From positions 1 through 60,174 of the IMG/VR virus record IMGVR_UViG_3300038425_000132: a stretch of 60,174 bases of DNA. One strand, given 5' to 3'. Shown here piece by piece: positions 1 through 60,174 of the stretch (position 1 is the first letter of the stretch; each line of letters starts with the position of its first letter). The translations under genes and the position numbers were made by a program. Origin of the DNA: a virus. The notes below the pieces were generated by a model. The model had not been told where the DNA came from. It searched no databases and saw only the letters and a program-made list of their open reading frames with translations.

Positions 1-1995
1 GTCCGATTTTTTAATGGTTATATTCAATTTAGCTTTATCCAAATGGGACTGACTTGCTGACAAAAGAGGTATTTCATAATCAATTTTAATCAATTTTCGG
101 GTTTCGTCTAAAATATTCTGTTGAATTCTTTCCTTAATCTTTCCAAGTTCAGCCAATACTTCAGTTTCATCATGATATAAACCTTCAGCCTGTCCAAGAA
201 GATTGGTATAATTCACCAATTTTTGCGTATAATCATCATTTCTATAGGCTTTGAGAGTTACAATTTGTTCTTTTAGCTTTTGATTAGCTTCTGTGTAAAG
301 TCTATCAAATATTGTTAATCCCATAAACTGAGCAAACAAATCTTTGCGGTCTGTATCACCCATATCAATAATGGAAGCATTGTTTTTACCACTCTGAACA
401 CTCAAGGAAGTTAATACAAAATCATCATAAGACCCCAAATATTCTCTAATAATTTCATTTGTATCTTTTCTTTGTTCACCATTCAAATCCACTTCTTGGC
501 CATTTTTAATTTTCCAAAAACGAACATCAACTTTGACTTTATCTTTTTTATCAGTTTTACCTTCTCGTTTAATGAAGTATCTTTTACCGTCAATTTCAAA
601 TTCAAATTTACAATTAAAACTGGTTTTATGAACATTCATTATGTTGGCTGCTTTAAATTCTCTTTCACATTTATCAAATAAACAAAATGTCATTGCAGAA
701 AATATACTGGACTTTCCAGAAGTATTTGCTGCAAATAAACCTACAAGGTCCCTCATTTTTGTAAAATCAATAATATTCTTTTCACCGTAAGAAAACATGT
801 TTTCCCATTCAAATTTGATTGGAATCCAACGAATATTTCTGGCAAAATCATCTTTCTTTACCAAATCATTCATTTCATCATTTATCTTGATGATTCCATC
901 AATAAAGGATTGGTCGATAATTTTAAGTTTAGTTTTCAGAAATTCTTTTAGAAGGTCAACTTGATAGTTTTTATCGTTAATATTACCCAAAATCACATTG
1001 CCATTAGCTGTTGAAATCTTCGCTAAAGAAATTCCTGAATCCAACTTTTGATAACATGATTCAACAACTTCCGTCAGTTGCCTAACGTGAGTCAGAGCTT
1101 CCTTGACTTCGGTAGGCATTGTATTTTTTAGCTGAAAACGAACTCTAGCCTTCTTAGGAAGGTTATTCAAAGAGGTAGAAATGACGCCATTATTAAGAAG
1201 AACACTTAAAAACCCATAATCATTTGGAATGTCTGAATGAATATAATCTCTTTGCCCTAAATTCCAAAACGAATAACCGTGGCCCTTTATGGGTTCATCG
1301 TGTTTTTGTTGAATAAGTGACCCCACATATCTTATAGCAGGTTTGGATTCTTCTTCGTCATATATTTGAAGAGTTTGTTCTTTGTGAATATCACCCAATA
1401 AAACGATATCATGACCATCAAATGTATGAGTAGTAATTAAAGGATTGGTTAGAGTGAACCCAAGGTCTGTTTTAGCTCCATCAACTTGTCCGTGATATGT
1501 AACAATGAAATATTCATATTGGTTTTTATAAATATCAGGTATATACCGTTTCTCCATGTATTTGTCAGGTGAATCGAATACACTATAGTTATTTATACAA
1601 ATATTACCTAATCCATAAAGACCTGATTTCTTGAGATAGAAAAGAGATGGATGATTTAATGCATCCACAATAGGAGTTAAACTATCCATTCTATTGCGAT
1701 TTGTCAGATTTGTATCATGATTACCTGCAACAAGAACAGTAGGTCGTAGTGAGGCCAACTCAAACAAAAAATCAGCAGCTAAATCCACACATTCAGGACT
1801 CAAATCAATTTTACTATTAACTACATCACCAATAACAAAGATTGCAGTTGTTAATGGCGTTTTTAATATTTTATCAAACAGTCTTGAAAATACTTCTTTA
1901 TATTCTTCATGTCTTTTTGTGAGCCGAATATGAATGTCCGATAAATGAACTATATGGCTGAATTTTTTATTTGTTATTAAGTGCTTGATTGCCAT
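1..1995 (-). CDS. Mre11-Rad50 (SbcD-SbcC) fusion nuclease, C-terminus beyond window
   Basis: One uninterrupted frame of 665 codons runs off the left edge. The first ~250 residues carry Mre11/SbcD phosphoesterase motifs: DIH near residue 20, GD at 56-57, GNHD at 91-94, then YHGQ and GDIH. Without a stop the frame continues into a Rad50/SbcC ATPase head with a P-loop (AANTSGKSS, around residue 425) and the start of a helical, probably coiled-coil region. In T4 the same activities are the separate gp47 and gp46, which resect DNA ends for recombination-dependent replication. The ATG at 1995 overlaps the upstream gene by 29 bp and gives MAIKHLITNKKF before the first motif. Fusion is seen directly; function is from the families. 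The coiled coil, signature motif and Walker B lie outside the window. Confidence 0.88.
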   Translation of the reverse strand, partial: MAIKHLITNKKFSHIVHLSDIHIRLTKRHEEYKEVFSRLFDKILKTPLTTAIFVIGDVVNSKIDLSPECVDLAADFLFELASLRPTVLVAGNHDTNLTNRNRMDSLTPIVDALNHPSLFYLKKSGLYGLGNICINNYSVFDSPDKYMEKRYIPDIYKNQYEYFIVTYHGQVDGAKTDLGFTLTNPLITTHTFDGHDIVLLGDIHKEQTLQIYDEEESKPAIRYVGSLIQQKHDEPIKGHGYSFWNLGQRDYIHSDIPNDYGFLSVLLNNGVISTSLNNLPKKARVRFQLKNTMPTEVKEALTHVRQLTEVVESCYQKLDSGISLAKISTANGNVILGNINDKNYQVDLLKEFLKTKLKIIDQSFIDGIIKINDEMNDLVKKDDFARNIRWIPIKFEWENMFSYGEKNIIDFTKMRDLVGLFAANTSGKSSIFSAMTFCLFDKCEREFKAANIMNVHKTSFNCKFEFEIDGKRYFIKREGKTDKKDKVKVDVRFWKIKNGQEVDLNGEQRKDTNEIIREYLGSYDDFVLTSLSVQSGKNNASIIDMGDTDRKDLFAQFMGLTIFDRLYTEANQKLKEQIVTLKAYRNDDYTQKLVNYTNLLGQAEGLYHDETEVLAELGKIKERIQQNILDETRKLIKIDYEIPLLSASQSHLDKAKLNITIKKSD

Positions 1996-2470
1996 AAGTT
2001 ATAATAGGTTTTACTCTTAAATCCTTTATTAAATCGTAAAATAATTCTTCCCAAGGTTCATAGTTGCTAAGAAACCCTGCATGAATATATGAGAATCGAA
2101 GAGCATCTAATTCAGTTTTTGATGTGGTAAAATACAATCTTGCTATATCATTATAATTTTCTTTTGTTATTTGGGTAGCTTTACATTTTGGCGTTTCTTT
2201 TTCTATACCTTTGAAGTATTGCCAATGGTGACGCCATTCATGTGCAATAATATTTTTCTGTACTTTATTGTCATATTTACTGCTAACAACAATTGCACCA
2301 TATTTTAGAGAATGGGGCTTTCCATCAATATCATATATTTCATTCTTCGGGGATGGATTGTAATAACTACCAGCTCTACCACTAGTAAATGGAAAAAACA
2401 ACACTTCTGGGAAAGGGATGGTTTTATCTACCTTTCTACGAATCCAATTTAGTTCTAAACTTTTCATCAT
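1967..2470 (-). CDS. putative zinc metallopeptidase-like protein (HExxH)
   Basis: 167 aa, no signal peptide seen. It has a zincin-type HEWRH motif at residues 77-81, preceded by a hydrophobic stretch (NIIA), and an acidic candidate third ligand near residue 120 (SKTELDALRFS). This resembles small phage or SprT-like metallopeptidases, but I cannot assign a family or a substrate. The gene starts 4 nt inside the small ORF upstream (ATGATG over TGA) and its end overlaps the nuclease gene, so translation is probably coupled. An alternative is a structural Zn-binding protein without protease activity. Confidence 0.55.
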   Translation of the reverse strand: MMKSLELNWIRRKVDKTIPFPEVLFFPFTSGRAGSYYNPSPKNEIYDIDGKPHSLKYGAIVVSSKYDNKVQKNIIAHEWRHHWQYFKGIEKETPKCKATQITKENYNDIARLYFTTSKTELDALRFSYIHAGFLSNYEPWEELFYDLIKDLRVKPIITYGNQALNNK

Positions 2471-2610
2471 TTCAATGATTTTATTGTAAGAAGAGCAATT
2501 CTAAGCATAAATAAAAGTTGTAATGTTTCTTGTTCTTTTACACTAAATTTATTCATAGCAGACATAATATATTCACTAAATTCTTTACACGATTTCCCAT
2601 TCATTCTCAT
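2467..2610 (-). CDS. small helical protein, unknown
   Basis: A 47-residue ORF begins with MRMNGKSCKEFSEYIM and ends in a hydrophobic helix (LQLLFMLRIALLTIKSLK). Its TGA overlaps the ATG of the HExxH gene, a typical coupled junction. The same frame is open and protein-like for about 18 codons upstream of this ATG, back to a TAG just after the primase stop, so a non-ATG start (ATT or ATA) giving about 65 residues is possible. No function recognised. Confidence 0.5.
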   Translation of the reverse strand: MRMNGKSCKEFSEYIMSAMNKFSVKEQETLQLLFMLRIALLTIKSLK

Positions 2611-2669
2611 TTCAATATACGGTTTAACCAAATTGTTATCAATAAATTTTATAACATTTTCTATAATCT

Positions 2670-3602
2670 TTATCTATCAAGTCTTGCTTTAATTATGTCC
2701 GAAAAATCAAAAGCTTTTGACTTCTCAATCAATTCATTTACTGCTTCAAATCCAAGAATAGATGGGTCTTTTTCTCCCAATCTGATTAAATGAATATCAA
2801 TTTGATTAACTTGTAAATCCTCAATTCTGTCAAAAATATCCACTGCTTGTTTTAATGCATCATTATCCAAAACAATATTAACCCTCTTAACTTTATTAGA
2901 TACAACTGCCAGTTTTAAGGAAAATGGTAATGTAGTTCCGAACAGAGGTATTGCATTATTTCTAACTGACATTGCATCAAACGTGCCTTCCACTAATGTT
3001 ATGGGTTCATGCCAATTCACAAATAACTCAAATCCAATAATATCTTTGGACCAAGGTGGTAACATATATTTATACCAATTTCCTTCATGGTAAGCTCTAG
3101 CTGCAAAAAAGTTTACATTACCATCTTTATCATAGGATGGAACTAGAATTCTTTGTTTATAGATACCCTCTTCACAATAACCAATATTATAACGAAGAAT
3201 ATCATCCATTGTAACTCTTCTATCTCCAAGATATTCTATAGCATGTCCATAATCAAACGATTTTGATGGTTTCCAAAGAGGTATAAATTCGTTTGGTAAA
3301 GATAAATTTTTTGGTCGCTCTACTTCTGTTATAATTCGCTTCCACGATTTCCCTACAATTTTATACAATTCATCAAAATAAGCTTCTTTGACTTTAAGTT
3401 TATAAAAAAGCGAACTAATGGACCTGCCACAAGAGTTACAAACCCAACAATGCCATTCTTGAGTTCTAACATTGACTTCCAATTTTCTTTTATAGTGTGA
3501 ACAAAATGGACAGAAATAAACTGCTTCTTCACCCTTCCGGATATAAGAAATTTGGTTCAATACCTTATCAAGAAGAGAAAATAATTGTGATTCCTTTAGC
3601 AT
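2670..3602 (-). CDS. 61: DNA primase, T4 gp61-like (zinc finger plus TOPRIM)
   Basis: 310 aa. The N-terminus has a CHC2-type zinc ribbon (CPFC at 31-34, then HCWVC around 51-55) that recognises template initiation sites. The TOPRIM catalytic half shows LVEGTFDAMS (metal-binding Glu in the first motif) near residue 205 and VLDNDALKQA near 245 (Asp motif). The central region RILVPSYDKDGNVNFFAAR is typical of DnaG/gp61 RNA polymerase folds. It makes RNA primers for lagging-strand synthesis, normally with a gp41-type helicase not in this window. Length is close to the usual ~340 aa. The fragment CNSCGRS after the zinc ribbon may be a further ligand pair. Confidence 0.9.
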   Translation of the reverse strand: MLKESQLFSLLDKVLNQISYIRKGEEAVYFCPFCSHYKRKLEVNVRTQEWHCWVCNSCGRSISSLFYKLKVKEAYFDELYKIVGKSWKRIITEVERPKNLSLPNEFIPLWKPSKSFDYGHAIEYLGDRRVTMDDILRYNIGYCEEGIYKQRILVPSYDKDGNVNFFAARAYHEGNWYKYMLPPWSKDIIGFELFVNWHEPITLVEGTFDAMSVRNNAIPLFGTTLPFSLKLAVVSNKVKRVNIVLDNDALKQAVDIFDRIEDLQVNQIDIHLIRLGEKDPSILGFEAVNELIEKSKAFDFSDIIKARLDR

Positions 3603-3644
3603 CTAAGAAATGCTAAATTATAAAAAGTTGAGAGTCAAATATTT

Positions 3645-4391
3645 TTAATAACTAAACACTACTAAACTTCCAGAAACAAAATCAGCTATAGCATTTGAAG
3701 CGGTAAGTAAAACTGTTGACATTGTAAATCCTTCCGGATTCATATTAAAAGGAACTCCAAACGAAGCAGTTACAGATGAAGAACTACTACCACTCCATCC
3801 ATTAAAGATTGCTGCATAATAAATACTTGCTGCTGGATTGTTAAAACCAATACAATACATTCCAGTACTTGAACGAGAAAGATAGCAATTATATGATTTG
3901 CTTATCGCAGATGAAGTTAAAGAAGTTACCATACTTGCCCAAGCAAAAGCACCTTGAGATGCTGTGATTGCATTATTTGCCCAACTAGAAGTCCCAACGC
4001 ATGAACCTGTAAATGACCCCATAAATGAGCCTGTTGATGAACCACTCAAATAACTTGAAGAAATAGCATTAATTACCCACGAAGCAGTTCCATAAAATGA
4101 ACCAGTATATGACCCTGTAAATGAACCAGTAGCAGAACCACTTAAATAACTTGCGCTAATAGACTGAGTAGCAAATGAAGAAGTAATTGACATTACTGAT
4201 ATAAAATCAAATGAAGAAGTAATGGTATAACTAGAACTAATTGCATTACTTGCAGTTAAATTTATACTTTGAGTCAATACATTTCCCGAACCATCCGTAA
4301 AAGACGAAGATTCTGTAACATACTCAACGAGTTGGGTCCATGTTTGCCAAGGTTGTTTGCCTGCTAAAGTGTATTTGTCGTAATTTGGCAT
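3645..4391 (-). CDS. Ser-rich repeat virion fibre/adhesin-like protein
   Basis: 248 aa from the ATG at 4391 (MPNYDKYTL); an upstream in-frame ATG would put the start inside the RuvC-like gene. The middle consists of degenerate ASSSYxxxSSF and GSFTGSYTGSF units, as in three other fibre-like genes at 27555-31555. The C-terminus (GMYCIGFNNPAASIYY onward) resembles the end of the 315-aa protein at 27555. Such repeats usually form extended beta-stalks on virions; that role is inferred. A TATTTATA sequence sits about 10 nt upstream of the start. Confidence 0.6.
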   Translation of the reverse strand: MPNYDKYTLAGKQPWQTWTQLVEYVTESSSFTDGSGNVLTQSINLTASNAISSSYTITSSFDFISVMSITSSFATQSISASYLSGSATGSFTGSYTGSFYGTASWVINAISSSYLSGSSTGSFMGSFTGSCVGTSSWANNAITASQGAFAWASMVTSLTSSAISKSYNCYLSRSSTGMYCIGFNNPAASIYYAAIFNGWSGSSSSSVTASFGVPFNMNPEGFTMSTVLLTASNAIADFVSGSLVVFSY

Positions 4392-4411
4392 ATAGTTTAT
4401 AAATATATTGA

Positions 4412-4924
4412 TTAGCCAAATAAAGCACAAACTATAGCATCATACATATCACTATTATGCGCATCCCACTTACCCCGTTTATTTAATTTCTCAAACTTGG
4501 ATATATTAGGTACTATCAAAGGGATTTGTTGTTTAACATAATCTTTGGGTTTGATTCCTTTTATCCTTGCTTTACCAAATACTTTTTTTCTCATAGTATT
4601 AACATTACAAAGAGCAATTGGAAATTTGAAATATTCAGACAACATATATTCAAACACAGAATTCCATCTTGAAAGAGTAATAATAGTTTGTTGAGAAGTA
4701 AGGCCACCACCAAATCCTGACAATGCAGCTTCGAGATTAATATGGTCAACTGAAGTGATTAAAGAATGTTTTAACAAAAAATCTATAACAAATTTTCCTT
4801 TTTCCTTGTTAGTTTCAAATTTTGAAACATTAAGGAAACCAGCATCCATTACTGAACCACTTTGTGCAAATCCCCACCCAACTATGGATGTTGATGCATC
4901 AAGACCTAAAACAATATTGGACAT
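4412..4924 (-). CDS. RuvC-like Holliday junction resolvase
   Basis: 170 aa with an RNase H-fold RuvC pattern: GLDASTSIVGWGF (catalytic Asp9), NLEAAL (Glu65), and DAHNSDMYDA near the C-terminus (Asp154/159/162). These are the expected metal-binding carboxylates in the expected order. It would cut branched DNA during recombination or before packaging, the job done by endonuclease VII in T4. It sits between a virion gene and the 90-aa ORF, 20 nt upstream of the former. Length matches bacterial RuvC (~170 aa). Confidence 0.85.
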   Translation of the reverse strand: MSNIVLGLDASTSIVGWGFAQSGSVMDAGFLNVSKFETNKEKGKFVIDFLLKHSLITSVDHINLEAALSGFGGGLTSQQTIITLSRWNSVFEYMLSEYFKFPIALCNVNTMRKKVFGKARIKGIKPKDYVKQQIPLIVPNISKFEKLNKRGKWDAHNSDMYDAIVCALFG

Positions 4925-4979
4925 AATAAAATCCTATATAACAATAATATATAGGATTTTATAAAACTTTTAATTAAAT

Positions 4980-5252
4980 TTAACCAATAGCTGAATCGTA
5001 TTTTTTAGTATCCAATCCCTGAACATATATGGATAATCCATTTCCATCATTTATAAAATCAGAAACTTCCAATTGTTCTTTGGTTAAAAATCCATTTTTT
5101 ACTTGAAATTCTGCACCCTGCATACTTGCAAATAATGCATCTACTCCGCTTTCAATAATATCTCTAGCATCAAATGCTCCACCAACAGGTTGAGTTTCAT
5201 ATCTCTCTGCTAGGGTTGTTGTTAATGATGGTCTTGTAATTGGTGTTGGCAT
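4980..5252 (-). CDS. small conserved-looking protein, unknown
   Basis: 90 aa, soluble, with no motif I recognise (PTPITRPSLTTTLAERY at the start, YVQGLDTKKYDSAIG at the end). The ATG at 5252 has a good GGAG ribosome binding site, and a TATTTATA sequence lies about 20 nt upstream in the 30-nt gap after the 899-aa virion gene. Its place next to virion genes suggests a small structural or assembly protein, but nothing in the sequence proves it. Confidence 0.5.
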   Translation of the reverse strand: MPTPITRPSLTTTLAERYETQPVGGAFDARDIIESGVDALFASMQGAEFQVKNGFLTKEQLEVSDFINDGNGLSIYVQGLDTKKYDSAIG

Positions 5253-5282
5253 ATAATATGTCTCCGTTGTTTATAAATATAG

Positions 5283-7982
5283 TTAGAAATCTATTTTCAC
5301 CACAAAATTAATAGGAAAATCTGGGGTAATTTTGATTGGCGAACCCAATTTTGCTATGGCTACTAAATCACATCCATCATATAATCCAATTGAAGTTACT
5401 GTAGGTGCCAAATATGAACCCGTTGGGTCCTGCTTGACTAAACTTTCATATTCTAAAAAGGTAGGATTAATCATCGGTGGTTGACCACGAAGAGTTTTAC
5501 TATTCATATAATCAAGAATATTAGCCAAAAATTTGTTCTGTGAATTTGGAGTAATATAAAGATTATAATTTTTCTGTGTTAATCTGTAAATAAAGTATTT
5601 CCACAAAATATACATGTCATTATTATCAATTTTATTATCATTGTTAAAATCCAAATCTCCATACATAGTATTATTTATGGTGGAATAACTTGAGGCAAAT
5701 AAATTATCTGTTCCAACCCAAAAAGATGAATACATCTTAAACACAGCTGGTTCTTCATTTGTAGTAGTATCAACAATTGAAGAACTCCAATCAGTATTTG
5801 GTTGTCCTGTTACTTCAGTATTCTTGTAGGCCATATACCTAAGTAATACATCTGCATCTTGAAAATCAAATTTGCCATTTTGATTTATATCAAATTCGGC
5901 ATTTGGAAATATAATTGCTGTTGGATTGGTACTAACGTTAAATTCTCCTATATCAACAGGACAAACAACTTGTTTTTCAAATATGGTCTGAGAAGATGTG
6001 AATTCTATATCATAATCATATTCATTAACAGTATTACTGAGTTGTAATCCCTCAAAATTTGAACCAGAAGTCATAATAACCATTTTACCGTTTCTATAAA
6101 AAACATTACCAACATAAAAATTTGGGCGAAGATTTTTAAGATTATAAATGTAAGATTTTCCACTAAGGTCGCCAATAACATCCACACTACCAGTAAAGCT
6201 TCCCGTAAAAGGACTCAAATCCATGATAGTGTTTGACCCTGATATCAACATAGGAGAACCTATTATGATGAATTGATTACTAATATTTGCATCCCACCCA
6301 TACACACGATATGGTGACAAAAACTGTTTTTTAACTTGATAAATATTGGATATATCCCAATCAATATTAGTTGTGTCGGGTATAGAACCTGTGTTTTTGT
6401 TATATAAAATAAATTGCCCATTTAAAAGAGCATCAGGACTATCTCCACAAAACCATTTTTGGAATAAAGAACCTCGAAGATAACAAATTGAAGAAGATAA
6501 AGCATTTATTTTTGGAACTCCTGCTACAGCATATTGATCATAAACACTCACCGACCAACCTAACATATTATTGTTGATAATCTTTTCATTACCATATGAT
6601 TTTCTAGCCAAATAATATCCATAGTTTGCATTAGCACATCTTTCAAAGAAATAAACAGAACCTTGTGTATATGATAAACTGTCATTTTCATATTCTTGTA
6701 TAGTTCTGTCAGTTGGTGCTCCTACCATTACTGTATTACCATACATCGAAACAGAATGACCAAAAGAATCATTAACATTCGGATAATTTAAAACTATAGG
6801 AAAAGTAGGATAAAATGGAAGTGGATAAATAGAACCACTATCAGGATACAAAGTAAACGTATTATTCCATTCAGTTCCATCAAATTCATAAATATAAGCT
6901 CTAGATTCACTTGATTTCAAACTTCCAACAACCATACTCCAACTAAAAGAGGATGATGCTTTATTCATTCCAATACTAGCACCAAAATCATCATCTACAT
7001 CAATATCGGAAGGTAGTGGTAACGTTTGAAAAAACGACCAACTCAGATTATTTTCATCCAATTTTCTAAACATGAATACTGCTCCCATACTTCCTGATTC
7101 AAGAGGTGAACCTACAGCCAACCATTCATCATTTAATGAAACAGAATACCCAAAGGAAGATGTTATGACAGGATTTGGATTATATATTGTCGTTAAGTAT
7201 GGATTTGTTCCAACTATTCCAACTGTTCTTAGACTTAAATTTACAAGGTCTGTATTTGTATAAAATGTTTGTATGTTTACATTACCACCACTATTTGATG
7301 TTGATGCTATTGACACGTTTATCCAATTAGCTCCCGGAGTCAATAAATCCAATGATTGAAGTAATACAAATGAATAATTTTGTACTGATGGAACATTTGC
7401 TTGAACAGTCACAGGCCCATTTAGTGATGAAGAGAAATAACTGGTAATTGTAGGTGGTATTCTCTTAGCATAAGGGTCTATATCTAATACTGAAACATCA
7501 AAAAGGTCAACATATCCCGACCCTGTAAAAACAAAAGACTCCGTTATAAATGTAAATGTACTTGTAAAGTATGGATTTCCTATTGCTAATAAAGTATTAC
7601 GTAAATCTAATGATAATCCATATCCATCTTCCGAAGCTGTATAATATAATCCCGTATCAACAGACAAATCCAAGTCTGCAGTATAAGGGATGGAACCTGT
7701 ATATTCTGTTTGTATATAATCGGTTGGACCTGTTGGAAAAGGATTATTATATTCTGTTGTTAACAAAATCAATTCGGATGGAGTTAAAGGGCGAAAAAGA
7801 GTTGTTTTATAATCATGAATATCTGAATTTATATTATATTTATAAACTTCTACGGAACCTGTTCTGGTAAGGCTACTTGTCATTGGGTCATAACGAAATA
7901 AACTAGGATTTCCCACTGCTGCCCAATATCCATCGCATGCTACAGACCATCCAAAATTTTGGTTATAAATATTTGCAATCAT
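5283..7982 (-). CDS. large virion protein with FG-GAP propeller repeats and two dockerin-like modules
   Basis: 899 aa. At least four repeats of the type FGYSVSLNDEWLAVGSP / FGHSVSMYGNTVMVGAP / LGWSVSVYDQYAVAGVP mark an FG-GAP (integrin-like) beta-propeller. Around residues 690-830 are two calcium-loop segments, DINQNGKFDFQDADVLLRY and DLDFNNDNKIDNNDMYILW, matching the paired EF-hand-like loops of type I dockerins. The final ~40 residues (TSIGLYDGCDLVAIAKLG ... VKIDF) are shared with the protein at 10162, suggesting a common attachment domain. Probably a host-binding or decoration protein; the role is inferred from composition and position. Confidence 0.7.
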   Translation of the reverse strand: MIANIYNQNFGWSVACDGYWAAVGNPSLFRYDPMTSSLTRTGSVEVYKYNINSDIHDYKTTLFRPLTPSELILLTTEYNNPFPTGPTDYIQTEYTGSIPYTADLDLSVDTGLYYTASEDGYGLSLDLRNTLLAIGNPYFTSTFTFITESFVFTGSGYVDLFDVSVLDIDPYAKRIPPTITSYFSSSLNGPVTVQANVPSVQNYSFVLLQSLDLLTPGANWINVSIASTSNSGGNVNIQTFYTNTDLVNLSLRTVGIVGTNPYLTTIYNPNPVITSSFGYSVSLNDEWLAVGSPLESGSMGAVFMFRKLDENNLSWSFFQTLPLPSDIDVDDDFGASIGMNKASSSFSWSMVVGSLKSSESRAYIYEFDGTEWNNTFTLYPDSGSIYPLPFYPTFPIVLNYPNVNDSFGHSVSMYGNTVMVGAPTDRTIQEYENDSLSYTQGSVYFFERCANANYGYYLARKSYGNEKIINNNMLGWSVSVYDQYAVAGVPKINALSSSICYLRGSLFQKWFCGDSPDALLNGQFILYNKNTGSIPDTTNIDWDISNIYQVKKQFLSPYRVYGWDANISNQFIIIGSPMLISGSNTIMDLSPFTGSFTGSVDVIGDLSGKSYIYNLKNLRPNFYVGNVFYRNGKMVIMTSGSNFEGLQLSNTVNEYDYDIEFTSSQTIFEKQVVCPVDIGEFNVSTNPTAIIFPNAEFDINQNGKFDFQDADVLLRYMAYKNTEVTGQPNTDWSSSIVDTTTNEEPAVFKMYSSFWVGTDNLFASSYSTINNTMYGDLDFNNDNKIDNNDMYILWKYFIYRLTQKNYNLYITPNSQNKFLANILDYMNSKTLRGQPPMINPTFLEYESLVKQDPTGSYLAPTVTSIGLYDGCDLVAIAKLGSPIKITPDFPINFVVKIDF

Positions 7983-8017
7983 AACTATAACTATCCATAT
8001 AAAAAATAATTTTCAAA

Positions 8018-8677
8018 TTATACTCCCCAATACCAATTACATCCAGATGAACTGGCATTTGCATTAAATGTATTTGAAAAATAACCTATTTCCTGTTGGT
8101 GAGAAAATAAATTAGTTCCAGCAAACAAATTTCCATTACCGTCATCCATTACAGTGTATGGATTATCATAAGTATCAATATACATCGTAATTGTATTCGG
8201 TAAGATTTTATCTCCATATAAATATCTTGGAATATCAATCAGCCAAAATCCATTTGATAAAAATCGTTTGGTTTTAGAAAGTTCAAAATCAATATTTTCA
8301 ATACCCCACATTTTACTTGGGTCATAGTAAGTATTATAAAACGCTGTTTTAACTTGATAATAAATGGACCTCTGATATGTTCCATCCAAATTCACAGGGT
8401 CAGAATCAGGATAAAATGAACCTGTAACATTTAAACCTTGTTCTATTGTAGCTAAATCATATGGTGCCGGATTTAATGCTAAACTACACGAAATATTTAA
8501 AACTGGAGAAGAACTTCCATTACCATAATCAAGAAATTGTAATGCAAGAGTAACAACTGATTGCGTACCCATAGGCAGTAAAAGCAAGTCGGAATTATCA
8601 GTGTTGTTAACTGACCATGCTTTTATTGCACTAAAAGGTGTAGATTGAACTTGATACTTTTTAAGTGATTTTATCAT
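8018..8677 (-). CDS. virion protein, paralogue of N-terminal half of the next gene
   Basis: 219 aa. It aligns along its whole length with the first ~215 residues of the 490-aa protein immediately upstream: the MIKSLKKYQVQSTPF start, SFYPDSDPVNLDGTYQRS, IENIDFELSKTKRF, DDGNGNLFAGTNLFSHQQE and CNWYWG all recur. The neighbour continues into a beta-propeller; this copy stops at the shared domain. Gene spacing is 2 nt. A tail- or baseplate-attached protein is the likeliest role by context. The unextended copy may be the older form. Confidence 0.6.
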   Translation of the reverse strand: MIKSLKKYQVQSTPFSAIKAWSVNNTDNSDLLLLPMGTQSVVTLALQFLDYGNGSSSPVLNISCSLALNPAPYDLATIEQGLNVTGSFYPDSDPVNLDGTYQRSIYYQVKTAFYNTYYDPSKMWGIENIDFELSKTKRFLSNGFWLIDIPRYLYGDKILPNTITMYIDTYDNPYTVMDDGNGNLFAGTNLFSHQQEIGYFSNTFNANASSSGCNWYWGV

Positions 8678-8679
8678 AT

Positions 8680-10152
8680 TTAATCAGTAGTATATTGTCT
8701 TCCAATTATAATGGAACTTCCATAGGCCAGAAGTCCCCGTACTTCCGGTGAAAAATGTTCATGGACAACTGGCGTCCATACAATAGTATCGGTTGACTGG
8801 TAAAAAGTATTATTTAAACCTGCTACGTAATACACACCATTATCAAATAGAACAGTATATAAGTCATTTGTGATATCGCTGCTTCGAATATTCCATAGAG
8901 TTCCATTCGATGATACTATAATAGTACCCCCAAAACCTGCAGCAACAAAGTTATTGCCGTCATAAATAACTTGGTGAAGTTCACTGCTTACTCCAGAAAT
9001 TTGGACTGACCACAAAGTAGCGTTTGTTGACGTGATAACAATTCCACCACGTCCAACTGCGACATACTGTCCTTGAGCGTAAATTACGCTATACAGGTCG
9101 TTTCCTACGGGAGAATCATGTTTTGTCCATAAAGTTCCATTCAATGAAAGAATTGTAGTACCGCCGGTTCCTACAGCAACGTATTGTCCATTTGCATAAA
9201 TTATTGATTGTAAATTGGATAGTGTGGGCGATACTTGTTGATACCAGACAATGGCATCTGAGGATGTATATATTACACCATCATTCCCTACACCAACAAA
9301 CAAAGAATTTACATAAATAAAACTAACAATTGTATCATTGACATCACCTATAAAAGTCCAATAGTATCCATCAGGCGAAGAAAAGAAATTGCTACCATCG
9401 GTACCATAGAGTGTACCATTTACATCTATTATACAGCGAAACCCATATGCTCCTATACAATCTTGGGGAACAAATATAAAAGAAAGGGAAGGCTTCGGTG
9501 TTAATGATTCCCAATACCAATCACAACCTCTATCACTAGCAGTTACAAAATTATTTGGATATGTACCAAGTTCTTGCTGACGGGAAAATAAATTAGTTCC
9601 AGCAAACAAATTTCCATTACCATCATCTACAATAGTATAATTATTATCTGTTGTAGTATCATACATCACAATAGTATTAGGTAACATTTTTTCTCCAAAA
9701 ACTGCTTGAGGAATTTCAAACATTTTGAATTTATCAGTTATAAATCTTTTTGTTTTGGAATTTTCAAAATCAATGTTTTCCAATCCCCAAATTTTTGTAG
9801 GGTCACGATAATTGTTATAAAACATACCAGCAATTTGTGTATAAACACACCGTTGATAAGTTCCATCTGGATTTTGAGGGTCGGAGTTAGGATAAAAAAT
9901 TCCCGTAACTTTTAGTCCATCTTTAAACAAAGCTAAGTCAAGTTCTTGTTGTTCCAATGCAATATTACAAGCACTAGCAGTTATAGGACCAGAAAGTTCA
10001 TTATCAATATACTCCAGAGCAACAGGTAGACCAGCACTTCCACTATGTTCCATGAGAATTAAATCCTCATTTATTACATTGGATACTTCCCAATTTTGTG
10101 TAGCAACAAAAGGTGTGGTTTGCGTATCATCTTTATAAAGTGATTTAAGCAT
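8680..10152 (-). CDS. virion protein: shared N-domain plus beta-propeller (receptor-binding candidate)
   Basis: 490 aa. Residues 1-215 are paralogous to the 219-aa neighbour. After a short PKP linker come about seven repeats of the form YANGQYVAVGTGGTTILSL..GTLW, a sialidase/BNR-like or photosynthesis-factor-like beta-propeller blade in which a serine-rich loop precedes W. This architecture, a conserved base plus an exchangeable propeller, fits a receptor-binding protein. No catalytic sialidase residues are evident. Substrate unknown. Confidence 0.6.
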   Translation of the reverse strand: MLKSLYKDDTQTTPFVATQNWEVSNVINEDLILMEHSGSAGLPVALEYIDNELSGPITASACNIALEQQELDLALFKDGLKVTGIFYPNSDPQNPDGTYQRCVYTQIAGMFYNNYRDPTKIWGLENIDFENSKTKRFITDKFKMFEIPQAVFGEKMLPNTIVMYDTTTDNNYTIVDDGNGNLFAGTNLFSRQQELGTYPNNFVTASDRGCDWYWESLTPKPSLSFIFVPQDCIGAYGFRCIIDVNGTLYGTDGSNFFSSPDGYYWTFIGDVNDTIVSFIYVNSLFVGVGNDGVIYTSSDAIVWYQQVSPTLSNLQSIIYANGQYVAVGTGGTTILSLNGTLWTKHDSPVGNDLYSVIYAQGQYVAVGRGGIVITSTNATLWSVQISGVSSELHQVIYDGNNFVAAGFGGTIIVSSNGTLWNIRSSDITNDLYTVLFDNGVYYVAGLNNTFYQSTDTIVWTPVVHEHFSPEVRGLLAYGSSIIIGRQYTTD

Positions 10153-10161
10153 TTCATTATT

Positions 10162-11346
10162 TTAAAAATCCAATCTGACCTTAATTAAAAGCTCATTGTC
10201 AAAGGTTTTTATAGCAGGTCTACTTAATTTACCAACTGCTACCAGTTCATTGCTAGCATCATACAAACCAATCGTAGTAATATATGTTGTTGGATTTGTA
10301 ATAAAATCAGAATTGTATATAGTTCCGGCAGCATGAATACCGTCTGTACCATCATAAACATATGTCGGATTATTAGAATAATTAAAATCAAGATTTTTAA
10401 CTCTCACAAAATAATGCTGAGATGGAACATATTCAGTTTTACGAACTTTCATTGTATTATTTGCATTCTGAATTGCCCAAAAGAATACTTTATGATTTAC
10501 AGTAGTTGGGACTAATGATAATTGGCCGAGAATAGGTATACCAGAAATACTTCCAGTACTATAATTTGACATACATACTGTTCCAGCACCACTAGGACTA
10601 GGCGGCCCAACTGTTCCTGAAAGATTACTCAATCCTATGAGTTGATCAATAATTTTAGCATTAAATACAACTACACCATCTTCTGGATAGAATAATCCAA
10701 TACCCTGATATGAAGGCAAAGTGGTCGTTGAACCATTAATAGACCCTATTATCAAATTATAAACTGATGAAGCTTGAGAAAAGAATGGTGAATCATCTCG
10801 TAAAGTTATAGAACCATTAGACCCCGTTAATGTAATTTCAAAAAGACCCTCATCAACTTTGTCTTTCATTTTATAAGAGGAAAAATTTATAACAAATATA
10901 TCATATCCAGTAATCATTTGAGGATTAGCAGAACTTCCAGATAAAAATTGAAACAATCCAGTTTCTCCTTCTCCCAACAATAAATTTTGATATTGCGTAT
11001 AAATAGCTTTGGGTGCAAACGCTAAAATACTTCCAGTATCTAAATCAAAAGAACCACTTCCAAATTCACCATAATAATTACCATAAGCTACTGAAAAATA
11101 TGGGTCATTATTACCATAAGTTGTGGTATCTGGAAATATATTAATATAATACATGGTTCTACGAATATCATAAATTGATGCTCCGAACGAAGGTGATGGT
11201 GTAGTTGCTGATTGGGTTAGTGCAAAAAAGTCATCAAGAAAAGAACTTTGAGTTAGGAAGGTAACTCCTTCGGGCCAAAATCCACTTGTAACGGTACTCG
11301 TTCTACCAGCTACTATATCAGTGGGGTCAAATTGATTGAATATCAT
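10162..11346 (-). CDS. virion protein with shared C-terminal domain
   Basis: 394 aa, beta-rich, no membrane segment. The C-terminus (TTIGLYDASNELVAVGKLS ... IKVRLDF) is the same module that ends the 899-aa protein at 5283, so both probably dock on or fold against the same virion partner. The N-terminus begins MIFNQFDPTDIVAGRTS. It lies in a run of closely packed structural genes (10 nt from each neighbour). Probable tail or baseplate accessory protein; not assignable further. Confidence 0.6.
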   Translation of the reverse strand: MIFNQFDPTDIVAGRTSTVTSGFWPEGVTFLTQSSFLDDFFALTQSATTPSPSFGASIYDIRRTMYYINIFPDTTTYGNNDPYFSVAYGNYYGEFGSGSFDLDTGSILAFAPKAIYTQYQNLLLGEGETGLFQFLSGSSANPQMITGYDIFVINFSSYKMKDKVDEGLFEITLTGSNGSITLRDDSPFFSQASSVYNLIIGSINGSTTTLPSYQGIGLFYPEDGVVVFNAKIIDQLIGLSNLSGTVGPPSPSGAGTVCMSNYSTGSISGIPILGQLSLVPTTVNHKVFFWAIQNANNTMKVRKTEYVPSQHYFVRVKNLDFNYSNNPTYVYDGTDGIHAAGTIYNSDFITNPTTYITTIGLYDASNELVAVGKLSRPAIKTFDNELLIKVRLDF

Positions 11347-11356
11347 ATAATTATAT

Positions 11357-12013
11357 TTATGTTGTTATATTAGTAGTCGTCAGTGGGACTGTTACTGTAA
11401 CTTCAATACTCAAACTACCTCCAGATTCATTACCAATAATTGTCAATGTCGTAGAAGTTGTTTGACCTAAACTACTATTCGGAAGAAAGATAAAAGTTTG
11501 TCCTACAACAACCTGTGAACTGGATGTATTGATATCACCAGCAAATGCTGGTATTGTACTAGAAACAGAATTAATTGAATTAGCTTGAGAAACAATCAAA
11601 ACACCAACATTCTTATTTCCAAGAATTGCTGTATAACCAAGAGTAAGATTATAAGGTGGATTGGTTGAAGGAGCAATGGTAATCTGACCAGTATAATTAC
11701 TAGCAACCGAAATTTTATCCTGTGCAATACTGATAACAGGAATAGAAGTAACGCCTTGATTAAGACTTACCAATTTATATTTCATGACCTGAGTTTCATC
11801 GGAAACAGGTTCAAAAACAGGTGTATTTCTTATAGCAATATCATAAAAAGCACTACCATTTGGATGATTTGGTTGATAAAGTGTATAGTCAATTTCATCG
11901 TCTGCCAAAGCAAATGATGTAATATTCAGATTTCCATTCTGCGCCAGAAGCTGGCGTCCTTTTTTAGTAAGAATAGCATCTACAGTTATTGTTTGATTGT
12001 CAATATATCCCAT
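11357..12013 (-). CDS. virion-associated protein, unknown
   Basis: 218 aa. The N-terminal segment TVDAILTKKGRQLLAQ followed by ITSFALADDEIDYTLY is a pattern I associate with structural proteins of T4-like and uncultured large phages; the rest is a beta-rich Thr/Ser sequence resembling an Ig-like or adhesin domain. It sits between the large 1620-aa protein and the 394-aa protein. Predicted structural; no biochemical activity can be inferred. Confidence 0.55.
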   Translation of the reverse strand: MGYIDNQTITVDAILTKKGRQLLAQNGNLNITSFALADDEIDYTLYQPNHPNGSAFYDIAIRNTPVFEPVSDETQVMKYKLVSLNQGVTSIPVISIAQDKISVASNYTGQITIAPSTNPPYNLTLGYTAILGNKNVGVLIVSQANSINSVSSTIPAFAGDINTSSSQVVVGQTFIFLPNSSLGQTTSTTLTIIGNESGGSLSIEVTVTVPLTTTNITT

Positions 12014-12076
12014 ATGAATTTCTCTTTTCTCTTATAAGTATTCTCTTAAATGTGTTTTTTTCCATCTTTCCATATT

Positions 12077-15000
12077 TTAACTGGAGCCGCCCCTACTACC
12101 GGGAGGACCGCCCCTACTGGGAGGACCCTTACTAGGTCGTCTGGTTGGCCCAGCCGAACCTCCACCAGATAAAACTATTTGACCAGTAGTTGAAGAAGGA
12201 ACAGTTTGAATAACATTACTAGCATTTATTACAGTAACATTACTGACGTTAGTTGATTGAACAGGAGAACTTCCATCGTTAATACCATTACTATTAATCG
12301 TTGAATCTGATGTTTCTTGTCCTTTAATAAAAATTCTATTACCATAGGTTCCATATTTTATTTTTGAGAATTGTTGTAATTTATGAGAATAATGATTTCT
12401 TGGATAACCAGAAACCAATTCAAAATATTGTGATAAAGGACTTATATTTAAATTAAAGTTGGTTTTGGTAATAGGTGTAAATATATTTGCAGAAGCACTT
12501 ATATTACTTACTTTTTGATCTGGTGTTCCAAGAAACGTGTTAGTTCTATGAAGATATGCATTTGCAACAAAATCATATGTATAAGAATAGCTTGATGAGT
12601 CATATACAGGCAATGATACTAAATCCGTAAAATATATTAGATTTCTCATATAATGTTCATCAAGCATAACGTATCTATAAAGATATAGCGACGAGGATGA
12701 ATATGTGTTATCTAATGGATTATCAGAACGAATATATTCCCCTGTTTTGGCATAATAATAATATTTATCCCACACTTTTACCATATAGTATAGAATTGGA
12801 TGATTTCCTTGATTAGAACCTGAAAAGAATTTATTTGGATAATTAACACCGTGGTCAGGTCCAATTATAAATCTACCACCTTCATCTTGAGAAGTTACCG
12901 AACCATAAATAGGAATGGTGTAATTAGATGATAATGGTCCTGATGAAGATGTTTCCCACAATCTAGGCAATAATTCAAAATCAGGATAGAAGGAATGTTG
13001 AATTTTATCCATGAAATCAGTATAATATCCACTTCCAATATTAGAAGGCTTTACTTCTGTAGGGTCATCTATGTATGTTAAGTCTATTATATCACTATAA
13101 CTTGGAGGCATAGAGTTTGCCATAGACTGTTGTAATTGTGGAAAACCACCGTTTACCAATGTCCAGTCAGTATTAAAATCTGTCCAAAAAAGACATTCAT
13201 CAAAATTATAAATATTTTTTATTACAGTTGGAGTTTTATATGAAATGTCAAGACTAGCTGTTATTGGCCTATTTTGATATTTTGGTCTTTCAAGAAGTGT
13301 TGGCTCAATTACCACACCTGTATAAGAATTAGCTCTAGCTGGTATAATATTTCGTATAGCTTGAAAAATAGATTTATCAAAATAAAATTTATATACTGTC
13401 AATAATTCATTAAAATATGTTCTTTTATTACCATTTGTATTATATTCATAATTTTTATTAACTAAATTTGCATATTTGTCATTGTAAAGGTCAGATGTAT
13501 TACCAATAAGCCCCATAATGCCGCTTTTACCAACATATCTCAAAATATCTTTATTTTTAGAATCCTGTGGGTCAATAAAAAATCCAAGTTGATTAGACTC
13601 ACCTGAAACTGTTATATCAGGATTAATGGTTGACCTGTCAAATGGGTCAAGTCTAGTATCGAGATTATAAGATAATGTTCGGATTTTAACATTTTTATAT
13701 TTATTAGGTCCAAATTTAGATGCATCAATATTCTGTTGGTATGTCAATTCTTGAAATTGATATGGATAAACTGATTGAGAAAACCATTGACATGTAGGAT
13801 AACCAACCCAAGAAGCAGAAAAAGCATTTCCAATTGCTTCTGGAAAGTTATGAGCAATAATTTCAACTGAACCTGTCGGATAATAAGATTGCCAATTTTG
13901 TTCAATAATACTCAAAGATGCAGAATATAAAGTAGGATTAACAGTAGTAAGAGTTTGGTCTGTGTAATAGTTTGGAATAGCATAGTATGGAGATTCATTA
14001 TCAACCCACACAGAACCACTATAATAATACATGTTTTGTGGATAATCCCAATTTAATCTTACCCATAAATGTTGATAAGGAACAGAACCACTAAAACCAT
14101 ATGAATTTAAATCATCAACGTGTTCTTCAAAATCGTTATCATCAATAGGAACATCCCAAATTAATAATTTATCCAATGCCCCTTTAAATGTTCCATCACT
14201 TAATCTAAATTTACCAAATTGAGAAAATACATCATTGTCATTATTATAAAAAATTGCATCGGATGTAGAATAAAAAATTTTTCTTCCATTTTCATTCCTT
14301 TGAACGGTTAAATCATATTCAGTAGGAATATCATTTAAATCTGTAGATGGGTCAAATAAAGAATTTGGATAATTTCTTCTCAACATCACACTAAAAATAT
14401 CACCATTGAAAATAGGCAATACACTACTTGTTATATTAATACCTGAAGAACCAGAACCCATTTGAAACACAACTTTTCCAGTATATTGACCCGGAACTCT
14501 ATAGAATCCTAAAGCCCAATTAAAATTATAAGAACTTGAATATGGATATGGAATACTTGTAAATAATGGGAAAAATTTAAAATTTGGGTAATAAGTATTG
14601 TTAGGGTCAGAACCAATGGAAAATTTGAATTCTGTTGTCATAACTGAATATGGTATTGGTCCTTCAATGTAATCACTCACGCCTGAGAATTGGAGCATAT
14701 ACATTTTTTCATCTAGTTCATATGTAGGAGATATATCGCTAGCATAATCTGTCCCACCATATTCTCTTATCGTAAGCATCGATGAAGGTAAACCATAACA
14801 TGACAACAAATAATCCACACATTGTTCTGTACCCTTGGTCTTATAGATGCCCGGTAAACTAATGAGAATGCGATTCCATATAATTTGAAGTCTCTGTTGG
14901 GAAGATAAAGCATTATAAGATGCTGAATTCATACTGTTCAGATATACTTCGTCAAGGTCTAGCGACCCAATAATATCATCGACATCCCATCCAAAAGAAT

Positions 15001-16939
15001 ACAACATTTCTTTTAATGTATTGGTTGGAAGGCTAGAAGTAAATTCATTTTTTACCTGCCTTTCAATAGGCATAGCAGAAATATATGTGTAAATATCATC
15101 AAAATGATGACCTATCATATTCAAAAAGGTCAAATACTCTGAATAGTTGTCGTCATCAATAATATATTGGGGTACATTTGATGAAAGACTATCTCTATTA
15201 TTTGTGTCATATAGACTTGCACTAAAGTCTGCATCACTTATATAACTCGCACTATAAAATGAACCAGACTGCAAATTATATTGGTAGAAACCAGAATTAA
15301 ATAAATAGGACTCAAATCCATCGAATGAATCAACTATTTGGTTACTTTGTGTACTAAAACTAGATAATTCATTAAAATAATATTGATAAGGTATTGAAGA
15401 TGATAATGAACTATTATATCTATTATTAAGTTCCACTATCGAAGCACTCAAAACTGTCCATTGAATCATCTTATTCTTAAAAATATTAAGCCTGTTTTGT
15501 GCAGACGAGAATACCACAAAATTATTATAATCAGTATAATCCGTATTCAATTTAGCAATATTTTTGTTAATTCTAATACTATTTTCTATAGTAGATGGAT
15601 AAGAAAGGTCATCTGCTGAATATAAAATGTTAGAATTCCCTACATTAATAAGATTTTGCGGTGGTCCAAAATTTGGGGAAGAAATTGTTATAGTTTGATA
15701 TTGTACCGGTGCTTGTAAAATAGCAGTAAACACATAAGGCACCATACCAAAATTAGATACCCAGCACGTATCCTTTATTGAAATATCAGAAGAAAGTGCC
15801 GATGATAATTTTACAATAAGAGTCAGAGGGTCTGTAGGAATTGTCCTTTCATCAAGATATCCTATATCTAATATTGAGAAATATTTATTATTTCCAAAAT
15901 TTAGTACGTTTTTTAAATATCCAAAATATTTGTCTTCGTAACTGGATTGTAATGGACTAACAGCATTGTCATAAAAATATGTCACAAAGAAATCATAACA
16001 AAACTGTCTAGCATCTTTATATCCTTGGTCTTGTGAATTTAAAAGTTGGCTGAATTTTTCATCTAATCGAGCATTTACAAAATTGATATACTGTTGTCTA
16101 ATATCATTAAAATCAGCAATATGTCTATAACTTTGTAATAAATAATTACTATAATATGTTCTTATACCCTGAATTCTCTTTATAGTTACAGGTTGTTGTA
16201 AAGTATTTGTTGTTGGAGTTACAAAAGTATATTTTATGTAATCTTCGTATAAATTTTTTAACAAATTTATAACAGAACCGTCATCAGTAAGAAAAAAAAC
16301 AAATTTCAAAAAAGAAATACCATCTTGATATTGACTTAAAGAACTCATTTCCTCATAAATTGTATCATAAGGAAAATTTTTAATAATTGACAACAAAACA
16401 GGAGCCACATCTCTAATTGGAAACTTTTTAATACAGAAAGAACTATATTCAATATCAAATGTATTGGATGGTATAAGTTTTATTTCAGTTCTTGATGGAG
16501 AAATATCCTTGATTGTAAGAGATGATGATAAATTACCTGCCACTTCTCTTACAAAATTATAAGACACAGTATAACTTCCACTAGTAATTCCTATTCCATT
16601 TAAATCAAATGGTGGTTGAAATAATATTGAATTATTTTTATAAAGTGTAAATGGATTAATAAGTTGGCTGTATGAATAACTTACAGGCATGTTAAGATTA
16701 TTCAAATATGTTAATGTAATTGTTTGAAATGTCTTATCTTGACCAATAGTTCCCCATGCTATAAGAGTTTGATCGTCTGTAGAATATGCACCTATTTCAA
16801 TTGCATCATTAGTAGAAAGACCGAACCAAATATCTGAGCTTTGAGAAACATAAAGTAATGATGTATCTTGTACACTCAAAACCGAAGCAGATTCAATACT
16901 GCCTGTGAATTCACCTAAAATTGTATATGGTAATGACAT
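12077..16939 (-). CDS. very large baseplate/tail protein
   Basis: 1620 aa, the largest gene here. Around residues 690-740 a motif LPGIYKTKGTEQCVDYLL followed by a YGLP segment resembles the P2 gpI/gp7-like baseplate segment (a KGT motif before a helix). A central region resembles a LamG/concanavalin-like jelly roll. The C-terminus is a low-complexity Gly/Pro/Arg/Ser tail (GGGSAGPTRR onward). Its place two genes from a DNRLRE-like fibre and upstream gp6/gp25 homologues supports a baseplate wedge or periphery role comparable in size to T4 gp7. Inference, not proof. Confidence 0.6.
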   Translation of the reverse strand: MSLPYTILGEFTGSIESASVLSVQDTSLLYVSQSSDIWFGLSTNDAIEIGAYSTDDQTLIAWGTIGQDKTFQTITLTYLNNLNMPVSYSYSQLINPFTLYKNNSILFQPPFDLNGIGITSGSYTVSYNFVREVAGNLSSSLTIKDISPSRTEIKLIPSNTFDIEYSSFCIKKFPIRDVAPVLLSIIKNFPYDTIYEEMSSLSQYQDGISFLKFVFFLTDDGSVINLLKNLYEDYIKYTFVTPTTNTLQQPVTIKRIQGIRTYYSNYLLQSYRHIADFNDIRQQYINFVNARLDEKFSQLLNSQDQGYKDARQFCYDFFVTYFYDNAVSPLQSSYEDKYFGYLKNVLNFGNNKYFSILDIGYLDERTIPTDPLTLIVKLSSALSSDISIKDTCWVSNFGMVPYVFTAILQAPVQYQTITISSPNFGPPQNLINVGNSNILYSADDLSYPSTIENSIRINKNIAKLNTDYTDYNNFVVFSSAQNRLNIFKNKMIQWTVLSASIVELNNRYNSSLSSSIPYQYYFNELSSFSTQSNQIVDSFDGFESYLFNSGFYQYNLQSGSFYSASYISDADFSASLYDTNNRDSLSSNVPQYIIDDDNYSEYLTFLNMIGHHFDDIYTYISAMPIERQVKNEFTSSLPTNTLKEMLYSFGWDVDDIIGSLDLDEVYLNSMNSASYNALSSQQRLQIIWNRILISLPGIYKTKGTEQCVDYLLSCYGLPSSMLTIREYGGTDYASDISPTYELDEKMYMLQFSGVSDYIEGPIPYSVMTTEFKFSIGSDPNNTYYPNFKFFPLFTSIPYPYSSSYNFNWALGFYRVPGQYTGKVVFQMGSGSSGINITSSVLPIFNGDIFSVMLRRNYPNSLFDPSTDLNDIPTEYDLTVQRNENGRKIFYSTSDAIFYNNDNDVFSQFGKFRLSDGTFKGALDKLLIWDVPIDDNDFEEHVDDLNSYGFSGSVPYQHLWVRLNWDYPQNMYYYSGSVWVDNESPYYAIPNYYTDQTLTTVNPTLYSASLSIIEQNWQSYYPTGSVEIIAHNFPEAIGNAFSASWVGYPTCQWFSQSVYPYQFQELTYQQNIDASKFGPNKYKNVKIRTLSYNLDTRLDPFDRSTINPDITVSGESNQLGFFIDPQDSKNKDILRYVGKSGIMGLIGNTSDLYNDKYANLVNKNYEYNTNGNKRTYFNELLTVYKFYFDKSIFQAIRNIIPARANSYTGVVIEPTLLERPKYQNRPITASLDISYKTPTVIKNIYNFDECLFWTDFNTDWTLVNGGFPQLQQSMANSMPPSYSDIIDLTYIDDPTEVKPSNIGSGYYTDFMDKIQHSFYPDFELLPRLWETSSSGPLSSNYTIPIYGSVTSQDEGGRFIIGPDHGVNYPNKFFSGSNQGNHPILYYMVKVWDKYYYYAKTGEYIRSDNPLDNTYSSSSLYLYRYVMLDEHYMRNLIYFTDLVSLPVYDSSSYSYTYDFVANAYLHRTNTFLGTPDQKVSNISASANIFTPITKTNFNLNISPLSQYFELVSGYPRNHYSHKLQQFSKIKYGTYGNRIFIKGQETSDSTINSNGINDGSSPVQSTNVSNVTVINASNVIQTVPSSTTGQIVLSGGGSAGPTRRPSKGPPSRGGPPGSRGGSS

Positions 16940-16941
16940 AT

Positions 16942-17433
16942 TTATTGTGATGGTGGATTTTTTTGTTCTGGTGGAATCGGAAGATATGGATATATATCTT
17001 GGAAATCATTTGGAACAGAACCTTGCCCTAATTGAATTCTAAGATTAATAATCGTATTTTCTATAGATTGTATATCAGCAGAACTTGTATTTATTGAGCT
17101 ACTAGCAACCACAGAATTTAATTGGCTTTGTAATTGAGTATTTTGATATGTAATTGCATTAATTTGGTCAATAGCAGCTTGTGGAAATGATGATGACAAT
17201 GATGCAGATGTTGAACTTGTTGGCGAAGCTGGAACAAATTCCGTAAATGTTGGATTATAAAAAGATAATACTTTAGAATTGTTATAAACAAAATTTCCCA
17301 GAGGAAGATTAAAATAAACTTGTTGAAAAATAGACGAAGACTGATTTAAAATTTCGTTACCTATACTATCAAATCGATAATTATATGTCCCGTAATTTAT
17401 GAAACTTGCTATTTGTTGACTGAAATCCGTCAT
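16942..17433 (-). CDS. virion-region protein with coiled-coil segment, unknown
   Basis: 163 aa from the ATG at 17433 (MTDFSQQIASFINYG). An upstream in-frame ATG at 17487 would read 18 hydrophobic codons that lie inside the preceding gene, so the shorter start is preferred. Residues ~85-140 (AIDQINAITYQNTQLQSQLN...SIENTIINLRIQL) look like a coiled coil; the tail is Pro-rich. It ends 3 nt before the 1620-aa gene. Probably a small baseplate component. Confidence 0.55.
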   Translation of the reverse strand: MTDFSQQIASFINYGTYNYRFDSIGNEILNQSSSIFQQVYFNLPLGNFVYNNSKVLSFYNPTFTEFVPASPTSSTSASLSSSFPQAAIDQINAITYQNTQLQSQLNSVVASSSINTSSADIQSIENTIINLRIQLGQGSVPNDFQDIYPYLPIPPEQKNPPSQ

Positions 17434-17434
17434 A

Positions 17435-19999
17435 TTATCTAACAATTTTAAAAATATTATTATGGTCAAGAGTATAAACACTTCCACTTTGTTCTACTCT
17501 TACTAAGATTTTGAAATATCTTTCCTGTGGAAAACTTGTGGTATCTAGCATAAAATAATTACCATTAAGATTACAACTTAATTGTGTATATTGGTCAAAA
17601 TCAAGTATCATTTCTTCGGTTTCATTATCTTTAATTGCATAATATGATGACGTAGGCAAATATTGTGGAATAAGAAATTGAGTAAATTGGGTTTGTCTGT
17701 CAAAATTTTTAAGTGGAAACTCTGGTCTAGCAAAAACATTTACCTTAATTATATCACCAGCAGTTACAGATGATGGAACATTCTGAATTACTGTAGCAAA
17801 TGAACTTTTAACATTAACAGGATTGATAACCGATGAAGTTGTATTGAGGCTACTTGTGTAACTGTAACTAGAGCTCATTATACTTCCAGAAAACGGCGCA
17901 TAAATCTTATAGCCGGCAAGAAGACCATTAATAAATACACCACTAAATATACCATAACTAGAAGTGGAATAACTATTAGTCAATGGAAGTTCCGTTACAG
18001 ACCCAAATGCTGACCCACTGAAATAATTACCATCAAAAGTTACTACAATTCCAGAAGGAAATGATGATGGATATGATGAACTTATGATAGTACCATCTAT
18101 CATTGATTCATTCCAATTACCAATCAAAAACCCTCTACCCAAAAGATATCCATCACAGAAACTTGAAGTAAAAACACTTCCACTAAAAATTCCATCTGTA
18201 AAAGTTCCCATAATTAATGATATTGTAATAGATAAAGAAGGATTACATGGACCAAGACATGTTGTATTATCAATTGCAGATTGAATACATGGATCGCCAG
18301 TTGCACAGTTATATAGACTACTAGAATAGGAATATGCTATCGCTCCTTGTTGAGTAGGATTGCAATTACATCCTTTATTTACAAAAAACGGTATGGAACC
18401 CGGTCCAAATTCCTCCTGAAAAACGTGGTCACTCGTCCAGTCATATTGGTTAAATTCATTAAACTTATCACCCCAACCATATATGTCATGACCTTCGTAT
18501 TGTGATTGATTTTGACCTTGATTAAGATATGCTAGACCTTCCTGTACAAACCCCGGCACATTAGGATATGGAGAATACATTGACGGAAATTGACCATCAA
18601 TAACCCAACTATCACCAGTTCTGGAATAAAAGTTTGGTATGCATGAACTACAAGTAGAAATTAAACAAACTGTAGAACTACTAACCATACCAACAAAATC
18701 CCCATTGATAGACATACTTGTTATCAACCCAGAAAGTCCAGTTGCTTGAATTATCCCACTCGCATAAGAATTTGTGATAAAAGAACCACTAGAGCCACTA
18801 ATAGGGTCAATACTAGAAGAAAAGGACATATTACCAAATCCTGTGAAACAACCAAATAGGAAACCACTTATAGAACCACTATCACTAACACTTCCAGAAA
18901 TACCTGCAGGAATTGTAGAAATATTCGCACTAGAAGTGATTATACTACCCGTTGACCAAGAAAAATCACTCCATCCAACATCCAAAATAGGTTCATAAAT
19001 AGTGTTAGTATCCTTACTAAAGAAATACAAACTCATACCTGAACTTGTTGGTGCAAATTCATCACCGCTGATTAAAACAATTCCATTATTAGGAACTGTT
19101 CCACTTACCCATGCATTGACAATGGGTGTAACATCCACATTGATGTCACCAACCTGATAATTAAAAGACTGAGTAACAGATAAAGATGAAATATAAGATG
19201 AACCTGTAGTAGCCCAAGGTGTGCCTCCATCATAATCTCTATATATCCAGTTAGCCCCCTGTGATGAACCGTTATCAGATACATATCCATTACCCATTAC
19301 CCAACTTTCAGAAATTGGAAAAGCATAAATATGATATTGTATAGGTAATTCAAATTCCCTTGCTACCTTTAATTTTAGTCTAAATTCTGGATTAACAATA
19401 TCCCTACTAGCAATGGACTGAGAAATAGCAGTTATGTCAAATTGAACTAATGCTCTATTATCATAAATTATATCAGAAATGGTTGTATTTTGTTGTGGTA
19501 AAATGTCAGCTCCATTAACACTTCCTGAAATAATTTGACCAGTAAACCCAATCACATTACCGTTAAAGTACTGTAAATAATCAGTCCAAAGATAACCAGA
19601 AACACTTCCACTAAAAATACCTGTAAAACTACCACTGAAATTTGTCAATGAACCTGTAAAAGCTGAACCACTCAATAAAGAAGATGAAAGATAACTACCT
19701 GTCAATATTCCATTAAAATTAGAAGCAGTTACATTTGCATCAATACTACTTGTAATCACTCCCGATGCAAATGATGCTGTCCCATAAATGGAAGAATTAA
19801 CAATAGAACCTGAAAATCCTGACACACATAAATTTAATACCGTTCCAAAGATAGGAATAGTTGTAGTTGGTGATGTGCTTTTAACAGTAATCGTTTCAGT
19901 ACCTACACGCAAAATTTCATCCAATCCAAAATTTAGGTCTTCAAGTCCTACAGTGTTGGTTATGAATGTGTCTTGTGATGGATAAATGAAATGATGCAT
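17435..19999 (-). CDS. tail fibre-like protein with DNRLRE-like domain and Ser/Gly repeats
   Basis: 854 aa. The start (QDTFITNTVGLEDLNFGLDE, then ILRVG) and the NRALVQFDI, AFPISESWVMGNGY, INVDVTPIVNAWVSG segments follow the DNRLRE domain pattern known from secreted and cell-surface proteins, although its two halves are separated by Ser/Gly repeats (FSGSFTGIFSGSVSG). A second repeat-rich part follows, then a C-terminal beta domain ending VYTLDHNNIFKIVR. Position next to gp6/gp25 suggests a fibre or wedge-attached adhesin. The carbohydrate-binding role is family-based inference only. Confidence 0.6.
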   Translation of the reverse strand: MHHFIYPSQDTFITNTVGLEDLNFGLDEILRVGTETITVKSTSPTTTIPIFGTVLNLCVSGFSGSIVNSSIYGTASFASGVITSSIDANVTASNFNGILTGSYLSSSLLSGSAFTGSLTNFSGSFTGIFSGSVSGYLWTDYLQYFNGNVIGFTGQIISGSVNGADILPQQNTTISDIIYDNRALVQFDITAISQSIASRDIVNPEFRLKLKVAREFELPIQYHIYAFPISESWVMGNGYVSDNGSSQGANWIYRDYDGGTPWATTGSSYISSLSVTQSFNYQVGDINVDVTPIVNAWVSGTVPNNGIVLISGDEFAPTSSGMSLYFFSKDTNTIYEPILDVGWSDFSWSTGSIITSSANISTIPAGISGSVSDSGSISGFLFGCFTGFGNMSFSSSIDPISGSSGSFITNSYASGIIQATGLSGLITSMSINGDFVGMVSSSTVCLISTCSSCIPNFYSRTGDSWVIDGQFPSMYSPYPNVPGFVQEGLAYLNQGQNQSQYEGHDIYGWGDKFNEFNQYDWTSDHVFQEEFGPGSIPFFVNKGCNCNPTQQGAIAYSYSSSLYNCATGDPCIQSAIDNTTCLGPCNPSLSITISLIMGTFTDGIFSGSVFTSSFCDGYLLGRGFLIGNWNESMIDGTIISSSYPSSFPSGIVVTFDGNYFSGSAFGSVTELPLTNSYSTSSYGIFSGVFINGLLAGYKIYAPFSGSIMSSSYSYTSSLNTTSSVINPVNVKSSFATVIQNVPSSVTAGDIIKVNVFARPEFPLKNFDRQTQFTQFLIPQYLPTSSYYAIKDNETEEMILDFDQYTQLSCNLNGNYFMLDTTSFPQERYFKILVRVEQSGSVYTLDHNNIFKIVR

Positions 20000-20019
20000 A
20001 TTGTTTAATCTTACCTAAT

Positions 20020-22008
20020 TTACATTGTGGTTCCTTGTATATCACTGTTTGGATATTTTACTTCAAAAATGGATGGGTCCAAAGAAGGATAAATTATGTC
20101 ATTTTTAGTAGCAGCTGAAATATCGTATGCTACGGGAGAATAATTTCCACCATTGGTTGTTAATGGTGTAAGATTGATAATATTTAACGATACAACCGTC
20201 TGAACACCTTCAACTTTAGCAATTTCCAATCTTAAGCTACTTAAATTAATAGGTTGTGAGAATTCCCATTTATCTATATCAAAAAAAGCTTGAACAGCAG
20301 CAATAGCATTTGTTAATACATCTTTCTTATTATAACCTTTGAAAACACTGATTGTAAATTGGACTCCTATATTGATTATATAACCATCAATAACATTAAT
20401 GCCATCAGTCAACATTCTATAACGTCTCAAATAAGTCAACAAATTAGTTACCAACGCTTCATTTGATTGAGTAAGATTTCCATTTTCATCAAATGACAAA
20501 ATATAAAGGTTAACAGCAAAAGGATTGCTTCTATCAAAAGCAACATTCCTAAAATAAGTTTGGGTATTGGCATTATTAACAATAGCAATATTGTCTTGAC
20601 TAACTGTTCCTGTTAAAATTTGATTTTGATATACATCCAAACTATTATAAGTTATAACCTGCGCTTTAGCAATTGAACCATATTTTGGGGGTAATGCATA
20701 TACTCTTGCCAAATAATCATTTTGTGTAACTACTCTATTCTGAGCTGCAAAAGCAGCAATAGCATTTTGCCGAATATTGTCATTACTTTCAGGTCCAGCA
20801 CCGCCCACGGTAGCATCTGGGTTGTTAACTTTTAAAGAACTTTGAACGGTATTGAGAAGTGACGTTTGTTCAGGTGTAAGTCCATCTGTTGAATTGTTTA
20901 TAGTAACTGAATCGACATTGATAATGGAATTTGATGGTGAATTTGACTCAAAACCACCACCAATTGTATATGTTACAGTCAATGTAGTATTTTGTGGTGC
21001 TAATCCGTAAGTGTCATTATTAAGAAAATTAGAAGGGTCTATTGGTAAATTAAGATTACTTATGTTAGATAATCCAACTCCAATTTGTTGTGAACTTAAA
21101 TTAATAATTTCATCAGCAAATCCACTCGTTCCAGCTCCAAATTGCAAATATGTTTTATTATTTTCATCTACATTAACTGTAAATCTTCGTGATGTTTTCA
21201 AGTAATCAAGAATATAAGGAACAGTACCTTGATAAGTGGAAAGCGTTCCTTCAAATGCTTCATTATTTGGAACATCAGTAAGAACCATTTCTTGAGCTAA
21301 GAAATCAACTTGATGCCATTGATTATTATCAGAATCAACCACGCTTATGATTTCCAAAACATTATCCTCATCAAGATAAAGATTTATAAATGGTTGCATT
21401 GCACTAATTGTAAAAGTTTTAGTTACAATTTGTCCTGAACGAATATTAGAAGTTTTTTGCAATAAGAAAAATGTGGGAACTCCTGTATTATCTCTTTGAT
21501 AAACTGATGAAGTCAACGGAGATAAGTTGGTATTAACTGTGAAATCTATGGTTTCAGAAGTCAAAAAATATGCACCAGCATTATTAGACACTTGCATATT
21601 TTCCTGAATACTTAATGCATAATTATTATCAGGAACATAATTTCCATTCTCATCAACTGTAGTAGGACAAATTTGAGATACATTTATCTGTCCGGTGGCA
21701 CCTTTTGCCGGCGAAGTTGTATAACCAAGATATTTTGCTAGAGCGATAATATTTTTTCTCTCTGTTGTATTATAAAGAAGACCCTCTTTGAAAGCATAGT
21801 CAGTATAATAAGATAAAACATCTCCAACATAAGATGCCATTTCAATAAACATCATACCCGGAGCTGCATCATTAAAATCAGCATAAGTGTTTGGAAAATA
21901 ATACTTGGCAAAATTAATAAGATTTTGGCGAAATTGAGAAAAATCCTTATTGAGATATCTTACTTCTTTACTATTTGGCTGAAAGCTTTTTTGTGTTGTT
22001 GTTGCCAT
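20020..22008 (-). CDS. 6: baseplate wedge protein, T4 gp6 / gpJ-like
   Basis: 662 aa. The N-terminus RYLNKDFSQFRQNLINFAK followed by the YFPNTYADFNDAAPGMMFIE segment and EMASYVGDVLSYYTD is characteristic of gp6/Baseplate_J family wedge proteins of T4-like phages; the C-terminal half has the expected YLARVYALPPKYG region. In T4, gp6 forms the inner iris that holds the wedges together and transmits sheath contraction. It is 3 nt from the gp25-like gene, the same neighbour as in many T4-like genomes. Length agrees with T4 gp6 (660 aa). Confidence 0.92.
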   Translation of the reverse strand: MATTTQKSFQPNSKEVRYLNKDFSQFRQNLINFAKYYFPNTYADFNDAAPGMMFIEMASYVGDVLSYYTDYAFKEGLLYNTTERKNIIALAKYLGYTTSPAKGATGQINVSQICPTTVDENGNYVPDNNYALSIQENMQVSNNAGAYFLTSETIDFTVNTNLSPLTSSVYQRDNTGVPTFFLLQKTSNIRSGQIVTKTFTISAMQPFINLYLDEDNVLEIISVVDSDNNQWHQVDFLAQEMVLTDVPNNEAFEGTLSTYQGTVPYILDYLKTSRRFTVNVDENNKTYLQFGAGTSGFADEIINLSSQQIGVGLSNISNLNLPIDPSNFLNNDTYGLAPQNTTLTVTYTIGGGFESNSPSNSIINVDSVTINNSTDGLTPEQTSLLNTVQSSLKVNNPDATVGGAGPESNDNIRQNAIAAFAAQNRVVTQNDYLARVYALPPKYGSIAKAQVITYNSLDVYQNQILTGTVSQDNIAIVNNANTQTYFRNVAFDRSNPFAVNLYILSFDENGNLTQSNEALVTNLLTYLRRYRMLTDGINVIDGYIINIGVQFTISVFKGYNKKDVLTNAIAAVQAFFDIDKWEFSQPINLSSLRLEIAKVEGVQTVVSLNIINLTPLTTNGGNYSPVAYDISAATKNDIIYPSLDPSIFEVKYPNSDIQGTTM

Positions 22009-22011
22009 AAA

Positions 22012-22446
22012 TTACTGTAAGGCATTATTAATTGTTACTATTACCGTGTCAATTTGTTTTGTTAAATTTACCATGAAAGTCACAGCAATTTCCAACATAT
22101 AAATATCTGTTTCTGCTATTATTTGATTACTTGTTAATAAATTAGCAGTTACATTAGTAACCGTCACATTTGGTATCCATGATGATATATCTTCACTCAC
22201 TATATTAATTGCTTGGTCTTTCAACGTATCTACGTTTTGTTCAAAAACCAAATTCCATAATCTTGTTCCAAATGTTGGTTGAAATCTTTTTTCTCCCTGA
22301 CGAGTATTTAAAAGATTAGTAATATTGGTTTTAACTTGTGTTAAAGTATCAAACGATTGTGCAAAATATCCACTATTACCATCTTGAATTGGTAAAGTTA
22401 ATCCAATTGGAACTGCTGATATAGGATTTGTGACTATAGTTGCCAT
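22012..22446 (-). CDS. 25: baseplate wedge protein, T4 gp25-like
   Basis: 144 aa with the gp25-like core: ITNLLNTRQGEKRFQPTFG followed by TRLWNLVFE and DQAINIVSEDISSWIPNV. gp25 joins the baseplate wedge to the sheath and is also found in type VI secretion (TssE). The T4 protein is 132 aa, so length fits. It lies between the gp6 homologue and a helical 184-aa protein in one tightly packed run; gaps are 2-3 nt, so translation is likely coupled. Confidence 0.92.
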   Translation of the reverse strand: MATIVTNPISAVPIGLTLPIQDGNSGYFAQSFDTLTQVKTNITNLLNTRQGEKRFQPTFGTRLWNLVFEQNVDTLKDQAINIVSEDISSWIPNVTVTNVTANLLTSNQIIAETDIYMLEIAVTFMVNLTKQIDTVIVTINNALQ

Positions 22447-22448
22447 AA

Positions 22449-23003
22449 TTATCCAGATAAAAGTTTTGTAGTATCAATATATCCTCCACTAGCTGTTCCC
22501 TTTTTCTGTTCATCTATCCTTTTCATAATAGCTCTAAAGTCCTTTTTGAAAACCTTCTTTAAAGCAGCAGGAACTTCAGCTCCGCCATCTAAAGCAGATG
22601 GTTGACTTACTTCTGATGGCTGTCCTACTATTTGTTTCAGGAAATCTATTTTAGTAGCAGGTTGTTCTGATTCCATATTTTCCTCTTGACCTATTTTTGC
22701 CATTCCGCCACCAATCAATTCTATCAAAGATGCATCAGTTGTTTTCTGTAATGGTTTGAAATTACGAGCAGTTTCAGCCAAAACAGAATTAAGTTTTGGA
22801 TTTTTTGTTTGTATGATAGCAGCAGTAGATTCTGGCACTTCTTCAACATCTTCAATTATCTTAGAAGGATTATTGGATTTAATTTCCTTTACCATTTCCA
22901 CCAACACCTTACCCATAGCTTTACTGACCTCTTCTGCTACCGTTTTTTTAACTTCTTGTCTTACCAAGTGTCGAATAGCTTTTCTTAATTCATCTATTTT
23001 CAT
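22449..23003 (-). CDS. helical protein in baseplate operon, unknown
   Basis: 184 aa. The N-terminal ~60 residues are a charged amphipathic helix (LRKAIRHLVRQEVKKTVAEE), the middle is Pro/Glu-rich and disordered-looking, and the end ALKKVFKKDFRAIMKRIDE is helical again. It is placed between the gp25 homologue and the spike-like gene, so a baseplate hub, chaperone or tape-measure-linked role is possible. I do not recognise a family. Confidence 0.6.
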   Translation of the reverse strand: MKIDELRKAIRHLVRQEVKKTVAEEVSKAMGKVLVEMVKEIKSNNPSKIIEDVEEVPESTAAIIQTKNPKLNSVLAETARNFKPLQKTTDASLIELIGGGMAKIGQEENMESEQPATKIDFLKQIVGQPSEVSQPSALDGGAEVPAALKKVFKKDFRAIMKRIDEQKKGTASGGYIDTTKLLSG

Positions 23004-23011
23004 ATTATGTA

Positions 23012-24628
23012 TTATGTTTTATAATTAGACCCGCCCCATCCGCCCGGAACTCCAGTCCCAGAAGGTGTGGTTATTGTTACAGGTGATGCACCGTTTGGAA
23101 TAGTCCCACCATTCACACCCGGTGCTAGCCCGCCACCCACTACAAATACTCTTCTACTCATTAATAAATTTAAAGTATCTCTTAATACAATCAAAGATGC
23201 TATCTGAACCGATGCTTGTGTTTGAACCGGATTTGGGCCACCCACTGTTCCACCCTGTGCATCCGGATGATTGTGTTTATACCAATGGGTATGTTCCAAT
23301 AACCAATTACACAAATTATACAGCCAATTGACCGATGTTTGCCCAAGCAAAACAGGTTCATTAGTCTGATTATATTCTCCTAAATAAATAGCCGGGGAAT
23401 TTAATACCGTTTTATTGTTTGTGTTAATAACTATTTGATTTTGAGCATCAACTGTAAATTCATCATCCGTAACAAATGCCATTCGTTTTTTTGAATATTG
23501 AAACATTTCGTTTCTTTTAGCTGAAATAACAATTCTATCACTGTTTATTACTATCTGGTCACCTAATAATTTAGGAAATACAAATAAAGTATTACCGTTA
23601 AATTTAGATTGTTCTTCTCCCATTCCCCACATTTTCTTTAAGCATGTTGTTTGAAATGCACTTAAAGTAACACCTGATGTAAGATGTATAGAAGAACCAT
23701 CATTATTAATATCTTCTAGCATGTAACCACCAACATTTTTCTCATCATCACTTGTTGAATTTAATGGTCGTTGACGATTGCGAATAAGAAGCATAGGATT
23801 GCCGCCACCTGCTTCTGTTTTAGAATATGGATTGGTTATACCACTACCTTTATAATCAGCATATCCACTGAAATCAGAATTATAACCTTTATCATTATTT
23901 CTGTTGTCATCATAAGAAGCAAATCGAATAGACTGCCCAAAACGACTTTCAAAAATCAAATCTCCTTCTCTTCTCTTAAGGCATCGTATTCTATTATTAT
24001 AAAAAAAATATCTTCCTAATGCACCTACATATCCAACACTACCTAAAGAGTTTAACTTAGAGGGTGGTCCAATATACGGAATTTTTGGGTCTGTAGAATT
24101 AACCAATAATTCTCTATTTCCTTGAATTATAGATTGAGGATTATCTCTAAATCCACCATACGCTAATTCCATATTAAAATTAGCATCAGCGTTAGGAGTA
24201 TTAAAGATGTTAATTTTTCTTGTATAATAATATTGACCCAAATAAAATACTACACCAACAATTTCATTTAATACAGGATATTCTGATATATTGGATTCCA
24301 AAGGTATTGCCCATATCAAATCTTCTTTAGCTACATTACGTTGACTATAAAGAAGCCTGACTTGCGCTCTACCTACCCAAGTATAATCTTGGTCGGTATT
24401 TAGAGGCGGTTTTCCATTTATACAGACAGGCCATTGGTCAGGAATCAATTTATAATTTTTTTCTTTAAAATAAGGATGATTTATGTCTAATATTATATCT
24501 AAGACTATAGCAGGTTCTATTTCATAAAATTCATCAGCAGTAGTCTTACCCTTTCGCATACCAGCAGAAAGAGATACTGTATCTAACGAAGGAGCAAAGT
24601 TACTAAAAGGTCTATTCCAATATGACAT
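23012..24628 (-). CDS. baseplate central spike/hub-like protein (gp5-like OB fold candidate)
   Basis: 538 aa. Residues ~80-150 (YTWVGRAQVRLLYSQRN ... EIVGVVFYLGQYYYTRK) follow the layout of a gp5/VgrG oligonucleotide-binding domain. Later residues contain SVNWLYNLCNWLLEHTHWY and a short His-rich motif, then a Gly-rich tail (VPGGWGGSNYKT). No lysozyme domain like that of T4 gp5 is seen. The adjacent gp25 and gp6 genes support a hub/spike role. The assignment rests on pattern and context and needs a structure prediction. Confidence 0.6.
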   Translation of the reverse strand: MSYWNRPFSNFAPSLDTVSLSAGMRKGKTTADEFYEIEPAIVLDIILDINHPYFKEKNYKLIPDQWPVCINGKPPLNTDQDYTWVGRAQVRLLYSQRNVAKEDLIWAIPLESNISEYPVLNEIVGVVFYLGQYYYTRKINIFNTPNADANFNMELAYGGFRDNPQSIIQGNRELLVNSTDPKIPYIGPPSKLNSLGSVGYVGALGRYFFYNNRIRCLKRREGDLIFESRFGQSIRFASYDDNRNNDKGYNSDFSGYADYKGSGITNPYSKTEAGGGNPMLLIRNRQRPLNSTSDDEKNVGGYMLEDINNDGSSIHLTSGVTLSAFQTTCLKKMWGMGEEQSKFNGNTLFVFPKLLGDQIVINSDRIVISAKRNEMFQYSKKRMAFVTDDEFTVDAQNQIVINTNNKTVLNSPAIYLGEYNQTNEPVLLGQTSVNWLYNLCNWLLEHTHWYKHNHPDAQGGTVGGPNPVQTQASVQIASLIVLRDTLNLLMSRRVFVVGGGLAPGVNGGTIPNGASPVTITTPSGTGVPGGWGGSNYKT

Positions 24629-24631
24629 AAC

Positions 24632-25009
24632 TTATTCCTTTTGAGAAATAGTTTTAACAATAACCGAATCTGATTTCTTAATCTCATCAATAGTAGTCAT
24701 CAATTCTTTTTTTTCTTCTTCACTAAGACCAAAAGAACCACCACCGGCTTCAACATTAGCTTGAATAGCCATAATTCTTTGGCAAATTTGAGCCAATTTT
24801 ACAAGATGTTCGTCATTAGAAATGCCTGCATCAATATATTGTTTTATAAGAGGAACAACTTGCATAGCATCGTTAACCGTTTTAATCATTGGACGCAAAT
24901 CTCCAATAAAAATTTCGATTTGTTCTTTGCGATGAGTTTGATTAGTAACAATATCTCTACATAAATCCCTGAAGGATTTTCCTTCAAATAATTCAAAATC
25001 AGTTTCCAT
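24632..25009 (-). CDS. helical protein, unknown
   Basis: 125 aa, mostly alpha-helical (ETDFELFEGKSFRDLCRDIV at the start, EEEKKELMTTIDEIKKSDSV near the end), with an internal Gly-rich hinge (VEAGGGSFG). It is the first gene of the run leading into the spike and wedge genes; 3 nt separate it from the spike-like gene. A TATTTATA sequence (25013-25022 on the opposite strand) lies just upstream of its ATG. Function not recognised. Confidence 0.6.
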   Translation of the reverse strand: METDFELFEGKSFRDLCRDIVTNQTHRKEQIEIFIGDLRPMIKTVNDAMQVVPLIKQYIDAGISNDEHLVKLAQICQRIMAIQANVEAGGGSFGLSEEEKKELMTTIDEIKKSDSVIVKTISQKE

Positions 25010-25039
25010 ACCCTATAAATAGAGGCGTATGGTATTTTA

Positions 25040-25969
25040 TTAAACCTTTATGTAATTTTCGGTATTTATAGAACCTTGGTTAAGATAAGAACGGGATATG
25101 TTATTTTGATATTGTTTCATCTTGTTGATTACTTTAGTAATTTGCTGGGTTTTACAAGACGAAATTTCTCGGATATAGAGATATAAAGCTTTTTTATTGA
25201 ATGCATCTATTCGGTCAGAACTTCTAAACAATTCAATAACCGCATTAGCTATATCTAAATCCCTTTGTTTGGTAAAAATTTTTCCTACATTATTTTCCCA
25301 AAATTTTATCATCAACTCCATGAATTCATGCATTTCTGCATCTTTATAATGTTTATCTTCGGTTTGAAGCTGAACTGTATTTTCATCATGCTCTTCACTT
25401 ATTTCGACATGTTGGTTACGTCTTTTATAAGTTGAGTTATTTAACGCAATTAAATAATGTTTTGCTATAATTGAAAAATAAGAAAAAGCTTTACCCTTTC
25501 CAGCTTCAAATTTATGTATGTTTGATACTAAATGAGCGACAGTTTCTTTTTGAACATCCAAAGGACCAATTTCAAAATAACTAAATTTAAATGTATTAAA
25601 AATATTCTCAACTAATTTTTCAAACGGATGTTTAATTTTAGTATTGTAAATATCTTCTCTAATTTGAGAATCAGTTGTGTTATTATATTTAATAATAGAA
25701 TCCTCAGTATCTTTAGTAAAATACATCTTACTAATGGAGGTGTTACTACTTCTTTTACCTCGTTTTGGTGGTGTAATTACTACAATGGGAGATACAGATG
25801 ATATTATAGGATTTTTTATAACTCTTTTCTTATGATATCGGCGCATCACCTTTCTTCTATAATGACGAACAACTCTTTTTTTTCGATGAATAGTTTTTTT
25901 TCTTAGTTTTCTATTCTTCTTATTGAATTTATGGACATGACTATGCTTCAGGGTTTTTTTCTTCTTCAT
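25040..25969 (-). CDS. 55: late-transcription sigma factor, T4 gp55-like, with basic N-terminal tail
   Basis: 309 aa. After a 60-residue Lys/Arg/His-rich tail, the core FTKDTEDSIIKYNNT, FEKLVENIFNTFKFSYFE, AHLVSNIHKFEAGKGKAFSY and FSIIAKHYLIALNN matches the region-2 layout of gp55-type phage sigma factors, which direct host RNA polymerase to late promoters. The KGKAFSYFS segment is especially typical. It lies next to structural genes, as a late regulator should. The basic tail is unusual for gp55 homologues (T4 gp55 is 185 aa) and could bind DNA or polymerase. No gp33-type co-activator recognised nearby. Confidence 0.85.
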   Translation of the reverse strand: MKKKKTLKHSHVHKFNKKNRKLRKKTIHRKKRVVRHYRRKVMRRYHKKRVIKNPIISSVSPIVVITPPKRGKRSSNTSISKMYFTKDTEDSIIKYNNTTDSQIREDIYNTKIKHPFEKLVENIFNTFKFSYFEIGPLDVQKETVAHLVSNIHKFEAGKGKAFSYFSIIAKHYLIALNNSTYKRRNQHVEISEEHDENTVQLQTEDKHYKDAEMHEFMELMIKFWENNVGKIFTKQRDLDIANAVIELFRSSDRIDAFNKKALYLYIREISSCKTQQITKVINKMKQYQNNISRSYLNQGSINTENYIKV

Positions 25970-25977
25970 AGAAAATT

Positions 25978-26271
25978 TTATTCTCCTTCTTCTTCTATGG
26001 TTTCTTCAGTTCTATTATTAAGATTCTGTATAAGGTCTTTCATATCTTGAAATACAATGCCAACTTCATCGTCTTTTTCAAACATTTGCTTATCATCAAG
26101 CATTTTCATATGTGCCCAAGTCTTTAGAACTTGTATTCTCCATTCAGATATCCAGCTTATATACAATTCATTTATTACAAGTTGTCGTTCACCTGCTTTT
26201 AAAAGGAGAAAGTTGAAAACAACAGATACTATTAATAATATTAACAACAATATAACTAAAGAAATTAACAT
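25978..26271 (-). CDS. small membrane protein, unknown
   Basis: 97 aa with one N-terminal transmembrane helix (ISLVILLLILLIVSVVFNFL, residues 3-22) and a charged cytoplasmic-type domain ending in an acidic tail (TEETIEEEGE). It starts 4 nt after a 45-aa ORF and ends 8 nt before the sigma factor. Topology suggests inner-membrane anchoring. No family recognised. Confidence 0.6.
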   Translation of the reverse strand: MLISLVILLLILLIVSVVFNFLLLKAGERQLVINELYISWISEWRIQVLKTWAHMKMLDDKQMFEKDDEVGIVFQDMKDLIQNLNNRTEETIEEEGE

Positions 26272-26274
26272 ATG

Positions 26275-26412
26275 TTATTCTTCTTCATATTGGGGGTCAT
26301 CTTGAAATTCTTGAATATATTCAAGAGCTTCTGCCACGGCATCCCAATCATTTTGTTTTATGGCTTTACTTAATAGTTCTACTATACAATTTATATCAGA
26401 TTGATTCATCAT
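26275..26412 (-). CDS. 45-aa acidic helical protein
   Basis: ORF MMNQSDINCIVELLSKAIKQ continuing to NDWDAVAEALEYIQEF and DDPQYEEE. The amphipathic helical pattern and acidic tail look like small conserved proteins of T4-like phages, but I cannot name it. The start could be either of two consecutive ATGs (26412 or 26409). It is followed after 3 nt by the membrane protein gene, so the two are probably cotranscribed. Confidence 0.6.
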   Translation of the reverse strand: MMNQSDINCIVELLSKAIKQNDWDAVAEALEYIQEFQDDPQYEEE

Positions 26413-26517
26413 TAATTACATAAGGATTATCAGCGTCATATATAGTTGAATAACTAATTAAATATCAAAATTTTTAATATAATTGAGTTTAATATATGTT
26501 ATTCATTTTGGCAAGTA

Positions 26518-27519
26518 TTAAAGTTTAAACATTTGTTTATACCACAATGGCATATTATATTTAGGTTTCTTTTCTTCTATTTTCTCTACTTTTGGTTCCT
26601 CTTTGACAGTAGGCAAAGGTTCTGAATCAATTTTTGGTTGAGATATGGGTGGTGGCAAAGGTTCTGGTTCGCTTTTCAACAATACTGGAATATTATTTGT
26701 ATTTCTATCATATACGGATTCATCTTCTTTTCTATAAACAGCTACATTGTATGCTAAAACTAAAGAAATTGCCAATGGGTCAAATACAAAAATTAAACAT
26801 AAAATAAACCATCTAGCTACAGTATCCAATGGTAATTTTAATGCATCGGCAACAAATTTAAAAGTCTGAATATCTTTTCTTGCTACTATTGTTGATTTTA
26901 ACTGATTAATTTGATTGTCAATACCACGAATAGTATCAATAGATTCTTGTATTTTTTGATTTTCTTCTTTTATACTCTTATCAGTATCAGAGATTAAATC
27001 CACCGTTTGTTGTTGTGATGATTGATTCCACTTTGAAGAAAAAAGACCTTTCTTTTCTATCACGTTATTTATTGTAGTTTCTTGAGAAGCCCGAAGTTTA
27101 GTAAGGTCATCAATACGCTTTTTAGCCACATCTATTTTATCTTTGTAATAGGTTTTTTGGTCCTGTACATTTGATATCTTTTCTTGTGCCACATTAAATT
27201 CTGAGGAAGATTTTTGATAAGCAGCCGATAAATAACCAAAAATACCTAATGACGTTATAAGCATTAATACCAAAATAGCACTTATTAAATATGCTTTTAA
27301 AAATCCCCTACATTTTGTCCAATAACGATATAGAAATGTAACTCCAACCAATTTACCTATTTCAAGAGATGACGCCATAATTACAGCGGAAATAAATGCT
27401 CCTGCAAAAAGGGTTGAAATACCATAAACACTAAAAAATGCTGCACACAATGCTATAAAAAGTGCTGAACATCCTAATATCCATGAAAATTTAGACTTTA
27501 GTAAGTTTTTGTCTTTCAT
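26518..27519 (-). CDS. membrane protein with coiled coil (about four TM helices)
   Basis: 333 aa. Hydrophobic helices at about 13-35, 40-58, 73-98 and 232-258 flank a ~130-residue coiled coil (SSEFNVAQEKISNVQDQKTY onward, with many K/Q/E heptads). The C-terminus is Pro/Glu-rich (EPEPLPPPISQPK...VEKIEEKKPK). It recalls DUF4407-type membrane proteins in bacteria and large phages. Could act in superinfection exclusion or membrane organisation; this is speculation. No enzymatic motif. Confidence 0.6.
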   Translation of the reverse strand: MKDKNLLKSKFSWILGCSALFIALCAAFFSVYGISTLFAGAFISAVIMASSLEIGKLVGVTFLYRYWTKCRGFLKAYLISAILVLMLITSLGIFGYLSAAYQKSSSEFNVAQEKISNVQDQKTYYKDKIDVAKKRIDDLTKLRASQETTINNVIEKKGLFSSKWNQSSQQQTVDLISDTDKSIKEENQKIQESIDTIRGIDNQINQLKSTIVARKDIQTFKFVADALKLPLDTVARWFILCLIFVFDPLAISLVLAYNVAVYRKEDESVYDRNTNNIPVLLKSEPEPLPPPISQPKIDSEPLPTVKEEPKVEKIEEKKPKYNMPLWYKQMFKL

Positions 27520-27554
27520 TATGAATTCATCAGTAGTAATATATTATAACTATT

Positions 27555-28502
27555 TTACGGATGTAAAACCATGAAATTAGTTAAGAATTTTCCTTCAGTA
27601 CTACTATTATCACCACCAGAAAATGACATAGTATATCCATTAATAGTTTGACCTACTGGACTGATATATGTATTAATACCCTCATACCCATAAGGTTCGT
27701 ATCCATTATAGGTATTTACAACCGTATAATATTTTGTTGGCATAGGATTATTAAACGTAATACAAATGGCATTTCCGGGTAAATGAGTGTGTAATGTATT
27801 TACACCTAATGGTGAAGACCAATTATTATCTGGTAGAATATTACTTGCATTATTATTACCTAAATATACAGCAGATTTTATGTTATATGAAGCTGATGAA
27901 ATAAGTATAGTATCATATTTGTTTGCTTGCGCCATTAATATCGTACCAAAAGCACGTATCATATTAGCAGATGGTGGTGTATAACTTGCTGTTGCTGAAT
28001 AACTTGAACTCAATGAGTTAAAAGCATATGAGGCACTAACTGATGGAATAAATGGACTCCACGATGAACTTATTGACTGTGAAGCCCACGATGATGATAA
28101 CGACCAAATAGACCGAGAAGCAAACGATGATGATAACGACCAAATAGACCGAGAAGCCCACGAAGAACTAGCAGGCGATGATGCCCACGAAGCACTTATT
28201 GTATAACTTGAACTTATTGCATAACTTGAACTTATTGCATATGAAGCAGTAGATAAATTAGGATAAATTAAATAACTGGAGCTAATACTCATAAAAGCCC
28301 AACTGCCTGAGTAGGCATATGATGCTGATACAGATGAAAATGAAGAACTAGCATCAACAGACGAAGATATCCAATTCGCTAACACTGACAATGGTACTCT
28401 AAAAGTTGTTAAAGAAGAACTTTGAACTATTGGTATAAAATCACTTGATACAACTACACTATCCGGATTTAAACCACTGATTGGTATGCTTTGTAATGAC
28501 AT
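27555..28502 (-). CDS. Ser-rich repeat fibre protein
   Basis: 315 aa. N-terminus (PISGLNPDSVVVSSDFIPIV, QSSSLTTFRVPLSVLANW) parallels the anchor domains of the next two fibre genes. Residues ~55-170 are tandem SSYAISSSYAISSSY and SSSWASRSIWSL units. C-terminal ~130 residues form a separate domain (PGNAICITFNNPMPTKYYTV, NGYTMSFSGGDNS) like the end of the protein at 3645. Start at 28502 has an AAGGAA ribosome binding site 7 nt upstream. Probable tail fibre or capsid fibre. Confidence 0.65.
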   Translation of the reverse strand: MSLQSIPISGLNPDSVVVSSDFIPIVQSSSLTTFRVPLSVLANWISSSVDASSSFSSVSASYAYSGSWAFMSISSSYLIYPNLSTASYAISSSYAISSSYTISASWASSPASSSWASRSIWSLSSSFASRSIWSLSSSWASQSISSSWSPFIPSVSASYAFNSLSSSYSATASYTPPSANMIRAFGTILMAQANKYDTILISSASYNIKSAVYLGNNNASNILPDNNWSSPLGVNTLHTHLPGNAICITFNNPMPTKYYTVVNTYNGYEPYGYEGINTYISPVGQTINGYTMSFSGGDNSSTEGKFLTNFMVLHP

Positions 28503-28530
28503 ATTTTTATATTCCTTTTAAGTATAAGTA

Positions 28531-30549
28531 TTACATATCGTATAATGCCACCCATCCATTATTTATTAACGTCTGTAAATTGTTTAATGCTGTACTATCG
28601 GGTGCGCCATTTCCTCTTATATCAACTGTTCCGCTAATCATACTAGCAGATAAGCTACTAGATGCTAAATTAGCTGTAATATTCTCCAAAACTGTCGAAT
28701 TAAGACTACAACTTTGTAAAGATAAATATAAAACTCCTGTCGGTATGCTCGGTAAACTACCTATATTTGGACAATTATTGAAAGAAAGATAACCCAATTG
28801 AGCAGGTAAAGGTGTTAGTGAAAAGTTTAATAATGAAGTATTATTATTCATTGACATAGTAACTATGGTATCTGGAAGGGCAGATGGTAAAACTTGTATC
28901 TGATTATTATCAGCCAAAAATGTATATGACCCTGATGGAAGAACACTTGGTAGTGAAGTCAGTTGATTTAAAGAACAATTCAAATATGATAATGTTAATG
29001 GTAAATTTAAAGATGTCAAATTGTTATTTGAGCAATTTATATACGACATGGATGTTGGAAAATTTGGTAATGATGTTAAGAAATTACCATCACAACTTAG
29101 AGTACTTAACGATGAAGATTGGAATGTGTAAAACGATGCCAAAGAGCAATTTGAACATGATAGAGAAGTTAAAGAATTAGGTACACCACTCAATATTGAT
29201 AATGGATTATTTGAAAAATTTGATTCTGTGACGCTATTCAATGTCCAATAATAATACATTGATGTCAAACCTTGGTTAATGGCATCTAATGTAAATATTT
29301 GTTTATTAAAAGACATTGTGTAAAATAAACCTGTAATATAATCCGTAAAAGGACCACCATCTGTGGATGTAAATGTGAATACAACAGAACTAGATGGAAA
29401 CACACTTAAACTTAATGGAACATTTACATAAGAATTTACCGTGTCACTTTGACTGGAAATTTTAAATCGAACAGTTCTCGTTGGTTCAATTTTAATATTA
29501 TTTGATGAACTCACAAATAACATATAAGAACCATAAAAACTTGATTGCCCCATTAAGGAAAACGGAGTTTCTATAGTTCCACTAGCATATTGATTATCCC
29601 AAGTATATATAATAGGGACATTCACTGATATTGGAGTTGAATCCAACAAAGTCTGGAATCCTGTATTTCTATCCATTGCGGAAAGATATACAATTCCATT
29701 TGTAGGAACTGATGATGTAAAAGGAACAATTACAGTTCCCATAGCTTCAATGGGTGTTATGGCCTCTGCTGCTGTGGACCACAATATATCTACATCATCA
29801 AGTTGTGCCATATTAACTGATTGAGTATATGCTAAAAAGATACCATAATTAGCCATTATATTAGCTATGACTTGTGCAGCCATAGCATAAGATGATGTTC
29901 CATTAGTTGAAGAAAATATCAAATAACTAGACGACCCCGGAGCCGATTGTTGAGCATAAAGAGCATATGAAGCTGTAGCTGTTGGTCCTCCAGCAACATA
30001 AGACGCAGTATCAGATGTAGTCGAATGCTGTACATTTTGAGTGGTTATAGCATACGATGCCGTTCCATTATTACTTCCACTATTATAAAGTAAAAAGATA
30101 GCATTTTGAGCAGTATTTGATGTGAAAGAAGTTATAGCATATGATGCCGTTCCATTGGGCACACCTGAATAAAGTAAATACGAAGCAGTAATGGAAGTTG
30201 CTCCTCCTGACCCACTCATAGCAAATGAAGCAGTCAAAGCATATGAAGAACTATTTGCAAGCAGAGCAAAAGAAGCGGTATCTGATAATGAAGATTTATT
30301 TGAATAACTTGATGAAATTACCGTTCCATGTACTTCACTCCCCAAAATATATGAAGCTGTATCAGCATTTACTGCATAAATTGCATAAAGACTTCCACTT
30401 GCATTCAACCACAATGCCAAATCATATGCTTGAATTTTTTTTGATTCATTAGCACTTATATCTACAATAAGAAATATATCATTTGGTTGAACTTCAGGTG
30501 CTGTAAGTTCCACTAACTGTGTTAATAATTGATTTCCTATATTTGGCAT
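28531..30549 (-). CDS. fibre protein with Ser-rich stalk and C-terminal leucine-rich repeats
   Basis: 672 aa. Residues 1-55 (LTAPEVQPNDIFLIVDISAN ... ESKKIQAYDLALWL) form an anchor domain shared with the 330-aa neighbour. Then come NGTASYAIT-type stalk repeats (~60-240), a beta domain, and from ~430 about eight leucine-rich repeats (SLSCSNCSLASF, LSTLSCDGNFLTSLP, YINCSNNNLTSLNLP, YLNCSLNQLTSLP). The end DIRGNGAPDSTALNNLQTLI is a typical cap. LRRs are binding scaffolds, so receptor recognition is a reasonable inference. Confidence 0.7.
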   Translation of the reverse strand: MPNIGNQLLTQLVELTAPEVQPNDIFLIVDISANESKKIQAYDLALWLNASGSLYAIYAVNADTASYILGSEVHGTVISSSYSNKSSLSDTASFALLANSSSYALTASFAMSGSGGATSITASYLLYSGVPNGTASYAITSFTSNTAQNAIFLLYNSGSNNGTASYAITTQNVQHSTTSDTASYVAGGPTATASYALYAQQSAPGSSSYLIFSSTNGTSSYAMAAQVIANIMANYGIFLAYTQSVNMAQLDDVDILWSTAAEAITPIEAMGTVIVPFTSSVPTNGIVYLSAMDRNTGFQTLLDSTPISVNVPIIYTWDNQYASGTIETPFSLMGQSSFYGSYMLFVSSSNNIKIEPTRTVRFKISSQSDTVNSYVNVPLSLSVFPSSSVVFTFTSTDGGPFTDYITGLFYTMSFNKQIFTLDAINQGLTSMYYYWTLNSVTESNFSNNPLSILSGVPNSLTSLSCSNCSLASFYTFQSSSLSTLSCDGNFLTSLPNFPTSMSYINCSNNNLTSLNLPLTLSYLNCSLNQLTSLPSVLPSGSYTFLADNNQIQVLPSALPDTIVTMSMNNNTSLLNFSLTPLPAQLGYLSFNNCPNIGSLPSIPTGVLYLSLQSCSLNSTVLENITANLASSSLSASMISGTVDIRGNGAPDSTALNNLQTLINNGWVALYDM

Positions 30550-30562
30550 AAAATTGTTATTA

Positions 30563-31555
30563 TTAGTAATATCCTATTAAACGAATCGTTGTTCCACCAT
30601 CTGCTGTTTGTGTCACACTGAATTGAAATGTTAAAGGACTAATTGAAGAAAGAGGAAAACTTCCTTGTGCACCAACTGCTACATTATCACCACTGCCTGC
30701 TGAACGAAATGCTATCAATACATAATTTGAAGCAGTAAAAAAGGAATCTGGTCTTATATAAACAAATCCGGTAGTATTTGTATTACCATTTACAGACCAT
30801 GCATCTAAAATAACCACGCTGGTTCCAACCGGAATATAAGGACTACAATCAAATGTTGTAAATGCAGATTGTCCTGTACCAGAAAAAATAGTAACGGGTG
30901 CTATAAAAGTAGGAGCAAATCTTGGGCCATTGTAAAAACTTGCTGTCTGTGCGGTATTACATGATATTGCTATACTTGAAGTATCAGAATATAATGACGT
31001 ATTGGAATATGATGATGTATTGGAATACGATGCTGAAATAGTAGTGAGCGACGTTACAGAATACGATGATGTTCCATTATTACTTCCACTGGAATAAATT
31101 AAAAACGCGGCATTTTGAGCAGTATTTGATGTAAGGGAAGTTATAGCATACGAAGCTGTACCATTAGGTGTTCCAGTATATGACAAAAATGAAGCAGTAT
31201 TAGCAATATCTGATGTAATTGAACAAAATGCAGAATATGAAGAAGATGATGCTGTAATAGCATAAGAACTTGTATCAGCAAGACTCGCCCAACTTGATGA
31301 TATAGATTGTGACGCATTAGTAGCAAGAGGTATAATACCATCAATACCACTAGCCAAAATATAAGAGGCCGTATCTGCATGAGCAGAATCATAAGCCAAA
31401 AAACTTCCACTACTTTCAATAAATAGTAATAATTGTCCTACTGGAAGTTGTTTAGACTCCCGTTGACTCATATCTGTGACTAGAAAAACATCATTTGGTT
31501 GTATTTCTGGTGCATCTAATTCCAGTAAGGAAGATACTTTTTCATTATCAGACAT
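30563..31555 (-). CDS. fibre protein, paralogue of the LRR fibre N-terminus
   Basis: 330 aa from the ATG at 31555 (MSDNEKVSSLLELDAPEIQP). An upstream in-frame ATG would extend into the phoH-like gene and breaks alignment with the neighbour, whose anchor begins at the equivalent residue. Anchor domain (QPNDVFLVTDMSQRESKQLP), Ser-rich stalk (NGTASYAITSLTSNTAQNA), then a C-terminal beta-domain (IFSGTGQSAFTTFDCSPYIP ... GGTTIRLIGYY) that replaces the LRRs. A TATTTATA sequence is about 10 nt upstream. Confidence 0.7.
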   Translation of the reverse strand: MSDNEKVSSLLELDAPEIQPNDVFLVTDMSQRESKQLPVGQLLLFIESSGSFLAYDSAHADTASYILASGIDGIIPLATNASQSISSSWASLADTSSYAITASSSSYSAFCSITSDIANTASFLSYTGTPNGTASYAITSLTSNTAQNAAFLIYSSGSNNGTSSYSVTSLTTISASYSNTSSYSNTSLYSDTSSIAISCNTAQTASFYNGPRFAPTFIAPVTIFSGTGQSAFTTFDCSPYIPVGTSVVILDAWSVNGNTNTTGFVYIRPDSFFTASNYVLIAFRSAGSGDNVAVGAQGSFPLSSISPLTFQFSVTQTADGGTTIRLIGYY

Positions 31556-31577
31556 AATATAACCTATAAATAGACTC

Positions 31578-32309
31578 TCAAATCGTTTTTTTAACTTTTT
31601 TGACAATGAATTGAACCAATCCACTTCTTACAATATCATTATCGGTAAATCTAAACACTTGAATTCCATTAGCTCTCGATTCTTCATCATCAAAATAAGA
31701 TATCATTTTAAGAAATCCGGTTTTACCGTTGAGGTCCGATTGTTCAGGGTCACCCAAAATAAACATTTTACTAAATTCTCCTACCCTAGTAATCAATGTA
31801 AATAATTCTTTAAAAGTCATGTTCTGCGCTTCATCAGAAATTATTACTCTAGCATTCCAATTTAACCCTCTAAGAAATCCAACTGGGATAGATGAAATTC
31901 TATTTTCTTTTTTTAAAATATCTATATCATTTTTTGGTAATAATTCTACTAATTTATCCGTTAAAGGAGCTAAATATGGTGCCATTTTTTCGTCAGCTTC
32001 TCCGGGTAAGAATCCAAGTTTAGCTTCTGATGATTCTACTGCTGAACGAATGTAGATTAAATCACTTACTTTTCTTTGATTGACCAGTGTAAGTGCAGCA
32101 TATATTGCCATATACGTTTTGGACGTGCCAGCAGGCCCATATACGAATACAATTTTTGTATTCTTGTCCATGGCAATTTCCAAAAAATTTTTTTGCTTTT
32201 CATTAAGATTTCTTTGATAAATTGATAGAAGATTTTTAATCTTATTTCGTTGTGGGATAATAGGGCTTATGTCCTTAACTTCATTAGTGTCGATTCGTTT
32301 GGTTTTCAT
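31578..32309 (-). CDS. phoH: PhoH-family ATPase
   Basis: 243 aa. Walker A is VFVYGPAGTSKT (residues ~55-66) and Walker B is VIISDEAQN near 155; RSAVESSEAKLGFLPGEADE is the PhoH family signature. PhoH-like proteins are common in large and marine phages; a helicase or RNase role has been proposed but the phage function is unsettled. The C-terminus (VQFIVKKVKKTI) abuts the fibre genes; the start overlaps the upstream 117-aa ORF by 26 bp. Confidence 0.9.
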   Translation of the reverse strand: MKTKRIDTNEVKDISPIIPQRNKIKNLLSIYQRNLNEKQKNFLEIAMDKNTKIVFVYGPAGTSKTYMAIYAALTLVNQRKVSDLIYIRSAVESSEAKLGFLPGEADEKMAPYLAPLTDKLVELLPKNDIDILKKENRISSIPVGFLRGLNWNARVIISDEAQNMTFKELFTLITRVGEFSKMFILGDPEQSDLNGKTGFLKMISYFDDEESRANGIQVFRFTDNDIVRSGLVQFIVKKVKKTI

Positions 32310-32637
32310 CAGTATTTATTACGGACTTTTCCTTTAGAATTTTCTGTAACTTGACTACCTTTGGACAATATTCGTAAGCTTCTTTTTCTACATAGTAAGA
32401 ATAAATATTGTTAAGGTTAGTCAAATAATCTCTCTCTGATAATGTTATAACAAAGTCAGAATTTTTAAACTGAAATACTTCAACAAGAGGTAAATTATGT
32501 TCAATAGCAAACGCAATCATGTTTATGACTTGCTCCATCATGTCAAACTTAAACTTTTTGGAAAAAAATTGCAATTCCTTATTATCAGATGGTATAACAT
32601 ATAGAGTTGGTATATTTTTATTATTTTTTTCTACCAT
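32284..32637 (-). CDS. hypothetical protein upstream of phoH
   Basis: 117 aa from the ATG at 32637 (MVEKNNKNIPTLYVIPSDN). A longer frame starting at 32703 is rejected because its first 22 codons read through the terminator hairpin at 32681-32706 and look non-coding. Helical C-terminal half (YYVEKEAYEYCPKVVKLQKI). No family recognised; end overlaps phoH, suggesting coupling. Confidence 0.6.
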   Translation of the reverse strand: MVEKNNKNIPTLYVIPSDNKELQFFSKKFKFDMMEQVINMIAFAIEHNLPLVEVFQFKNSDFVITLSERDYLTNLNNIYSYYVEKEAYEYCPKVVKLQKILKEKSVINTDENQTNRH

Positions 32638-32668
32638 ATCTTCATTGAATAAATATCGGCAAAGACGT

Positions 32669-32706
32669 ACAAAAAGAAAAAACGTGGTAGATTTCTCTAC
32701 CACGTT
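32669..32706 (-). terminator. Rho-independent terminator
   Basis: An 11-bp perfect stem (AACGTGGTAGA / TCTACCACGTT) with a 4-nt loop is followed on the minus strand by a T-rich tract (TTTTTTCTTTTT). It closes the transcript of the two small genes at 32739-33315, 33 nt after the last stop. Confidence 0.9.
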
Positions 32707-32738
32707 ACGTATAAATTTAGATAAATATTTTTATTTTT

Positions 32739-33032
32739 TTACCAAATGCGATGCTTCTTTTTATCATATTGAACGATTTCAATTTTCGTTCCATCAGGCC
32801 AACGACTGATTACTCTGTTCCAAAAATTCATTTCAGAAATTGCCCTTGGGTCATCCCGTTCTGGATAATCTTTGTCAGATACTCTTAATCCACCACGAAC
32901 AATAACATAACGTGGCGCTGTATCTCCCGGCGACCAAATAATTTCCTCTTGTTTCATTATTTCGGCTATGGGTACTTCTAAAGTAAGGATTTCATCTGAT
33001 TGCATTTCCTTTGTTCTTTTTTTGTTTGACAT
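32739..33032 (-). CDS. hypothetical protein
   Basis: 97 aa, acidic N-terminus and basic C-terminus (DGTKIEIVQYDKKKHRIW). Contains an ordered-looking centre (WSPGDTAPRYVIVRGGLRVS). No motif I recognise. It overlaps the upstream gene by 41 bp and is followed by a strong terminator, so it is the last gene of a two-gene unit starting at the promoter near 33322. Confidence 0.6.
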   Translation of the reverse strand: MSNKKRTKEMQSDEILTLEVPIAEIMKQEEIIWSPGDTAPRYVIVRGGLRVSDKDYPERDDPRAISEMNFWNRVISRWPDGTKIEIVQYDKKKHRIW

Positions 33033-33315
33033 AATTTGCTCTTATTTGTTTGTTTAAGAAATTTACAATCGATTGTGCATCTGCTTTTTCTATTATTACA
33101 TCATCACCACTAAGGTCTTTTCCACGAATTAAGTCCCAAACAAGTTTAAGGCGGTAAGAAAAAGAAAGTGGACATGGAGATTGATTCCATACGGAAACAT
33201 AAAAATCAGGTTCTACACCTTCTTCAATCCAATAATCATCGTAAGTAATTTCCAGAATATGCCCATGGCATTTACAACGAATCAGCAATATTTTATCATC
33301 CTTTATTACAGGCAT
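32992..33315 (-). CDS. hypothetical protein
   Basis: 107 aa. N-terminus has a possible metal or fold motif (ILLIRCKCHGHILEITYDD), then LSFSYRLKLVWDLIRGKDLS, a pattern seen in small phage proteins. The C-terminus is basic (NYVKQKKNKGNAIR). Start ATG at 33315 is 7 nt downstream of the -10 of a sigma70-like promoter, so the leader is very short. Function unknown. Confidence 0.6.
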   Translation of the reverse strand: MPVIKDDKILLIRCKCHGHILEITYDDYWIEEGVEPDFYVSVWNQSPCPLSFSYRLKLVWDLIRGKDLSGDDVIIEKADAQSIVNFLNKQIRANYVKQKKNKGNAIR

Positions 33316-33321
33316 AATTAT

Positions 33322-33349
33322 ATCATATCACAGGTCTGTTAAAAGTCAA
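33322..33349 (-). promoter_or_regulatory. sigma70-like promoter
   Basis: Minus-strand TTGACT (33344-33349), 16-nt spacer, TATGAT (33322-33327), directly upstream of the 107-aa gene. The match to TTGACA/TATAAT is 5/6 plus 5/6. Confidence 0.75.
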
Positions 33350-33470
33350 CACTATTTCATTTGTAGCAATGATACTTATAATAGTGAAAAATAATAGTGG
33401 ATATACTTGTTTCGACAATATGAAATTTCATGTCGGATGTTTAATCCGCGTTAGCAGTCTTCTATTGCAC

Positions 33471-33517
33471 AAAAAAATTCTCCCATCTGAATATTTCAGA
33501 CGGGGAATGTTTTTTAT
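33471..33517 (-). terminator. bidirectional-looking terminator hairpin
   Basis: Stem ATTCTCCCATCTGAA paired with TTCAGACGGGGAAT, flanked by seven A on one side and six T on the other. On the minus strand it ends the HD-domain gene transcript 12 nt after its stop; it could also act on plus-strand transcripts. The region 33350-33470 holds no gene I can support. Confidence 0.8.
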
Positions 33518-33528
33518 TCATGGAATTA

Positions 33529-34212
33529 TTAGAGCTTTTCTTCAGCTTTAACATAATGCCACCTGTCATATTCTGACCTACATGCTGTATAATCAGCAGT
33601 ATGAATTATGCGTGGTAAATTAGTTGATAAATACATTTCAGGATTATATTGTTTTAGATATTTTTCATTGGAATCATTGAACAAACCATCTGATAATTTA
33701 ATACCAAGGTATTCCTTCCAATCATAAACTACACCATACTTTTGAAGTAGAAATATAGCTCTATCAGTAACTTCCATGTAAGGAAGATTAGGATTCATTT
33801 TGTAAAATTCACCCTTCTTATACTTCCAATCTTGGTCTTGTGGAGCATAATATTCACCAAATTCAGGGTCACCAAGTTTTCCTAAATCGTGATGCATAGC
33901 TGCAAATACCATTTGTTCATCTGTAAAATCAATATTTGCTCCAGCAATTTCAAATAATTTCTTTCCTGCAAAAGATAATCTGATTACATGCATAACATGT
34001 TGCAAATATCCACCCGGATAACACAGATGAAAATGTTCACACATTGATGCAGGTGCAGTTGCTAAAGGTAATCCCAACGAATCTTCTTCATCAGAATACA
34101 TTTTTAGAAGTTTATCTTTTCTTTTACCAATGAAAGTATCACCAACAAATTTCAAAAATTCTTGGTAATTTTCTTGAATTTCAGCATCAGTCAAATTAGT
34201 TTTGTCAATCAT
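33529..34212 (-). CDS. HD-domain phosphohydrolase
   Basis: 227 aa. HD superfamily metal ligands are visible: GYLQHVMHVIRLS (first His), AAMHHDLGKLG (His-Asp pair, residues ~102-107) and IIHTADYTACRSEYD (distal Asp). Such enzymes cleave nucleotides or cyclic nucleotides; in large phages related proteins are annotated simply as HD hydrolases and could act in nucleotide supply or anti-defence signalling. Substrate not predictable. Start ATG preceded by AAGGAAAA. Confidence 0.85.
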   Translation of the reverse strand: MIDKTNLTDAEIQENYQEFLKFVGDTFIGKRKDKLLKMYSDEEDSLGLPLATAPASMCEHFHLCYPGGYLQHVMHVIRLSFAGKKLFEIAGANIDFTDEQMVFAAMHHDLGKLGDPEFGEYYAPQDQDWKYKKGEFYKMNPNLPYMEVTDRAIFLLQKYGVVYDWKEYLGIKLSDGLFNDSNEKYLKQYNPEMYLSTNLPRIIHTADYTACRSEYDRWHYVKAEEKL

Positions 34213-34265
34213 ATATTTTTCCTTCTGTGAAGCATACTAACACAGATTAAGAGAAAATCAATTTA

Positions 34266-34586
34266 TTATATTGACAATAAAATTATAGCAATAAAACCAA
34301 ATATTATACCTATAATTTGAAGTATGGTAAGAGTTTCATGAAATATTAAAATACCTATTCCCAATGTAATTATCATATAGCCTACATTCCAAATAGTTCC
34401 TAAAATAGAAAGTGAATTAAGCTTTTTTAAGGCTGGTAAAAAACAGATAGAAGTTAAAATATAGAAAAGAAGAGCTAGAAGAGCAAATTTTGAACCACCT
34501 ATATTAGCAAATAATTTTGAAAAATATTCACCAAATCCATAAAATGTCATTGCTATAACAACTAAAATAAAAACACCCATTGTCAT
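34266..34586 (-). CDS. small multidrug resistance (EmrE/EamA-like) membrane transporter
   Basis: 106 aa from ATG 34586 (MTMGVFILVVIAMTF). Four hydrophobic helices (about 3-20, 34-50, 62-80, 86-104) with LLALLFYILTSICFLPALKK, GTIWNVGYMIITLGIGILIF and a short FHETLT loop follow the SMR/DMT fold; each monomer is half of a dimeric exporter. The typical SMR Glu14 is not obvious at the usual position, although GEYFSK is close. Substrate unknown. Phage carriage is uncommon. Confidence 0.65.
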   Translation of the reverse strand: MTMGVFILVVIAMTFYGFGEYFSKLFANIGGSKFALLALLFYILTSICFLPALKKLNSLSILGTIWNVGYMIITLGIGILIFHETLTILQIIGIIFGFIAIILLSI

Positions 34587-34643
34587 ATCTAAATGATACA
34601 ACAATGGGTTTTTATAATCAACTTATTTTATTTAATGGTTTTA

Positions 34644-35255
34644 TTAAAAATATGGATTTGCCATAATACTTTCAATAGTTCCTTTCGGCATATCATCAAG
34701 AGTTTTTACAAACTCTCGCATCATACGAAAACTATGAGGAATCAATTCATCAGGAACATCTTTAACTCTGTCAACAAATACCTTTAATTGTTTAGCTGCC
34801 ATAACGGCAGCTACATGGGTTTTAGCCATAAGCTGGTCATGCGATTCAGGTGTAAACTTTTTACCCTCTTGATCAGTATCTATTATTTTAGAAACTTTTC
34901 CAAATATTTTTATGAATTCAAATTGACAATCTAATCCTGAATCCCATGTATCATTGTTTGTTCCTATATATGTCAAAATTGAATTCCGTTTATCTTCGGG
35001 TGTTCGCCTTCCAAATAAAGGATGAATACTTGTAACTCTGTCTGTTGACGAAAGAAGTATATCAGTTGATGGTTTTTGAACCGAACATACATTTATTAGA
35101 TGTTTATCAGACAATTGTGCTCCCCAAGATGGGTATGCAGATATAGGAATAGCAAGAATAACACTTTCTGCATCATCACAAATTTCAAAATGAGGAGCAA
35201 GTAATTCTTTAAGAAAAGAACCAAACGCCCCATCACCTATAATTTTAAGTTTCAT
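34644..35255 (-). CDS. TyrA-like prephenate/arogenate dehydrogenase
   Basis: 203 aa. N-terminal Rossmann loop IIGDGAFGSFL, then VILAIPISAY, NVCSVQKP (the DVGSVK-like strand) and TSIHPLFGRR, the HPMxGx signature of TyrA enzymes. SHDQLMAKTHVAAVMAAKQL corresponds to the start of the helical dimerisation domain, shortened compared with bacterial TyrA (~280-370 aa). The family oxidatively decarboxylates prephenate or arogenate with NAD(P) in tyrosine synthesis. As a phage gene it would be an auxiliary metabolic gene. The start overlaps the upstream stop (ATGA). Confidence 0.75.
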   Translation of the reverse strand: MKLKIIGDGAFGSFLKELLAPHFEICDDAESVILAIPISAYPSWGAQLSDKHLINVCSVQKPSTDILLSSTDRVTSIHPLFGRRTPEDKRNSILTYIGTNNDTWDSGLDCQFEFIKIFGKVSKIIDTDQEGKKFTPESHDQLMAKTHVAAVMAAKQLKVFVDRVKDVPDELIPHSFRMMREFVKTLDDMPKGTIESIMANPYF

Positions 35256-35461
35256 AAATCCTTATAAGGCCTTATTTCAAATTGCATGTTTCTATTATTT
35301 GGATTAAGCATTTTCAAATCATTTACTCTTTCCAATAATTTTTCTGCTTTAGATAGACTATAACATTTAACATCTGCACCAACATCTGAATCTGCATCTT
35401 GAACCCATTTATTCAAAGTTAGATTATAAATTCCATATATGATTGGTGGTTGAAAATTCAT
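35252..35461 (-). CDS. small hypothetical protein
   Basis: 69 aa from ATG 35461 (MNFQPPIIYGIYNLTLNKWV). Upstream hydrophobic codons up to 35497 coincide with the promoter region and are not used. Helical middle (LSKAEKLLERVNDLKML). It is translationally coupled to the TyrA-like gene; the role is unknown. Confidence 0.6.
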   Translation of the reverse strand: MNFQPPIIYGIYNLTLNKWVQDADSDVGADVKCYSLSKAEKLLERVNDLKMLNPNNRNMQFEIRPYKDL

Positions 35462-35468
35462 AAAGATA

Positions 35469-35497
35469 AAGATATCAAAAAAAGAAAGAAAAGTCAA
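35469..35497 (-). promoter_or_regulatory. sigma70-like promoter
   Basis: TTGACT (35492-35497), 17-nt T-rich spacer, TATCTT (35469-35474), 8 nt upstream of the ATG at 35461. Drives the 69-aa gene and the TyrA-like gene. It separates the tRNA array from the metabolic genes. Confidence 0.7.
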
Positions 35498-35511
35498 GAA
35501 GAATATAAAAT

Positions 35512-35605
35512 TGGCGGTAAGTGTAGGATTTGAACCTACGGGTCAGCATTTTTGCCGACCTCCAGTTTTCGAAACTGGCGCCTTAGTCCACTCGGCCAAC
35601 TTACC
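35512..35605 (-). tRNA. tRNA-Ser(CGA)
   Basis: Class II tRNA with long variable arm, acceptor GGTAAGT/ACTTACC, anticodon loop TTTCGAA, T loop TTCAAAT, encoded CCA and AATTTT trailer. Its 5' end overlaps the stop of the 55-aa ORF by 5 nt. Confidence 0.95.
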
Positions 35606-35768
35606 GTTTAAATCGTTTTCTGCCATTTCGTCTGCCACAAATGGGGCACTTTTTCCACGGTCTTATTAAGACTCTATCACAACCACACCAAAGAGAAACT
35701 TTTCGTGGCACTAAAGTCTTATCCCTATTTGTTTCAGGGTAATCATCGTCATAATAACTCTGATTCAT
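35601..35768 (-). CDS. zinc-ribbon small protein
   Basis: 55 aa: MNQSYYDDDYPETNRDK ... LWCGCDRVLIRPWKKCPICG, then a basic tail. CxC plus CPIC form a plausible four-cysteine zinc site, as in many small phage proteins of unknown function. Its TAA lies inside the 5' end of the tRNA-Ser. It starts 1 nt after the upstream gene's stop. Confidence 0.7.
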   Translation of the reverse strand: MNQSYYDDDYPETNRDKTLVPRKVSLWCGCDRVLIRPWKKCPICGRRNGRKRFKR

Positions 35769-35769
35769 A

Positions 35770-36000
35770 TTACCATTTACTACGGCCTTTACTATAATAT
35801 TCCCAACAACTATTACAATTATTTGTTGGCGGACTTACAGGAATATAATCTGGATGAATTTTACAAGCAAATGGATTTGTTGATGGTTTTATTGCTTCGA
35901 TATTAAATTTTTTGCCATCTGGTAATACAAAACCAATTACTACCTTTTCAGGGTTTTTTGATTTTTTAGCAAATAAAAATTTTACCCATTTTAAAAACAT
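35770..36000 (-). CDS. small Cys-containing protein
   Basis: 76 aa from ATG 36000 (MFLKWVKFLFAKKSKNPEKV). The longer frame to 36087 reads through tRNA-Ser(GGA) and is not used. The start follows the tRNA trailer. Residues near the C-terminus (CKIHPDY...NNCNSCWEYY) may bind metal. No family recognised. Confidence 0.6.
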   Translation of the reverse strand: MFLKWVKFLFAKKSKNPEKVVIGFVLPDGKKFNIEAIKPSTNPFACKIHPDYIPVSPPTNNCNSCWEYYSKGRSKW

Positions 36001-36023
36001 TTTATTTATAATTTCAAATAAAT

Positions 36024-36115
36024 TGGCGGATGTGGAAGGATTTGAACCTCCGGGCCGATTTTCACCGACCTCTTGCTCTCCAAGCAAGCGCTATAAGCCA
36101 CTCTGCCACACATCC
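36024..36115 (-). tRNA. tRNA-Ser(GGA)
   Basis: Class II, acceptor GGATGTG/CACATCC, anticodon loop TTGGAGA, long variable arm, encoded CCA. Confidence 0.95.
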
Positions 36116-36120
36116 TAAAA

Positions 36121-36281
36121 CAACGGATTTAATAACCTGTTGGAATCTCGTCCAACGGCAAAGCCACTGCTTTCGATTGTGGCCTCCTAACACGGTCTTC
36201 GGTAAACTTTAATTACCTACTTATTACCCGTGATTGTCCTGAGTATCAAATACGTCAGGATTTAACTGTAGGTATCCGTTG
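36121..36281 (-). ncRNA. structured RNA closed by an AACGGAT/ATCCGTT helix, unknown
   Basis: No ORF. The ends pair over 7 bp, and inside are hairpins TCCTGA/TCAGGA, ACCTAC/GTAGGT, GCCAC/GTGGC and GTTGGA/TCCAAC. Starts GGATACC-TACAG, reminiscent of the CAGCAA RNAs but without that motif. Lies between tRNA-Gln and tRNA-Ser. Confidence 0.45.
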
Positions 36282-36288
36282 TTAAAAT

Positions 36289-36362
36289 TGGCTGATTACC
36301 CATGACTCGAACATGGACGAACGCTTTCAGAGAGCGTCATGCTACCATTACATCAGTAATCA
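36289..36362 (-). tRNA. tRNA-Gln(CTG)
   Basis: Acceptor TGATTAC/GTAATCA with U1-A72 and G73 as usual for Gln; anticodon loop CTCTGAA; encoded CCA, AATTTT trailer. Confidence 0.93.
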
Positions 36363-36383
36363 ATATTTTGTAATACTCTAAAT

Positions 36384-36457
36384 TGGTGGAGCCACTGGGA
36401 ATCGAACCCGGATTTTCTCATTGCGAATGAGATGTCCTCCCGTTGAACGATGACCCC
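36384..36457 (-). tRNA. tRNA-Ala(CGC)
   Basis: Carries the G3-U70 alanine identity pair (acceptor GGGGTCA/TGGCTCC), anticodon loop TTCGCAA, encoded CCA. Confidence 0.93.
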
Positions 36458-36458
36458 A

Positions 36459-36509
36459 TAAAGTTTCCCTTCCGAGAGGAAAACTTCATCTTTCTCACGA
36501 AGAGAAAGA
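36459..36509 (-). other. two adjacent hairpins between tRNA-Ala and a structured RNA
   Basis: AAGTTTTCC/GGGAAACTT and TCTTTCTC/GAGAAAGA stems with short loops. Neither has a T tract, so processing or spacer hairpins seem likelier than termination. Confidence 0.5.
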
Positions 36510-36515
36510 ATATAC

Positions 36516-36670
36516 TAGATGCGGAATTTACGGTTATCTCCGAAGCTCTTTTTACAACTTACCCCTGTTGAGCGTTTTTAGCGTAGCCACCGCTACGACC
36601 TGTTTCGCAGGATTTATTCCCTTTTGGGGTTTTTTGTTTTAACAATATTTAATTGCTGTTACCACATCTA
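36516..36670 (-). ncRNA. CAGCAA-type structured RNA, copy 1
   Basis: 155 nt closed by TAGATGTGG/CCGCATCTA (9 bp, one G-U). Just inside the 5' strand is AACAGCAA (36652-36660), the motif shared with copies at 38282, 43468, 49083 and 49945. Internal hairpins include CCTG-CGAAA-CAGG and CGTAGC/GCTACG. No ORF. Proposed new RNA family. Confidence 0.55.
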
Positions 36671-36674
36671 AAAC

Positions 36675-36750
36675 TGGTGGAGCCTAGGGGATTCGAACCC
36701 CTGACCTTCTCAATGCCATTGAGACGCTCTACCAATTGAGCTAAGACCCC
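36675..36750 (-). tRNA. tRNA-Ala(GGC)
   Basis: G3-U70 pair, acceptor GGGGTCT/AGGCTCC, anticodon loop ATGGCAT, encoded CCA. Confidence 0.95.
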
Positions 36751-36760
36751 AATAAAATTT

Positions 36761-37040
36761 ATGACACAGACATAGCCGCGGTTCTGTTTTATCCTTACAT
36801 TTCTCTAAGCGTGCTATTACCCAGACTTTATAACGAGCAGCACTACTCTTGTCCCTATTTGCACTTGCATCTAATTTGTGGTATTAACGAATCATACCGA
36901 TTAACCCCTTTCAAGGCTCACTACCAGTTTTTCTCTGGCTACGGCTCGGTTGCAACATTTACTGATTCTCCCAATCATCTGCTGTGATGCCGCGAACTTC
37001 CTCTAACACATTTAGGTTAGCGTAAGGTCACTTATGTCAC
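36761..37040 (-). ncRNA. rnpB: RNase P RNA (M1-like), phage-encoded
   Basis: About 280 nt. The conserved 5' element AGAGGAAGTTCGCGGC (bacterial consensus GAGGAAAGUCC) lies at 36990-37004 and the 3' element ACAGAACCGCGGCTATG (consensus ACAGAACCCGGCUUA) at 36771-36787. Between them P4 can form with compensatory bases (CGCGG/CCGCG). P2 is CCTTAC/GTAAGG placed just before ACAGAACC, P3 is CTAAC/GTTAG, and the ends pair as P1 (GACATA/TATGTC). Order and spacing match bacterial RNase P RNA, which with a host protein removes 5' leaders from pre-tRNAs. It has its own promoter (37071-37099) and an upstream terminator. The specificity domain looks reduced. Confidence 0.8.
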
Positions 37041-37070
37041 AAAAAAATTTCAAAGAACTCTTTATCTATA

Positions 37071-37099
37071 AATATAAATCAAATACATAAAAATGTCAA
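37071..37099 (-). promoter_or_regulatory. sigma70-like promoter of the RNase P RNA
   Basis: TTGACA (37094-37099), 17-nt spacer, TATATT (37071-37076). Transcription would start about 25 nt before the RNA's first helix. Confidence 0.8.
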
Positions 37100-37104
37100 G
37101 CCTT

Positions 37105-37143
37105 AAAACAAAAATCGTGTCAATAACAAAATTTTATTGACAC
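37105..37143 (-). terminator. Rho-independent terminator after tRNA-Leu
   Basis: GTGTCAATAA/TTATTGACAC stem (10 bp, 7-nt loop) followed on the minus strand by GATTTTTGTTTT. It insulates the RNase P RNA from the upstream tRNA-Leu transcript. Confidence 0.8.
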
Positions 37144-37160
37144 AATTCACTATATAAAAT

Positions 37161-37249
37161 TGGTGCTACCAGAGGGATTCGAACCCACAAGTCCAATTAC
37201 GGACCCCAACTTCTCAGGCTGGTCTGTATGCCAATTCCAGCATGGTAGC
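37161..37249 (-). tRNA. tRNA-Leu(GAG)
   Basis: Class II, acceptor GCTACCA/TGGTAGC, anticodon loop CTGAGAA, variable-arm stem, A73, encoded CCA. Confidence 0.95.
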
Positions 37250-37252
37250 AAA

Positions 37253-37522
37253 TTACACTTCTGGTTCTTTAAATATTCCTTGTTTATATTGTTTAATCAA
37301 ACTTGGATATTTTTTCAAATCTACAGGTGGTTTAAACCCGGTTGAGGCATTTGCCCTTATACCTATTTCAATTTGCTTTTTACTTCTACCTCTATCAAGT
37401 GCAGCTTTCACATAATGACGCAAACACAATCCTTGTTTAAATTGAACACCTGCTGCTTGAGCCTTAATAGTATAAGGTCCTAATTTTTGCTGTTCTATGC
37501 ATTGTGAACAAATATAAATCAT
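37253..37522 (-). CDS. Cys/His zinc-finger-like protein
   Basis: 89 aa. CSQC at the start and FKQGLCLRHYVKAALDRG, then LKKYPSLIKQYKQGIFKEPE. The same arrangement (CSYC, SHGFCPRHYIKMM, LEKHPELVDIYSKGIFT) occurs in the 127-aa protein at 58976, so they are paralogues. The C..C/C..H spacing suggests one zinc site. Role unknown. Confidence 0.65.
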   Translation of the reverse strand: MIYICSQCIEQQKLGPYTIKAQAAGVQFKQGLCLRHYVKAALDRGRSKKQIEIGIRANASTGFKPPVDLKKYPSLIKQYKQGIFKEPEV

Positions 37523-37523
37523 T

Positions 37524-37724
37524 TTATCTTACTGGTTTTTTGTAACAACAAAATTTGAATTTTTTACCACTTCCACAACCGCACGGGGAATACATTCTGA
37601 TTTGTTTGTTAAATTCTTCCAATTTGGTCAAATCACGTTTAATTTCGGTGTATTTTACTTGTTCTTCAAGTGGTAATTTTTTAAGATCGTCAAAATTTAT
37701 TAATTGTCCTGTTTCAGTATTCAT
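37524..37724 (-). CDS. SEC-C motif small protein
   Basis: 66 aa ending YSPCGCGSGKKFKFCCYKKP, a SEC-C zinc-binding motif (CxCxSGxxxxxCC) like the C-terminus of SecA and many stand-alone proteins. The N-terminal 45 residues are a charged helix. Coupled to the upstream 55-aa gene through ATGA. Function of stand-alone SEC-C proteins is unclear. Confidence 0.75.
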   Translation of the reverse strand: MNTETGQLINFDDLKKLPLEEQVKYTEIKRDLTKLEEFNKQIRMYSPCGCGSGKKFKFCCYKKPVR

Positions 37725-37888
37725 TTTACTTTACTGGTTAAGTGGTACCCCTTGCAATGCTTGCATTTATATGGCCTTAGTTCAATTACACCACCAAGAG
37801 ATTCCATCACTAATGTATAAATATGTTCATTTGCCTGTTCCTTTGTAGAAAAGCGTTTTTTATCTTTACATTCAAACTTAGTAATCAT
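37721..37888 (-). CDS. zinc-ribbon small protein (CxxC...YHLTS type)
   Basis: 55 aa: MITKFECKDKKRFSTKEQAN ... LRPYKCKHCKGYHLTSKVK. This is the common phage small-protein pattern with a CxxC followed by YHLTS. Overlaps the neighbours on both sides by 4 nt, so the four-gene run 37253-38067 is one coupled cassette. Confidence 0.75.
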   Translation of the reverse strand: MITKFECKDKKRFSTKEQANEHIYTLVMESLGGVIELRPYKCKHCKGYHLTSKVK

Positions 37889-38067
37889 GACAAAAATGTT
37901 AAAATAACAGAAATCACTATACTACTAATCAAAATATAAATGAGAAGTTTATTATCATATTTGTAATATAATATTTCTCCTAACATTTTATTTTTCTTGA
38001 TTTTATTTTCAACCTTTTTTGATAATTCATCAATAAAATTATATAATGTTAACATCCTATTTTTCAT
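37885..38067 (-). CDS. small tail-anchored membrane protein
   Basis: 60 aa: basic amphipathic N-terminus (FIDELSKKVENKIKKNKM) and one C-terminal transmembrane helix (LLIYILISSIVISVILTF). The ATG follows directly after the trailer of tRNA-Val (AATTTTATGAAAA). Function unknown. Confidence 0.65.
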   Translation of the reverse strand: MKNRMLTLYNFIDELSKKVENKIKKNKMLGEILYYKYDNKLLIYILISSIVISVILTFLS

Positions 38068-38072
38068 AAAAT

Positions 38073-38152
38073 TGGTGTGAGTAGCAGGACTCGAACCTGC
38101 GATAAAAACTTCCGTGTAAGGGAAGCGCCGTTGCCGCTGGTGCCATACTCAC
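38073..38152 (-). tRNA. tRNA-Val(TAC)
   Basis: Acceptor GTGAGTA/TACTCAC, anticodon loop CTTACAC, T loop TTCGAGT, encoded CCA. The D and variable regions are slightly longer than usual (80 nt total). Confidence 0.88.
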
Positions 38153-38194
38153 ATTAAAATTGTTTTATTCTCCATCCATATTAAATACAATAAA

Positions 38195-38270
38195 TGGTCG
38201 GAGTGGGGCGACTCGAACGCCCGATATCTTGCTCCCAAAGCAAGCGCCATAGCCACTAGGCGACACTCCG
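38195..38270 (-). tRNA. tRNA-Pro(TGG)
   Basis: C1-G72 pair typical of Pro, acceptor CGGAGTG/CACTCCG, anticodon loop TTTGGGA, encoded CCA. Confidence 0.95.
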
Positions 38271-38281
38271 ATTAAATTAAC

Positions 38282-38380
38282 GAGATACCGATTTACACTC
38301 TTTTCTGAGGAACCTTTTAATGTTGTTCTCTACAACGTGGAGTCGGTTGCCCGACAAAGTTTTATTGCTGCGTGTATCTC
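38282..38380 (-). ncRNA. CAGCAA-type structured RNA, copy 2
   Basis: 99 nt closed by GAGATAC/GTATCTC with GCAGCAA just inside the 5' strand. Internal hairpins GTCGG-GCAA-CCGAC (GNRA loop) and GTTGT/ACAAC. The flanks TTTGAGATAC and GTATCTCGT..AATTTAA are nearly identical to copy 5 at 49945. Confidence 0.6.
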
Positions 38381-38389
38381 AAATCATTA

Positions 38390-38533
38390 TTTGTTAGAAA
38401 CTGACGGAATCCCGATTCTCCACCATCTCTTGTTTTAATTCGTGTCTAAAACTTTAACATATTAGACCCTTATAGTTGCTACTACTAAACTGTGCAATTT
38501 ATTTATCGTATCTGTACACTACTTTCTAACAAA
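38390..38533 (-). ncRNA. structured RNA with 11-bp end helix
   Basis: 144 nt between perfect inverted repeats TTTGTTAGAAA/TTTCTAACAAA. Inside are GTCTAA/TTTAGAC and GAATC-GG-GATTC hairpins. No ORF and no tRNA. Distinct in sequence from the CAGCAA family next to it. Confidence 0.5.
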
Positions 38534-38540
38534 CTTAAAC

Positions 38541-38593
38541 TGGTGCCAGAACAATTCGCTCATGAAACGAATTTGCCTGCAGGGCTATCTGGC
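38541..38593 (-). tRNA. T-armless tRNA-like RNA with CAU anticodon loop
   Basis: 53 nt. Acceptor GCCAGA/TCTGGC with A73 and encoded CCA; short arm GCC-CTGCA-GGC in the D position; anticodon arm TTCGT-TTCATGA-GCGAA giving CAT. After it only TTG precedes the acceptor: there is no T arm. A Met/Ile2-type identity would be the reading, but it may be a tRNA mimic or a decayed gene. Confidence 0.5.
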
Positions 38594-38599
38594 ATAAAT

Positions 38600-38673
38600 T
38601 GGTGGTCACTACAGGAATCGAACCTATCTCTTAATCGTGTGAGGATTTTATTCTACCAATAAACTAAGCGACC
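38600..38673 (-). tRNA. tRNA-Val(CAC)
   Basis: Acceptor GGTCGCT/AGTGACC, anticodon loop CTCACAC (first anticodon-stem pair mismatched), T loop TTCGATT, encoded CCA. Confidence 0.85.
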
Positions 38674-38820
38674 TTATTTTTCTTCAAAAATGGATATATC
38701 TCCGTAAAAATATGTTAGTAATAAATTTTTAATTTTACTAAGTTTTTCAAAATAATCCAATGAAATATTATTTTTTACAACATTTACATCTTCAGATAAT
38801 TTTTTTGTTTTATCATTCAT
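38674..38820 (-). CDS. 48-aa small protein
   Basis: MNDKTKKLSEDVNVVKNN, then DYFEKLSKIKNLLLTYFYGD. Amphipathic helix, no motif. Its TAA touches the 5' end of tRNA-Val. It follows a 5' tRNA-Val remnant and an AATTTT trailer. Confidence 0.5.
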   Translation of the reverse strand: MNDKTKKLSEDVNVVKNNISLDYFEKLSKIKNLLLTYFYGDISIFEEK

Positions 38821-38840
38821 AAAATTGATGGCAACTTTTT

Positions 38841-38861
38841 CCACCAATAAACTAAGCGACC
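38841..38861 (-). pseudogene. tRNA-Val 5' fragment
   Basis: Minus strand GGTCGCTTAGTTTATTGGTGG matches the first 21 nt of tRNA-Val(CAC) with one change; no 3' half follows. A duplication remnant. Confidence 0.6.
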
Positions 38862-38866
38862 ATATC

Positions 38867-38971
38867 TTAACGTCTAAATACTAAAATTAAAACCACTATC
38901 AAAAGAACCAAACCTACTCCACTTCCTATATAGATAGTACTACCAAGTATTGGTGTCAATATCATATTCAT
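38867..38971 (-). CDS. 34-aa single-helix membrane peptide
   Basis: MNMILTPILGSTIYIGSGVG followed by LVLLIVVLILVFRR: one transmembrane helix with a basic end. Small phage membrane peptides of this type are often missed. Downstream overlaps the tRNA-Val fragment region. Confidence 0.5.
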   Translation of the reverse strand: MNMILTPILGSTIYIGSGVGLVLLIVVLILVFRR

Positions 38972-39020
38972 AATTTTTCTTTCATTTTTTAATGATAATT
39001 TATTTTACCATCTTTCTTTT

Positions 39021-39040
39021 TCCAATAAATTAAGCTATCG
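39021..39040 (-). pseudogene. second, more decayed tRNA-Val 5' fragment
   Basis: Minus strand CGATAGCTTAATTTATTGGA resembles the fragment at 38841 and tRNA-Val. It lies between two small ORFs, the same arrangement as the first remnant. Confidence 0.4.
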
Positions 39041-39044
39041 TATA

Positions 39045-39218
39045 TTAAGTATTAGAAAAATCTTCTTTCAATGCTTCTTCCGGTGAAAGTCCATCAATAC
39101 CATAACTTTCCCAAAAAATATCCCAATCGGTATTATTAATACCCGATTCTAAAAACTTATATTTTTTACGAGCCACTTTTTTGATATTTTCAATCCATAA
39201 TTTTTTTATATTTTTCAT
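39045..39218 (-). CDS. 57-aa small protein
   Basis: MKNIKKLWIENIKKVARKKY ... SGINNTDWDIFWESYG, ending LSPEEALKEDFSNT. Basic start and acidic end, codons look used. Coupled to the upstream 42-aa ORF. No family recognised. Confidence 0.6.
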   Translation of the reverse strand: MKNIKKLWIENIKKVARKKYKFLESGINNTDWDIFWESYGIDGLSPEEALKEDFSNT

Positions 39219-39220
39219 AA

Positions 39221-39349
39221 TCAAGAAATCCTCGTATAACCTGCTGGCGTAAAATTATCCACAATCACTTTAAAAGCAGCTAATGTTCCTTTTACTGTAA
39301 GTTCTTTTACCACCGGCTTCTGTTTTTTTTGCTTCTTTTTATTTTTCAT
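39221..39349 (-). CDS. 42-aa basic small protein
   Basis: MKNKKKQKKQKPVVKELTVK then GTLAAFKVIVDNFTPAGYTR. The ATG immediately follows the tRNA-Ser trailer (CCAATTTATG). Possibly nucleic-acid binding because of its lysine-rich start, but unproven. Confidence 0.55.
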   Translation of the reverse strand: MKNKKKQKKQKPVVKELTVKGTLAAFKVIVDNFTPAGYTRIS

Positions 39350-39353
39350 AAAT

Positions 39354-39445
39354 TGGCGGAAGCGGTGGGATTCGAACCCACGGACCCCCGTTAGAGGGTC
39401 ACAAGTTTAGCAAACTTGCGCCATCAGCCTCTCGGCCACACTTCC
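39354..39445 (-). tRNA. tRNA-Ser(GCT)
   Basis: Class II, acceptor GGAAGTG/CGCTTCC, anticodon loop TTGCTAA, long variable arm, G73, encoded CCA. Confidence 0.95.
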
Positions 39446-39449
39446 AAAA

Positions 39450-39541
39450 TGGCGGAAGCCAAGGGAATCGAACCCCTGCCGGATTTTATTCCGGTCCAGT
39501 TTTCAAGACTGGCGCAGCAAACCAACATCTACCTGACTTCC
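39450..39541 (-). tRNA. tRNA-Ser(TGA)
   Basis: Class II, acceptor GGAAGTC/GGCTTCC, anticodon loop CTTGAAA, long variable arm, encoded CCA. With CGA, GGA and GCT this makes four Ser isoacceptors. Confidence 0.95.
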
Positions 39542-39555
39542 ATAAACTATCTATA

Positions 39556-39583
39556 AATATATCAAAAACAGTTAAAATGGCAA
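39556..39583 (-). promoter_or_regulatory. sigma70-like promoter upstream of tRNA-Ser(TGA)
   Basis: TTGCCA (39578-39583), 16-nt spacer, TATATT (39556-39561). The same TTGCCA-N16-TATATT design recurs at 56084-56111. Confidence 0.7.
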
Positions 39584-39587
39584 CAAA

Positions 39588-40010
39588 CTAATTTGATATT
39601 CGCAAACCATTTGGAGAAAGAGGTTGGTCTATATTATTAGTAACAGTAAATCCGCAAACCGCTTGAGATAAAAATGGAGACTCAACGCTATTAGAATTTA
39701 TTAAAGTAATGCCATCAAAAAATTGTTGACCTAAAATCAAACCATCTATAGGAATATCCACATGAGGAGCACTCCAGATTCCGCTTTTGCATTGCACCTG
39801 ATCATAGGCTGCATAAGTTGTAGTAACAATATTATTAGCACTTAAAGATGCTATAATATAATTTGTATATGTCTGTAATTGTGAACCATAATAAATTTTA
39901 AGGTTAACGGGCGATAAACTATATCCCGTCATAAAATGAATAGTTACCATTGCTGAATTAACCAACAATGTTGATAGACATATTAGACAAGTAATCAATA
40001 TTTTTTTCAT
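39588..40010 (-). CDS. secreted protein, family S member 1
   Basis: 140 aa with an N-terminal signal peptide (KKILITCLICLSTLLVNSA). Mature part has the family pattern: KIYYGSQLQTYTN, a central Cys, IPIDGLILGQQF, and ...CGFTVTNN ... LSPNGLRISN. Three paralogues are at 40018, 46750 and 47297. Two conserved cysteines could form a disulphide in the periplasm. Short beta-rich domain, possibly fibronectin-like. Function unknown. Confidence 0.65.
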   Translation of the reverse strand: MKKILITCLICLSTLLVNSAMVTIHFMTGYSLSPVNLKIYYGSQLQTYTNYIIASLSANNIVTTTYAAYDQVQCKSGIWSAPHVDIPIDGLILGQQFFDGITLINSNSVESPFLSQAVCGFTVTNNIDQPLSPNGLRISN

Positions 40011-40017
40011 AAACTAT

Positions 40018-40443
40018 TTAATCAACTATTCGCAAATTGGTTGGTGGAAAAAGTACTACATCATTAGTTGGGACTGTAGATGCACACATCGATTCCCACA
40101 TTAATACTTCACTTCCACCTTTCCATATATAACTCATTTTATAATAAAATGGTTGTCCACTTATCAAGCCAGAGATTGGCAATTTAGTATAAAAAGGCAT
40201 ATATTCACCCCGGCAGTATATTGGATTATATCCATTAAATGGAGCATTAGTAATGTATATTAAAGTATTTACTGGAAATGAAATAGAATTTGTATAAGAC
40301 TTTAATTGTGAGCCATAATAAACTTTAATACTATCTATCATATTGGTTGATGGCATACCACCATAGTATATAGTAAGAGTAGATGAACAAGCTATTGATA
40401 TAGCTGTTAAAAACATTAAACAAAAAACTAAAATATTTTTCAT
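40018..40443 (-). CDS. secreted protein, family S member 2
   Basis: 141 aa from ATG 40443 (MKNILVFCLMFLTAISIACS). A longer frame would start within tRNA-Thr and is rejected. The signal peptide ends near ISIAC, possibly a lipoprotein-type cleavage site. Mature part: SIKVYYGSQLKSYTN, LPISGLISGQPFYY, CASTVPTNDVVLFPPTNLRI. Follows the tRNA-Thr and shares a 7-nt gap with member 1. Confidence 0.65.
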   Translation of the reverse strand: MKNILVFCLMFLTAISIACSSTLTIYYGGMPSTNMIDSIKVYYGSQLKSYTNSISFPVNTLIYITNAPFNGYNPIYCRGEYMPFYTKLPISGLISGQPFYYKMSYIWKGGSEVLMWESMCASTVPTNDVVLFPPTNLRIVD

Positions 40444-40452
40444 AAATTTTTT

Positions 40453-40526
40453 TGGAGCCAGCAGAAGGAATCGAACCCTCACGTCCAAGGTACAGGCTTG
40501 GCAGGCTACCGTTACATCATGCTGGC
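40453..40526 (-). tRNA. tRNA-Thr(TGT), C33 loop
   Basis: Acceptor GCCAGCA/TGCTGGC, U73 as in the other two Thr tRNAs here, stem CCAAG/CTTGG and loop CCTGTAC giving TGT. Position 33 is C rather than the near-universal U. Encoded CCA. Confidence 0.75.
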
Positions 40527-40880
40527 ATTTCTTAATTTATCACATCGACGTTCTTTAATTTTCTTTAATTTCTTAATGGCCTTTTCTGAAAAAGTTACTC
40601 CACCGATTTGTTCTAACTGAAGTAATGCTTCTTCTTCCGTTGTTAATGGTTGACTTAATCTACCTTTTAATGTTGGCCATGTGGTTTTTACTTCATATCA
40701 TACTGATTTTATTAAATCTTTCTCTGCTACCCAAAATGAAAAATTGCAATACCAACAATCTAATCCAATTCTGGTTGGTCCTTTAACATACTTTCTTTGT
40801 ATAAGTTTCACCAAATAATCTTCAAGGTCACGTAATGTTCCACAATTTGGACATTTACACTTAAATTTCATAGCATCCAT
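40512..40880 (-). CDS. zinc-ribbon protein interrupted by an in-frame TGA
   Basis: Residues 1-60 (MDAMKFKCKCPNCGTLRDLE ... GLDCWYCNFSFWVAEKDLIK) form a clear four-Cys zinc ribbon ending at TGA 40698-40700. The same frame then continues 60 more protein-like codons (YEVKTTWPTLKGRLSQPLTT, EEEALLQLEQIGGV...KKLKKIKERR) to a TAA inside tRNA-Thr. No ATG, GTG or TTG begins the second part until its last codons. Either the shorter protein is the whole gene, or the TGA is read through, or the gene is recently broken. Confidence 0.5.
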
Positions 40881-41040
40881 AATATGTCATTTTCCATCTA
40901 TTCATTTGTTCTATCACAAATTGTTCAGATTTTCCAATTAGTCCAATCATATCTTCAGCAGAAACAATTTCCATAAATGGATGATATTTTACAAATTGTG
41001 ATTTTAATTTGTTAAAATTATCTTTAATTTGTTCACACAT
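40861..41040 (-). CDS. 59-aa hypothetical protein
   Basis: Preferred start ATG 41040 (MCEQIKDNFNKLKSQFVKYH); the alternative at 41088 lies inside the upstream gene. Ends KSEQFVIEQMNRWKMTYYGC. Helical, no motif. Overlaps the start of the zinc-ribbon gene. Confidence 0.55.
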   Translation of the reverse strand: MCEQIKDNFNKLKSQFVKYHPFMEIVSAEDMIGLIGKSEQFVIEQMNRWKMTYYGCYEI

Positions 41041-41044
41041 ATCA

Positions 41045-41218
41045 TTATTTTGGCAATTTTTTGAAATGTTTTTCAATCCATTTATCAATTTCTTCTTTAT
41101 GACTACAATACCAATTCCATCCTGTCGGCGTCATTGGGTCTTTTTCTCCATTAGGTAAAAAAAGAAATGCTGGAACTCCATCTAACCACAATATATTTGT
41201 ATGTATTTCGTATTTCAT
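41045..41218 (-). CDS. 57-aa hypothetical protein
   Basis: MKYEIHTNILWLDGVPAFLF then LPNGEKDPMTPTGWNWYCSH and KEEIDKWIEKHFKKLPK. Compact mixed alpha/beta look; I do not know the family. Starts 6 nt after the tRNA-Gln 3' end and precedes the 59-aa ORF by 4 nt. Confidence 0.65.
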   Translation of the reverse strand: MKYEIHTNILWLDGVPAFLFLPNGEKDPMTPTGWNWYCSHKEEIDKWIEKHFKKLPK

Positions 41219-41224
41219 GTAGAT

Positions 41225-41298
41225 TGGCTGATGCGGTAAGACTTGAACTTACACCTTTCTGCTTCAAGGGCAGGGGCGCTACATTACACCACGCATCA
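41225..41298 (-). tRNA. tRNA-Gln(TTG), C33 loop
   Basis: U1-A72 and G73 Gln features, acceptor TGATGCG/CGCATCA, loop CCTTGAA (C at 33), encoded CCA. Confidence 0.8.
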
Positions 41299-41303
41299 AT
41301 AAA

Positions 41304-41552
41304 TTAAGTTTTAACTTCTATAGCAATGGGTGGAAATCTCTCTTTCCATTTCAATTCTGTTTCACCATTAACAAGCTTCAACATATATTCATGAAAACAA
41401 AGCAATGAACAAAAGAAATGTTCTTGTTTGTCTGTTTTAGTTCGGTAACAGTGATTACAAAACTCACTTTTATTTAGGGTTAAATCAACACTAATACCGC
41501 CCAAAGGTATTGTATCGCCACCACAAGTTTCACATCTTATTACTTGCATCAT
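41304..41552 (-). CDS. Cys-rich zinc-binding protein
   Basis: 82 aa with CETCGG, CNHCYR and FFCSLLCFHEYM, i.e. six cysteines in CxxC pairs, compatible with two zinc sites (MYND/TRASH-like). Ends PPIAIEVKT. Coupled to the upstream 60-aa ORF (4-nt gap). Role unknown. Confidence 0.65.
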   Translation of the reverse strand: MMQVIRCETCGGDTIPLGGISVDLTLNKSEFCNHCYRTKTDKQEHFFCSLLCFHEYMLKLVNGETELKWKERFPPIAIEVKT

Positions 41553-41556
41553 AACT

Positions 41557-41739
41557 TTACTCCTGTATTAATTCAGCATAAACAAGAATTAATTGATAAA
41601 CATCACTCAATTTAGATAATTTAATATCCATATAATTTCCAACACAAATTTTTTCTTTGGATAACCAATCAGAAATTTTTGTTTCTATTTCTTCCAAGGT
41701 CGAACCCAAAAACAATTTTACTTTTAATATTCTTATCAT
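41557..41739 (-). CDS. 60-aa hypothetical protein
   Basis: MIRILKVKLFLGSTLEEIET ... KISDWLSKEKICVGNYMDIK and a terminal YQLILVYAELIQE. The strand-helix-strand layout resembles small sporulation/phage DUF proteins. Starts just after the tRNA-Gln trailer. Confidence 0.6.
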   Translation of the reverse strand: MIRILKVKLFLGSTLEEIETKISDWLSKEKICVGNYMDIKLSKLSDVYQLILVYAELIQE

Positions 41740-41743
41740 AAAA

Positions 41744-41818
41744 TGGCTCCCGCCTACGGTTTCGAGCCGTCACTTATGGTTCCAAAGACCACCGTGCAAA
41801 CCACTACACCATGCGGGA
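41744..41818 (-). tRNA. tRNA-Gln(TTG), second copy
   Basis: Acceptor TCCCGCA/GGCGGGA (last pair A-G mismatched), U1-A72, G73, loop CTTTGGA giving TTG with normal U33, encoded CCA. Confidence 0.85.
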
Positions 41819-41825
41819 ATTAAAT

Positions 41826-41902
41826 TGGCGGGATGAAGGGGACTCGAACCCCCGGTCTTCTGCGTGACAGGCAGACGCTTTATCCGGCTAAGCTACCACC
41901 CC
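41826..41902 (-). tRNA. tRNA-Asp(GTC)
   Basis: Acceptor GGGGTGG/TCATCCC, anticodon loop CTGTCAC, G73, encoded CCA. Confidence 0.93.
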
Positions 41903-41908
41903 CTAATA

Positions 41909-42190
41909 TTATTTTTGGTCTAATTCATATTTTTCATAAAGATATGATTGAAGAGCATTATAATCTGCATCCCATATCATTTCAGTATCTCCTGAAATTA
42001 TATTGACCGACATAGGCAAATCCACAGACCATAAAACTCTTGTATTCATTTCCAATGTTATATCTCTTGATGAATTTTTCACTTCATCATAAATAGTAAT
42101 TCTATCTCTTACTTGATATTTCTTTTGCCCATTCAATTTTGTTACAACAGAACCAACAGGTATTTCTTTAACCGGCAATATAACTTTCAT
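41909..42190 (-). CDS. 93-aa hypothetical protein
   Basis: From ATG 42190 (MKVILPVKEIPVGSVVTKLN); longer reading to 42289 would run through the permuted tRNA and is rejected. Beta-rich first half, helical end (YNALQSYLYEKYELDQK). A near-perfect promoter sits 7 nt upstream. Function unknown. Confidence 0.65.
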   Translation of the reverse strand: MKVILPVKEIPVGSVVTKLNGQKKYQVRDRITIYDEVKNSSRDITLEMNTRVLWSVDLPMSVNIISGDTEMIWDADYNALQSYLYEKYELDQK

Positions 42191-42196
42191 ATTGAT

Positions 42197-42225
42197 ATTA
42201 TACACCATTAAAGCATTTATGTCAA
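42197..42225 (-). promoter_or_regulatory. consensus sigma70-like promoter
   Basis: TTGACA (42220-42225), 17-nt spacer, TATAAT (42197-42202). The sequence TTAATGGTGTATAAT is repeated in the promoter at 53757-53784. Confidence 0.88.
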
Positions 42226-42263
42226 TTAAGAAATTAAAGAGGATTTCACAGTCGTTCCGGGCG

Positions 42264-42331
42264 TCCAACATGCTAACCATTTGCACCACCGCCCCAGAGG
42301 GGCAGGGAGGAATTGAACCTCCATCTTCGGA
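42264..42331 (-). tRNA. circularly permuted tRNA gene (candidate)
   Basis: On the minus strand the 3' half comes first: TCCGA (anticodon stem), AGAT, T arm GGAGG-TTCAATT-CCTCC, acceptor CTGCCCC, T73. After two nt follows the 5' half: acceptor GGGGCGG, TG, D arm GTG..CAT, G, TTGGA. GGGGCGG pairs with CTGCCCC and TTGGA with TCCGA, and no other partner for either acceptor half lies nearby. Anticodon loop bases would come from the outer flanks, so identity is unresolved (U73 would allow Gly, Thr or Cys). Confidence 0.55.
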
Positions 42332-42410
42332 TTTTCGTCTATCTCTCTATTTCTATCAGGGGATTTCACTAATGCTCCGTCGAGCCGATTCCATTCGAGC
42401 AAGAGCTCAT

Positions 42411-42476
42411 CATAACACTTACGATTTGAACGTAACCTCCCTAAACGGGCGTGCTACCGGATTACACCAACATAAC
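42411..42476 (-). other. tRNA-like segment without acceptor stem
   Basis: Contains a D-arm-like GTG..CAC (42451-42467) and a T arm TTACG-TTCAAAT-CGTAA (42419-42435), but the flanks (GGTTATG, GTGTTATG) repeat directly rather than pair. It lies upstream of the permuted tRNA and looks like a remnant or part of a larger RNA. The stretch 42332-42410 between them holds a GAGC/GCTC hairpin and no ORF. Confidence 0.4.
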
Positions 42477-42486
42477 CAAGGAATGT

Positions 42487-43356
42487 CTATCCCTGTTTAG
42501 CTAAATAATACAACTTTTTTAATTCATCTATAGATTGTGGTAAAACTTTTTTGTAGTCTCTTAAATTTATGGCCATGGCATTCTTTATAGGATATACTTT
42601 TACCACTCTTACTTTTTCTGGTTTAAAAACATATATTTCGTGACCGAATTGCCGTGTAGTATCCCTATAATCCACATTCGGTTTTAAATCTGATAAATCT
42701 ATTTGAGCAGCATATTTTCTGGATTTCTTAAAAATAGAATACCAATTGCCCAAATCTGTACTCAGCGTTAATCCGGGTTCTCCAGAACCACCAATAGCCA
42801 ATGAAGAAAGGTCTGATGGAGAATGCTTGGGGTCTATTCGAAAATTTGGATTATTGGTTAAATGCCAATAAATTCCATGATAATTTTTAAATTGATAATC
42901 GTTATAAAAATTCTCAAATGTATTATATTGTCTGGCAAGTTTTATTAAAGGAATTAAACGCTTTGTTCTGGATAAATTTTGAATAGATTCTTCCAAAACA
43001 TCATGAACCGACCAAAGAATTTTATCACCTTTATCACCACCATCCCATTCCACTTTCTCAAAACCAAGTTGTATTGCTAATTCAATTAATCTAACTTTCT
43101 GTTTATCATTTGGTTGATAAAATTCATTATGAACATTAAGGTCAGTACCATAATAAAATATTCTTTGCCATCCTCTTTTCCACAATATAACAACATTATC
43201 ATCTTTCGGGTCACCACCAACATGTTTTAAAGCATCCAAACCATGTTCGCGTTTTACAGGAATAAAAGTTCCATCAGGTTTTTGCCAAGAATATGCAAGT
43301 TTTTTAAGTTGCTCTTTACTTTCTATTTCTTTCAATATATTGACTAATTTAATCAC
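42487..43356 (-). CDS. large hypothetical protein, ADP-ribosyltransferase-like fold possible
   Basis: 289 aa from GTG 43356 (MIKLVNILKEIESKEQLKKL); an ATG at 43395 would overlap tRNA-Lys. The C-terminal half has GIYWHLTNNPNFRID, GEPGLTLSTDLGNWY, KYAAQIDLSDLKPNVDY and FGHEIYVFKPEKVRVV, an order (H, STS-like, late E) that recalls ADP-ribosyltransferase or related phage domains. The match is weak and I do not claim activity. N-terminal half is unlike known families. Confidence 0.5.
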   Translation of the reverse strand: MIKLVNILKEIESKEQLKKLAYSWQKPDGTFIPVKREHGLDALKHVGGDPKDDNVVILWKRGWQRIFYYGTDLNVHNEFYQPNDKQKVRLIELAIQLGFEKVEWDGGDKGDKILWSVHDVLEESIQNLSRTKRLIPLIKLARQYNTFENFYNDYQFKNYHGIYWHLTNNPNFRIDPKHSPSDLSSLAIGGSGEPGLTLSTDLGNWYSIFKKSRKYAAQIDLSDLKPNVDYRDTTRQFGHEIYVFKPEKVRVVKVYPIKNAMAINLRDYKKVLPQSIDELKKLYYLAKQG

Positions 43357-43387
43357 ATTTAATAAATATATGAATAAACTTGAAAAT

Positions 43388-43463
43388 TGGTGCATCCGCT
43401 CGGACTCGAACCGAGACCGCTAGCTTAAAAGGCTAGCAGTCTATCCAGTTGACTTACGGATGC
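43388..43463 (-). tRNA. tRNA-Lys(TTT)
   Basis: Acceptor GCATCCG/CGGATGC, anticodon loop CTTTTAA, A73, encoded CCA. Confidence 0.95.
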
Positions 43464-43467
43464 AAAC

Positions 43468-43529
43468 AAGATACCATCTTTTTAGTCTGCTTGATTAGCG
43501 GATTGTATTAGAATTGCTGTTGGTATCTT
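43468..43529 (-). ncRNA. CAGCAA-type structured RNA, copy 3
   Basis: 62 nt closed by AAGATACCA/TGGTATCTT (9 bp); AACAGCAATTC follows the 5' strand (CAGCAA at 43514-43519). One of the shortest family members. Confidence 0.6.
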
Positions 43530-43533
43530 AAAT

Positions 43534-43611
43534 TGGTCAGGTGGAAGAGGTTCGAACTCTTTCCGACAGATTCACAGTCTGTGATGCTATTCGAATACAC
43601 CACGCACCTGA
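43534..43611 (-). tRNA. tRNA-His(GTG)
   Basis: Acceptor CAGGTGC/CCACCTG with a possible extra U-A pair at -1/73, anticodon loop CTGTGAA, T loop TTCGAAC, encoded CCA. Confidence 0.85.
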
Positions 43612-43742
43612 TAAAGTAACACGGTCAAGTTTACTAGCGAACCGTTGCCCACTTTTTGCTTACTTTCTTTCGATTTCATGGGACTCATGGGCCGTCTGAC
43701 GTTATCGCTTCATTCCGTTTTTACGGAAACATATTACTTTAT
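43611..43742 (-). ncRNA. structured intergenic RNA, ATAAAGTAA/TTACTTTAT ends
   Basis: 132 nt without ORF; end helix of 9 bp and a strong TTCCGT-AAAA-ACGGAA hairpin near the 5' end. No CAGCAA motif. Lies between two tRNAs. Confidence 0.45.
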
Positions 43743-43747
43743 AAATT

Positions 43748-43866
43748 TGGCAGGCAGGGTTGGATTCGAACCAACGTAACTTAGAGTTTTGTTGTTAGAG
43801 TATGTAACTAAAAATAAACCAACAACGCCATTAACTCATGACATGAAACCGCTCTGTTACCTGCCC
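43748..43866 (-). tRNA. class II tRNA-like gene with 24-nt anticodon loop
   Basis: 119 nt. Acceptor GGGCAGG/CCTGCCT, G73, encoded CCA, T arm GTTGG-TTCGAAT-CCAAC, variable hairpin AACT-CTA-AGTT. The anticodon stem GTTGTT/AACAAC encloses 24 nt instead of 7, and the D region carries an extra TCATGTCATGA. Either an intron-like insertion or a non-decoding RNA. G73 and long variable arm suggest Ser ancestry. Confidence 0.5.
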
Positions 43867-43874
43867 ATAAAAAT

Positions 43875-43951
43875 TGGCTCCAGAGGTAGGCATCGAACCT
43901 ACAACCTTGCGGTTAACAGCCGCACGCATCTACCGATTGAGCTACTCTGGA
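43875..43951 (-). tRNA. tRNA-Asn(GTT)
   Basis: Acceptor TCCAGAG/CTCTGGA, anticodon loop CTGTTAA, G73, encoded CCA. Confidence 0.93.
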
Positions 43952-43957
43952 ATTAAA

Positions 43958-44047
43958 TCATGATACAATAACCTCTGAAAATTCACATTCATCTTTCAAA
44001 GTCTTTTTAGCAATCCCTTTCGGGAATTCCTTTCGGAATGTGGTCAT
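43958..44047 (-). CDS. possible 29-aa peptide inside a structured RNA
   Basis: MTTFRKEFPKGIAKKTLKDE then CEFSEVIVS. No ribosome binding site is evident and it sits inside the RNA bounded by GATACAATA/TATTGTATC. It could be a chance ORF. Confidence 0.25.
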   Translation of the reverse strand: MTTFRKEFPKGIAKKTLKDECEFSEVIVS

Positions 44048-44106
44048 CTAAAAAGAGTCAATCACCAAGAATGTTTATTAGGCAATTGATATCATATTAT
44101 TGTATC
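43962..44106 (-). ncRNA. structured intergenic RNA, GATACAATAA/TTATTGTATC ends
   Basis: 145 nt closed by a 10-bp inverted repeat with TTTAAGATAC at the 5' edge as in copy 3 of the CAGCAA RNAs, but the CAGCAA motif is missing. Internal TTCCGAAAGGAA and CCCGAAAGGG hairpins. Confidence 0.45.
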
Positions 44107-44457
44107 TTAAATTAACTTGGCTTTTTTAAGCCTTTTTGTTTGCTGTTTGCTTAAATCATTCAATGTTTTCAGTAAATGTTCTTTTAGAACATCAGAGCAT
44201 TTACAACCATTGACCTCTACAGCAATTTTTTTCTCAATTAACTTCTGTGCTAATGATAGTTTTTCTCCCGGTTCTGGAATATCAGTGAAGTAAAATTCAA
44301 TTCCAGCTTTAACTAATTTTCGACCAGATTCACCAAGGATACCGGTCAGAAATATAGCTTCCGGGTCTATGACTTTACACCGCACAGCTTTAGGAACATA
44401 TGCCATTGAGGCAAGTAATTCCGGGACCACCATGAATTGTAATTTTACTTTTTTCAT
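44107..44457 (-). CDS. 116-aa hypothetical protein
   Basis: Begins MKKVKLQFMVVPELLASMAY; ends with a basic helix (LSKQQTKRLKKAKLI). Middle has DPEAIFLTGILGESGRKLVK. No family recognised. 9 nt before its start is the stop of a 48-aa ORF, so both are probably cotranscribed. Confidence 0.6.
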   Translation of the reverse strand: MKKVKLQFMVVPELLASMAYVPKAVRCKVIDPEAIFLTGILGESGRKLVKAGIEFYFTDIPEPGEKLSLAQKLIEKKIAVEVNGCKCSDVLKEHLLKTLNDLSKQQTKRLKKAKLI

Positions 44458-44466
44458 ATACTGTTG

Positions 44467-44613
44467 TTATTTTTTGTTTAATTGAGCTTCCAATTCAGCT
44501 AATCTTTGAGAGATTCTGAGTCTTTGCTCTGATGTTAATTCTTTTACCGTCAATCGTTTCTTACAACGATTCAAACGATTTTTCAATTTACCAAGTTTGT
44601 GTGACTCATTCAT
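44467..44613 (-). CDS. 48-aa basic coiled-coil protein
   Basis: MNESHKLGKLKNRLNRCKKR, then LTVKELTSEQRLRISQRLAE and LEAQLNKK. Helical and basic, overlapping the end of the upstream gene by 8 nt (44606-44613). Unknown. Confidence 0.6.
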   Translation of the reverse strand: MNESHKLGKLKNRLNRCKKRLTVKELTSEQRLRISQRLAELEAQLNKK

Positions 44614-44998
44614 TTTGTTTTCCTTTTGTTAATTCTTCTTTAAAAAGTTGTTCTTCCCAAGCTGATAATTCACCATTAGATTGTAATTTTTTCCAATTAA
44701 TTTCTTTTTCTCCCTTAGCAAGAGTTTCAAGAATATGTTTCTTTATTCTCAAAGACTTTTCATAAATTCTAATTTCATCTTTGGAGAGGTAATCTTGTAC
44801 TTTAGTCTTACATAAGTCAAATTCAGTAATATCATCATGACACTTTTCACAACTATGACCATTACAGGAACTACCACCACAATTAGGGTCCAGACAAATA
44901 ATAATTGCTGTATCACAAAGATCACACCACTCAACAAAATATTTGTCTTTCCACTTTTTACCACCAAAAACTTCTTTTAACAATCTGTCTTCATTCAT
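44606..44998 (-). CDS. Cys-rich zinc-finger protein
   Basis: 130 aa from ATG 44998 (MNEDRLLKEVFGGKKWKDKY); upstream codons would overlap tRNA-Ile. Cysteine-rich: WCDLCDTAIIICLDPNCGGS then CNGHSCEKCHDD, compatible with two zinc sites. C-terminal half is a charged coiled coil (KEINWKKLQSNGELSAWEEQ). Function unknown. Confidence 0.65.
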   Translation of the reverse strand: MNEDRLLKEVFGGKKWKDKYFVEWCDLCDTAIIICLDPNCGGSSCNGHSCEKCHDDITEFDLCKTKVQDYLSKDEIRIYEKSLRIKKHILETLAKGEKEINWKKLQSNGELSAWEEQLFKEELTKGKQNE

Positions 44999-45011
44999 AA
45001 TTTTTCTTAAA

Positions 45012-45085
45012 TGGTGCTCAGAGCCGGAGTTGAACCGACACAATCCGCTCATCAAGCGAAGGGACTACCATTATCGTACCTGAGC
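45012..45085 (-). tRNA. tRNA-Ile(GAT)
   Basis: Acceptor GCTCAGG/TCTGAGC, anticodon loop TTGATGA, A73, encoded CCA. Confidence 0.9.
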
Positions 45086-45088
45086 ATA

Positions 45089-45239
45089 ATGAGATTTATG
45101 TGATAGTTCTGTGATTTTACTTTCGTAAAGGCTCCCGCTAAGACTCCTTACCCTTGTTTCTCATGTGTTCAACCAAATTTTATTTGGCCGGCCTAGTCTG
45201 TCTATATCACGAGCACGGTTTTACTCTTTTCAATCTCAT
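45089..45239 (-). ncRNA. structured intergenic RNA, ATGAGATT/AATCTCAT ends
   Basis: 151 nt. End helix of 8 bp; interior GTGATA/TATCAC and TTACGAAAGTAA hairpins. No ORF. It follows the promoter-driven RNA at 45251 and may be on the same transcript. Confidence 0.45.
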
Positions 45240-45250
45240 AAAAATTAAAT

Positions 45251-45363
45251 CCCGTAGCCAAGCGAACACCCGAAAGGGTGACCAGTGAGACTGTAGATTA
45301 TTAAGAAAAAGATTGGAATCAATTTCTTTACCTACCGTCATGGGCATTGCACCCACCTACGGG
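45251..45363 (-). ncRNA. structured RNA with its own promoter
   Basis: About 113 nt closed by CCCGTAG/CTACGGG; nested CCGT..ACGG enclosing GGG-TGCAAT-GCCC, and a CACCC-TTTC-GGGTG hairpin. The promoter at 45377-45404 places the transcript start within a few nt of its 5' end, which makes an independent RNA likely. Confidence 0.55.
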
Positions 45364-45376
45364 AAATCTTTCCTTT

Positions 45377-45404
45377 ATTATAACACAATCCTTTGGATTG
45401 TCAA
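45377..45404 (-). promoter_or_regulatory. sigma70-like promoter with palindromic spacer
   Basis: TTGACA (45399-45404), 16 nt, TATAAT (45377-45382). An ACAATCC-AAA-GGATTGT palindrome runs from the end of the -35 box through most of the spacer and could bind a repressor. Confidence 0.85.
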
Positions 45405-45412
45405 TTTTAAAT

Positions 45413-45486
45413 TGGTACGAGTGACAGGAATCGAACCTGTATATTTGGTTCCACAAACCAACGTTCTACCATTAAACTATACTCGC
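45413..45486 (-). tRNA. tRNA-His(GTG), second copy
   Basis: Acceptor GCGAGTA/CACTCGT, anticodon loop TTGTGGA, encoded CCA, possible U(-1)-A73 pair as in the first His tRNA. Confidence 0.85.
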
Positions 45487-45495
45487 ATTATGAAA

Positions 45496-46446
45496 TTATT
45501 TATTTAAATGATTTTTAATATACCACGTTTCTAAATCATTAAGTAATTCTTGAATCGTGGAATAATATCCCCCTTTAGATGGGGGAAGTTTTAATCTAAA
45601 TGCTCCAGTATGGCGATTTACAACCCACTTTCCAGCATATTTTGGATTCCAATCTGCAGCCATTTGAACAGCATTGGCAAACCATTCATTTCCTAAAAAT
45701 ATCTTACCTGCGCCCTTTACTATATCAGGTTCTCCAAATTTTACCCAAAAATGTTCGGTTTTAGCATTTTTATCTTGACCTGATAAAACTTCATTAACAA
45801 TTTTTTTATTTGATATTTTTTTATCAATTACTGAGACTAATTTTGGAAAAGAATCGTAACCATCATCAGTAGTAAAATGACCAGCATCATCAACTGTAAT
45901 AATTGTTGACCCAAAGAGTTTTTCAAATTTTTCTTTAGTTTTTTGATATGGAACATCAGTGTCGTCATTACTTAGAAAAACAATAGAAAATCCTATATTA
46001 TTTTTAACTTTCTCTATGTCTATTGGTGTCTCAATCCATTGTTTAGCAATCTTTTTTTCTTCATCACCCAAATTCTTAAGGTCAAAAAAACCAGCAACAA
46101 AAACAACACCACCAACTTTTGTATCAATAGTTTCTAAATATCTCATTATAGTTTGGCATCCTATACTATGTCCTATGAAATAAGTATTTTTATTGGGTTC
46201 GCCTACAATATTTGATAGAAAAGGTATCCAATCTTTTATGGTTGGATTATCAGAGTGAGGCATAGTTGGACAAATAACATTATATCCTAACTTTTTAAGT
46301 GATGATTTAGTATAGGGTATCCAATTATCTTCAGGAGACCCCGACCATCCGTGGACTATAATTATTGTTTTATCATTTTTATCTTCTTTGGATAAAACCT
46401 CTTTAACAATTTCCTTGATTAGCCATTTCAATTGAGATTTCTTCAT
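45496..46446 (-). CDS. RBBP9/YdeN-like alpha/beta serine hydrolase with extra C-terminal domain
   Basis: 316 aa. IIIVHGWSGSPEDNWIPYTK near residue 30 and YFIGHSIGCQTIMRYL (nucleophile Ser in GHSIG), VFLSNDDTDVPY (Asp) and VDDAGHFT (His) give the triad of the DUF1234/RBBP9 family. From ~235 a second part follows a repeat of the linker (NKKIVNEVLSGQDKNAKTEH), then WVKFGEPDIVKGAGKIFLGN and NRHTGAFRLKLPPSKGG. The linker repeat suggests fusion of two phage modules. Substrate unknown. Confidence 0.75.
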   Translation of the reverse strand: MKKSQLKWLIKEIVKEVLSKEDKNDKTIIIVHGWSGSPEDNWIPYTKSSLKKLGYNVICPTMPHSDNPTIKDWIPFLSNIVGEPNKNTYFIGHSIGCQTIMRYLETIDTKVGGVVFVAGFFDLKNLGDEEKKIAKQWIETPIDIEKVKNNIGFSIVFLSNDDTDVPYQKTKEKFEKLFGSTIITVDDAGHFTTDDGYDSFPKLVSVIDKKISNKKIVNEVLSGQDKNAKTEHFWVKFGEPDIVKGAGKIFLGNEWFANAVQMAADWNPKYAGKWVVNRHTGAFRLKLPPSKGGYYSTIQELLNDLETWYIKNHLNK

Positions 46447-46478
46447 ATAAATAAATATGAAATAGATTTTAATAAAAT

Positions 46479-46554
46479 TGGTAGCCCTACTCAGAGTCGA
46501 ACTGAGTTCCCCGACTTGAGAAGCCAGAATCCTTTCCTATTAGACGATAGGGCC
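46479..46554 (-). tRNA. tRNA-Glu(CTC)
   Basis: Acceptor GGCCCTA/TAGGGCT, anticodon loop TTCTCAA, encoded CCA. Confidence 0.9.
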
Positions 46555-46558
46555 AAAT

Positions 46559-46635
<77 letters not shown>

Positions 46636-46641
46636 AAAAAT

Positions 46642-46719
46642 TGGCAGCGCCGAAGGGAGTCGAACCCTCATCGTACTCGCTGAAAACGAGTTGTTCTAAG
46701 CCAATTAAACTACAGCGCC
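46642..46719 (-). tRNA. tRNA-Glu(TTC)
   Basis: Acceptor GGCGCTG/CGGCGCT, anticodon loop TTTTCAG, G73, encoded CCA. Confidence 0.93.
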
Positions 46720-46749
46720 ATTAAAATGTAATATAAAAGTTAAAATAAT

Positions 46750-47217
46750 TTATTCTACTACCCTCAAATCAATTGGAGGAAGAAGTAAATTTACGGAATT
46801 TGTTACAATAAATCCACATTGCGATTCAAAATAGAATAAAGATTCTGAACCATCATCATATACCATATCATAAGCATAATAAAATTGTTGACCTAATTGT
46901 AATCCATATACTGGAATATTAATAGCATTTCCTATGGCTTCAATCTGGCAGTTGTATGCATCAAATGCCACCCCCGGATAATTGGTGGAAGGACCAACCG
47001 GCCATAAAAATTGATTTGTATAAGTCTTTAATTGAGAACCATAATACAGATGAACATAAGAAATGTGCGGGATGCCGAATCCATTAGGCTGACTAAGGTA
47101 GATATTTACCATAGCTGCACCAACTTGACTAGATTCATTAATAGAAGTAGTTGGAATACCTGTTGACATGGATAACGTTAAAAAAAATATACAACAGAAC
47201 ATTAAAATCTTTTTCAT
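46750..47217 (-). CDS. secreted protein, family S member 3
   Basis: 155 aa. Signal peptide KKILMFCCIFFLTLSMSTG; mature part HLYYGSQLKTYTNQFLWPVG, a Cys, IPVYGLQLGQQFYYAYD, CGFIVTNSVNLLLPP, LRVVE. Nearly identical in its second half to member 4 just upstream; the intergenic DNA is duplicated too, including the promoter. Extra ~15 residues (INESSQVGAAMVNIYLSQPN) near the start. Confidence 0.7.
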   Translation of the reverse strand: MKKILMFCCIFFLTLSMSTGIPTTSINESSQVGAAMVNIYLSQPNGFGIPHISYVHLYYGSQLKTYTNQFLWPVGPSTNYPGVAFDAYNCQIEAIGNAINIPVYGLQLGQQFYYAYDMVYDDGSESLFYFESQCGFIVTNSVNLLLPPIDLRVVE

Positions 47218-47233
47218 AAATTATCTACCAATA

Positions 47234-47261
47234 ATTATGAACCATCATTCAATTTTGTCAA
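47234..47261 (-). promoter_or_regulatory. sigma70-like promoter of secreted-protein gene
   Basis: TTGACA (47256-47261), 16 nt, CATAAT (47234-47239), 17 nt before the ATG of family S member 3. Confidence 0.75.
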
Positions 47262-47296
47262 CAATATTATGATGTTAGTATCTAAATTAAAATAAT

Positions 47297-47719
47297 TTAT
47301 TCTACTACCCTCAAATCAATTGGAGGAAGAAGTAAATCTGCGGAATTTGTTACAGTAAATCCGCATTGTGATTCAAAAATAGGTAAAGATTCTGAACCAT
47401 CAGAATACACAAAATTATATTTGCAATAAAATTGTTGGCCTAATTGTAATCCATATACTGGAACCTTAATGGCATTTCCTATAGACATAATCCGACAGTT
47501 TTCCGCATCAAATGCCACTGCAAGATTAGTGGATGAGCCAACCGGCCATAAAAATTGATTTGTATATGTTTGAAATTGCGGTCCATAATACACATGGACA
47601 TAGGAGATATATGGGACACCAACTCCATTAGGTAAGTTGAAATAAATACTCACCATAGCCGAATAAGACATGAATAACATCAAAAAAAACACATAACAGG
47701 AAATTAAAATCTTTTTCAT
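47297..47719 (-). CDS. secreted protein, family S member 4
   Basis: 140 aa. Signal peptide KKILISCYVFFLMLFMSYSA; mature part HVYYGPQFQTYTNQFLWPVG, CRIMSIGNAIKVPVYGLQLG, CGFTVTNSADLLLPPIDLRV. Tandem duplicate with member 3. Secreted phage proteins of unknown role; a periplasmic or cell-surface target is likely. Confidence 0.7.
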   Translation of the reverse strand: MKKILISCYVFFLMLFMSYSAMVSIYFNLPNGVGVPYISYVHVYYGPQFQTYTNQFLWPVGSSTNLAVAFDAENCRIMSIGNAIKVPVYGLQLGQQFYCKYNFVYSDGSESLPIFESQCGFTVTNSADLLLPPIDLRVVE

Positions 47720-47735
47720 AAACTATCCATCAATA

Positions 47736-47764
47736 ATTATAAACAATCATTCAGTTTTTGTCAA
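47736..47764 (-). promoter_or_regulatory. sigma70-like promoter of secreted-protein gene
   Basis: TTGACA (47759-47764), 17 nt, TATAAT (47736-47741), 17 nt before the ATG of member 4. Homologous to the promoter at 47234. Confidence 0.85.
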
Positions 47765-47794
47765 CAATATTATAATGTTAGTGTCTAAATTAAT

Positions 47795-47887
47795 TTTAGA
47801 GGGTCTTACCACGGCGGATGCCGTTCAGACTGTTCAGACGTTGTTGCGTCCCGCTTAATGATTACAAATCATTTCAGTCCCTCTAAA
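47795..47887 (-). ncRNA. structured intergenic RNA, TTTAGAGGG/CCCTCTAAA ends
   Basis: 93 nt, end helix of 9 bp, with ATGATTTGTAATCAT, GACG-CAACAA-CGTC and ACGGC-ATCC-GCCGT hairpins, a cloverleaf-like set of three stems. Not a tRNA: no CCA and no T loop. Confidence 0.5.
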
Positions 47888-47888
47888 T

Positions 47889-48010
47889 TGGTGGATAATA
47901 TGGGAATCAAACCCATACAGGCTAACCTGTTTGTTATCAGCATTCACTGAACTTGTCATTTAATATTAAAAGAAAATGACGGGCCAACCTTCACTGTATC
48001 AATCTTACCC
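47889..48010 (-). tRNA. aberrant long tRNA-like gene (122 nt)
   Basis: T arm ATGGG-TTTGATT-CCCAT, acceptor ATTATCC, A73 and encoded CCA are normal. The only upstream partner for the acceptor is GGGTAAG, overlapping the stop of the metallopeptidase-like gene. Between them are a GTCATTT/AAATGAC hairpin, a second TCAG/CTGA arm and a long variable-type ACAGG/CCTGT hairpin. No anticodon can be assigned. Confidence 0.45.
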
Positions 48011-48478
48011 AAAATTGTCATTTATAAAGTCTTCTATTTCTTTATCAGAAATATTAAGGCGTTTTGCTTTTCCTTTTTGATAAGAAACTAATGCTTCCTT
48101 ACAAAACCGTGTCATTTGTGGTACCCACCACTTAGCTATTGATTTTGCTTCTTTCCAAGCACTCTTTTCATAAATCCATCCAATCGGAGTAAGTTGAGTA
48201 TTAAAAGGCGGGTCAAAATATGCTTTACTATTATCATCACCATTTAATCTATGACTAGATTCATGTAGAAAAATAGAATACTCTCTATAATTTAAAATAT
48301 TAGGGCAAATAATATTGTGATAATTAACAATTGGGACCACAACACAATTACCATTATAATTTGATGATAAATTCCAATCAGTTATCCATTTCACCGTCCC
48401 AAGAGATGGCTTTAATTCTAATCCATGTTTCTTAATCAATTCTAAAGCATGTCTCTGATATTTATTGAATTTAATAAA
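48005..48478 (-). CDS. metallopeptidase-like protein (HESSH), N-terminus unclear
   Basis: About 155 residues read as coding (FNKYQRHALELIKKHGLELK ... YREYSIFLHESSHRLNGDD ... YEKSAWKEAKSIAKWW). HESSH is a zincin-type motif and YEKSAWKEA supplies a candidate third ligand. No ATG, GTG or TTG lies in frame downstream of the HNH gene's end; in-frame ATGs upstream (48643, 48586) lie inside the HNH gene in another frame. Possibly a non-ATG start, or 5' loss through insertion of the HNH gene. Confidence 0.5.
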   Translation of the reverse strand, partial: FIKFNKYQRHALELIKKHGLELKPSLGTVKWITDWNLSSNYNGNCVVVPIVNYHNIICPNILNYREYSIFLHESSHRLNGDDNSKAYFDPPFNTQLTPIGWIYEKSAWKEAKSIAKWWVPQMTRFCKEALVSYQKGKAKRLNISDKEIEDFINDNFG

Positions 48479-48938
48479 TTGTTTTAATTGAATGACAGTT
48501 TGGGCACAGCCATTCCAAATTTTCTGGAATATTATTCCATCTACAATCATCTTTATGATTGATTTCAAGTTTAAGTTTCTTTCCATACCATTCACCACCA
48601 TTTTTACAGTCAACACATTGTATAGGAATATTTTTTTCTTCACAATATTCTTTATATGCTCTTCTGAATTTATTTGACCTTTCTCTATCGTTAGTTTTTC
48701 TAAAAATTAGAATTTCAGACCAGTGTTTTCTTTTGGCCTTACCAGTTCCTCTTGGACCTGCATGCGCTGCTTTTCCTAGAAAATGACTTGTATTAAAATT
48801 TAACTTTTTTACTCTTGATTGGTAATGTTGATATGCTGCCCCACCTATAGGAGCACCACATGCTCTAATTACGTCACTCCAAGAAATAGAATTTTTAACT
48901 ATTTCTGACAATTCTTCGTTTGTAGTAATTTCTCTCAT
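48471..48938 (-). CDS. HNH endonuclease
   Basis: 155 aa. IQCVDCKNGGEWYGK, KLKLEINHKDDCRWNNIPEN and LEWLCPNCHSIKTIY give the HNH fold with two CxxC zinc knuckles and the catalytic NHKD. N-terminal half (LSEIVKNSISWSDVIRACG) looks like a DNA-binding helix-turn-helix, as in free-standing homing endonucleases. Its insertion site overlaps the metallopeptidase-like gene. Confidence 0.85.
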   Translation of the reverse strand: MREITTNEELSEIVKNSISWSDVIRACGAPIGGAAYQHYQSRVKKLNFNTSHFLGKAAHAGPRGTGKAKRKHWSEILIFRKTNDRERSNKFRRAYKEYCEEKNIPIQCVDCKNGGEWYGKKLKLEINHKDDCRWNNIPENLEWLCPNCHSIKTIY

Positions 48939-48964
48939 ATTAAATAAATATGATGAAATTAGTA

Positions 48965-48990
48965 AAGCGCTTAATTTTATTTTAGCGCTC
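48965..48990 (-). terminator. hairpin, weak terminator candidate
   Basis: AGCGCT/AGCGCT arms around an AT-rich loop between tRNA-Phe and the HNH gene; only a short T run follows. Confidence 0.4.
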
Positions 48991-49001
48991 TACTATTAAA
49001 A

Positions 49002-49077
49002 TGGTCCCCGTACCCGGATTCGAACCGAGCTCATTCGGTCTTCAGCCGAAGGCAATCACCAGATTTGCTAAACGGGG
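49002..49077 (-). tRNA. tRNA-Phe(GAA)
   Basis: Acceptor CCCCGTT/TACGGGG, anticodon loop CTGAAGA, T loop TTCGAAT, A73, encoded CCA. Confidence 0.9.
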
Positions 49078-49082
49078 AAAGC

Positions 49083-49183
49083 TAGATGCCAGACGCCTTT
49101 CGGCGTTTTGATGGGTTTGAACCATCTTGTCATTGCTTTATAGTGCATTGATTTTACCTTTTGGGTGTTGCTGTGGGCATCTA
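49083..49183 (-). ncRNA. CAGCAA-type structured RNA, copy 4
   Basis: 101 nt closed by TAGATGCC/GGCATCTA; CACAGCAAC follows the 5' strand (CAGCAA at 49168-49173). Contains GATGG-TTCAAAC-CCATC, like a T arm, and ACGCC-GAAA-GGCGT hairpin. Confidence 0.6.
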
Positions 49184-49188
49184 AAAAT

Positions 49189-49487
49189 TTTCTAGTCCCA
49201 ACTGATACACATACCAAGTGTATAGTTGCTTCACAAGTGTTGTGGTTATTTCAGCCATACGGCTCAAGTAAGAGCTACTTACTCTCAACACCGCAATAGG
49301 ATTTTACCTATAATGAGGGATAGATTGGTAGCCAGCCCTCAAACGAGTCTGTCTCGGTGCGCCACCTTTCCGAAACCGGGGCTCGCTGACTTTGCTTTAC
49401 CCTTCCTGTGTCACAAGACCGCCCAAGGCGTCTGATAGCGTGCGTTGTAACATCTACGATACATTCCGCCACAGAAGGAACTAGAAA
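49189..49487 (-). ncRNA. 299-nt highly structured RNA
   Basis: Ends pair as TTTCTAGTTCC/GGGACTAGAAA. Inside: CTTCTGTG/CACAGGAAG enclosing more helices, ATAGG/CCTAT, AGTAAG-TAGC-TCTTACT, GCC-GTAT-GGC and CAACT/AGTTG around ATACAC/GTGTAT. No ORF and no resemblance I can see to tmRNA, RNase P, 6S or group I introns. The most elaborate unexplained RNA of the window. Confidence 0.55.
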
Positions 49488-49488
49488 T

Positions 49489-49571
49489 TGGCGCCAGAGA
49501 TCGGATTTGAACCAATATTTCCTAATGGTTTGCTGTAAATATCTGAAAGAAACTAGATATATTACTCTGGC
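49489..49571 (-). tRNA. aberrant tRNA-like gene
   Basis: Acceptor GCCAGAG/CTCTGGC, G73, encoded CCA and T arm ATTGG-TTCAAAT-CCGAT are normal. The 5' half forms one ATATCT-N10-AGATAT hairpin instead of D plus anticodon arms, followed by a segment with ACAGCAAACC. No anticodon assigned. Confidence 0.45.
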
Positions 49572-49577
49572 ATAAAT

Positions 49578-49667
49578 TGGTCAGAGTGGTGAGATTCGAA
49601 CTCACAGGGTCATAAAGACGCCTCGTTCCAAGCGAGGGTGGCTTCCAAGTTACCTTCCTACACTCTG
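49578..49667 (-). tRNA. tRNA-Pro(TGG) with enlarged variable region
   Basis: C1-G72 and A73 as in Pro, acceptor CAGAGTG/CACTCTG, anticodon arm CCTCG-CTTGGAA-CGAGG. The variable region is about 15 nt with a GTC/GAC hairpin, unlike normal Pro tRNAs. Encoded CCA. Confidence 0.7.
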
Positions 49668-49675
49668 ACAAAAAT

Positions 49676-49750
49676 TGGAGGGAAGTGTTGGACTCGAACC
49701 AACGAATAAGAATTTTGCAGATTCCTGCCTTTCCTCTTGGCTAACTCCCC
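49676..49750 (-). tRNA. tRNA-Cys(GCA)
   Basis: Acceptor GGGGAGT/ACTTCCC, anticodon loop CTGCAAA, U73 typical for Cys, encoded CCA. Confidence 0.93.
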
Positions 49751-49758
49751 GTTAAAAT

Positions 49759-49833
49759 TGGCGGTCATAAGGAGAATCGAACTCCTGCCCGTTGTTTGAC
49801 AAACAACCACTGCTACCACTACAACATACGACC
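49759..49833 (-). tRNA. tRNA-Asp(GTC), second copy
   Basis: Acceptor GGTCGTA/TATGACC, anticodon loop TTGTCAA, G73, encoded CCA. Confidence 0.93.
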
Positions 49834-49944
49834 ACGAATACTGTAGAAAGCCGCCCATTCATTTTACTGATGGTCTGAGCAGAGGTTATCTCCTAGACAT
49901 ACCTACAATAGAGGTATTTACTTTCCTACTAGCGCTTAAATTAC

Positions 49945-49999
49945 GAGATACTTATTTTTCATTTAGCATATGAATTTTTTTAGTTGCTGTTCGTATCTC
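49945..49999 (-). ncRNA. CAGCAA-type structured RNA, copy 5
   Basis: 55 nt closed by GAGATAC/GTATCTC with GAACAGCAACTAAA inside (CAGCAA at 49984-49989). Flanks match copy 2. The neighbouring 49834-49944 has ATACCTC..AGGTAT and other hairpins but no ORF. Confidence 0.6.
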
Positions 50000-50007
50000 A
50001 AATTATT

Positions 50008-50745
50008 TTATTGTCTTATTGTTTTTTCTCTCCAATACCAATCAAGTCCAACAAGACTTGTGTGAAATCCATGCTGTAACATTTCTTGTCTTGCATCTTG
50101 CTTTGACCAACCATCCACAAGATAACGATATTCAGCAACAACCAAACCAGTCCTATCTTGTCCCCCTTGACGGTCTAATGTTTTATCTATTCCTGATTTT
50201 GTTCTTAAATCACTACCACAATGAATAAATGTTTTATCCGTAATTGATGCTAAAATAGAATTTATTTTTTGACTTGATGGACCCATCATTTGTTCCTCAA
50301 ATGAAATTGGAAAATAATTAACCTTCATTCCCAATGATATAGCATATTCATCAGAACCTTCTTTTTCGGTATTAAGTTTTACAACGTTAGTCACACCAAG
50401 AACATTATGTAAATATCGCCATCCTACTTCGGTTGGTTGACTTCCTCGGTAAATATTATTGGTCACTCTGTCAAAATTGGGTATTGCTCCAGTATCCATA
50501 ATCTCAATCATATCACTATCACTCAAAATATTATTTGAATAACATATCACTACATTAGTTGAAGGTACTACATTTGAGGGTATTACTACATTGTTTGAAA
50601 CCACAATATATGTTGAATTTGATGATGGATTTATTATTACTTTATGGCTTCTACTACTACCAATAATAAATGATGTAGAAATTCCTATCAAGAATAGTAA
50701 AACTATACCTGATATCATCGTTGTATTTTTAATTTTTCTTTTCAT
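50008..50745 (-). CDS. membrane-anchored/secreted tyrosine phosphatase-like protein with split P-loop
   Basis: 245 aa. N-terminal hydrophobic helix (ISGIVLLFLIGISTSFIIGS) acts as signal or anchor. FDRVTNNIYRGSQPTEVGWR and GVTNVVKLNTEKEG are typical of dual-specificity phosphatases. The P-loop should read HCxGGxDRTG; here HC (Cys176) and GGQDRTG (Arg198) are separated by GSDLRTKSGIDKTLDRQ, 16 extra residues. Either the insertion is tolerated, is removed or bypassed, or the enzyme is inactive. Target unknown. Confidence 0.7.
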   Translation of the reverse strand: MKRKIKNTTMISGIVLLFLIGISTSFIIGSSRSHKVIINPSSNSTYIVVSNNVVIPSNVVPSTNVVICYSNNILSDSDMIEIMDTGAIPNFDRVTNNIYRGSQPTEVGWRYLHNVLGVTNVVKLNTEKEGSDEYAISLGMKVNYFPISFEEQMMGPSSQKINSILASITDKTFIHCGSDLRTKSGIDKTLDRQGGQDRTGLVVAEYRYLVDGWSKQDARQEMLQHGFHTSLVGLDWYWREKTIRQ

Positions 50746-50773
50746 ATAATATAAATATAAAAAGTTGGTAAAT

Positions 50774-50796
50774 ACATTGTATCAATCTTACCCAAA
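50774..50796 (-). repeat. short duplicated tRNA-edge sequence
   Basis: GGGTAAGATTGATACAATG here matches GGGTAAGATTGATACAGTG at the 5' end of the aberrant tRNA at 48010, including the preceding AATTTT. A recombination or remnant copy. Confidence 0.5.
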
Positions 50797-50798
50797 AT

Positions 50799-50872
50799 TG
50801 GCTGGAGCAGAAGGAATTGAACCCTCATCATTCGGGTAACAACCGAAGGACCTACCATTGATCGACACTCCA
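50799..50872 (-). tRNA. tRNA-Asn(GTT), second copy
   Basis: Acceptor TGGAGTG/TGCTCCA, anticodon loop TTGTTAC, G73, encoded CCA. Confidence 0.9.
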
Positions 50873-50882
50873 ATTAAAATTT

Positions 50883-50975
50883 TGGTGGTAGGGGTGAGAT
50901 TTGAACTCACAATGTTTACCAACAAGGGTATAAGTTTTACAGACTTACGCCATCAACCGTTCGGACCACCCTACC
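50883..50975 (-). tRNA. tRNA-Tyr(GTA)
   Basis: Class II, acceptor GGTAGGG/CCCTACC, anticodon loop CTGTAAA, long variable arm, A73, encoded CCA. Confidence 0.95.
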
Positions 50976-51061
50976 ATATATCATACTTGGGACTCTTACC
51001 CCTTTCTTTAATCATATCAACGCATAACATTTATTGATAGAGTTTTCTTTGTTAACAAAAT

Positions 51062-51136
51062 TGGTGGGTTCGCTGAGACTTGAACTCAGTTCCAGCACTT
51101 TAAGAGAGTGAGCTTCACCATCAAAGTTTCGAACCC
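51062..51136 (-). tRNA. tRNA-Lys(CTT)
   Basis: Acceptor GGGTTCG/CGAACCC, anticodon loop CTCTTAA, encoded CCA. Confidence 0.9.
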
Positions 51137-51142
51137 AAAAAT

Positions 51143-51217
51143 TGGTCGTCACGGAGAATCTCGAAATCCCACTCTATCGCTTATCGAGCGATTGCTTTGC
51201 CTTTAAGCTACGTGACG
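51143..51217 (-). tRNA. tRNA-Ile(GAT)-like, C33 loop
   Basis: Acceptor CGTCACG/CGTGACG, anticodon arm ATCGC-TCGATAA-GCGAT giving GAT with C at 33, weak T stem, encoded CCA. C1-G72 is unusual for Ile, so identity is tentative. Confidence 0.6.
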
Positions 51218-51219
51218 GT

Positions 51220-51317
51220 AAAAAATTGTTACCTATCGGATTAATTACTTCCAATAGGATTAGTGGTTTGTGATTAAACCATCACTGATTTATATCATAG
51301 GACTTCTCCTAGAAGAA
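51220..51317 (-). ncRNA. structured spacer, possible RNA
   Basis: 98 nt without ORF between two tRNAs. CCTAT..ATAGG ends enclose AGTG/CACT plus GGTTT/AAACC, with a TTCTAGGAGAA hairpin at the 5' side. Confidence 0.35.
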
Positions 51318-51395
51318 TGGTGCTCCGGGTGGGATTCGAACCCACTGTCATCAGATTAAAAGTCTGATGCTTATCCAGACTTAAGCTTCCGAAGC
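51318..51395 (-). tRNA. tRNA-Lys(TTT), second copy
   Basis: Acceptor GCTTCGG/CCGGAGC, anticodon loop CTTTTAA, encoded CCA. Confidence 0.93.
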
Positions 51396-51410
51396 ATTAA
51401 CTATTAAAAT

Positions 51411-51484
51411 TGGCAGGCGCCGTAGGAATCGAACCCACACCAATTCTTTTGGAGAGAATCAGGCTACCATTACACCAGACGCCT
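51411..51484 (-). tRNA. tRNA-Trp(CCA)
   Basis: A1-U72, G73, acceptor AGGCGTC/GGCGCCT, anticodon loop CTCCAAA, encoded CCA. Confidence 0.93.
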
Positions 51485-51686
51485 AAAAATTAAAACCATT
51501 CCATTCGCCATATTATCTCTGCATCTATCTCAGAGACCGGGTTCTGATTTTACTCATAACACCCCATGACCGATAAGTGATTTTTTCTAGCTTTTCAACT
51601 ATTTGACACCGATTTACGGAGGCTCACTGTTTGAGTTCTAAGCCTATTCAAAAATTTTATATCCAACTATCACCAATTTCCGTTTT
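51485..51686 (-). other. non-coding stretch with hairpins
   Basis: About 200 nt between tRNA-Trp and a 56-aa ORF. Hairpins TCTCTG/CAGAGA and GGCTTAGAACTC/GTGAGCC, and CGGTGTCAAATA, which recurs at 59933-59944. No ORF supported. Confidence 0.35.
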
Positions 51687-51857
51687 CTATACCTTTTTTC
51701 CATCTTTAAGATTTAATGTTATTCCACTATCACTTTCCATTATGGTTTCATCTTCCCATGCCCATCCCTGCAATCCAAAGTTATCTGTTTTAAAAATTCT
51801 TTTTTTACCATTTATTTTAACTATTATACCTACCAATTCAATCAAATCGTTTTTCAT
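51687..51857 (-). CDS. 56-aa beta-rich small protein
   Basis: MKNDLIELVGIIVKINGKKR, IFKTDNFGLQGWAWEDETIM, SDSGITLNLKDGKKV. Looks like a small beta-barrel. Its ATG is 9 nt past the previous stop. No family recognised. Confidence 0.6.
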   Translation of the reverse strand: MKNDLIELVGIIVKINGKKRIFKTDNFGLQGWAWEDETIMESDSGITLNLKDGKKV

Positions 51858-51866
51858 AACACCATT

Positions 51867-52025
51867 TTATACCGACACCTTTTGTGTCTTTTTCACATAT
51901 TTTTCCATTTTCTCCAATTCTTTTAACAAGTCTTGCATTTCTTTGGAATTCAAATGTTCTTCCAACTCTTTTGTAAGAGCTCGTTTTTGTAATTTCTCTT
52001 TTTTCTTTTCTTCCAATGTTTTCAT
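51867..52025 (-). CDS. 52-aa coiled-coil protein
   Basis: MKTLEEKKKEKLQKRALTKE, LEEHLNSKEMQDLLKELEKM, EKYVKKTQKVSV. This frame is preferred over a 67-aa overlapping frame because of its heptad pattern, start after the HNH stop and coupling to the next ORF. Unknown. Confidence 0.6.
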   Translation of the reverse strand: MKTLEEKKKEKLQKRALTKELEEHLNSKEMQDLLKELEKMEKYVKKTQKVSV

Positions 52026-52028
52026 AAA

Positions 52029-52493
52029 CTAAAACCGACAACTTCTTTCAATCTTTTTTAATATCTCTGTTTCATCAATATTTTCTTTTAATAACCCCAT
52101 TTCATTCAAGATTTTTAATAAATCCATTAGTAACTTTTTCTTTTTGACATATTTAGGCATTTTATTTTGTAAATTATAAAGGTGTGTAACCCATTCTAAA
52201 TTTTCTACTCTATTATCAGACCTATTATAATTTTTATGATGAACTATTTTTTTGTTATCATCCGATTTCTCGATAAACGTTTCTGCTACTAACCTATTAA
52301 TCCTACATCTTGTTCTAACTCCATTTTTCCACAATGATATTCCTGAATATCCATTTTTATGTTTACAAACTTTCAATAATTTGCAAACCAAATATTTTCC
52401 AGATGGCGATTTTACACGCTTGACATTACCCAACGATGAAATTTGAAATGTTCCATCATATCCCTTTATGTCTTTCCATACTTCATTGCTCAT
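52029..52493 (-). CDS. NUMOD4-HNH homing endonuclease-like protein
   Basis: 154 aa. VWKDIKGYDGTFQISSLGNV is a NUMOD4 DNA-binding module; RINRLVAETFI and KIVHHKNYNRSDNRVENLEW are the HNH nuclease core (HH..N..N). Helical C-terminal extension. Free-standing mobile endonuclease; it lies directly before a strong terminator. Confidence 0.9.
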   Translation of the reverse strand: MSNEVWKDIKGYDGTFQISSLGNVKRVKSPSGKYLVCKLLKVCKHKNGYSGISLWKNGVRTRCRINRLVAETFIEKSDDNKKIVHHKNYNRSDNRVENLEWVTHLYNLQNKMPKYVKKKKLLMDLLKILNEMGLLKENIDETEILKKIERSCRF

Positions 52494-52502
52494 ATTTTAA
52501 CA

Positions 52503-52535
52503 ATAAAAAACCGCCGTTTTATTTAGCGGCGGTTT
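52503..52535 (-). terminator. Rho-independent terminator
   Basis: CCGCCG/CGGCGG stem with an A/T loop followed by TTTTTT on the minus strand; ends the 46-aa gene transcript. Confidence 0.92.
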
Positions 52536-52563
52536 TCAAAGTATCTTTTTTGTTAGCTTGAGC

Positions 52564-52704
52564 TTATCCGCCGCTCCTTTCATTAATGCTATCAAATTGA
52601 TGATTATATGATTCATACCACACGGGCTTTACAGAAAGGACACATTGTCCTTTAATTGCCAATGGGCAAATCTCTTTTTTCGATGTTGATACTGTTCTCA
52701 TCAT
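52564..52704 (-). CDS. 46-aa small protein with own promoter and terminator
   Basis: MMRTVSTSKKEICPLAIKGQ, CVLSVKPVWYESYNHQFDSI, NERSGG. Promoter 7 nt upstream of the ATG and a terminator 29 nt after the stop make a single-gene unit. Two Cys; no family recognised. Could also be a small RNA whose ORF is incidental. Confidence 0.6.
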   Translation of the reverse strand: MMRTVSTSKKEICPLAIKGQCVLSVKPVWYESYNHQFDSINERSGG

Positions 52705-52710
52705 GTTATA

Positions 52711-52738
52711 AGTATATCAGACTTTTAAAAACTGTCAA
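52711..52738 (-). promoter_or_regulatory. sigma70-like promoter
   Basis: TTGACA (52733-52738), 16 nt, TATACT (52711-52716), directly upstream of the 46-aa gene. Confidence 0.85.
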
Positions 52739-52781
52739 GCGTTCATCGATTTTTCTTTATTTTGTTGATTTTACAAGGGTT

Positions 52782-53054
52782 TTATCCGCCAGCAATAGCT
52801 GGAATTATGCTAATTTCATCCCCATTATTAATCTTCGTGTTTATTGAATTTAGAAACCGTATATCCTCACCATTCACATACACATTGATAAACCTGTTAA
52901 ATTCTCCTTTTTCATTGATTAAACGCTCTTTTGCCTGTGGATATAAGGATGAAAGCTGTTCAATCAAATCAGATATGCTTGTCAATTCCAATGTTAAAAC
53001 TTTTTGTCCACCAACAACTTTCTTCAATTGTTCAGGTATTAATATGTTATTCAT
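52782..53054 (-). CDS. MoaD/ThiS-like sulfur-carrier (ubiquitin-like) protein
   Basis: 90 aa. VLTLELTSISDLIEQLSSLY, FINVYVNGEDIRFLN, INNGDEISIIPAIAGG: the beta-grasp pattern of MoaD, ThiS and CysO, with the free C-terminal GG needed for adenylation and thiocarboxylation by an E1-like enzyme. No E1 or protease partner is evident in the window, so it may use host MoeB/ThiF. Resembles CysO/QbsE-type carriers more than ThiS because of PAIAGG. Phage role unknown. Confidence 0.85.
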   Translation of the reverse strand: MNNILIPEQLKKVVGGQKVLTLELTSISDLIEQLSSLYPQAKERLINEKGEFNRFINVYVNGEDIRFLNSINTKINNGDEISIIPAIAGG

Positions 53055-53301
53055 CTGACCTAAAAGCTTCTTCCATTAAATTTTCTTCATGCACCCTAAA
53101 TAATTCCTTCTCATACTTATCTTCTATATTTTCAGGCAATTTTTTCTTTTTATCAAAATTATCATATATTCTTTCGGGCATTTTAGCAACAGCATTTTTT
53201 CTTTTCTTATGAATTACTTGTTTACAAAGCAATTCATAAAAATATATATCATCTTTATTTAACATAGATATTTTATCCTTCCATATCTCCTTCATCATCA
53301 T
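53047..53301 (-). CDS. charged helical protein
   Basis: 84 aa; three ATGs at the start (M1-M3). Basic middle (HKKRKNAVAKMPERIYDNFD) and an end (NIEDKYEKELFRVHEENLME) that resembles SIEDKYEEELLFKQIAED in the next gene, indicating a shared helical element. Overlaps the MoaD-like gene by 8 nt. Confidence 0.6.
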   Translation of the reverse strand: MMMKEIWKDKISMLNKDDIYFYELLCKQVIHKKRKNAVAKMPERIYDNFDKKKKLPENIEDKYEKELFRVHEENLMEEAFRSDE

Positions 53302-53566
53302 ATTCTATAATCATAGGTTCTTCATTCAACCTTCTAACTATATCCTCAGCAATTTGTTTAAATAAAAGCTCTTCCTCATATTTATCTTCTATAGAAGAAG
53401 GTTCTGGTGGCAATTCAGATACCGATTGAAGGTCTAATAATTCTTCGATTTTTAAATCGTCATTTTCTATAGCATTGTCAGTTTCGAAAATAGGATATCC
53501 ATCAGGATATTGTTTTACTATCATCTCACACAATTTTTCATCATCTTGTTTGATTATATCATTCAT
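53273..53566 (-). CDS. acidic helical protein
   Basis: 97 aa, strongly acidic (IENDDLKIEELLDLQSVSEL, IIEYDDEGDMEG). Contains IEDKYEEELLFKQIAEDIVR, shared with its neighbour. Might mimic nucleic acid or bind a basic partner; unproven. Overlaps both neighbours. Confidence 0.6.
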   Translation of the reverse strand: MNDIIKQDDEKLCEMIVKQYPDGYPIFETDNAIENDDLKIEELLDLQSVSELPPEPSSIEDKYEEELLFKQIAEDIVRRLNEEPMIIEYDDEGDMEG

Positions 53567-53735
53567 ATGAATTTTTTAACAAATTTATCACAGAACTATC
53601 ATCGATAATTAATAAAATACATTTTCCACAAAGCTCTCTAGGATTTTTACTGTCATTTAAAAAATCCCTAGCTAAAACAAACCCCATACATTCTTTAATG
53701 ATTTTACCGCACTTAAAACAATGATGTTCATTCAT
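53559..53735 (-). CDS. zinc-ribbon small protein
   Basis: 58 aa from ATG 53735 (MNEHHCFKCGKIIKECMGFV). CxxC and LCGKC give a four-Cys site. The end DDSSVINLLKNSYE matches DDGSVINLLKNLYE within the 1620-aa tail protein, also at nucleotide level. First gene after the promoter at 53757. Confidence 0.65.
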   Translation of the reverse strand: MNEHHCFKCGKIIKECMGFVLARDFLNDSKNPRELCGKCILLIIDDSSVINLLKNSYE

Positions 53736-53756
53736 GTTTTTATAAATACAACTATA

Positions 53757-53784
53757 ATTATACACCATTAAGAAGATATGTCAA
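53757..53784 (-). promoter_or_regulatory. sigma70-like promoter within end of methyltransferase gene
   Basis: TTGACA (53779-53784), 16 nt, TATAAT (53757-53762). Drives the four-gene run down to the MoaD-like gene. Confidence 0.85.
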
Positions 53785-55216
53785 CATTTTTTAAAAATGA
53801 TGTATCAAACACTTCTGGAATTCCAAAGTAAAATCTATGATATATATTTTTTAAATTTTTATACCATTCCGATTTTGAAATAAATATGATATATGAAAAA
53901 ACCTTACCATATGGAAGCCCGTTTGTATTCTTATCCCAATACTTCTTAAAGTCATCACACAAATTATCCTCAATTCCAACTACTGGCACACATCTGTTGG
54001 CTCCCGGACCACTATTTCTATTTACATCATAATCACAAAATCCAAAATAATCCGTTGAATTGGAACTGGGATTACCCGGAAAATAAAAAGAAGGGCATGG
54101 ATTACTATTCAATATGTAAACGAAAGAAGACTTTTTCAAAAATTCATGTCTAAAATAAAATCTTTTTTCATTTCTATGTTGAATTGGTTTATAATTTTCT
54201 AAATCTTCAAATAAATGATAATCGAATCCGTTTAATTTTTTTATTTCATGTATATATTCAATCAATTTTTTTATTTTGTTTGCGCTACCCCTTTTTACAC
54301 TTCTAATATGTTGATTTCCATCAAATGTGAGCAAATCTTTCAATGTTTCGCAAGTAATAACTGTATCTGGATGAAATATTTTGATCAGTCTATTTTTAAA
54401 TTGTATTTTTGATTCATCTGAAATAGACAAAAATAGACTTTCACATGGTACCGACCCCAAATATGTTTTCTTGAATATATTTTGAAAAGTTATATACTGT
54501 GTATTATTACCATAAAACTCATCAACCAATTTGATTTCTCCATTATATTTAAATGAATTATTATTAGAACGGTTATTGTCAATTTCCATTGATACGAAAA
54601 CAAGTTTTTGATTCACATCTGGAAATTTATTTATATCCCAAACCTGTAATAACTTGACATATTTTTTCAAAAATAATATAAAAGATTCACACCTTGTAGA
54701 ATTATTCTGAAATATGGATTTTGGCAAAATATAATGAATAAATCCTTTAACCCTATGTGTAAGAATTAAATGAATCGTGTTTATTAGAAAAAACACAGAT
54801 TCTTCTTTTATACCTTTGATAGAATATATTTCCATCAATTGTTGAATGCGTGAGCGATGTGTTTTTAGAGAGGCGGCAGGACTTCTAAACGGGGGATTTC
54901 CAATAAACGTAACATCTCTTGGTGTGGAAAAATCATACTCATAATCATAATCATAAAAATTTTTTACTAAAATTGTTTCTTTACCTGTATATTGTTTTGC
55001 TAATTCTGCGTCTAATTCTATCCCTATAATTTGATGATTATCAGACGTTGCACATCTTATAGCATTTAAAAATGCACCATTTCCACAACTAGGTTCTATT
55101 ATTAAGTTGGTATTTATTTGAATTTTGTCCAAACAAAAATTTACTAAATTGGGTGGTGTTAAGAATTGTCCTAATCTTTTCTTTTTAGAAGATATGTCTT
55201 TATCAACTACATTCAT
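53768..55216 (-). CDS. type II N6-adenine DNA methyltransferase
   Basis: 482 aa. KKRLGQFLTPPNLVNFCLD, IIEPSCGNGAFLNAI (SAM-binding motif I) and TFIGNPPFRSP (catalytic NPPF, motif IV) in gamma order. The C-terminal ~200 residues form the target-recognition region. Methylates adenine in a specific DNA site. Overlaps the upstream nuclease gene by 4 nt, as in restriction-modification pairs. Confidence 0.88.
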   Translation of the reverse strand: MNVVDKDISSKKKRLGQFLTPPNLVNFCLDKIQINTNLIIEPSCGNGAFLNAIRCATSDNHQIIGIELDAELAKQYTGKETILVKNFYDYDYEYDFSTPRDVTFIGNPPFRSPAASLKTHRSRIQQLMEIYSIKGIKEESVFFLINTIHLILTHRVKGFIHYILPKSIFQNNSTRCESFILFLKKYVKLLQVWDINKFPDVNQKLVFVSMEIDNNRSNNNSFKYNGEIKLVDEFYGNNTQYITFQNIFKKTYLGSVPCESLFLSISDESKIQFKNRLIKIFHPDTVITCETLKDLLTFDGNQHIRSVKRGSANKIKKLIEYIHEIKKLNGFDYHLFEDLENYKPIQHRNEKRFYFRHEFLKKSSFVYILNSNPCPSFYFPGNPSSNSTDYFGFCDYDVNRNSGPGANRCVPVVGIEDNLCDDFKKYWDKNTNGLPYGKVFSYIIFISKSEWYKNLKNIYHRFYFGIPEVFDTSFLKNVDISS

Positions 55217-55899
55217 TGTAAATAATCTCCCAAATTTCTAAGAGAGATATTATTATTATGAATTAATTCGAACATAATAAATTTTTCTGGCTTAGCGTGA
55301 ATATTTCTTAACAAAAGGTGTCCTTCCTTCGGATTCCTATGTTGCGGCACAAGATTTATCCTATCACTAACTTCACCAATGGTATGTGCAATATTCTCAG
55401 ATGGAATAACATACACTCTGACTTTGTCCAAGAAAAATACAAACCCTATAAAAATATCAAATTCCGATGGGTTCGTTTGCTGAAATGACGTATTACTTAA
55501 AGATTGACATTTACCATTTTTATCAAGTCCATGACTAAAATCATCATCTATTGACCTCAATGCACGACTATTGAATGTGTTCTTTGTAGGAGAGCTTATT
55601 ACACAATTCGTTGGTCTTACCTTTTTTGATGATGCTCGAATAACTTTAATTTCAAGTTTGTTATCATCACACTTCTTGTCATAATGTGGATTTTCGCCAC
55701 ACACAATACCTTCAAAAACTTTTTCTACATATTCATTGGCAACCCAATGTCCAAATTCTACACCATTTGGATTCTCAAAATATTTTTCTCCATTAATTTC
55801 ATCTGGTATAATTTCGTCTGATATAGTTATTAAATCGCTTATTTCAGCAACTGTATTTTTAAGTTCATCGTCAAACATTGTAACTATTGTTTCATTCAT
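55213..55899 (-). CDS. putative restriction endonuclease partner of the methyltransferase
   Basis: 228 aa. YDKKCDDNKLEIKVIRASSK holds a PD-(D/E)XK-like D..ExK core; preceding segment FENPNGVEFGHWVANEYVEK is a typical helical lead-in. Soluble, no other domain. The 4-nt overlap with the methyltransferase strongly suggests a type II restriction-modification pair. Specificity not predictable. Confidence 0.65.
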   Translation of the reverse strand: MNETIVTMFDDELKNTVAEISDLITISDEIIPDEINGEKYFENPNGVEFGHWVANEYVEKVFEGIVCGENPHYDKKCDDNKLEIKVIRASSKKVRPTNCVISSPTKNTFNSRALRSIDDDFSHGLDKNGKCQSLSNTSFQQTNPSEFDIFIGFVFFLDKVRVYVIPSENIAHTIGEVSDRINLVPQHRNPKEGHLLLRNIHAKPEKFIMFELIHNNNISLRNLGDYLQ

Positions 55900-55931
55900 A
55901 TTCTTGTTTTGTGTTTATAATTCAATTATTA

Positions 55932-56006
55932 TGGAGGCATGTCAGGGAATCGAACCCTGTTCTTTCGTTTTGCAGACGAACGTATGAGCCATTCTACCAC
56001 CACGCC
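55932..56006 (-). tRNA. tRNA-Cys(GCA), second copy
   Basis: Acceptor GGCGTGG/ACATGCC, U73, anticodon loop CTGCAAA, encoded CCA. Confidence 0.9.
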
Positions 56007-56011
56007 ATTAA

Positions 56012-56074
56012 GATTCAGACTGGATTAGAGCCAGCGTTTGTCATTTGACTGTTCTACCACTAAACTACTGAATC
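56012..56074 (-). tRNA. truncated tRNA-like gene with mini anticodon arm
   Basis: 63 nt. Acceptor GATTCAG/CTGAATC, D arm GTT..AAC, T arm GCTGG-CTCTAAT-CCAGT, but the anticodon arm is only GTC-AAAT-GAC and no CCA is encoded. Non-decoding or decayed. Confidence 0.45.
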
Positions 56075-56083
56075 TCTAAATAT

Positions 56084-56111
56084 AATATATCATAAAAACA
56101 AGAAATGGCAA
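56084..56111 (-). promoter_or_regulatory. sigma70-like promoter
   Basis: TTGCCA (56106-56111), 16 nt, TATATT (56084-56089), upstream of the tRNA pair at 55932-56074. Confidence 0.7.
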
Positions 56112-56119
56112 CAAATAAT

Positions 56120-56440
56120 TTACTGTATATATTCTTTACTACAAACTAAAACATCACCGACAATAGTATCATTACCATACAATTGCGTTGCTCTTAAATT
56201 CACAGGCAATCTTTTTAATTTACCTTCTTCATTAAGTATCATTAATCTACCATCTCTAAGATAAACAATTTCAATTGGCCCACCATTTGTGAATTCATAT
56301 AATTCTTCCAAAGAAAAATCTTTTCCGTTTTTGGGTTTTACTGAAATTACTTTACCATCAGAATGTATCCATATTGGACCGATGATTTGGCCAGCAAAAG
56401 AAATTTCATTTATTAATGATTTAAGACGGATATTTGCCAT
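56120..56440 (-). CDS. DUF3846-like protein
   Basis: 106 aa. The end LRDGRLMILNEEGKLKRLPV followed by ATQLYGNDTIVGDVLVC resembles DUF3846 proteins (YGN...GD signature) of phages and plasmids. N-terminal part ISFAGQIIGPIWIHSDGKVI is unlike it. TATTTATT lies upstream of the start. Function unknown. Confidence 0.55.
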   Translation of the reverse strand: MANIRLKSLINEISFAGQIIGPIWIHSDGKVISVKPKNGKDFSLEELYEFTNGGPIEIVYLRDGRLMILNEEGKLKRLPVNLRATQLYGNDTIVGDVLVCSKEYIQ

Positions 56441-56473
56441 AATAGAATAAATATATTCATCTTAATCATAAGA

Positions 56474-56548
56474 TGGAGCCTGTTGTCAGAATCGAACTGA
56501 CGCCTTTGCTTTACGAAAGCATCGTGCTGCCATTATCACCAAACAGGC
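56474..56548 (-). tRNA. tRNA-Thr(CGT)
   Basis: Acceptor GCCTGTT/AACAGGC, anticodon loop TTCGTAA, U73, encoded CCA. Confidence 0.88.
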
Positions 56549-56622
56549 AAATCGTGGTGCGTATCAAGGTCATTCCCCATCTCCACACCCAAATGGGATT
56601 GAAACGAATCCCAAACCAAAAT

Positions 56623-56697
56623 TGGAGCCTCAGGATGGAGTCGAACCATCTCTTCGTCTTTACCAAAGACGTATGCTGCCGTTATCATTACAGAGGC
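56623..56697 (-). tRNA. tRNA-Thr(GGT)
   Basis: Acceptor GCCTCTG/CTGAGGC (one mismatch), anticodon loop TTGGTAA, U73, encoded CCA. Confidence 0.9.
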
Positions 56698-56762
56698 ATT
56701 ATGGAAGGATTTATTTTCCTTAACCTTCCATTTAACGGGCTATGGAAATAAGTCCCGTAAAT

Positions 56763-56839
56763 TGGTACACCCGGCAGGAATCGAACCTGCTGTTCTCTAC
56801 GTTCGAAGCGTAGAATGATTCCATTATCACCACGGGTGC
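56763..56839 (-). tRNA. tRNA-Arg(TCG)
   Basis: Acceptor GCACCCG/CGGGTGT, anticodon loop CTTCGAA, A73, encoded CCA. Confidence 0.93.
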
Positions 56840-56842
56840 ATT

Positions 56843-57019
56843 TCAAAAATCATCGCTAAATTGTTGTTCTTCTTGTCGTTTTTCTTCTGCTAAACGTTCT
56901 TGCTCTTCTGCCCATTGACGATAATAACCATCTTTACCGTAATCCATATCACCGTAACACATGGAACAAACTTTTTGTCCATCAGGAATTGGACTTCCAC
57001 AATTTGTGCAATATTTCAT
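56843..57019 (-). CDS. zinc-ribbon small protein
   Basis: 58 aa from ATG 57019 (MKYCTNCGSPIPDGQKVCSM), a classic CxxC..CxxC zinc ribbon followed by a Glu/Gln-rich helix (QWAEEQERLAEEKRQEEQQF). Longer frames run through tRNA-Arg(ACG). Role unknown. Confidence 0.75.
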   Translation of the reverse strand: MKYCTNCGSPIPDGQKVCSMCYGDMDYGKDGYYRQWAEEQERLAEEKRQEEQQFSDDF

Positions 57020-57025
57020 AAAATC

Positions 57026-57100
57026 TGGTACTCCACCGGGGAGTCGAACCCCGACTTTCGCTTCCGTAGAGCGACGTGATATCCATTTCACTAGCAGAGC
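57026..57100 (-). tRNA. tRNA-Arg(ACG)
   Basis: Acceptor GCTCTGC/GTGGAGT, anticodon loop CTACGGA (A34, normally deaminated to inosine by TadA), encoded CCA. Confidence 0.9.
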
Positions 57101-57103
57101 ATT

Positions 57104-57177
57104 TGGTGGCAATAAGCGGGGTCGAACCACTATCAAGACCTTATGAGAGTCCTGTCTTACCGTTAGACGATACTGCC
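57104..57177 (-). tRNA. tRNA-Met(CAT) (or Ile2/fMet)
   Basis: Acceptor GGCAGTA/TATTGCC, anticodon loop CTCATAA, A73, encoded CCA. Elongator Met or lysidine-type Ile cannot be told apart here. Confidence 0.85.
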
Positions 57178-57191
57178 ATTAATACTAAATA

Positions 57192-57219
57192 ACTATATCA
57201 GAAAAAATAAAAATGTCAA
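57192..57219 (-). promoter_or_regulatory. sigma70-like promoter
   Basis: TTGACA (57214-57219), 16 nt, TATAGT (57192-57197), upstream of tRNA-Met. Confidence 0.75.
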
Positions 57220-57232
57220 GCGTAACTACAAA

Positions 57233-57712
57233 TTATTGCCCACTAAGAAGATAAAGGCTTCCGGTTGAACCTTTTGACCCCGAATAAGATGCCACAAAAT
57301 ATCTTCTCCTACTTGAACCTGTTATTCTCATTAAACTTGAACTTACCGATGATGTTGAAACAAACGAAAATTCTCCAACAAAATTTAAACCATCAATTGA
57401 AGAAGACACATAAATACTACCCGTACCACCTACTGATGCTGTTACAAACGCTTGAAATGTATGATTATTATAATCAGATACATCTACTGACGATGTTGTA
57501 GTCGTTGTAGTTCCATAATAAAGAAAAGAACCAACCGAACTTGTTACGGGATAAGAAAATGATATAAAAAATGGATTGATAAGCGTAGTTATAAATCCAA
57601 ATCCTTGCTGTTGTATAACCGCACCATTAAGAGTACCATATGGAATTGGCGGATAATCAGCAATGTCAGTACTTCCTACGTTTTGTATTGGATTAGGTAT
57701 ATTAATTGGCAT
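57233..57712 (-). CDS. virion-type beta-rich protein
   Basis: 159 aa from ATG 57712 (MPINIPNPIQNVGSTDIADY). HTFQAFVTASVGGTGSIYVS and SVSSSLMRITGSSRRRYFVA have the Ser/Thr-rich beta style of the fibre genes. It stands alone among tRNAs, with TATTTATT upstream. Likely a structural or decoration protein. Confidence 0.55.
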   Translation of the reverse strand: MPINIPNPIQNVGSTDIADYPPIPYGTLNGAVIQQQGFGFITTLINPFFISFSYPVTSSVGSFLYYGTTTTTTSSVDVSDYNNHTFQAFVTASVGGTGSIYVSSSIDGLNFVGEFSFVSTSSVSSSLMRITGSSRRRYFVASYSGSKGSTGSLYLLSGQ

Positions 57713-57759
57713 ATGTTTCGCATAATAAATATATGCCAATCACAAAAGAATATCAGATT

Positions 57760-58071
57760 TTATTTAGATAATTGTCGACTCTTTAATTGTCTCTCATAAG
57801 CACAATCTTCACAAAGAAATTTAGTTTCTCCGGGAACACAAAAAAACATTCTGTTTTCCTTACAATCTTCACAAGTCAATTGAGACAATTCATATTCAAA
57901 CTGATTTACCTTAGCAAAAGGTCTTAACATTTCAACCAATTGTGGAGAATATTCTACTAATACTGTTGCATAATTAGTTCCAATATATGCAGTTTTACCA
58001 AACTCCTTTGCCATTCTATCTTGAAAGGTTCGAAATTTATCAAATTCTCTTTGTGTGAATGTAACTTTCAT
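57760..58071 (-). CDS. 103-aa zinc-ribbon protein
   Basis: MKVTFTQREFDKFRTFQDRM ... LTCEDCKENRMFFCVPGETK and FLCEDCAYERQLKSRQ. CxxC pairs near the C-terminus form a zinc ribbon. A perfect palindrome overlaps the promoter upstream (58075-58090). Unknown. Confidence 0.65.
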   Translation of the reverse strand: MKVTFTQREFDKFRTFQDRMAKEFGKTAYIGTNYATVLVEYSPQLVEMLRPFAKVNQFEYELSQLTCEDCKENRMFFCVPGETKFLCEDCAYERQLKSRQLSK

Positions 58072-58074
58072 AAT

Positions 58075-58090
58075 ATGGTAATATTACCAT
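58075..58090. promoter_or_regulatory. 16-bp perfect palindrome, operator candidate
   Basis: ATGGTAATATTACCAT lies 4 nt upstream of the ATG at 58071, over the presumptive -10 region of TTGACT-type promoter sequence (58102 side). A dimeric repressor could bind. Confidence 0.5.
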
Positions 58091-58104
58091 AGAAATATAA
58101 AAAG

Positions 58105-58374
58105 TCAAGCCTTAAAATTTGGATGAATAGATTGAATGAGTTTTATTTTCTCTTTACGACCCATTCTTTTTATTTGAGATTCTTTTTGAGCAGCTTTTGC
58201 CCGTGTATCAAATTCTTCAACATATACCAGCTTCACAGGTCTGCGAGTTCTAGTGTATCTTGTTTTACTACTACCATCATTATGTTCTTGTATTCTTCTC
58301 TCTAAATCTAACGTCCAACCTGTATAAAATGTACTATCATTACATTGAACAATATATGTGTATGATTTTTCCAT
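58105..58374 (-). CDS. GIY-YIG nuclease-domain protein (YhbQ/UPF0213-like)
   Basis: 89 aa. YTYIVQCNDSTFYTGWTLDL, RRIQEHNDGSSKTRYTRTRR, LVYVEEFDTRAKAAQKESQI: stand-alone GIY-YIG domain (here TYIVQ...YTGWT) of the UPF0213 group, with KRMGRKEKIKLI at the end. Acts on DNA in related proteins; phage role unclear. Confidence 0.9.
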   Translation of the reverse strand: MEKSYTYIVQCNDSTFYTGWTLDLERRIQEHNDGSSKTRYTRTRRPVKLVYVEEFDTRAKAAQKESQIKRMGRKEKIKLIQSIHPNFKA

Positions 58375-58376
58375 GT

Positions 58377-58643
58377 TTAATATAATTCTGTATAATCTAA
58401 CTTCATAGTTTTAGGATTTATTTTAACTATTGTTATTGAATTATCTTCTGGAAATTGAGACTTCAATCTTCCAAACCATTCATATGCCTCATTTTCCGTT
58501 AAAATTTCTGCATTTTTCAGTATAGGTGTCAACTTTGGAATATTTTTGGAACGTTTATCTTCTAAATATACTTTTACATTACCAAGAGGCTTTCCGTTTT
58601 CTATGCTAAGTAATCTACTTTTTCTTTCTACTACATATTTCAT
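58377..58643 (-). CDS. 88-aa hypothetical protein
   Basis: From ATG 58643 (MKYVVERKSRLLSIENGKPL). Ends TENEAYEWFGRLKSQFPEDN and IVKINPKTMKLDYTELY. Mixed alpha/beta; no family recognised. Two nt upstream of the GIY-YIG gene. Confidence 0.6.
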   Translation of the reverse strand: MKYVVERKSRLLSIENGKPLGNVKVYLEDKRSKNIPKLTPILKNAEILTENEAYEWFGRLKSQFPEDNSITIVKINPKTMKLDYTELY

Positions 58644-58644
58644 A

Positions 58645-58941
58645 TTAATGATATTTATTTTTATCTCTAAACTTACCACGTTCAGATTTAAACAAAACTG
58701 TCGGTGGTTGTTTCAATCTCCATTTTAAAAATCTTTGAAATTGTTCTGTTTGAAGAATGGATTCTATTGTGTTATATACATCACGGAGTTCATTATGAGT
58801 CCAAGTTTTATGAATAAATGATTCACATGTCTCGCAGGTAAGAACAATAGTATCACCACCTTTACTTTTTGGAATTACATGATGACCACGGGTTAAAGAT
58901 GGTAATCCACAAAATTCACATTTGTTCATTTCTGCTGCCAT
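58645..58941 (-). CDS. HNH nuclease-like protein
   Basis: 98 aa from ATG 58941 (MAAEMNKCEFCGLPSLTRGH). CEFCG, RGHHVIPKSKGG, VLTCETCESFIHKTWTHNEL: HNH core with two CxxC knuckles. The second H region and helical end match small phage HNH proteins. Mobile or packaging-associated nuclease. Confidence 0.8.
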   Translation of the reverse strand: MAAEMNKCEFCGLPSLTRGHHVIPKSKGGDTIVLTCETCESFIHKTWTHNELRDVYNTIESILQTEQFQRFLKWRLKQPPTVLFKSERGKFRDKNKYH

Positions 58942-58950
58942 AATTGGCAA

Positions 58951-58979
58951 ATAATACAATAACTAATTAGAAAAGTCAA
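58951..58979 (-). promoter_or_regulatory. sigma70-like promoter
   Basis: TTGACT (58974-58979), 17 nt, TATTAT (58951-58956), upstream of the HNH gene. Confidence 0.7.
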
Positions 58980-59359
58980 GAATGAATTCCGGCAAGAGTT
59001 TTAAATCTTTCGGTAACTTGTTGATTTTCTTGTTGTAAGGACAGAATATATTGCTGATATTGTTCTTGAGTAAAAATTCCTTTGGAATAGATGTCAACCA
59101 ATTCAGGATGTTTTTCCAAATCAGGAGCAAGATTATTATTCATTTTTGCAGAATTAAATTTAATTCTAATCTCTTCATTATTATAACCATATTCTTTCAT
59201 CATTTTTATATAATGACGAGGACAAAATCCGTGAGAAAATGTAACTTTCCCTTCTATACCATGTTGTCTCATAACATGTCTCATAGCAGCACCAACTTCA
59301 TGAAATTCTACTTCACAATAACTACAAATTTTTACCAATACTTTTTTCTTATCTTCCAT
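58976..59359 (-). CDS. zinc-finger protein, paralogue of 37253 gene
   Basis: 127 aa from ATG 59359 (MEDKKKVLVKICSYCEVEFH). CSYC, HVMRQHGIEG, SHGFCPRHYIKMMKEYGYNN, LEKHPELVDIYSKGIFT. The pattern CxxC...H...CxxH is also in the 89-aa protein at 37253. Coiled Gln-rich end. Function unknown. Confidence 0.65.
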   Translation of the reverse strand: MEDKKKVLVKICSYCEVEFHEVGAAMRHVMRQHGIEGKVTFSHGFCPRHYIKMMKEYGYNNEEIRIKFNSAKMNNNLAPDLEKHPELVDIYSKGIFTQEQYQQYILSLQQENQQVTERFKTLAGIHS

Positions 59360-59373
59360 ATCTACTATAAATA

Positions 59374-59643
59374 TCAACCAAATTTGCGTATAAAGTATTT
59401 ATCCTTTTGTTCTTGTGATATGCCTGTAAAAGAGTTTATGAAATCAACAAATCTCAATCCGTGTTCTTCCATACATCTTTTCTTTATTTTAAGCAATGAT
59501 AATTTAAATATTCTATCATTTTTAATACTATCTATAGTAGATTGTAAAGGATAATACCAACCCCAATTATTAGACCACCAATCACACATTTCTTCAACAA
59601 TCATGCGAATAGTAAGTTCATAATTTATTTGACCATTTAGCAA
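59374..59643 (-). CDS. helical protein, probably longer or 5'-truncated
   Basis: 90 codons open from a TTG (59643); the end is HGLRFVDFINSFTGISQEQK. The same frame stays open and protein-like upstream to 59838 (DNAKRQQIRHRRIIKHYIGF, STEEVEKIFRDYQSYGKKNL), but offers no ATG, GTG or TTG before a TAG inside tRNA-Leu. So a non-standard start, a frameshift from an ATG in the next frame (59819), or loss of the 5' end to the tRNA array is likely. Confidence 0.5.
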   Translation of the reverse strand: MLNGQINYELTIRMIVEEMCDWWSNNWGWYYPLQSTIDSIKNDRIFKLSLLKIKKRCMEEHGLRFVDFINSFTGISQEQKDKYFIRKFG

Positions 59644-59842
59644 CGGTTCAATTTTTTTAAGTTGTTCGGATGTAAGATTTTTTTTACCGTAAGATTGGTA
59701 ATCTCTGAATATTTTTTCAACTTCTTCGGTTGACTGAAAATCAGGATACCATCGTCTATCAATAAAGCCTATATAATGCTTTATTATTCTACGATGTCTG
59801 ATTTGCTGGCGTTTAGCATTGTCATATTCACTTACTCCAAAT

Positions 59843-59921
59843 TGGTGCTACTCACAGGATTCGAACCTGTAAAAAATCAAAGTTCTGAGCTTTGAATGTC
59901 TGCCAATTGCATCAGAATAGC
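59843..59921 (-). tRNA. tRNA-Leu(CAG)
   Basis: Acceptor GCTATTC/GAGTAGC, anticodon loop CTCAGAA, A73, encoded CCA. Its variable region is only about 7 nt, short for Leu. Confidence 0.8.
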
Positions 59922-59926
59922 AAAAC

Positions 59927-60025
59927 ACCGGTTATTTGACACCGGCAAACTAGGGCTGAGTAGCTTAAAGAAAATTTCTTATCGCATCCGACGCCTCCAC
60001 CAGTTAGTTTTAATAAACTAACAAA
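59927..60025 (-). other. non-coding spacer with hairpins
   Basis: ACACCGG/CCGG hairpin near tRNA-Leu and GTTAGTTT/AAACTAAC near tRNA-Ala. Contains CGGTGTCAAATA as at 51618. No ORF. Confidence 0.4.
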
Positions 60026-60027
60026 AT

Positions 60028-60104
60028 TGGTGGAGCCTACGGGATTCGAACCCGTCACCTGCTGAGTGCAAATCAGCCGCTCTCCCAAAATGAGCTAAGA
60101 CCCC
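60028..60104 (-). tRNA. tRNA-Ala(TGC)
   Basis: G3-U70, acceptor GGGGTCT/AGGCTCC, anticodon loop TTTGCAC, encoded CCA. Confidence 0.95.
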
Positions 60105-60112
60105 ATAAAAAT

Positions 60113-60174
60113 TGGTGCTGGTAAAAGGAATCGAACCTTCACGGATTACTCCAACTGGTCCTAAGCCAATCGCG
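60113..60174 (-). tRNA. tRNA-Leu(TAG), 5' end beyond window
   Basis: Anticodon arm ATTGG-CTTAGGA-CCAGT, class II variable arm, T arm, A73 and encoded CCA are present; acceptor 5' strand and D arm lie outside. Confidence 0.85.

Follow-up and report, generated by a model that had tools for sequence, protein, structure and literature searches.

In the tRNA array of a 365 kb T4-like phage lies a gene that is, on the evidence of homology and covariation, a class A-type RNase P RNA, and this RNA recurs in many phages, including one in culture. Few ribozymes are common to nearly all cells; RNase P RNA is among them. T4 depends on the RNase P RNA of its host for its tRNA array; here, likewise, phage pre-tRNAs need RNase P, with the difference that the phages bring an RNA of their own. 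No earlier report of a phage RNase P RNA was recognised among the matches listed in a search of the open-access literature (subscription journals, preprints and supplements lay outside that search), and we provisionally regard such an RNA as unreported. The main texts of a paper on huge phages (PMC7162821), of those describing Stenotrophomonas phage DLP6 (PMC5349666) and Microcystis phage PhiMa05 (PMC13157829), and of a survey of viral tRNA genes (PMC6409571), each searched by term, do not mention RNase P.

The RNase P RNA gene and its carrier

The window, that is, the entire stretch of DNA analysed, constitutes one IMG/VR record in full (60,174 bases). The gene is located on its minus strand, in the tRNA array between tRNA-Leu(gag) and tRNA-Ala(ggc), and measures 286 nt from P1 to P1, its limits being taken from the P1 helix (Table 1). 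An earlier note on this DNA had placed an RNase P RNA inside the array and named a covariance search as the check. The match to the Rfam bacterial class A model RF00010 bears this out, with tRNA neighbours on both sides: it extends over window positions 36758-37039 and model positions 1-367 of 367, scores 44.1 bits, and has E-values of 4.6e-11 (15 kb), 1.2e-12 (386 bases) and 4.5e-14 (record). These E-values are significant, yet the score lies under the curated Rfam cut-off for class A, a gathering threshold of 100 bits, so that Rfam at default settings reports tRNAs alone in the window. RF00010 gives no score to helix P4 or the P6-type contact, both of which cross nested helices. The folding energy is ordinary for a single sequence (z -0.76; equalled or bettered by 47 of 200 shuffles), and the case for an RNase P RNA thus rests on homology and covariation.

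Table 1. Features of the RNase P RNA locus in the window.
Feature	Position	Strand	Remarks
RNase P RNA gene	36758..37043	-	RF00010 44.1 bits, E 4.6e-11; limits from P1
P1 5' strand TTTGTGACATA	37033..37043	-	pairs with 36758-36768
P1 3' strand TGTGTCATAAA	36758..36768	-	pairs with 37033-37043
P2 5' strand CCTTAC	37022..37027	-	pairs with GTAAGG 36793-36798; greedy search and RF00010 alignment
CR-I including P4 5' strand GAGGAAGTTCGCGGC	36989..37003	-	ninth base is the bulged U
CR-V including P4 3' strand ACAGAACCGCGGCTA	36773..36787	-	8/8 pairs with CR-I; covariation in 14 RNAs
P5 5' strand CATC	36986..36989	-	pairs with GATG 36868-36871; covaries between lineages
P6-type contact (J5/7-L17), L17 side CTGCT	36836..36840	-	can pair with AGCAG 36979-36983; by eye, window sequence only
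P15 GTGC 36861-36864 / GCAC 36811-36814, with L15	36811..36864	-	RF00010 alignment and script
L15 motifs: AAATAGG on one side, GGGTAA on the other	GGGTAA within 36817-36823	-	GGGTAA presumed tRNA CCA-binding
Promoter-like TTGACA-17-TATATT	37071..37099	-	11/12 matches; number of sites equals shuffle expectation
Terminator-like hairpin, upstream	37112..37148	-	1 found, 0.4 expected
tRNA-Ala(ggc)	36675..36750	-	7 nt downstream of P1; presumed substrate
tRNA-Leu(gag)	37161..37249	-	next tRNA upstream, 117 nt away

The RF00010 alignment pairs P1, P2, P3, P5, P7 and P15 and leaves a small S-domain; it contains no P18. P4 forms all eight of its pairs and retains the bulged U despite four pairs that differ from the RF00010 consensus, all four of them compensated, and the near-invariant bacterial P4 sequence itself is not kept. 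The parts listed in the earlier note are accordingly present: both universal elements, CR-I and CR-V, are found, P1, P2 and P3 can be drawn, and P4 pairs through compensating bases. The span given there, 36761-37105, covers nearly the whole RNA and also takes in an upstream promoter-like stretch, the RNA itself occupying 36758-37043. A promoter of its own and an upstream terminator, proposed in the same place, are plausible from the two motifs, both of which exist, but in numbers near shuffle expectation (two promoter-like sites against 2.0; one hairpin against 0.4).

The RNA resembles bacterial class A RNAs (RF00010; E. coli M1 RNA) in CR-I, CR-V, P1, P2, P4 with its bulged U, P5, and P15 with GGU in L15. 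It is unlike them in being phage-encoded, mostly in or near tRNA arrays, and in having P4 bases swapped with compensation; in the window copy P18 is also missing and the S-domain is small, and no RnpA gene was found in 21 records. CPR bacteria have diverged RNase P RNAs that likewise were found only at lowered model cut-offs and miss outer helices including P18, but these are cellular and essential, and the P4 changes do not figure in the passages that describe them (PMC8172020).

Sequence identity points to a T4-like phage of 365 kb as the carrier: the window aligns with a portion of a 365,299 bp record (G003) at 99.8% identity, in four blocks that total ~60.8 kb. From that record, taken in 20 kb pieces whose borders truncate ORFs, 130 ORFs of 250 to 1,499 aa were obtained, of which 129 were scanned, 60 against PHROGs and Pfam and 69 against Pfam only. 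Among the matches listed are a T4-type capsid protein, portal, terminase, tail sheath and RIIA, together with a B-family DNA polymerase, RecA, a CCA-adding enzyme and two RNA ligases. ARAGORN finds 53 tRNAs in G003 and 39 in the window, and the 'about fifty' of the earlier note therefore holds for the phage. One of the 53 (loci L216-L234) has a CUA anticodon ('Pyl' by ARAGORN) and is a possible amber suppressor, and the tRNA-Ser(tga) at window positions 39450-39541 scores best with a selenocysteine tRNA model, under the cut-off (40.2 of 47 bits).

Recurrence in other phages

IMG/VR was scanned with patterns drawn from the conserved elements of the phage RNA. The scans gave 20 further records with an RNase P RNA which, with the window, make up 13 lineages of non-standard P4: the window clade (L021, L110 from G003, L202 and L204), L073 (G002), L203/L205 (G005/G007), L206 (G008), L214 (G009), L263 (G010), L265 (G011), L266 (G012), L270/L276/L278 (G013/G019/G020), L271 (G014), L272 (G015), L273 (G016) and L274/L275 (G017/G018). 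A loose pattern returned at least 120 stretches, of which a screen for an upstream CR-I left four, L021, L073 and L110 among them being RNase P RNAs. Loci L026, L215, L264, L267, L268, L269 and L277 were chance pattern matches, P4 not being kept by eye, and are excluded from the counts. Each of the 13 lineages, represented by one record, has 22-53 tRNAs (G008, G014 and G018 counted without their last 0.8, 0.4 and 11.1 kb).

RF00010 scores across these lineages range from 27 to 191.1 bits, and the RNA of L266 gives no match to the model. The gathering threshold is passed by 3/9, 0/1 and 5/11 records in three sets; control genomes also fall short, 3 of 11 having an RF00010 match under the threshold. 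Rfam-based annotation probably overlooks further phage RNase P RNAs.

A P4 scan with the standard 12' base produced six more loci, which stand outside the 16-lineage counts given below. P4 is standard in L374, L375 and L377 and has one pair swapped in L373, L376 and L378; five of the six pass the gathering threshold, L377 alone lying under it. L373, L376, L377 and L378 have 6 to 22 tRNAs, L374 has one and L375 none, and the RNA is 0 and 5 nt from two neighbouring tRNAs in L373 and 0 nt after one tRNA in L376. The 202 kb viral contig of L375 also contains a group I intron match (3325-3528, 68.4 bits) ~3 kb from the RNase P RNA. Because the patterns behind some of the 13 lineages fix P4 bases, including G at 12', the lack of a standard P4 in those lineages is a matter of ascertainment; patterns that leave 12' free found five lineages, with G at 12' in all five. 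A collection of 84,980 cellular species gave no pattern match, which says little, since these patterns require G at 12' and short spacing and could not match ordinary rnpB.

Among named phages, blastn with one phage RNA yielded five short matches, two of which proved to be RNase P RNAs (DLP6 and LR756511). In the cultured Stenotrophomonas phage DLP6, which has 30 tRNA genes (PMC5349666), the RNA at KU682439.2:105774-106022 scores 54.7 bits with RF00010 (E 3.3e-17); the region bears no annotated feature, and the next tRNA-Arg is at 106026. The RNA of LR756511 (595 kb) was recognised by its elements and P4, and that of LR756502 (642 kb) was found via LR756511; RF00010 misses both, which are very small (L352 1323-1559, 237 nt, and L363 1474-1702, 229 nt, respectively, with P1 chosen by script). 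Several phage RNA queries run by blastn against 50,697 phage records returned no further recognisable RNase P RNA, and with the window RNA as query all matches among those listed (20 of 500 records) cover the query ends, which hold the flanking tRNAs. By RF00010, a short pattern or both, an RNase P RNA is present in 3 of 14 named records (DLP6, LR756511 and LR756502), a non-random sample that the three positives entered via sequence matches. By the same means none was found in ten of the 14, including XacN1, which we take to be a very tRNA-rich phage; a phage tRNA array thus does not require one.

A further candidate, in the remaining one of the 14 records, that of Microcystis phage PhiMa05 (MW495066), scores 251.8 bits with RF00010 in surroundings that look cellular, and was dropped. 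Beside it in the PhiMa05/MaAM05 record (L362; MW495066.1:105000-126000) are fliM, pomA, fabI, glyS, secF and secDF. By its gene content the segment resembles a stretch of bacterial chromosome, a point of relevance to the claim that PhiMa05 exceeds all other phages in number of ribosomal proteins.

The carriers were also searched for phage genes. A T4-type capsid protein is encoded in G003, G012 and G015, and terminase PF03237 is matched in 9 of 18 records, 8 of them over the cut-off. Large ORFs were scanned in sets of 24 or 25, and these contain terminase, portal and baseplate genes in G002, a portal gene in G018, portal, head protein and RII genes in G014, and terminase, portal and DNA transfer protein genes in the pooled G007/G008 set; the sole hallmark of G016 is a terminase match under the cut-off. 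The spread over varied phage types suggests several acquisitions or one old one. NAD-related genes occur in several of these phages (G003, G007/G008, G014, G018 and DLP6), encoding nicotinate or nicotinamide phosphoribosyltransferase and, in some, NAD synthase, ADP-ribose pyrophosphatase or ADP-ribosylglycohydrolase.

Compensated pairing in P4 and conservation of other helices

P4 is described as the most conserved region of RNase P RNA, with 11 of its 21 universally conserved nucleotides (PMC4919922). Across 16 lineages, composed of the 13 from IMG/VR plus DLP6, LR756511 and LR756502, 127 of 128 P4 cells are paired, compared with a mean of 100.4 and a maximum of 117 in 20,000 shuffles of the 3' strands among lineages, and the bulged U is kept in 16/16. 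Pair 7-13' is seen as G-C, A-U, U-A and C-G, and pairs 12-9' and 11-10' each occur in four forms. In a MAFFT alignment that leaves out G009 and G013 and so has 14 lineages, 97.0% of P4 and P5 cells are paired against 74.0% after shuffling, 32 cells have changed on both sides against 7.0, and the covariation score is 0.592 against 0.152 shuffled and at most 0.103 slid; these shuffles preserve column make-up, not relatedness, and the scan patterns had fixed several P4 bases in the pattern-found lineages. By this comparative evidence P4 is a structure under selection, which shifts its bases while keeping its base pairs.

The earlier note had staked its reading on the conservation of P2 and P4 in related phages. 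The compensated pairing of P4 is kept, as the above counts attest, and P2 is drawable, with helices of 6-10 pairs in 14/14 lineages (G007 and G015 left out); P1 helices have 6-17 pairs in 16/16 entries, which represent 15 lineages. Both come from greedy searches with no random control, two of which differ in the P1 chosen for G007 and G015. P15 with GGU beside its 3' strand is identified by script in the window and in 15/16 lineages and by eye in LR756502, the helix chosen by the script in G008 and DLP6 differing from the manual reading. AAAUAGG is present in L15 by eye in 9/13 IMG/VR lineages, the window among them.

Some of these phages have few tRNA genes that end in CCA: 3/32 in G011 (loci L290-L294), 3/26 in G019 (L295-L301) and 0/34 in G014 (L315-L322). 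Each encodes a CCA-adding enzyme, an enzyme matched over the cut-off in 8/18 records. Loss of the L15 GGU in the CCA-poor phages was considered and ruled out, as the GGU is kept on structural reading. The AAAUAGG side of L15 is altered in G011, G014 and G019, and also in G012, where 40/41 tRNA genes end in CCA. A CCA-adding enzyme in the CCA-poor lineages fits a tRNA maturation line owned by the phage.

Proposed maturation, action and alternatives

In 6 of 15 lineages the next same-strand tRNA begins 7-9 nt past P1 (window 7, G008 8, G012 9, G014 7, G016 9 and DLP6 7 nt), a spacing given without random control and similar to the tRNA-tRNA gaps of such arrays (DLP6). The spacing script found no downstream tRNA within 2 kb in 4/15 lineages, and in G002 it placed the next tRNA at 1982, versus 80 nt downstream in other tRNA searches. 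With a gap of 7-9 nt, a single cleavage by RNase P would complete the tRNA 5' end and, with it, the 3' end of the ribozyme; the spacing thus suggests, beyond what the earlier note had claimed, an origin for the 3' end. In yeast mitochondria, the RNase P RNA RPM1 has its place of transcription between tRNAs. Like RPM1, the phage RNA is situated inside a tRNA transcription unit, with ends that tRNA cuts would shape; unlike it, RPM1 is an organelle gene with an unrelated protein partner, whereas the phages presumably use host RnpA. We infer this partner because RnpA (PF00825) was found in none of 21 records, many of them fragments though G003 has 365 kb, with 10/14 control genomes positive.

In our reading, which we hold with considerable confidence, the RNA would be a working ribozyme, matured from phage tRNA transcripts and processing phage tRNAs with host RnpA. 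It would be transcribed with or beside the tRNA array and then matured out of the array transcript, its 3' end released by its own RNase P cut at the 5' end of the neighbouring tRNA. The predicted fold is the core of bacterial class A (the window copy lacking P18), in which GGU of L15 would hold the tRNA 3' CCA, the compensated P4 with its bulged U would bind the catalytic metal, and the RnpA of the host would serve as protein subunit. The phage would thereby gain the capacity to process dozens of pre-tRNAs by RNase P, probably once host transcription stops.

The catalytic metal in P4 is placed at the phosphates of A50 and G51 and at O4 of the universally conserved U52 (PMC4919922). By motif order, these residues should correspond to phage P4 positions 7, 8 and 9. 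Positions 7 and 8 vary together with their paired partners and position 9 is U in 16/16, as expected if backbone geometry and the U matter and the adjacent bases do not. The altered bases beside the bulged U, unlike cellular ones, could lower activity.

A functionless, decaying copy of host rnpB, gained by recombination next to tRNA genes, would account for the low scores of several lineages (27-54 bits; none for L266) and for the shortened outer domains, but decay would not compensate, and the paired strands of P4 and P5 change in concert far beyond the shuffled number; with the bulged U also present in every lineage, we consider such a copy very improbable. Somewhat less improbable, though still unlikely, is a decoy or regulator whose fold binds host RnpA or pre-tRNAs and alters host RNase P with no cutting of its own. 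As no RnpA was found in the 21 phage records, the RNA and host M1 RNA would be competitors for the protein, and altered bases flank the bulged U, both of which would suit such a role; a protein decoy would not need the bulged U, the P4 pairing and the L15 GGU, parts for catalysis and for binding the substrate 3' end that are all kept, and a place in the tRNA array suits processing.

Bacterial DNA mis-filed as viral, in which case the RNA would be cellular, is scarcely credible as a general account. It seems true of the dropped PhiMa05 segment, with its high-scoring RNA among secDF, fliM, glyS and fabI, and may apply to G010 and the six contigs of standard or near-standard P4, which lie outside the hallmark-bearing records, and to G016 with its weak terminase match only. 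Against it, G003 encodes T4-type capsid, portal, terminase, sheath and RIIA, DLP6 is cultured and its genome complete, and for these two the idea is contradicted; portal, terminase, head or baseplate genes are found in G002, G018, G014 and pooled G007/G008, and terminase exceeds the cut-off in 8/18 records.

A wider picture can be drawn, to which we assign even chances: widespread phage ribozymes, with a P4 that evolves by compensatory swaps around a fixed U and with self-release by a tRNA cut, would form with CCA-adding enzymes and RNA ligases a phage-owned maturation line to which the host gives at most a small protein subunit. Some phages, it appears, do not leave tRNA 5' maturation to host RNA alone. 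The phage copies are natural P4 variants in which pairing and the bulged U are kept and adjacent bases changed, so the question whether sequence or shape matters in P4 becomes testable with natural molecules, and DLP6, being cultured, opens it to the bench.
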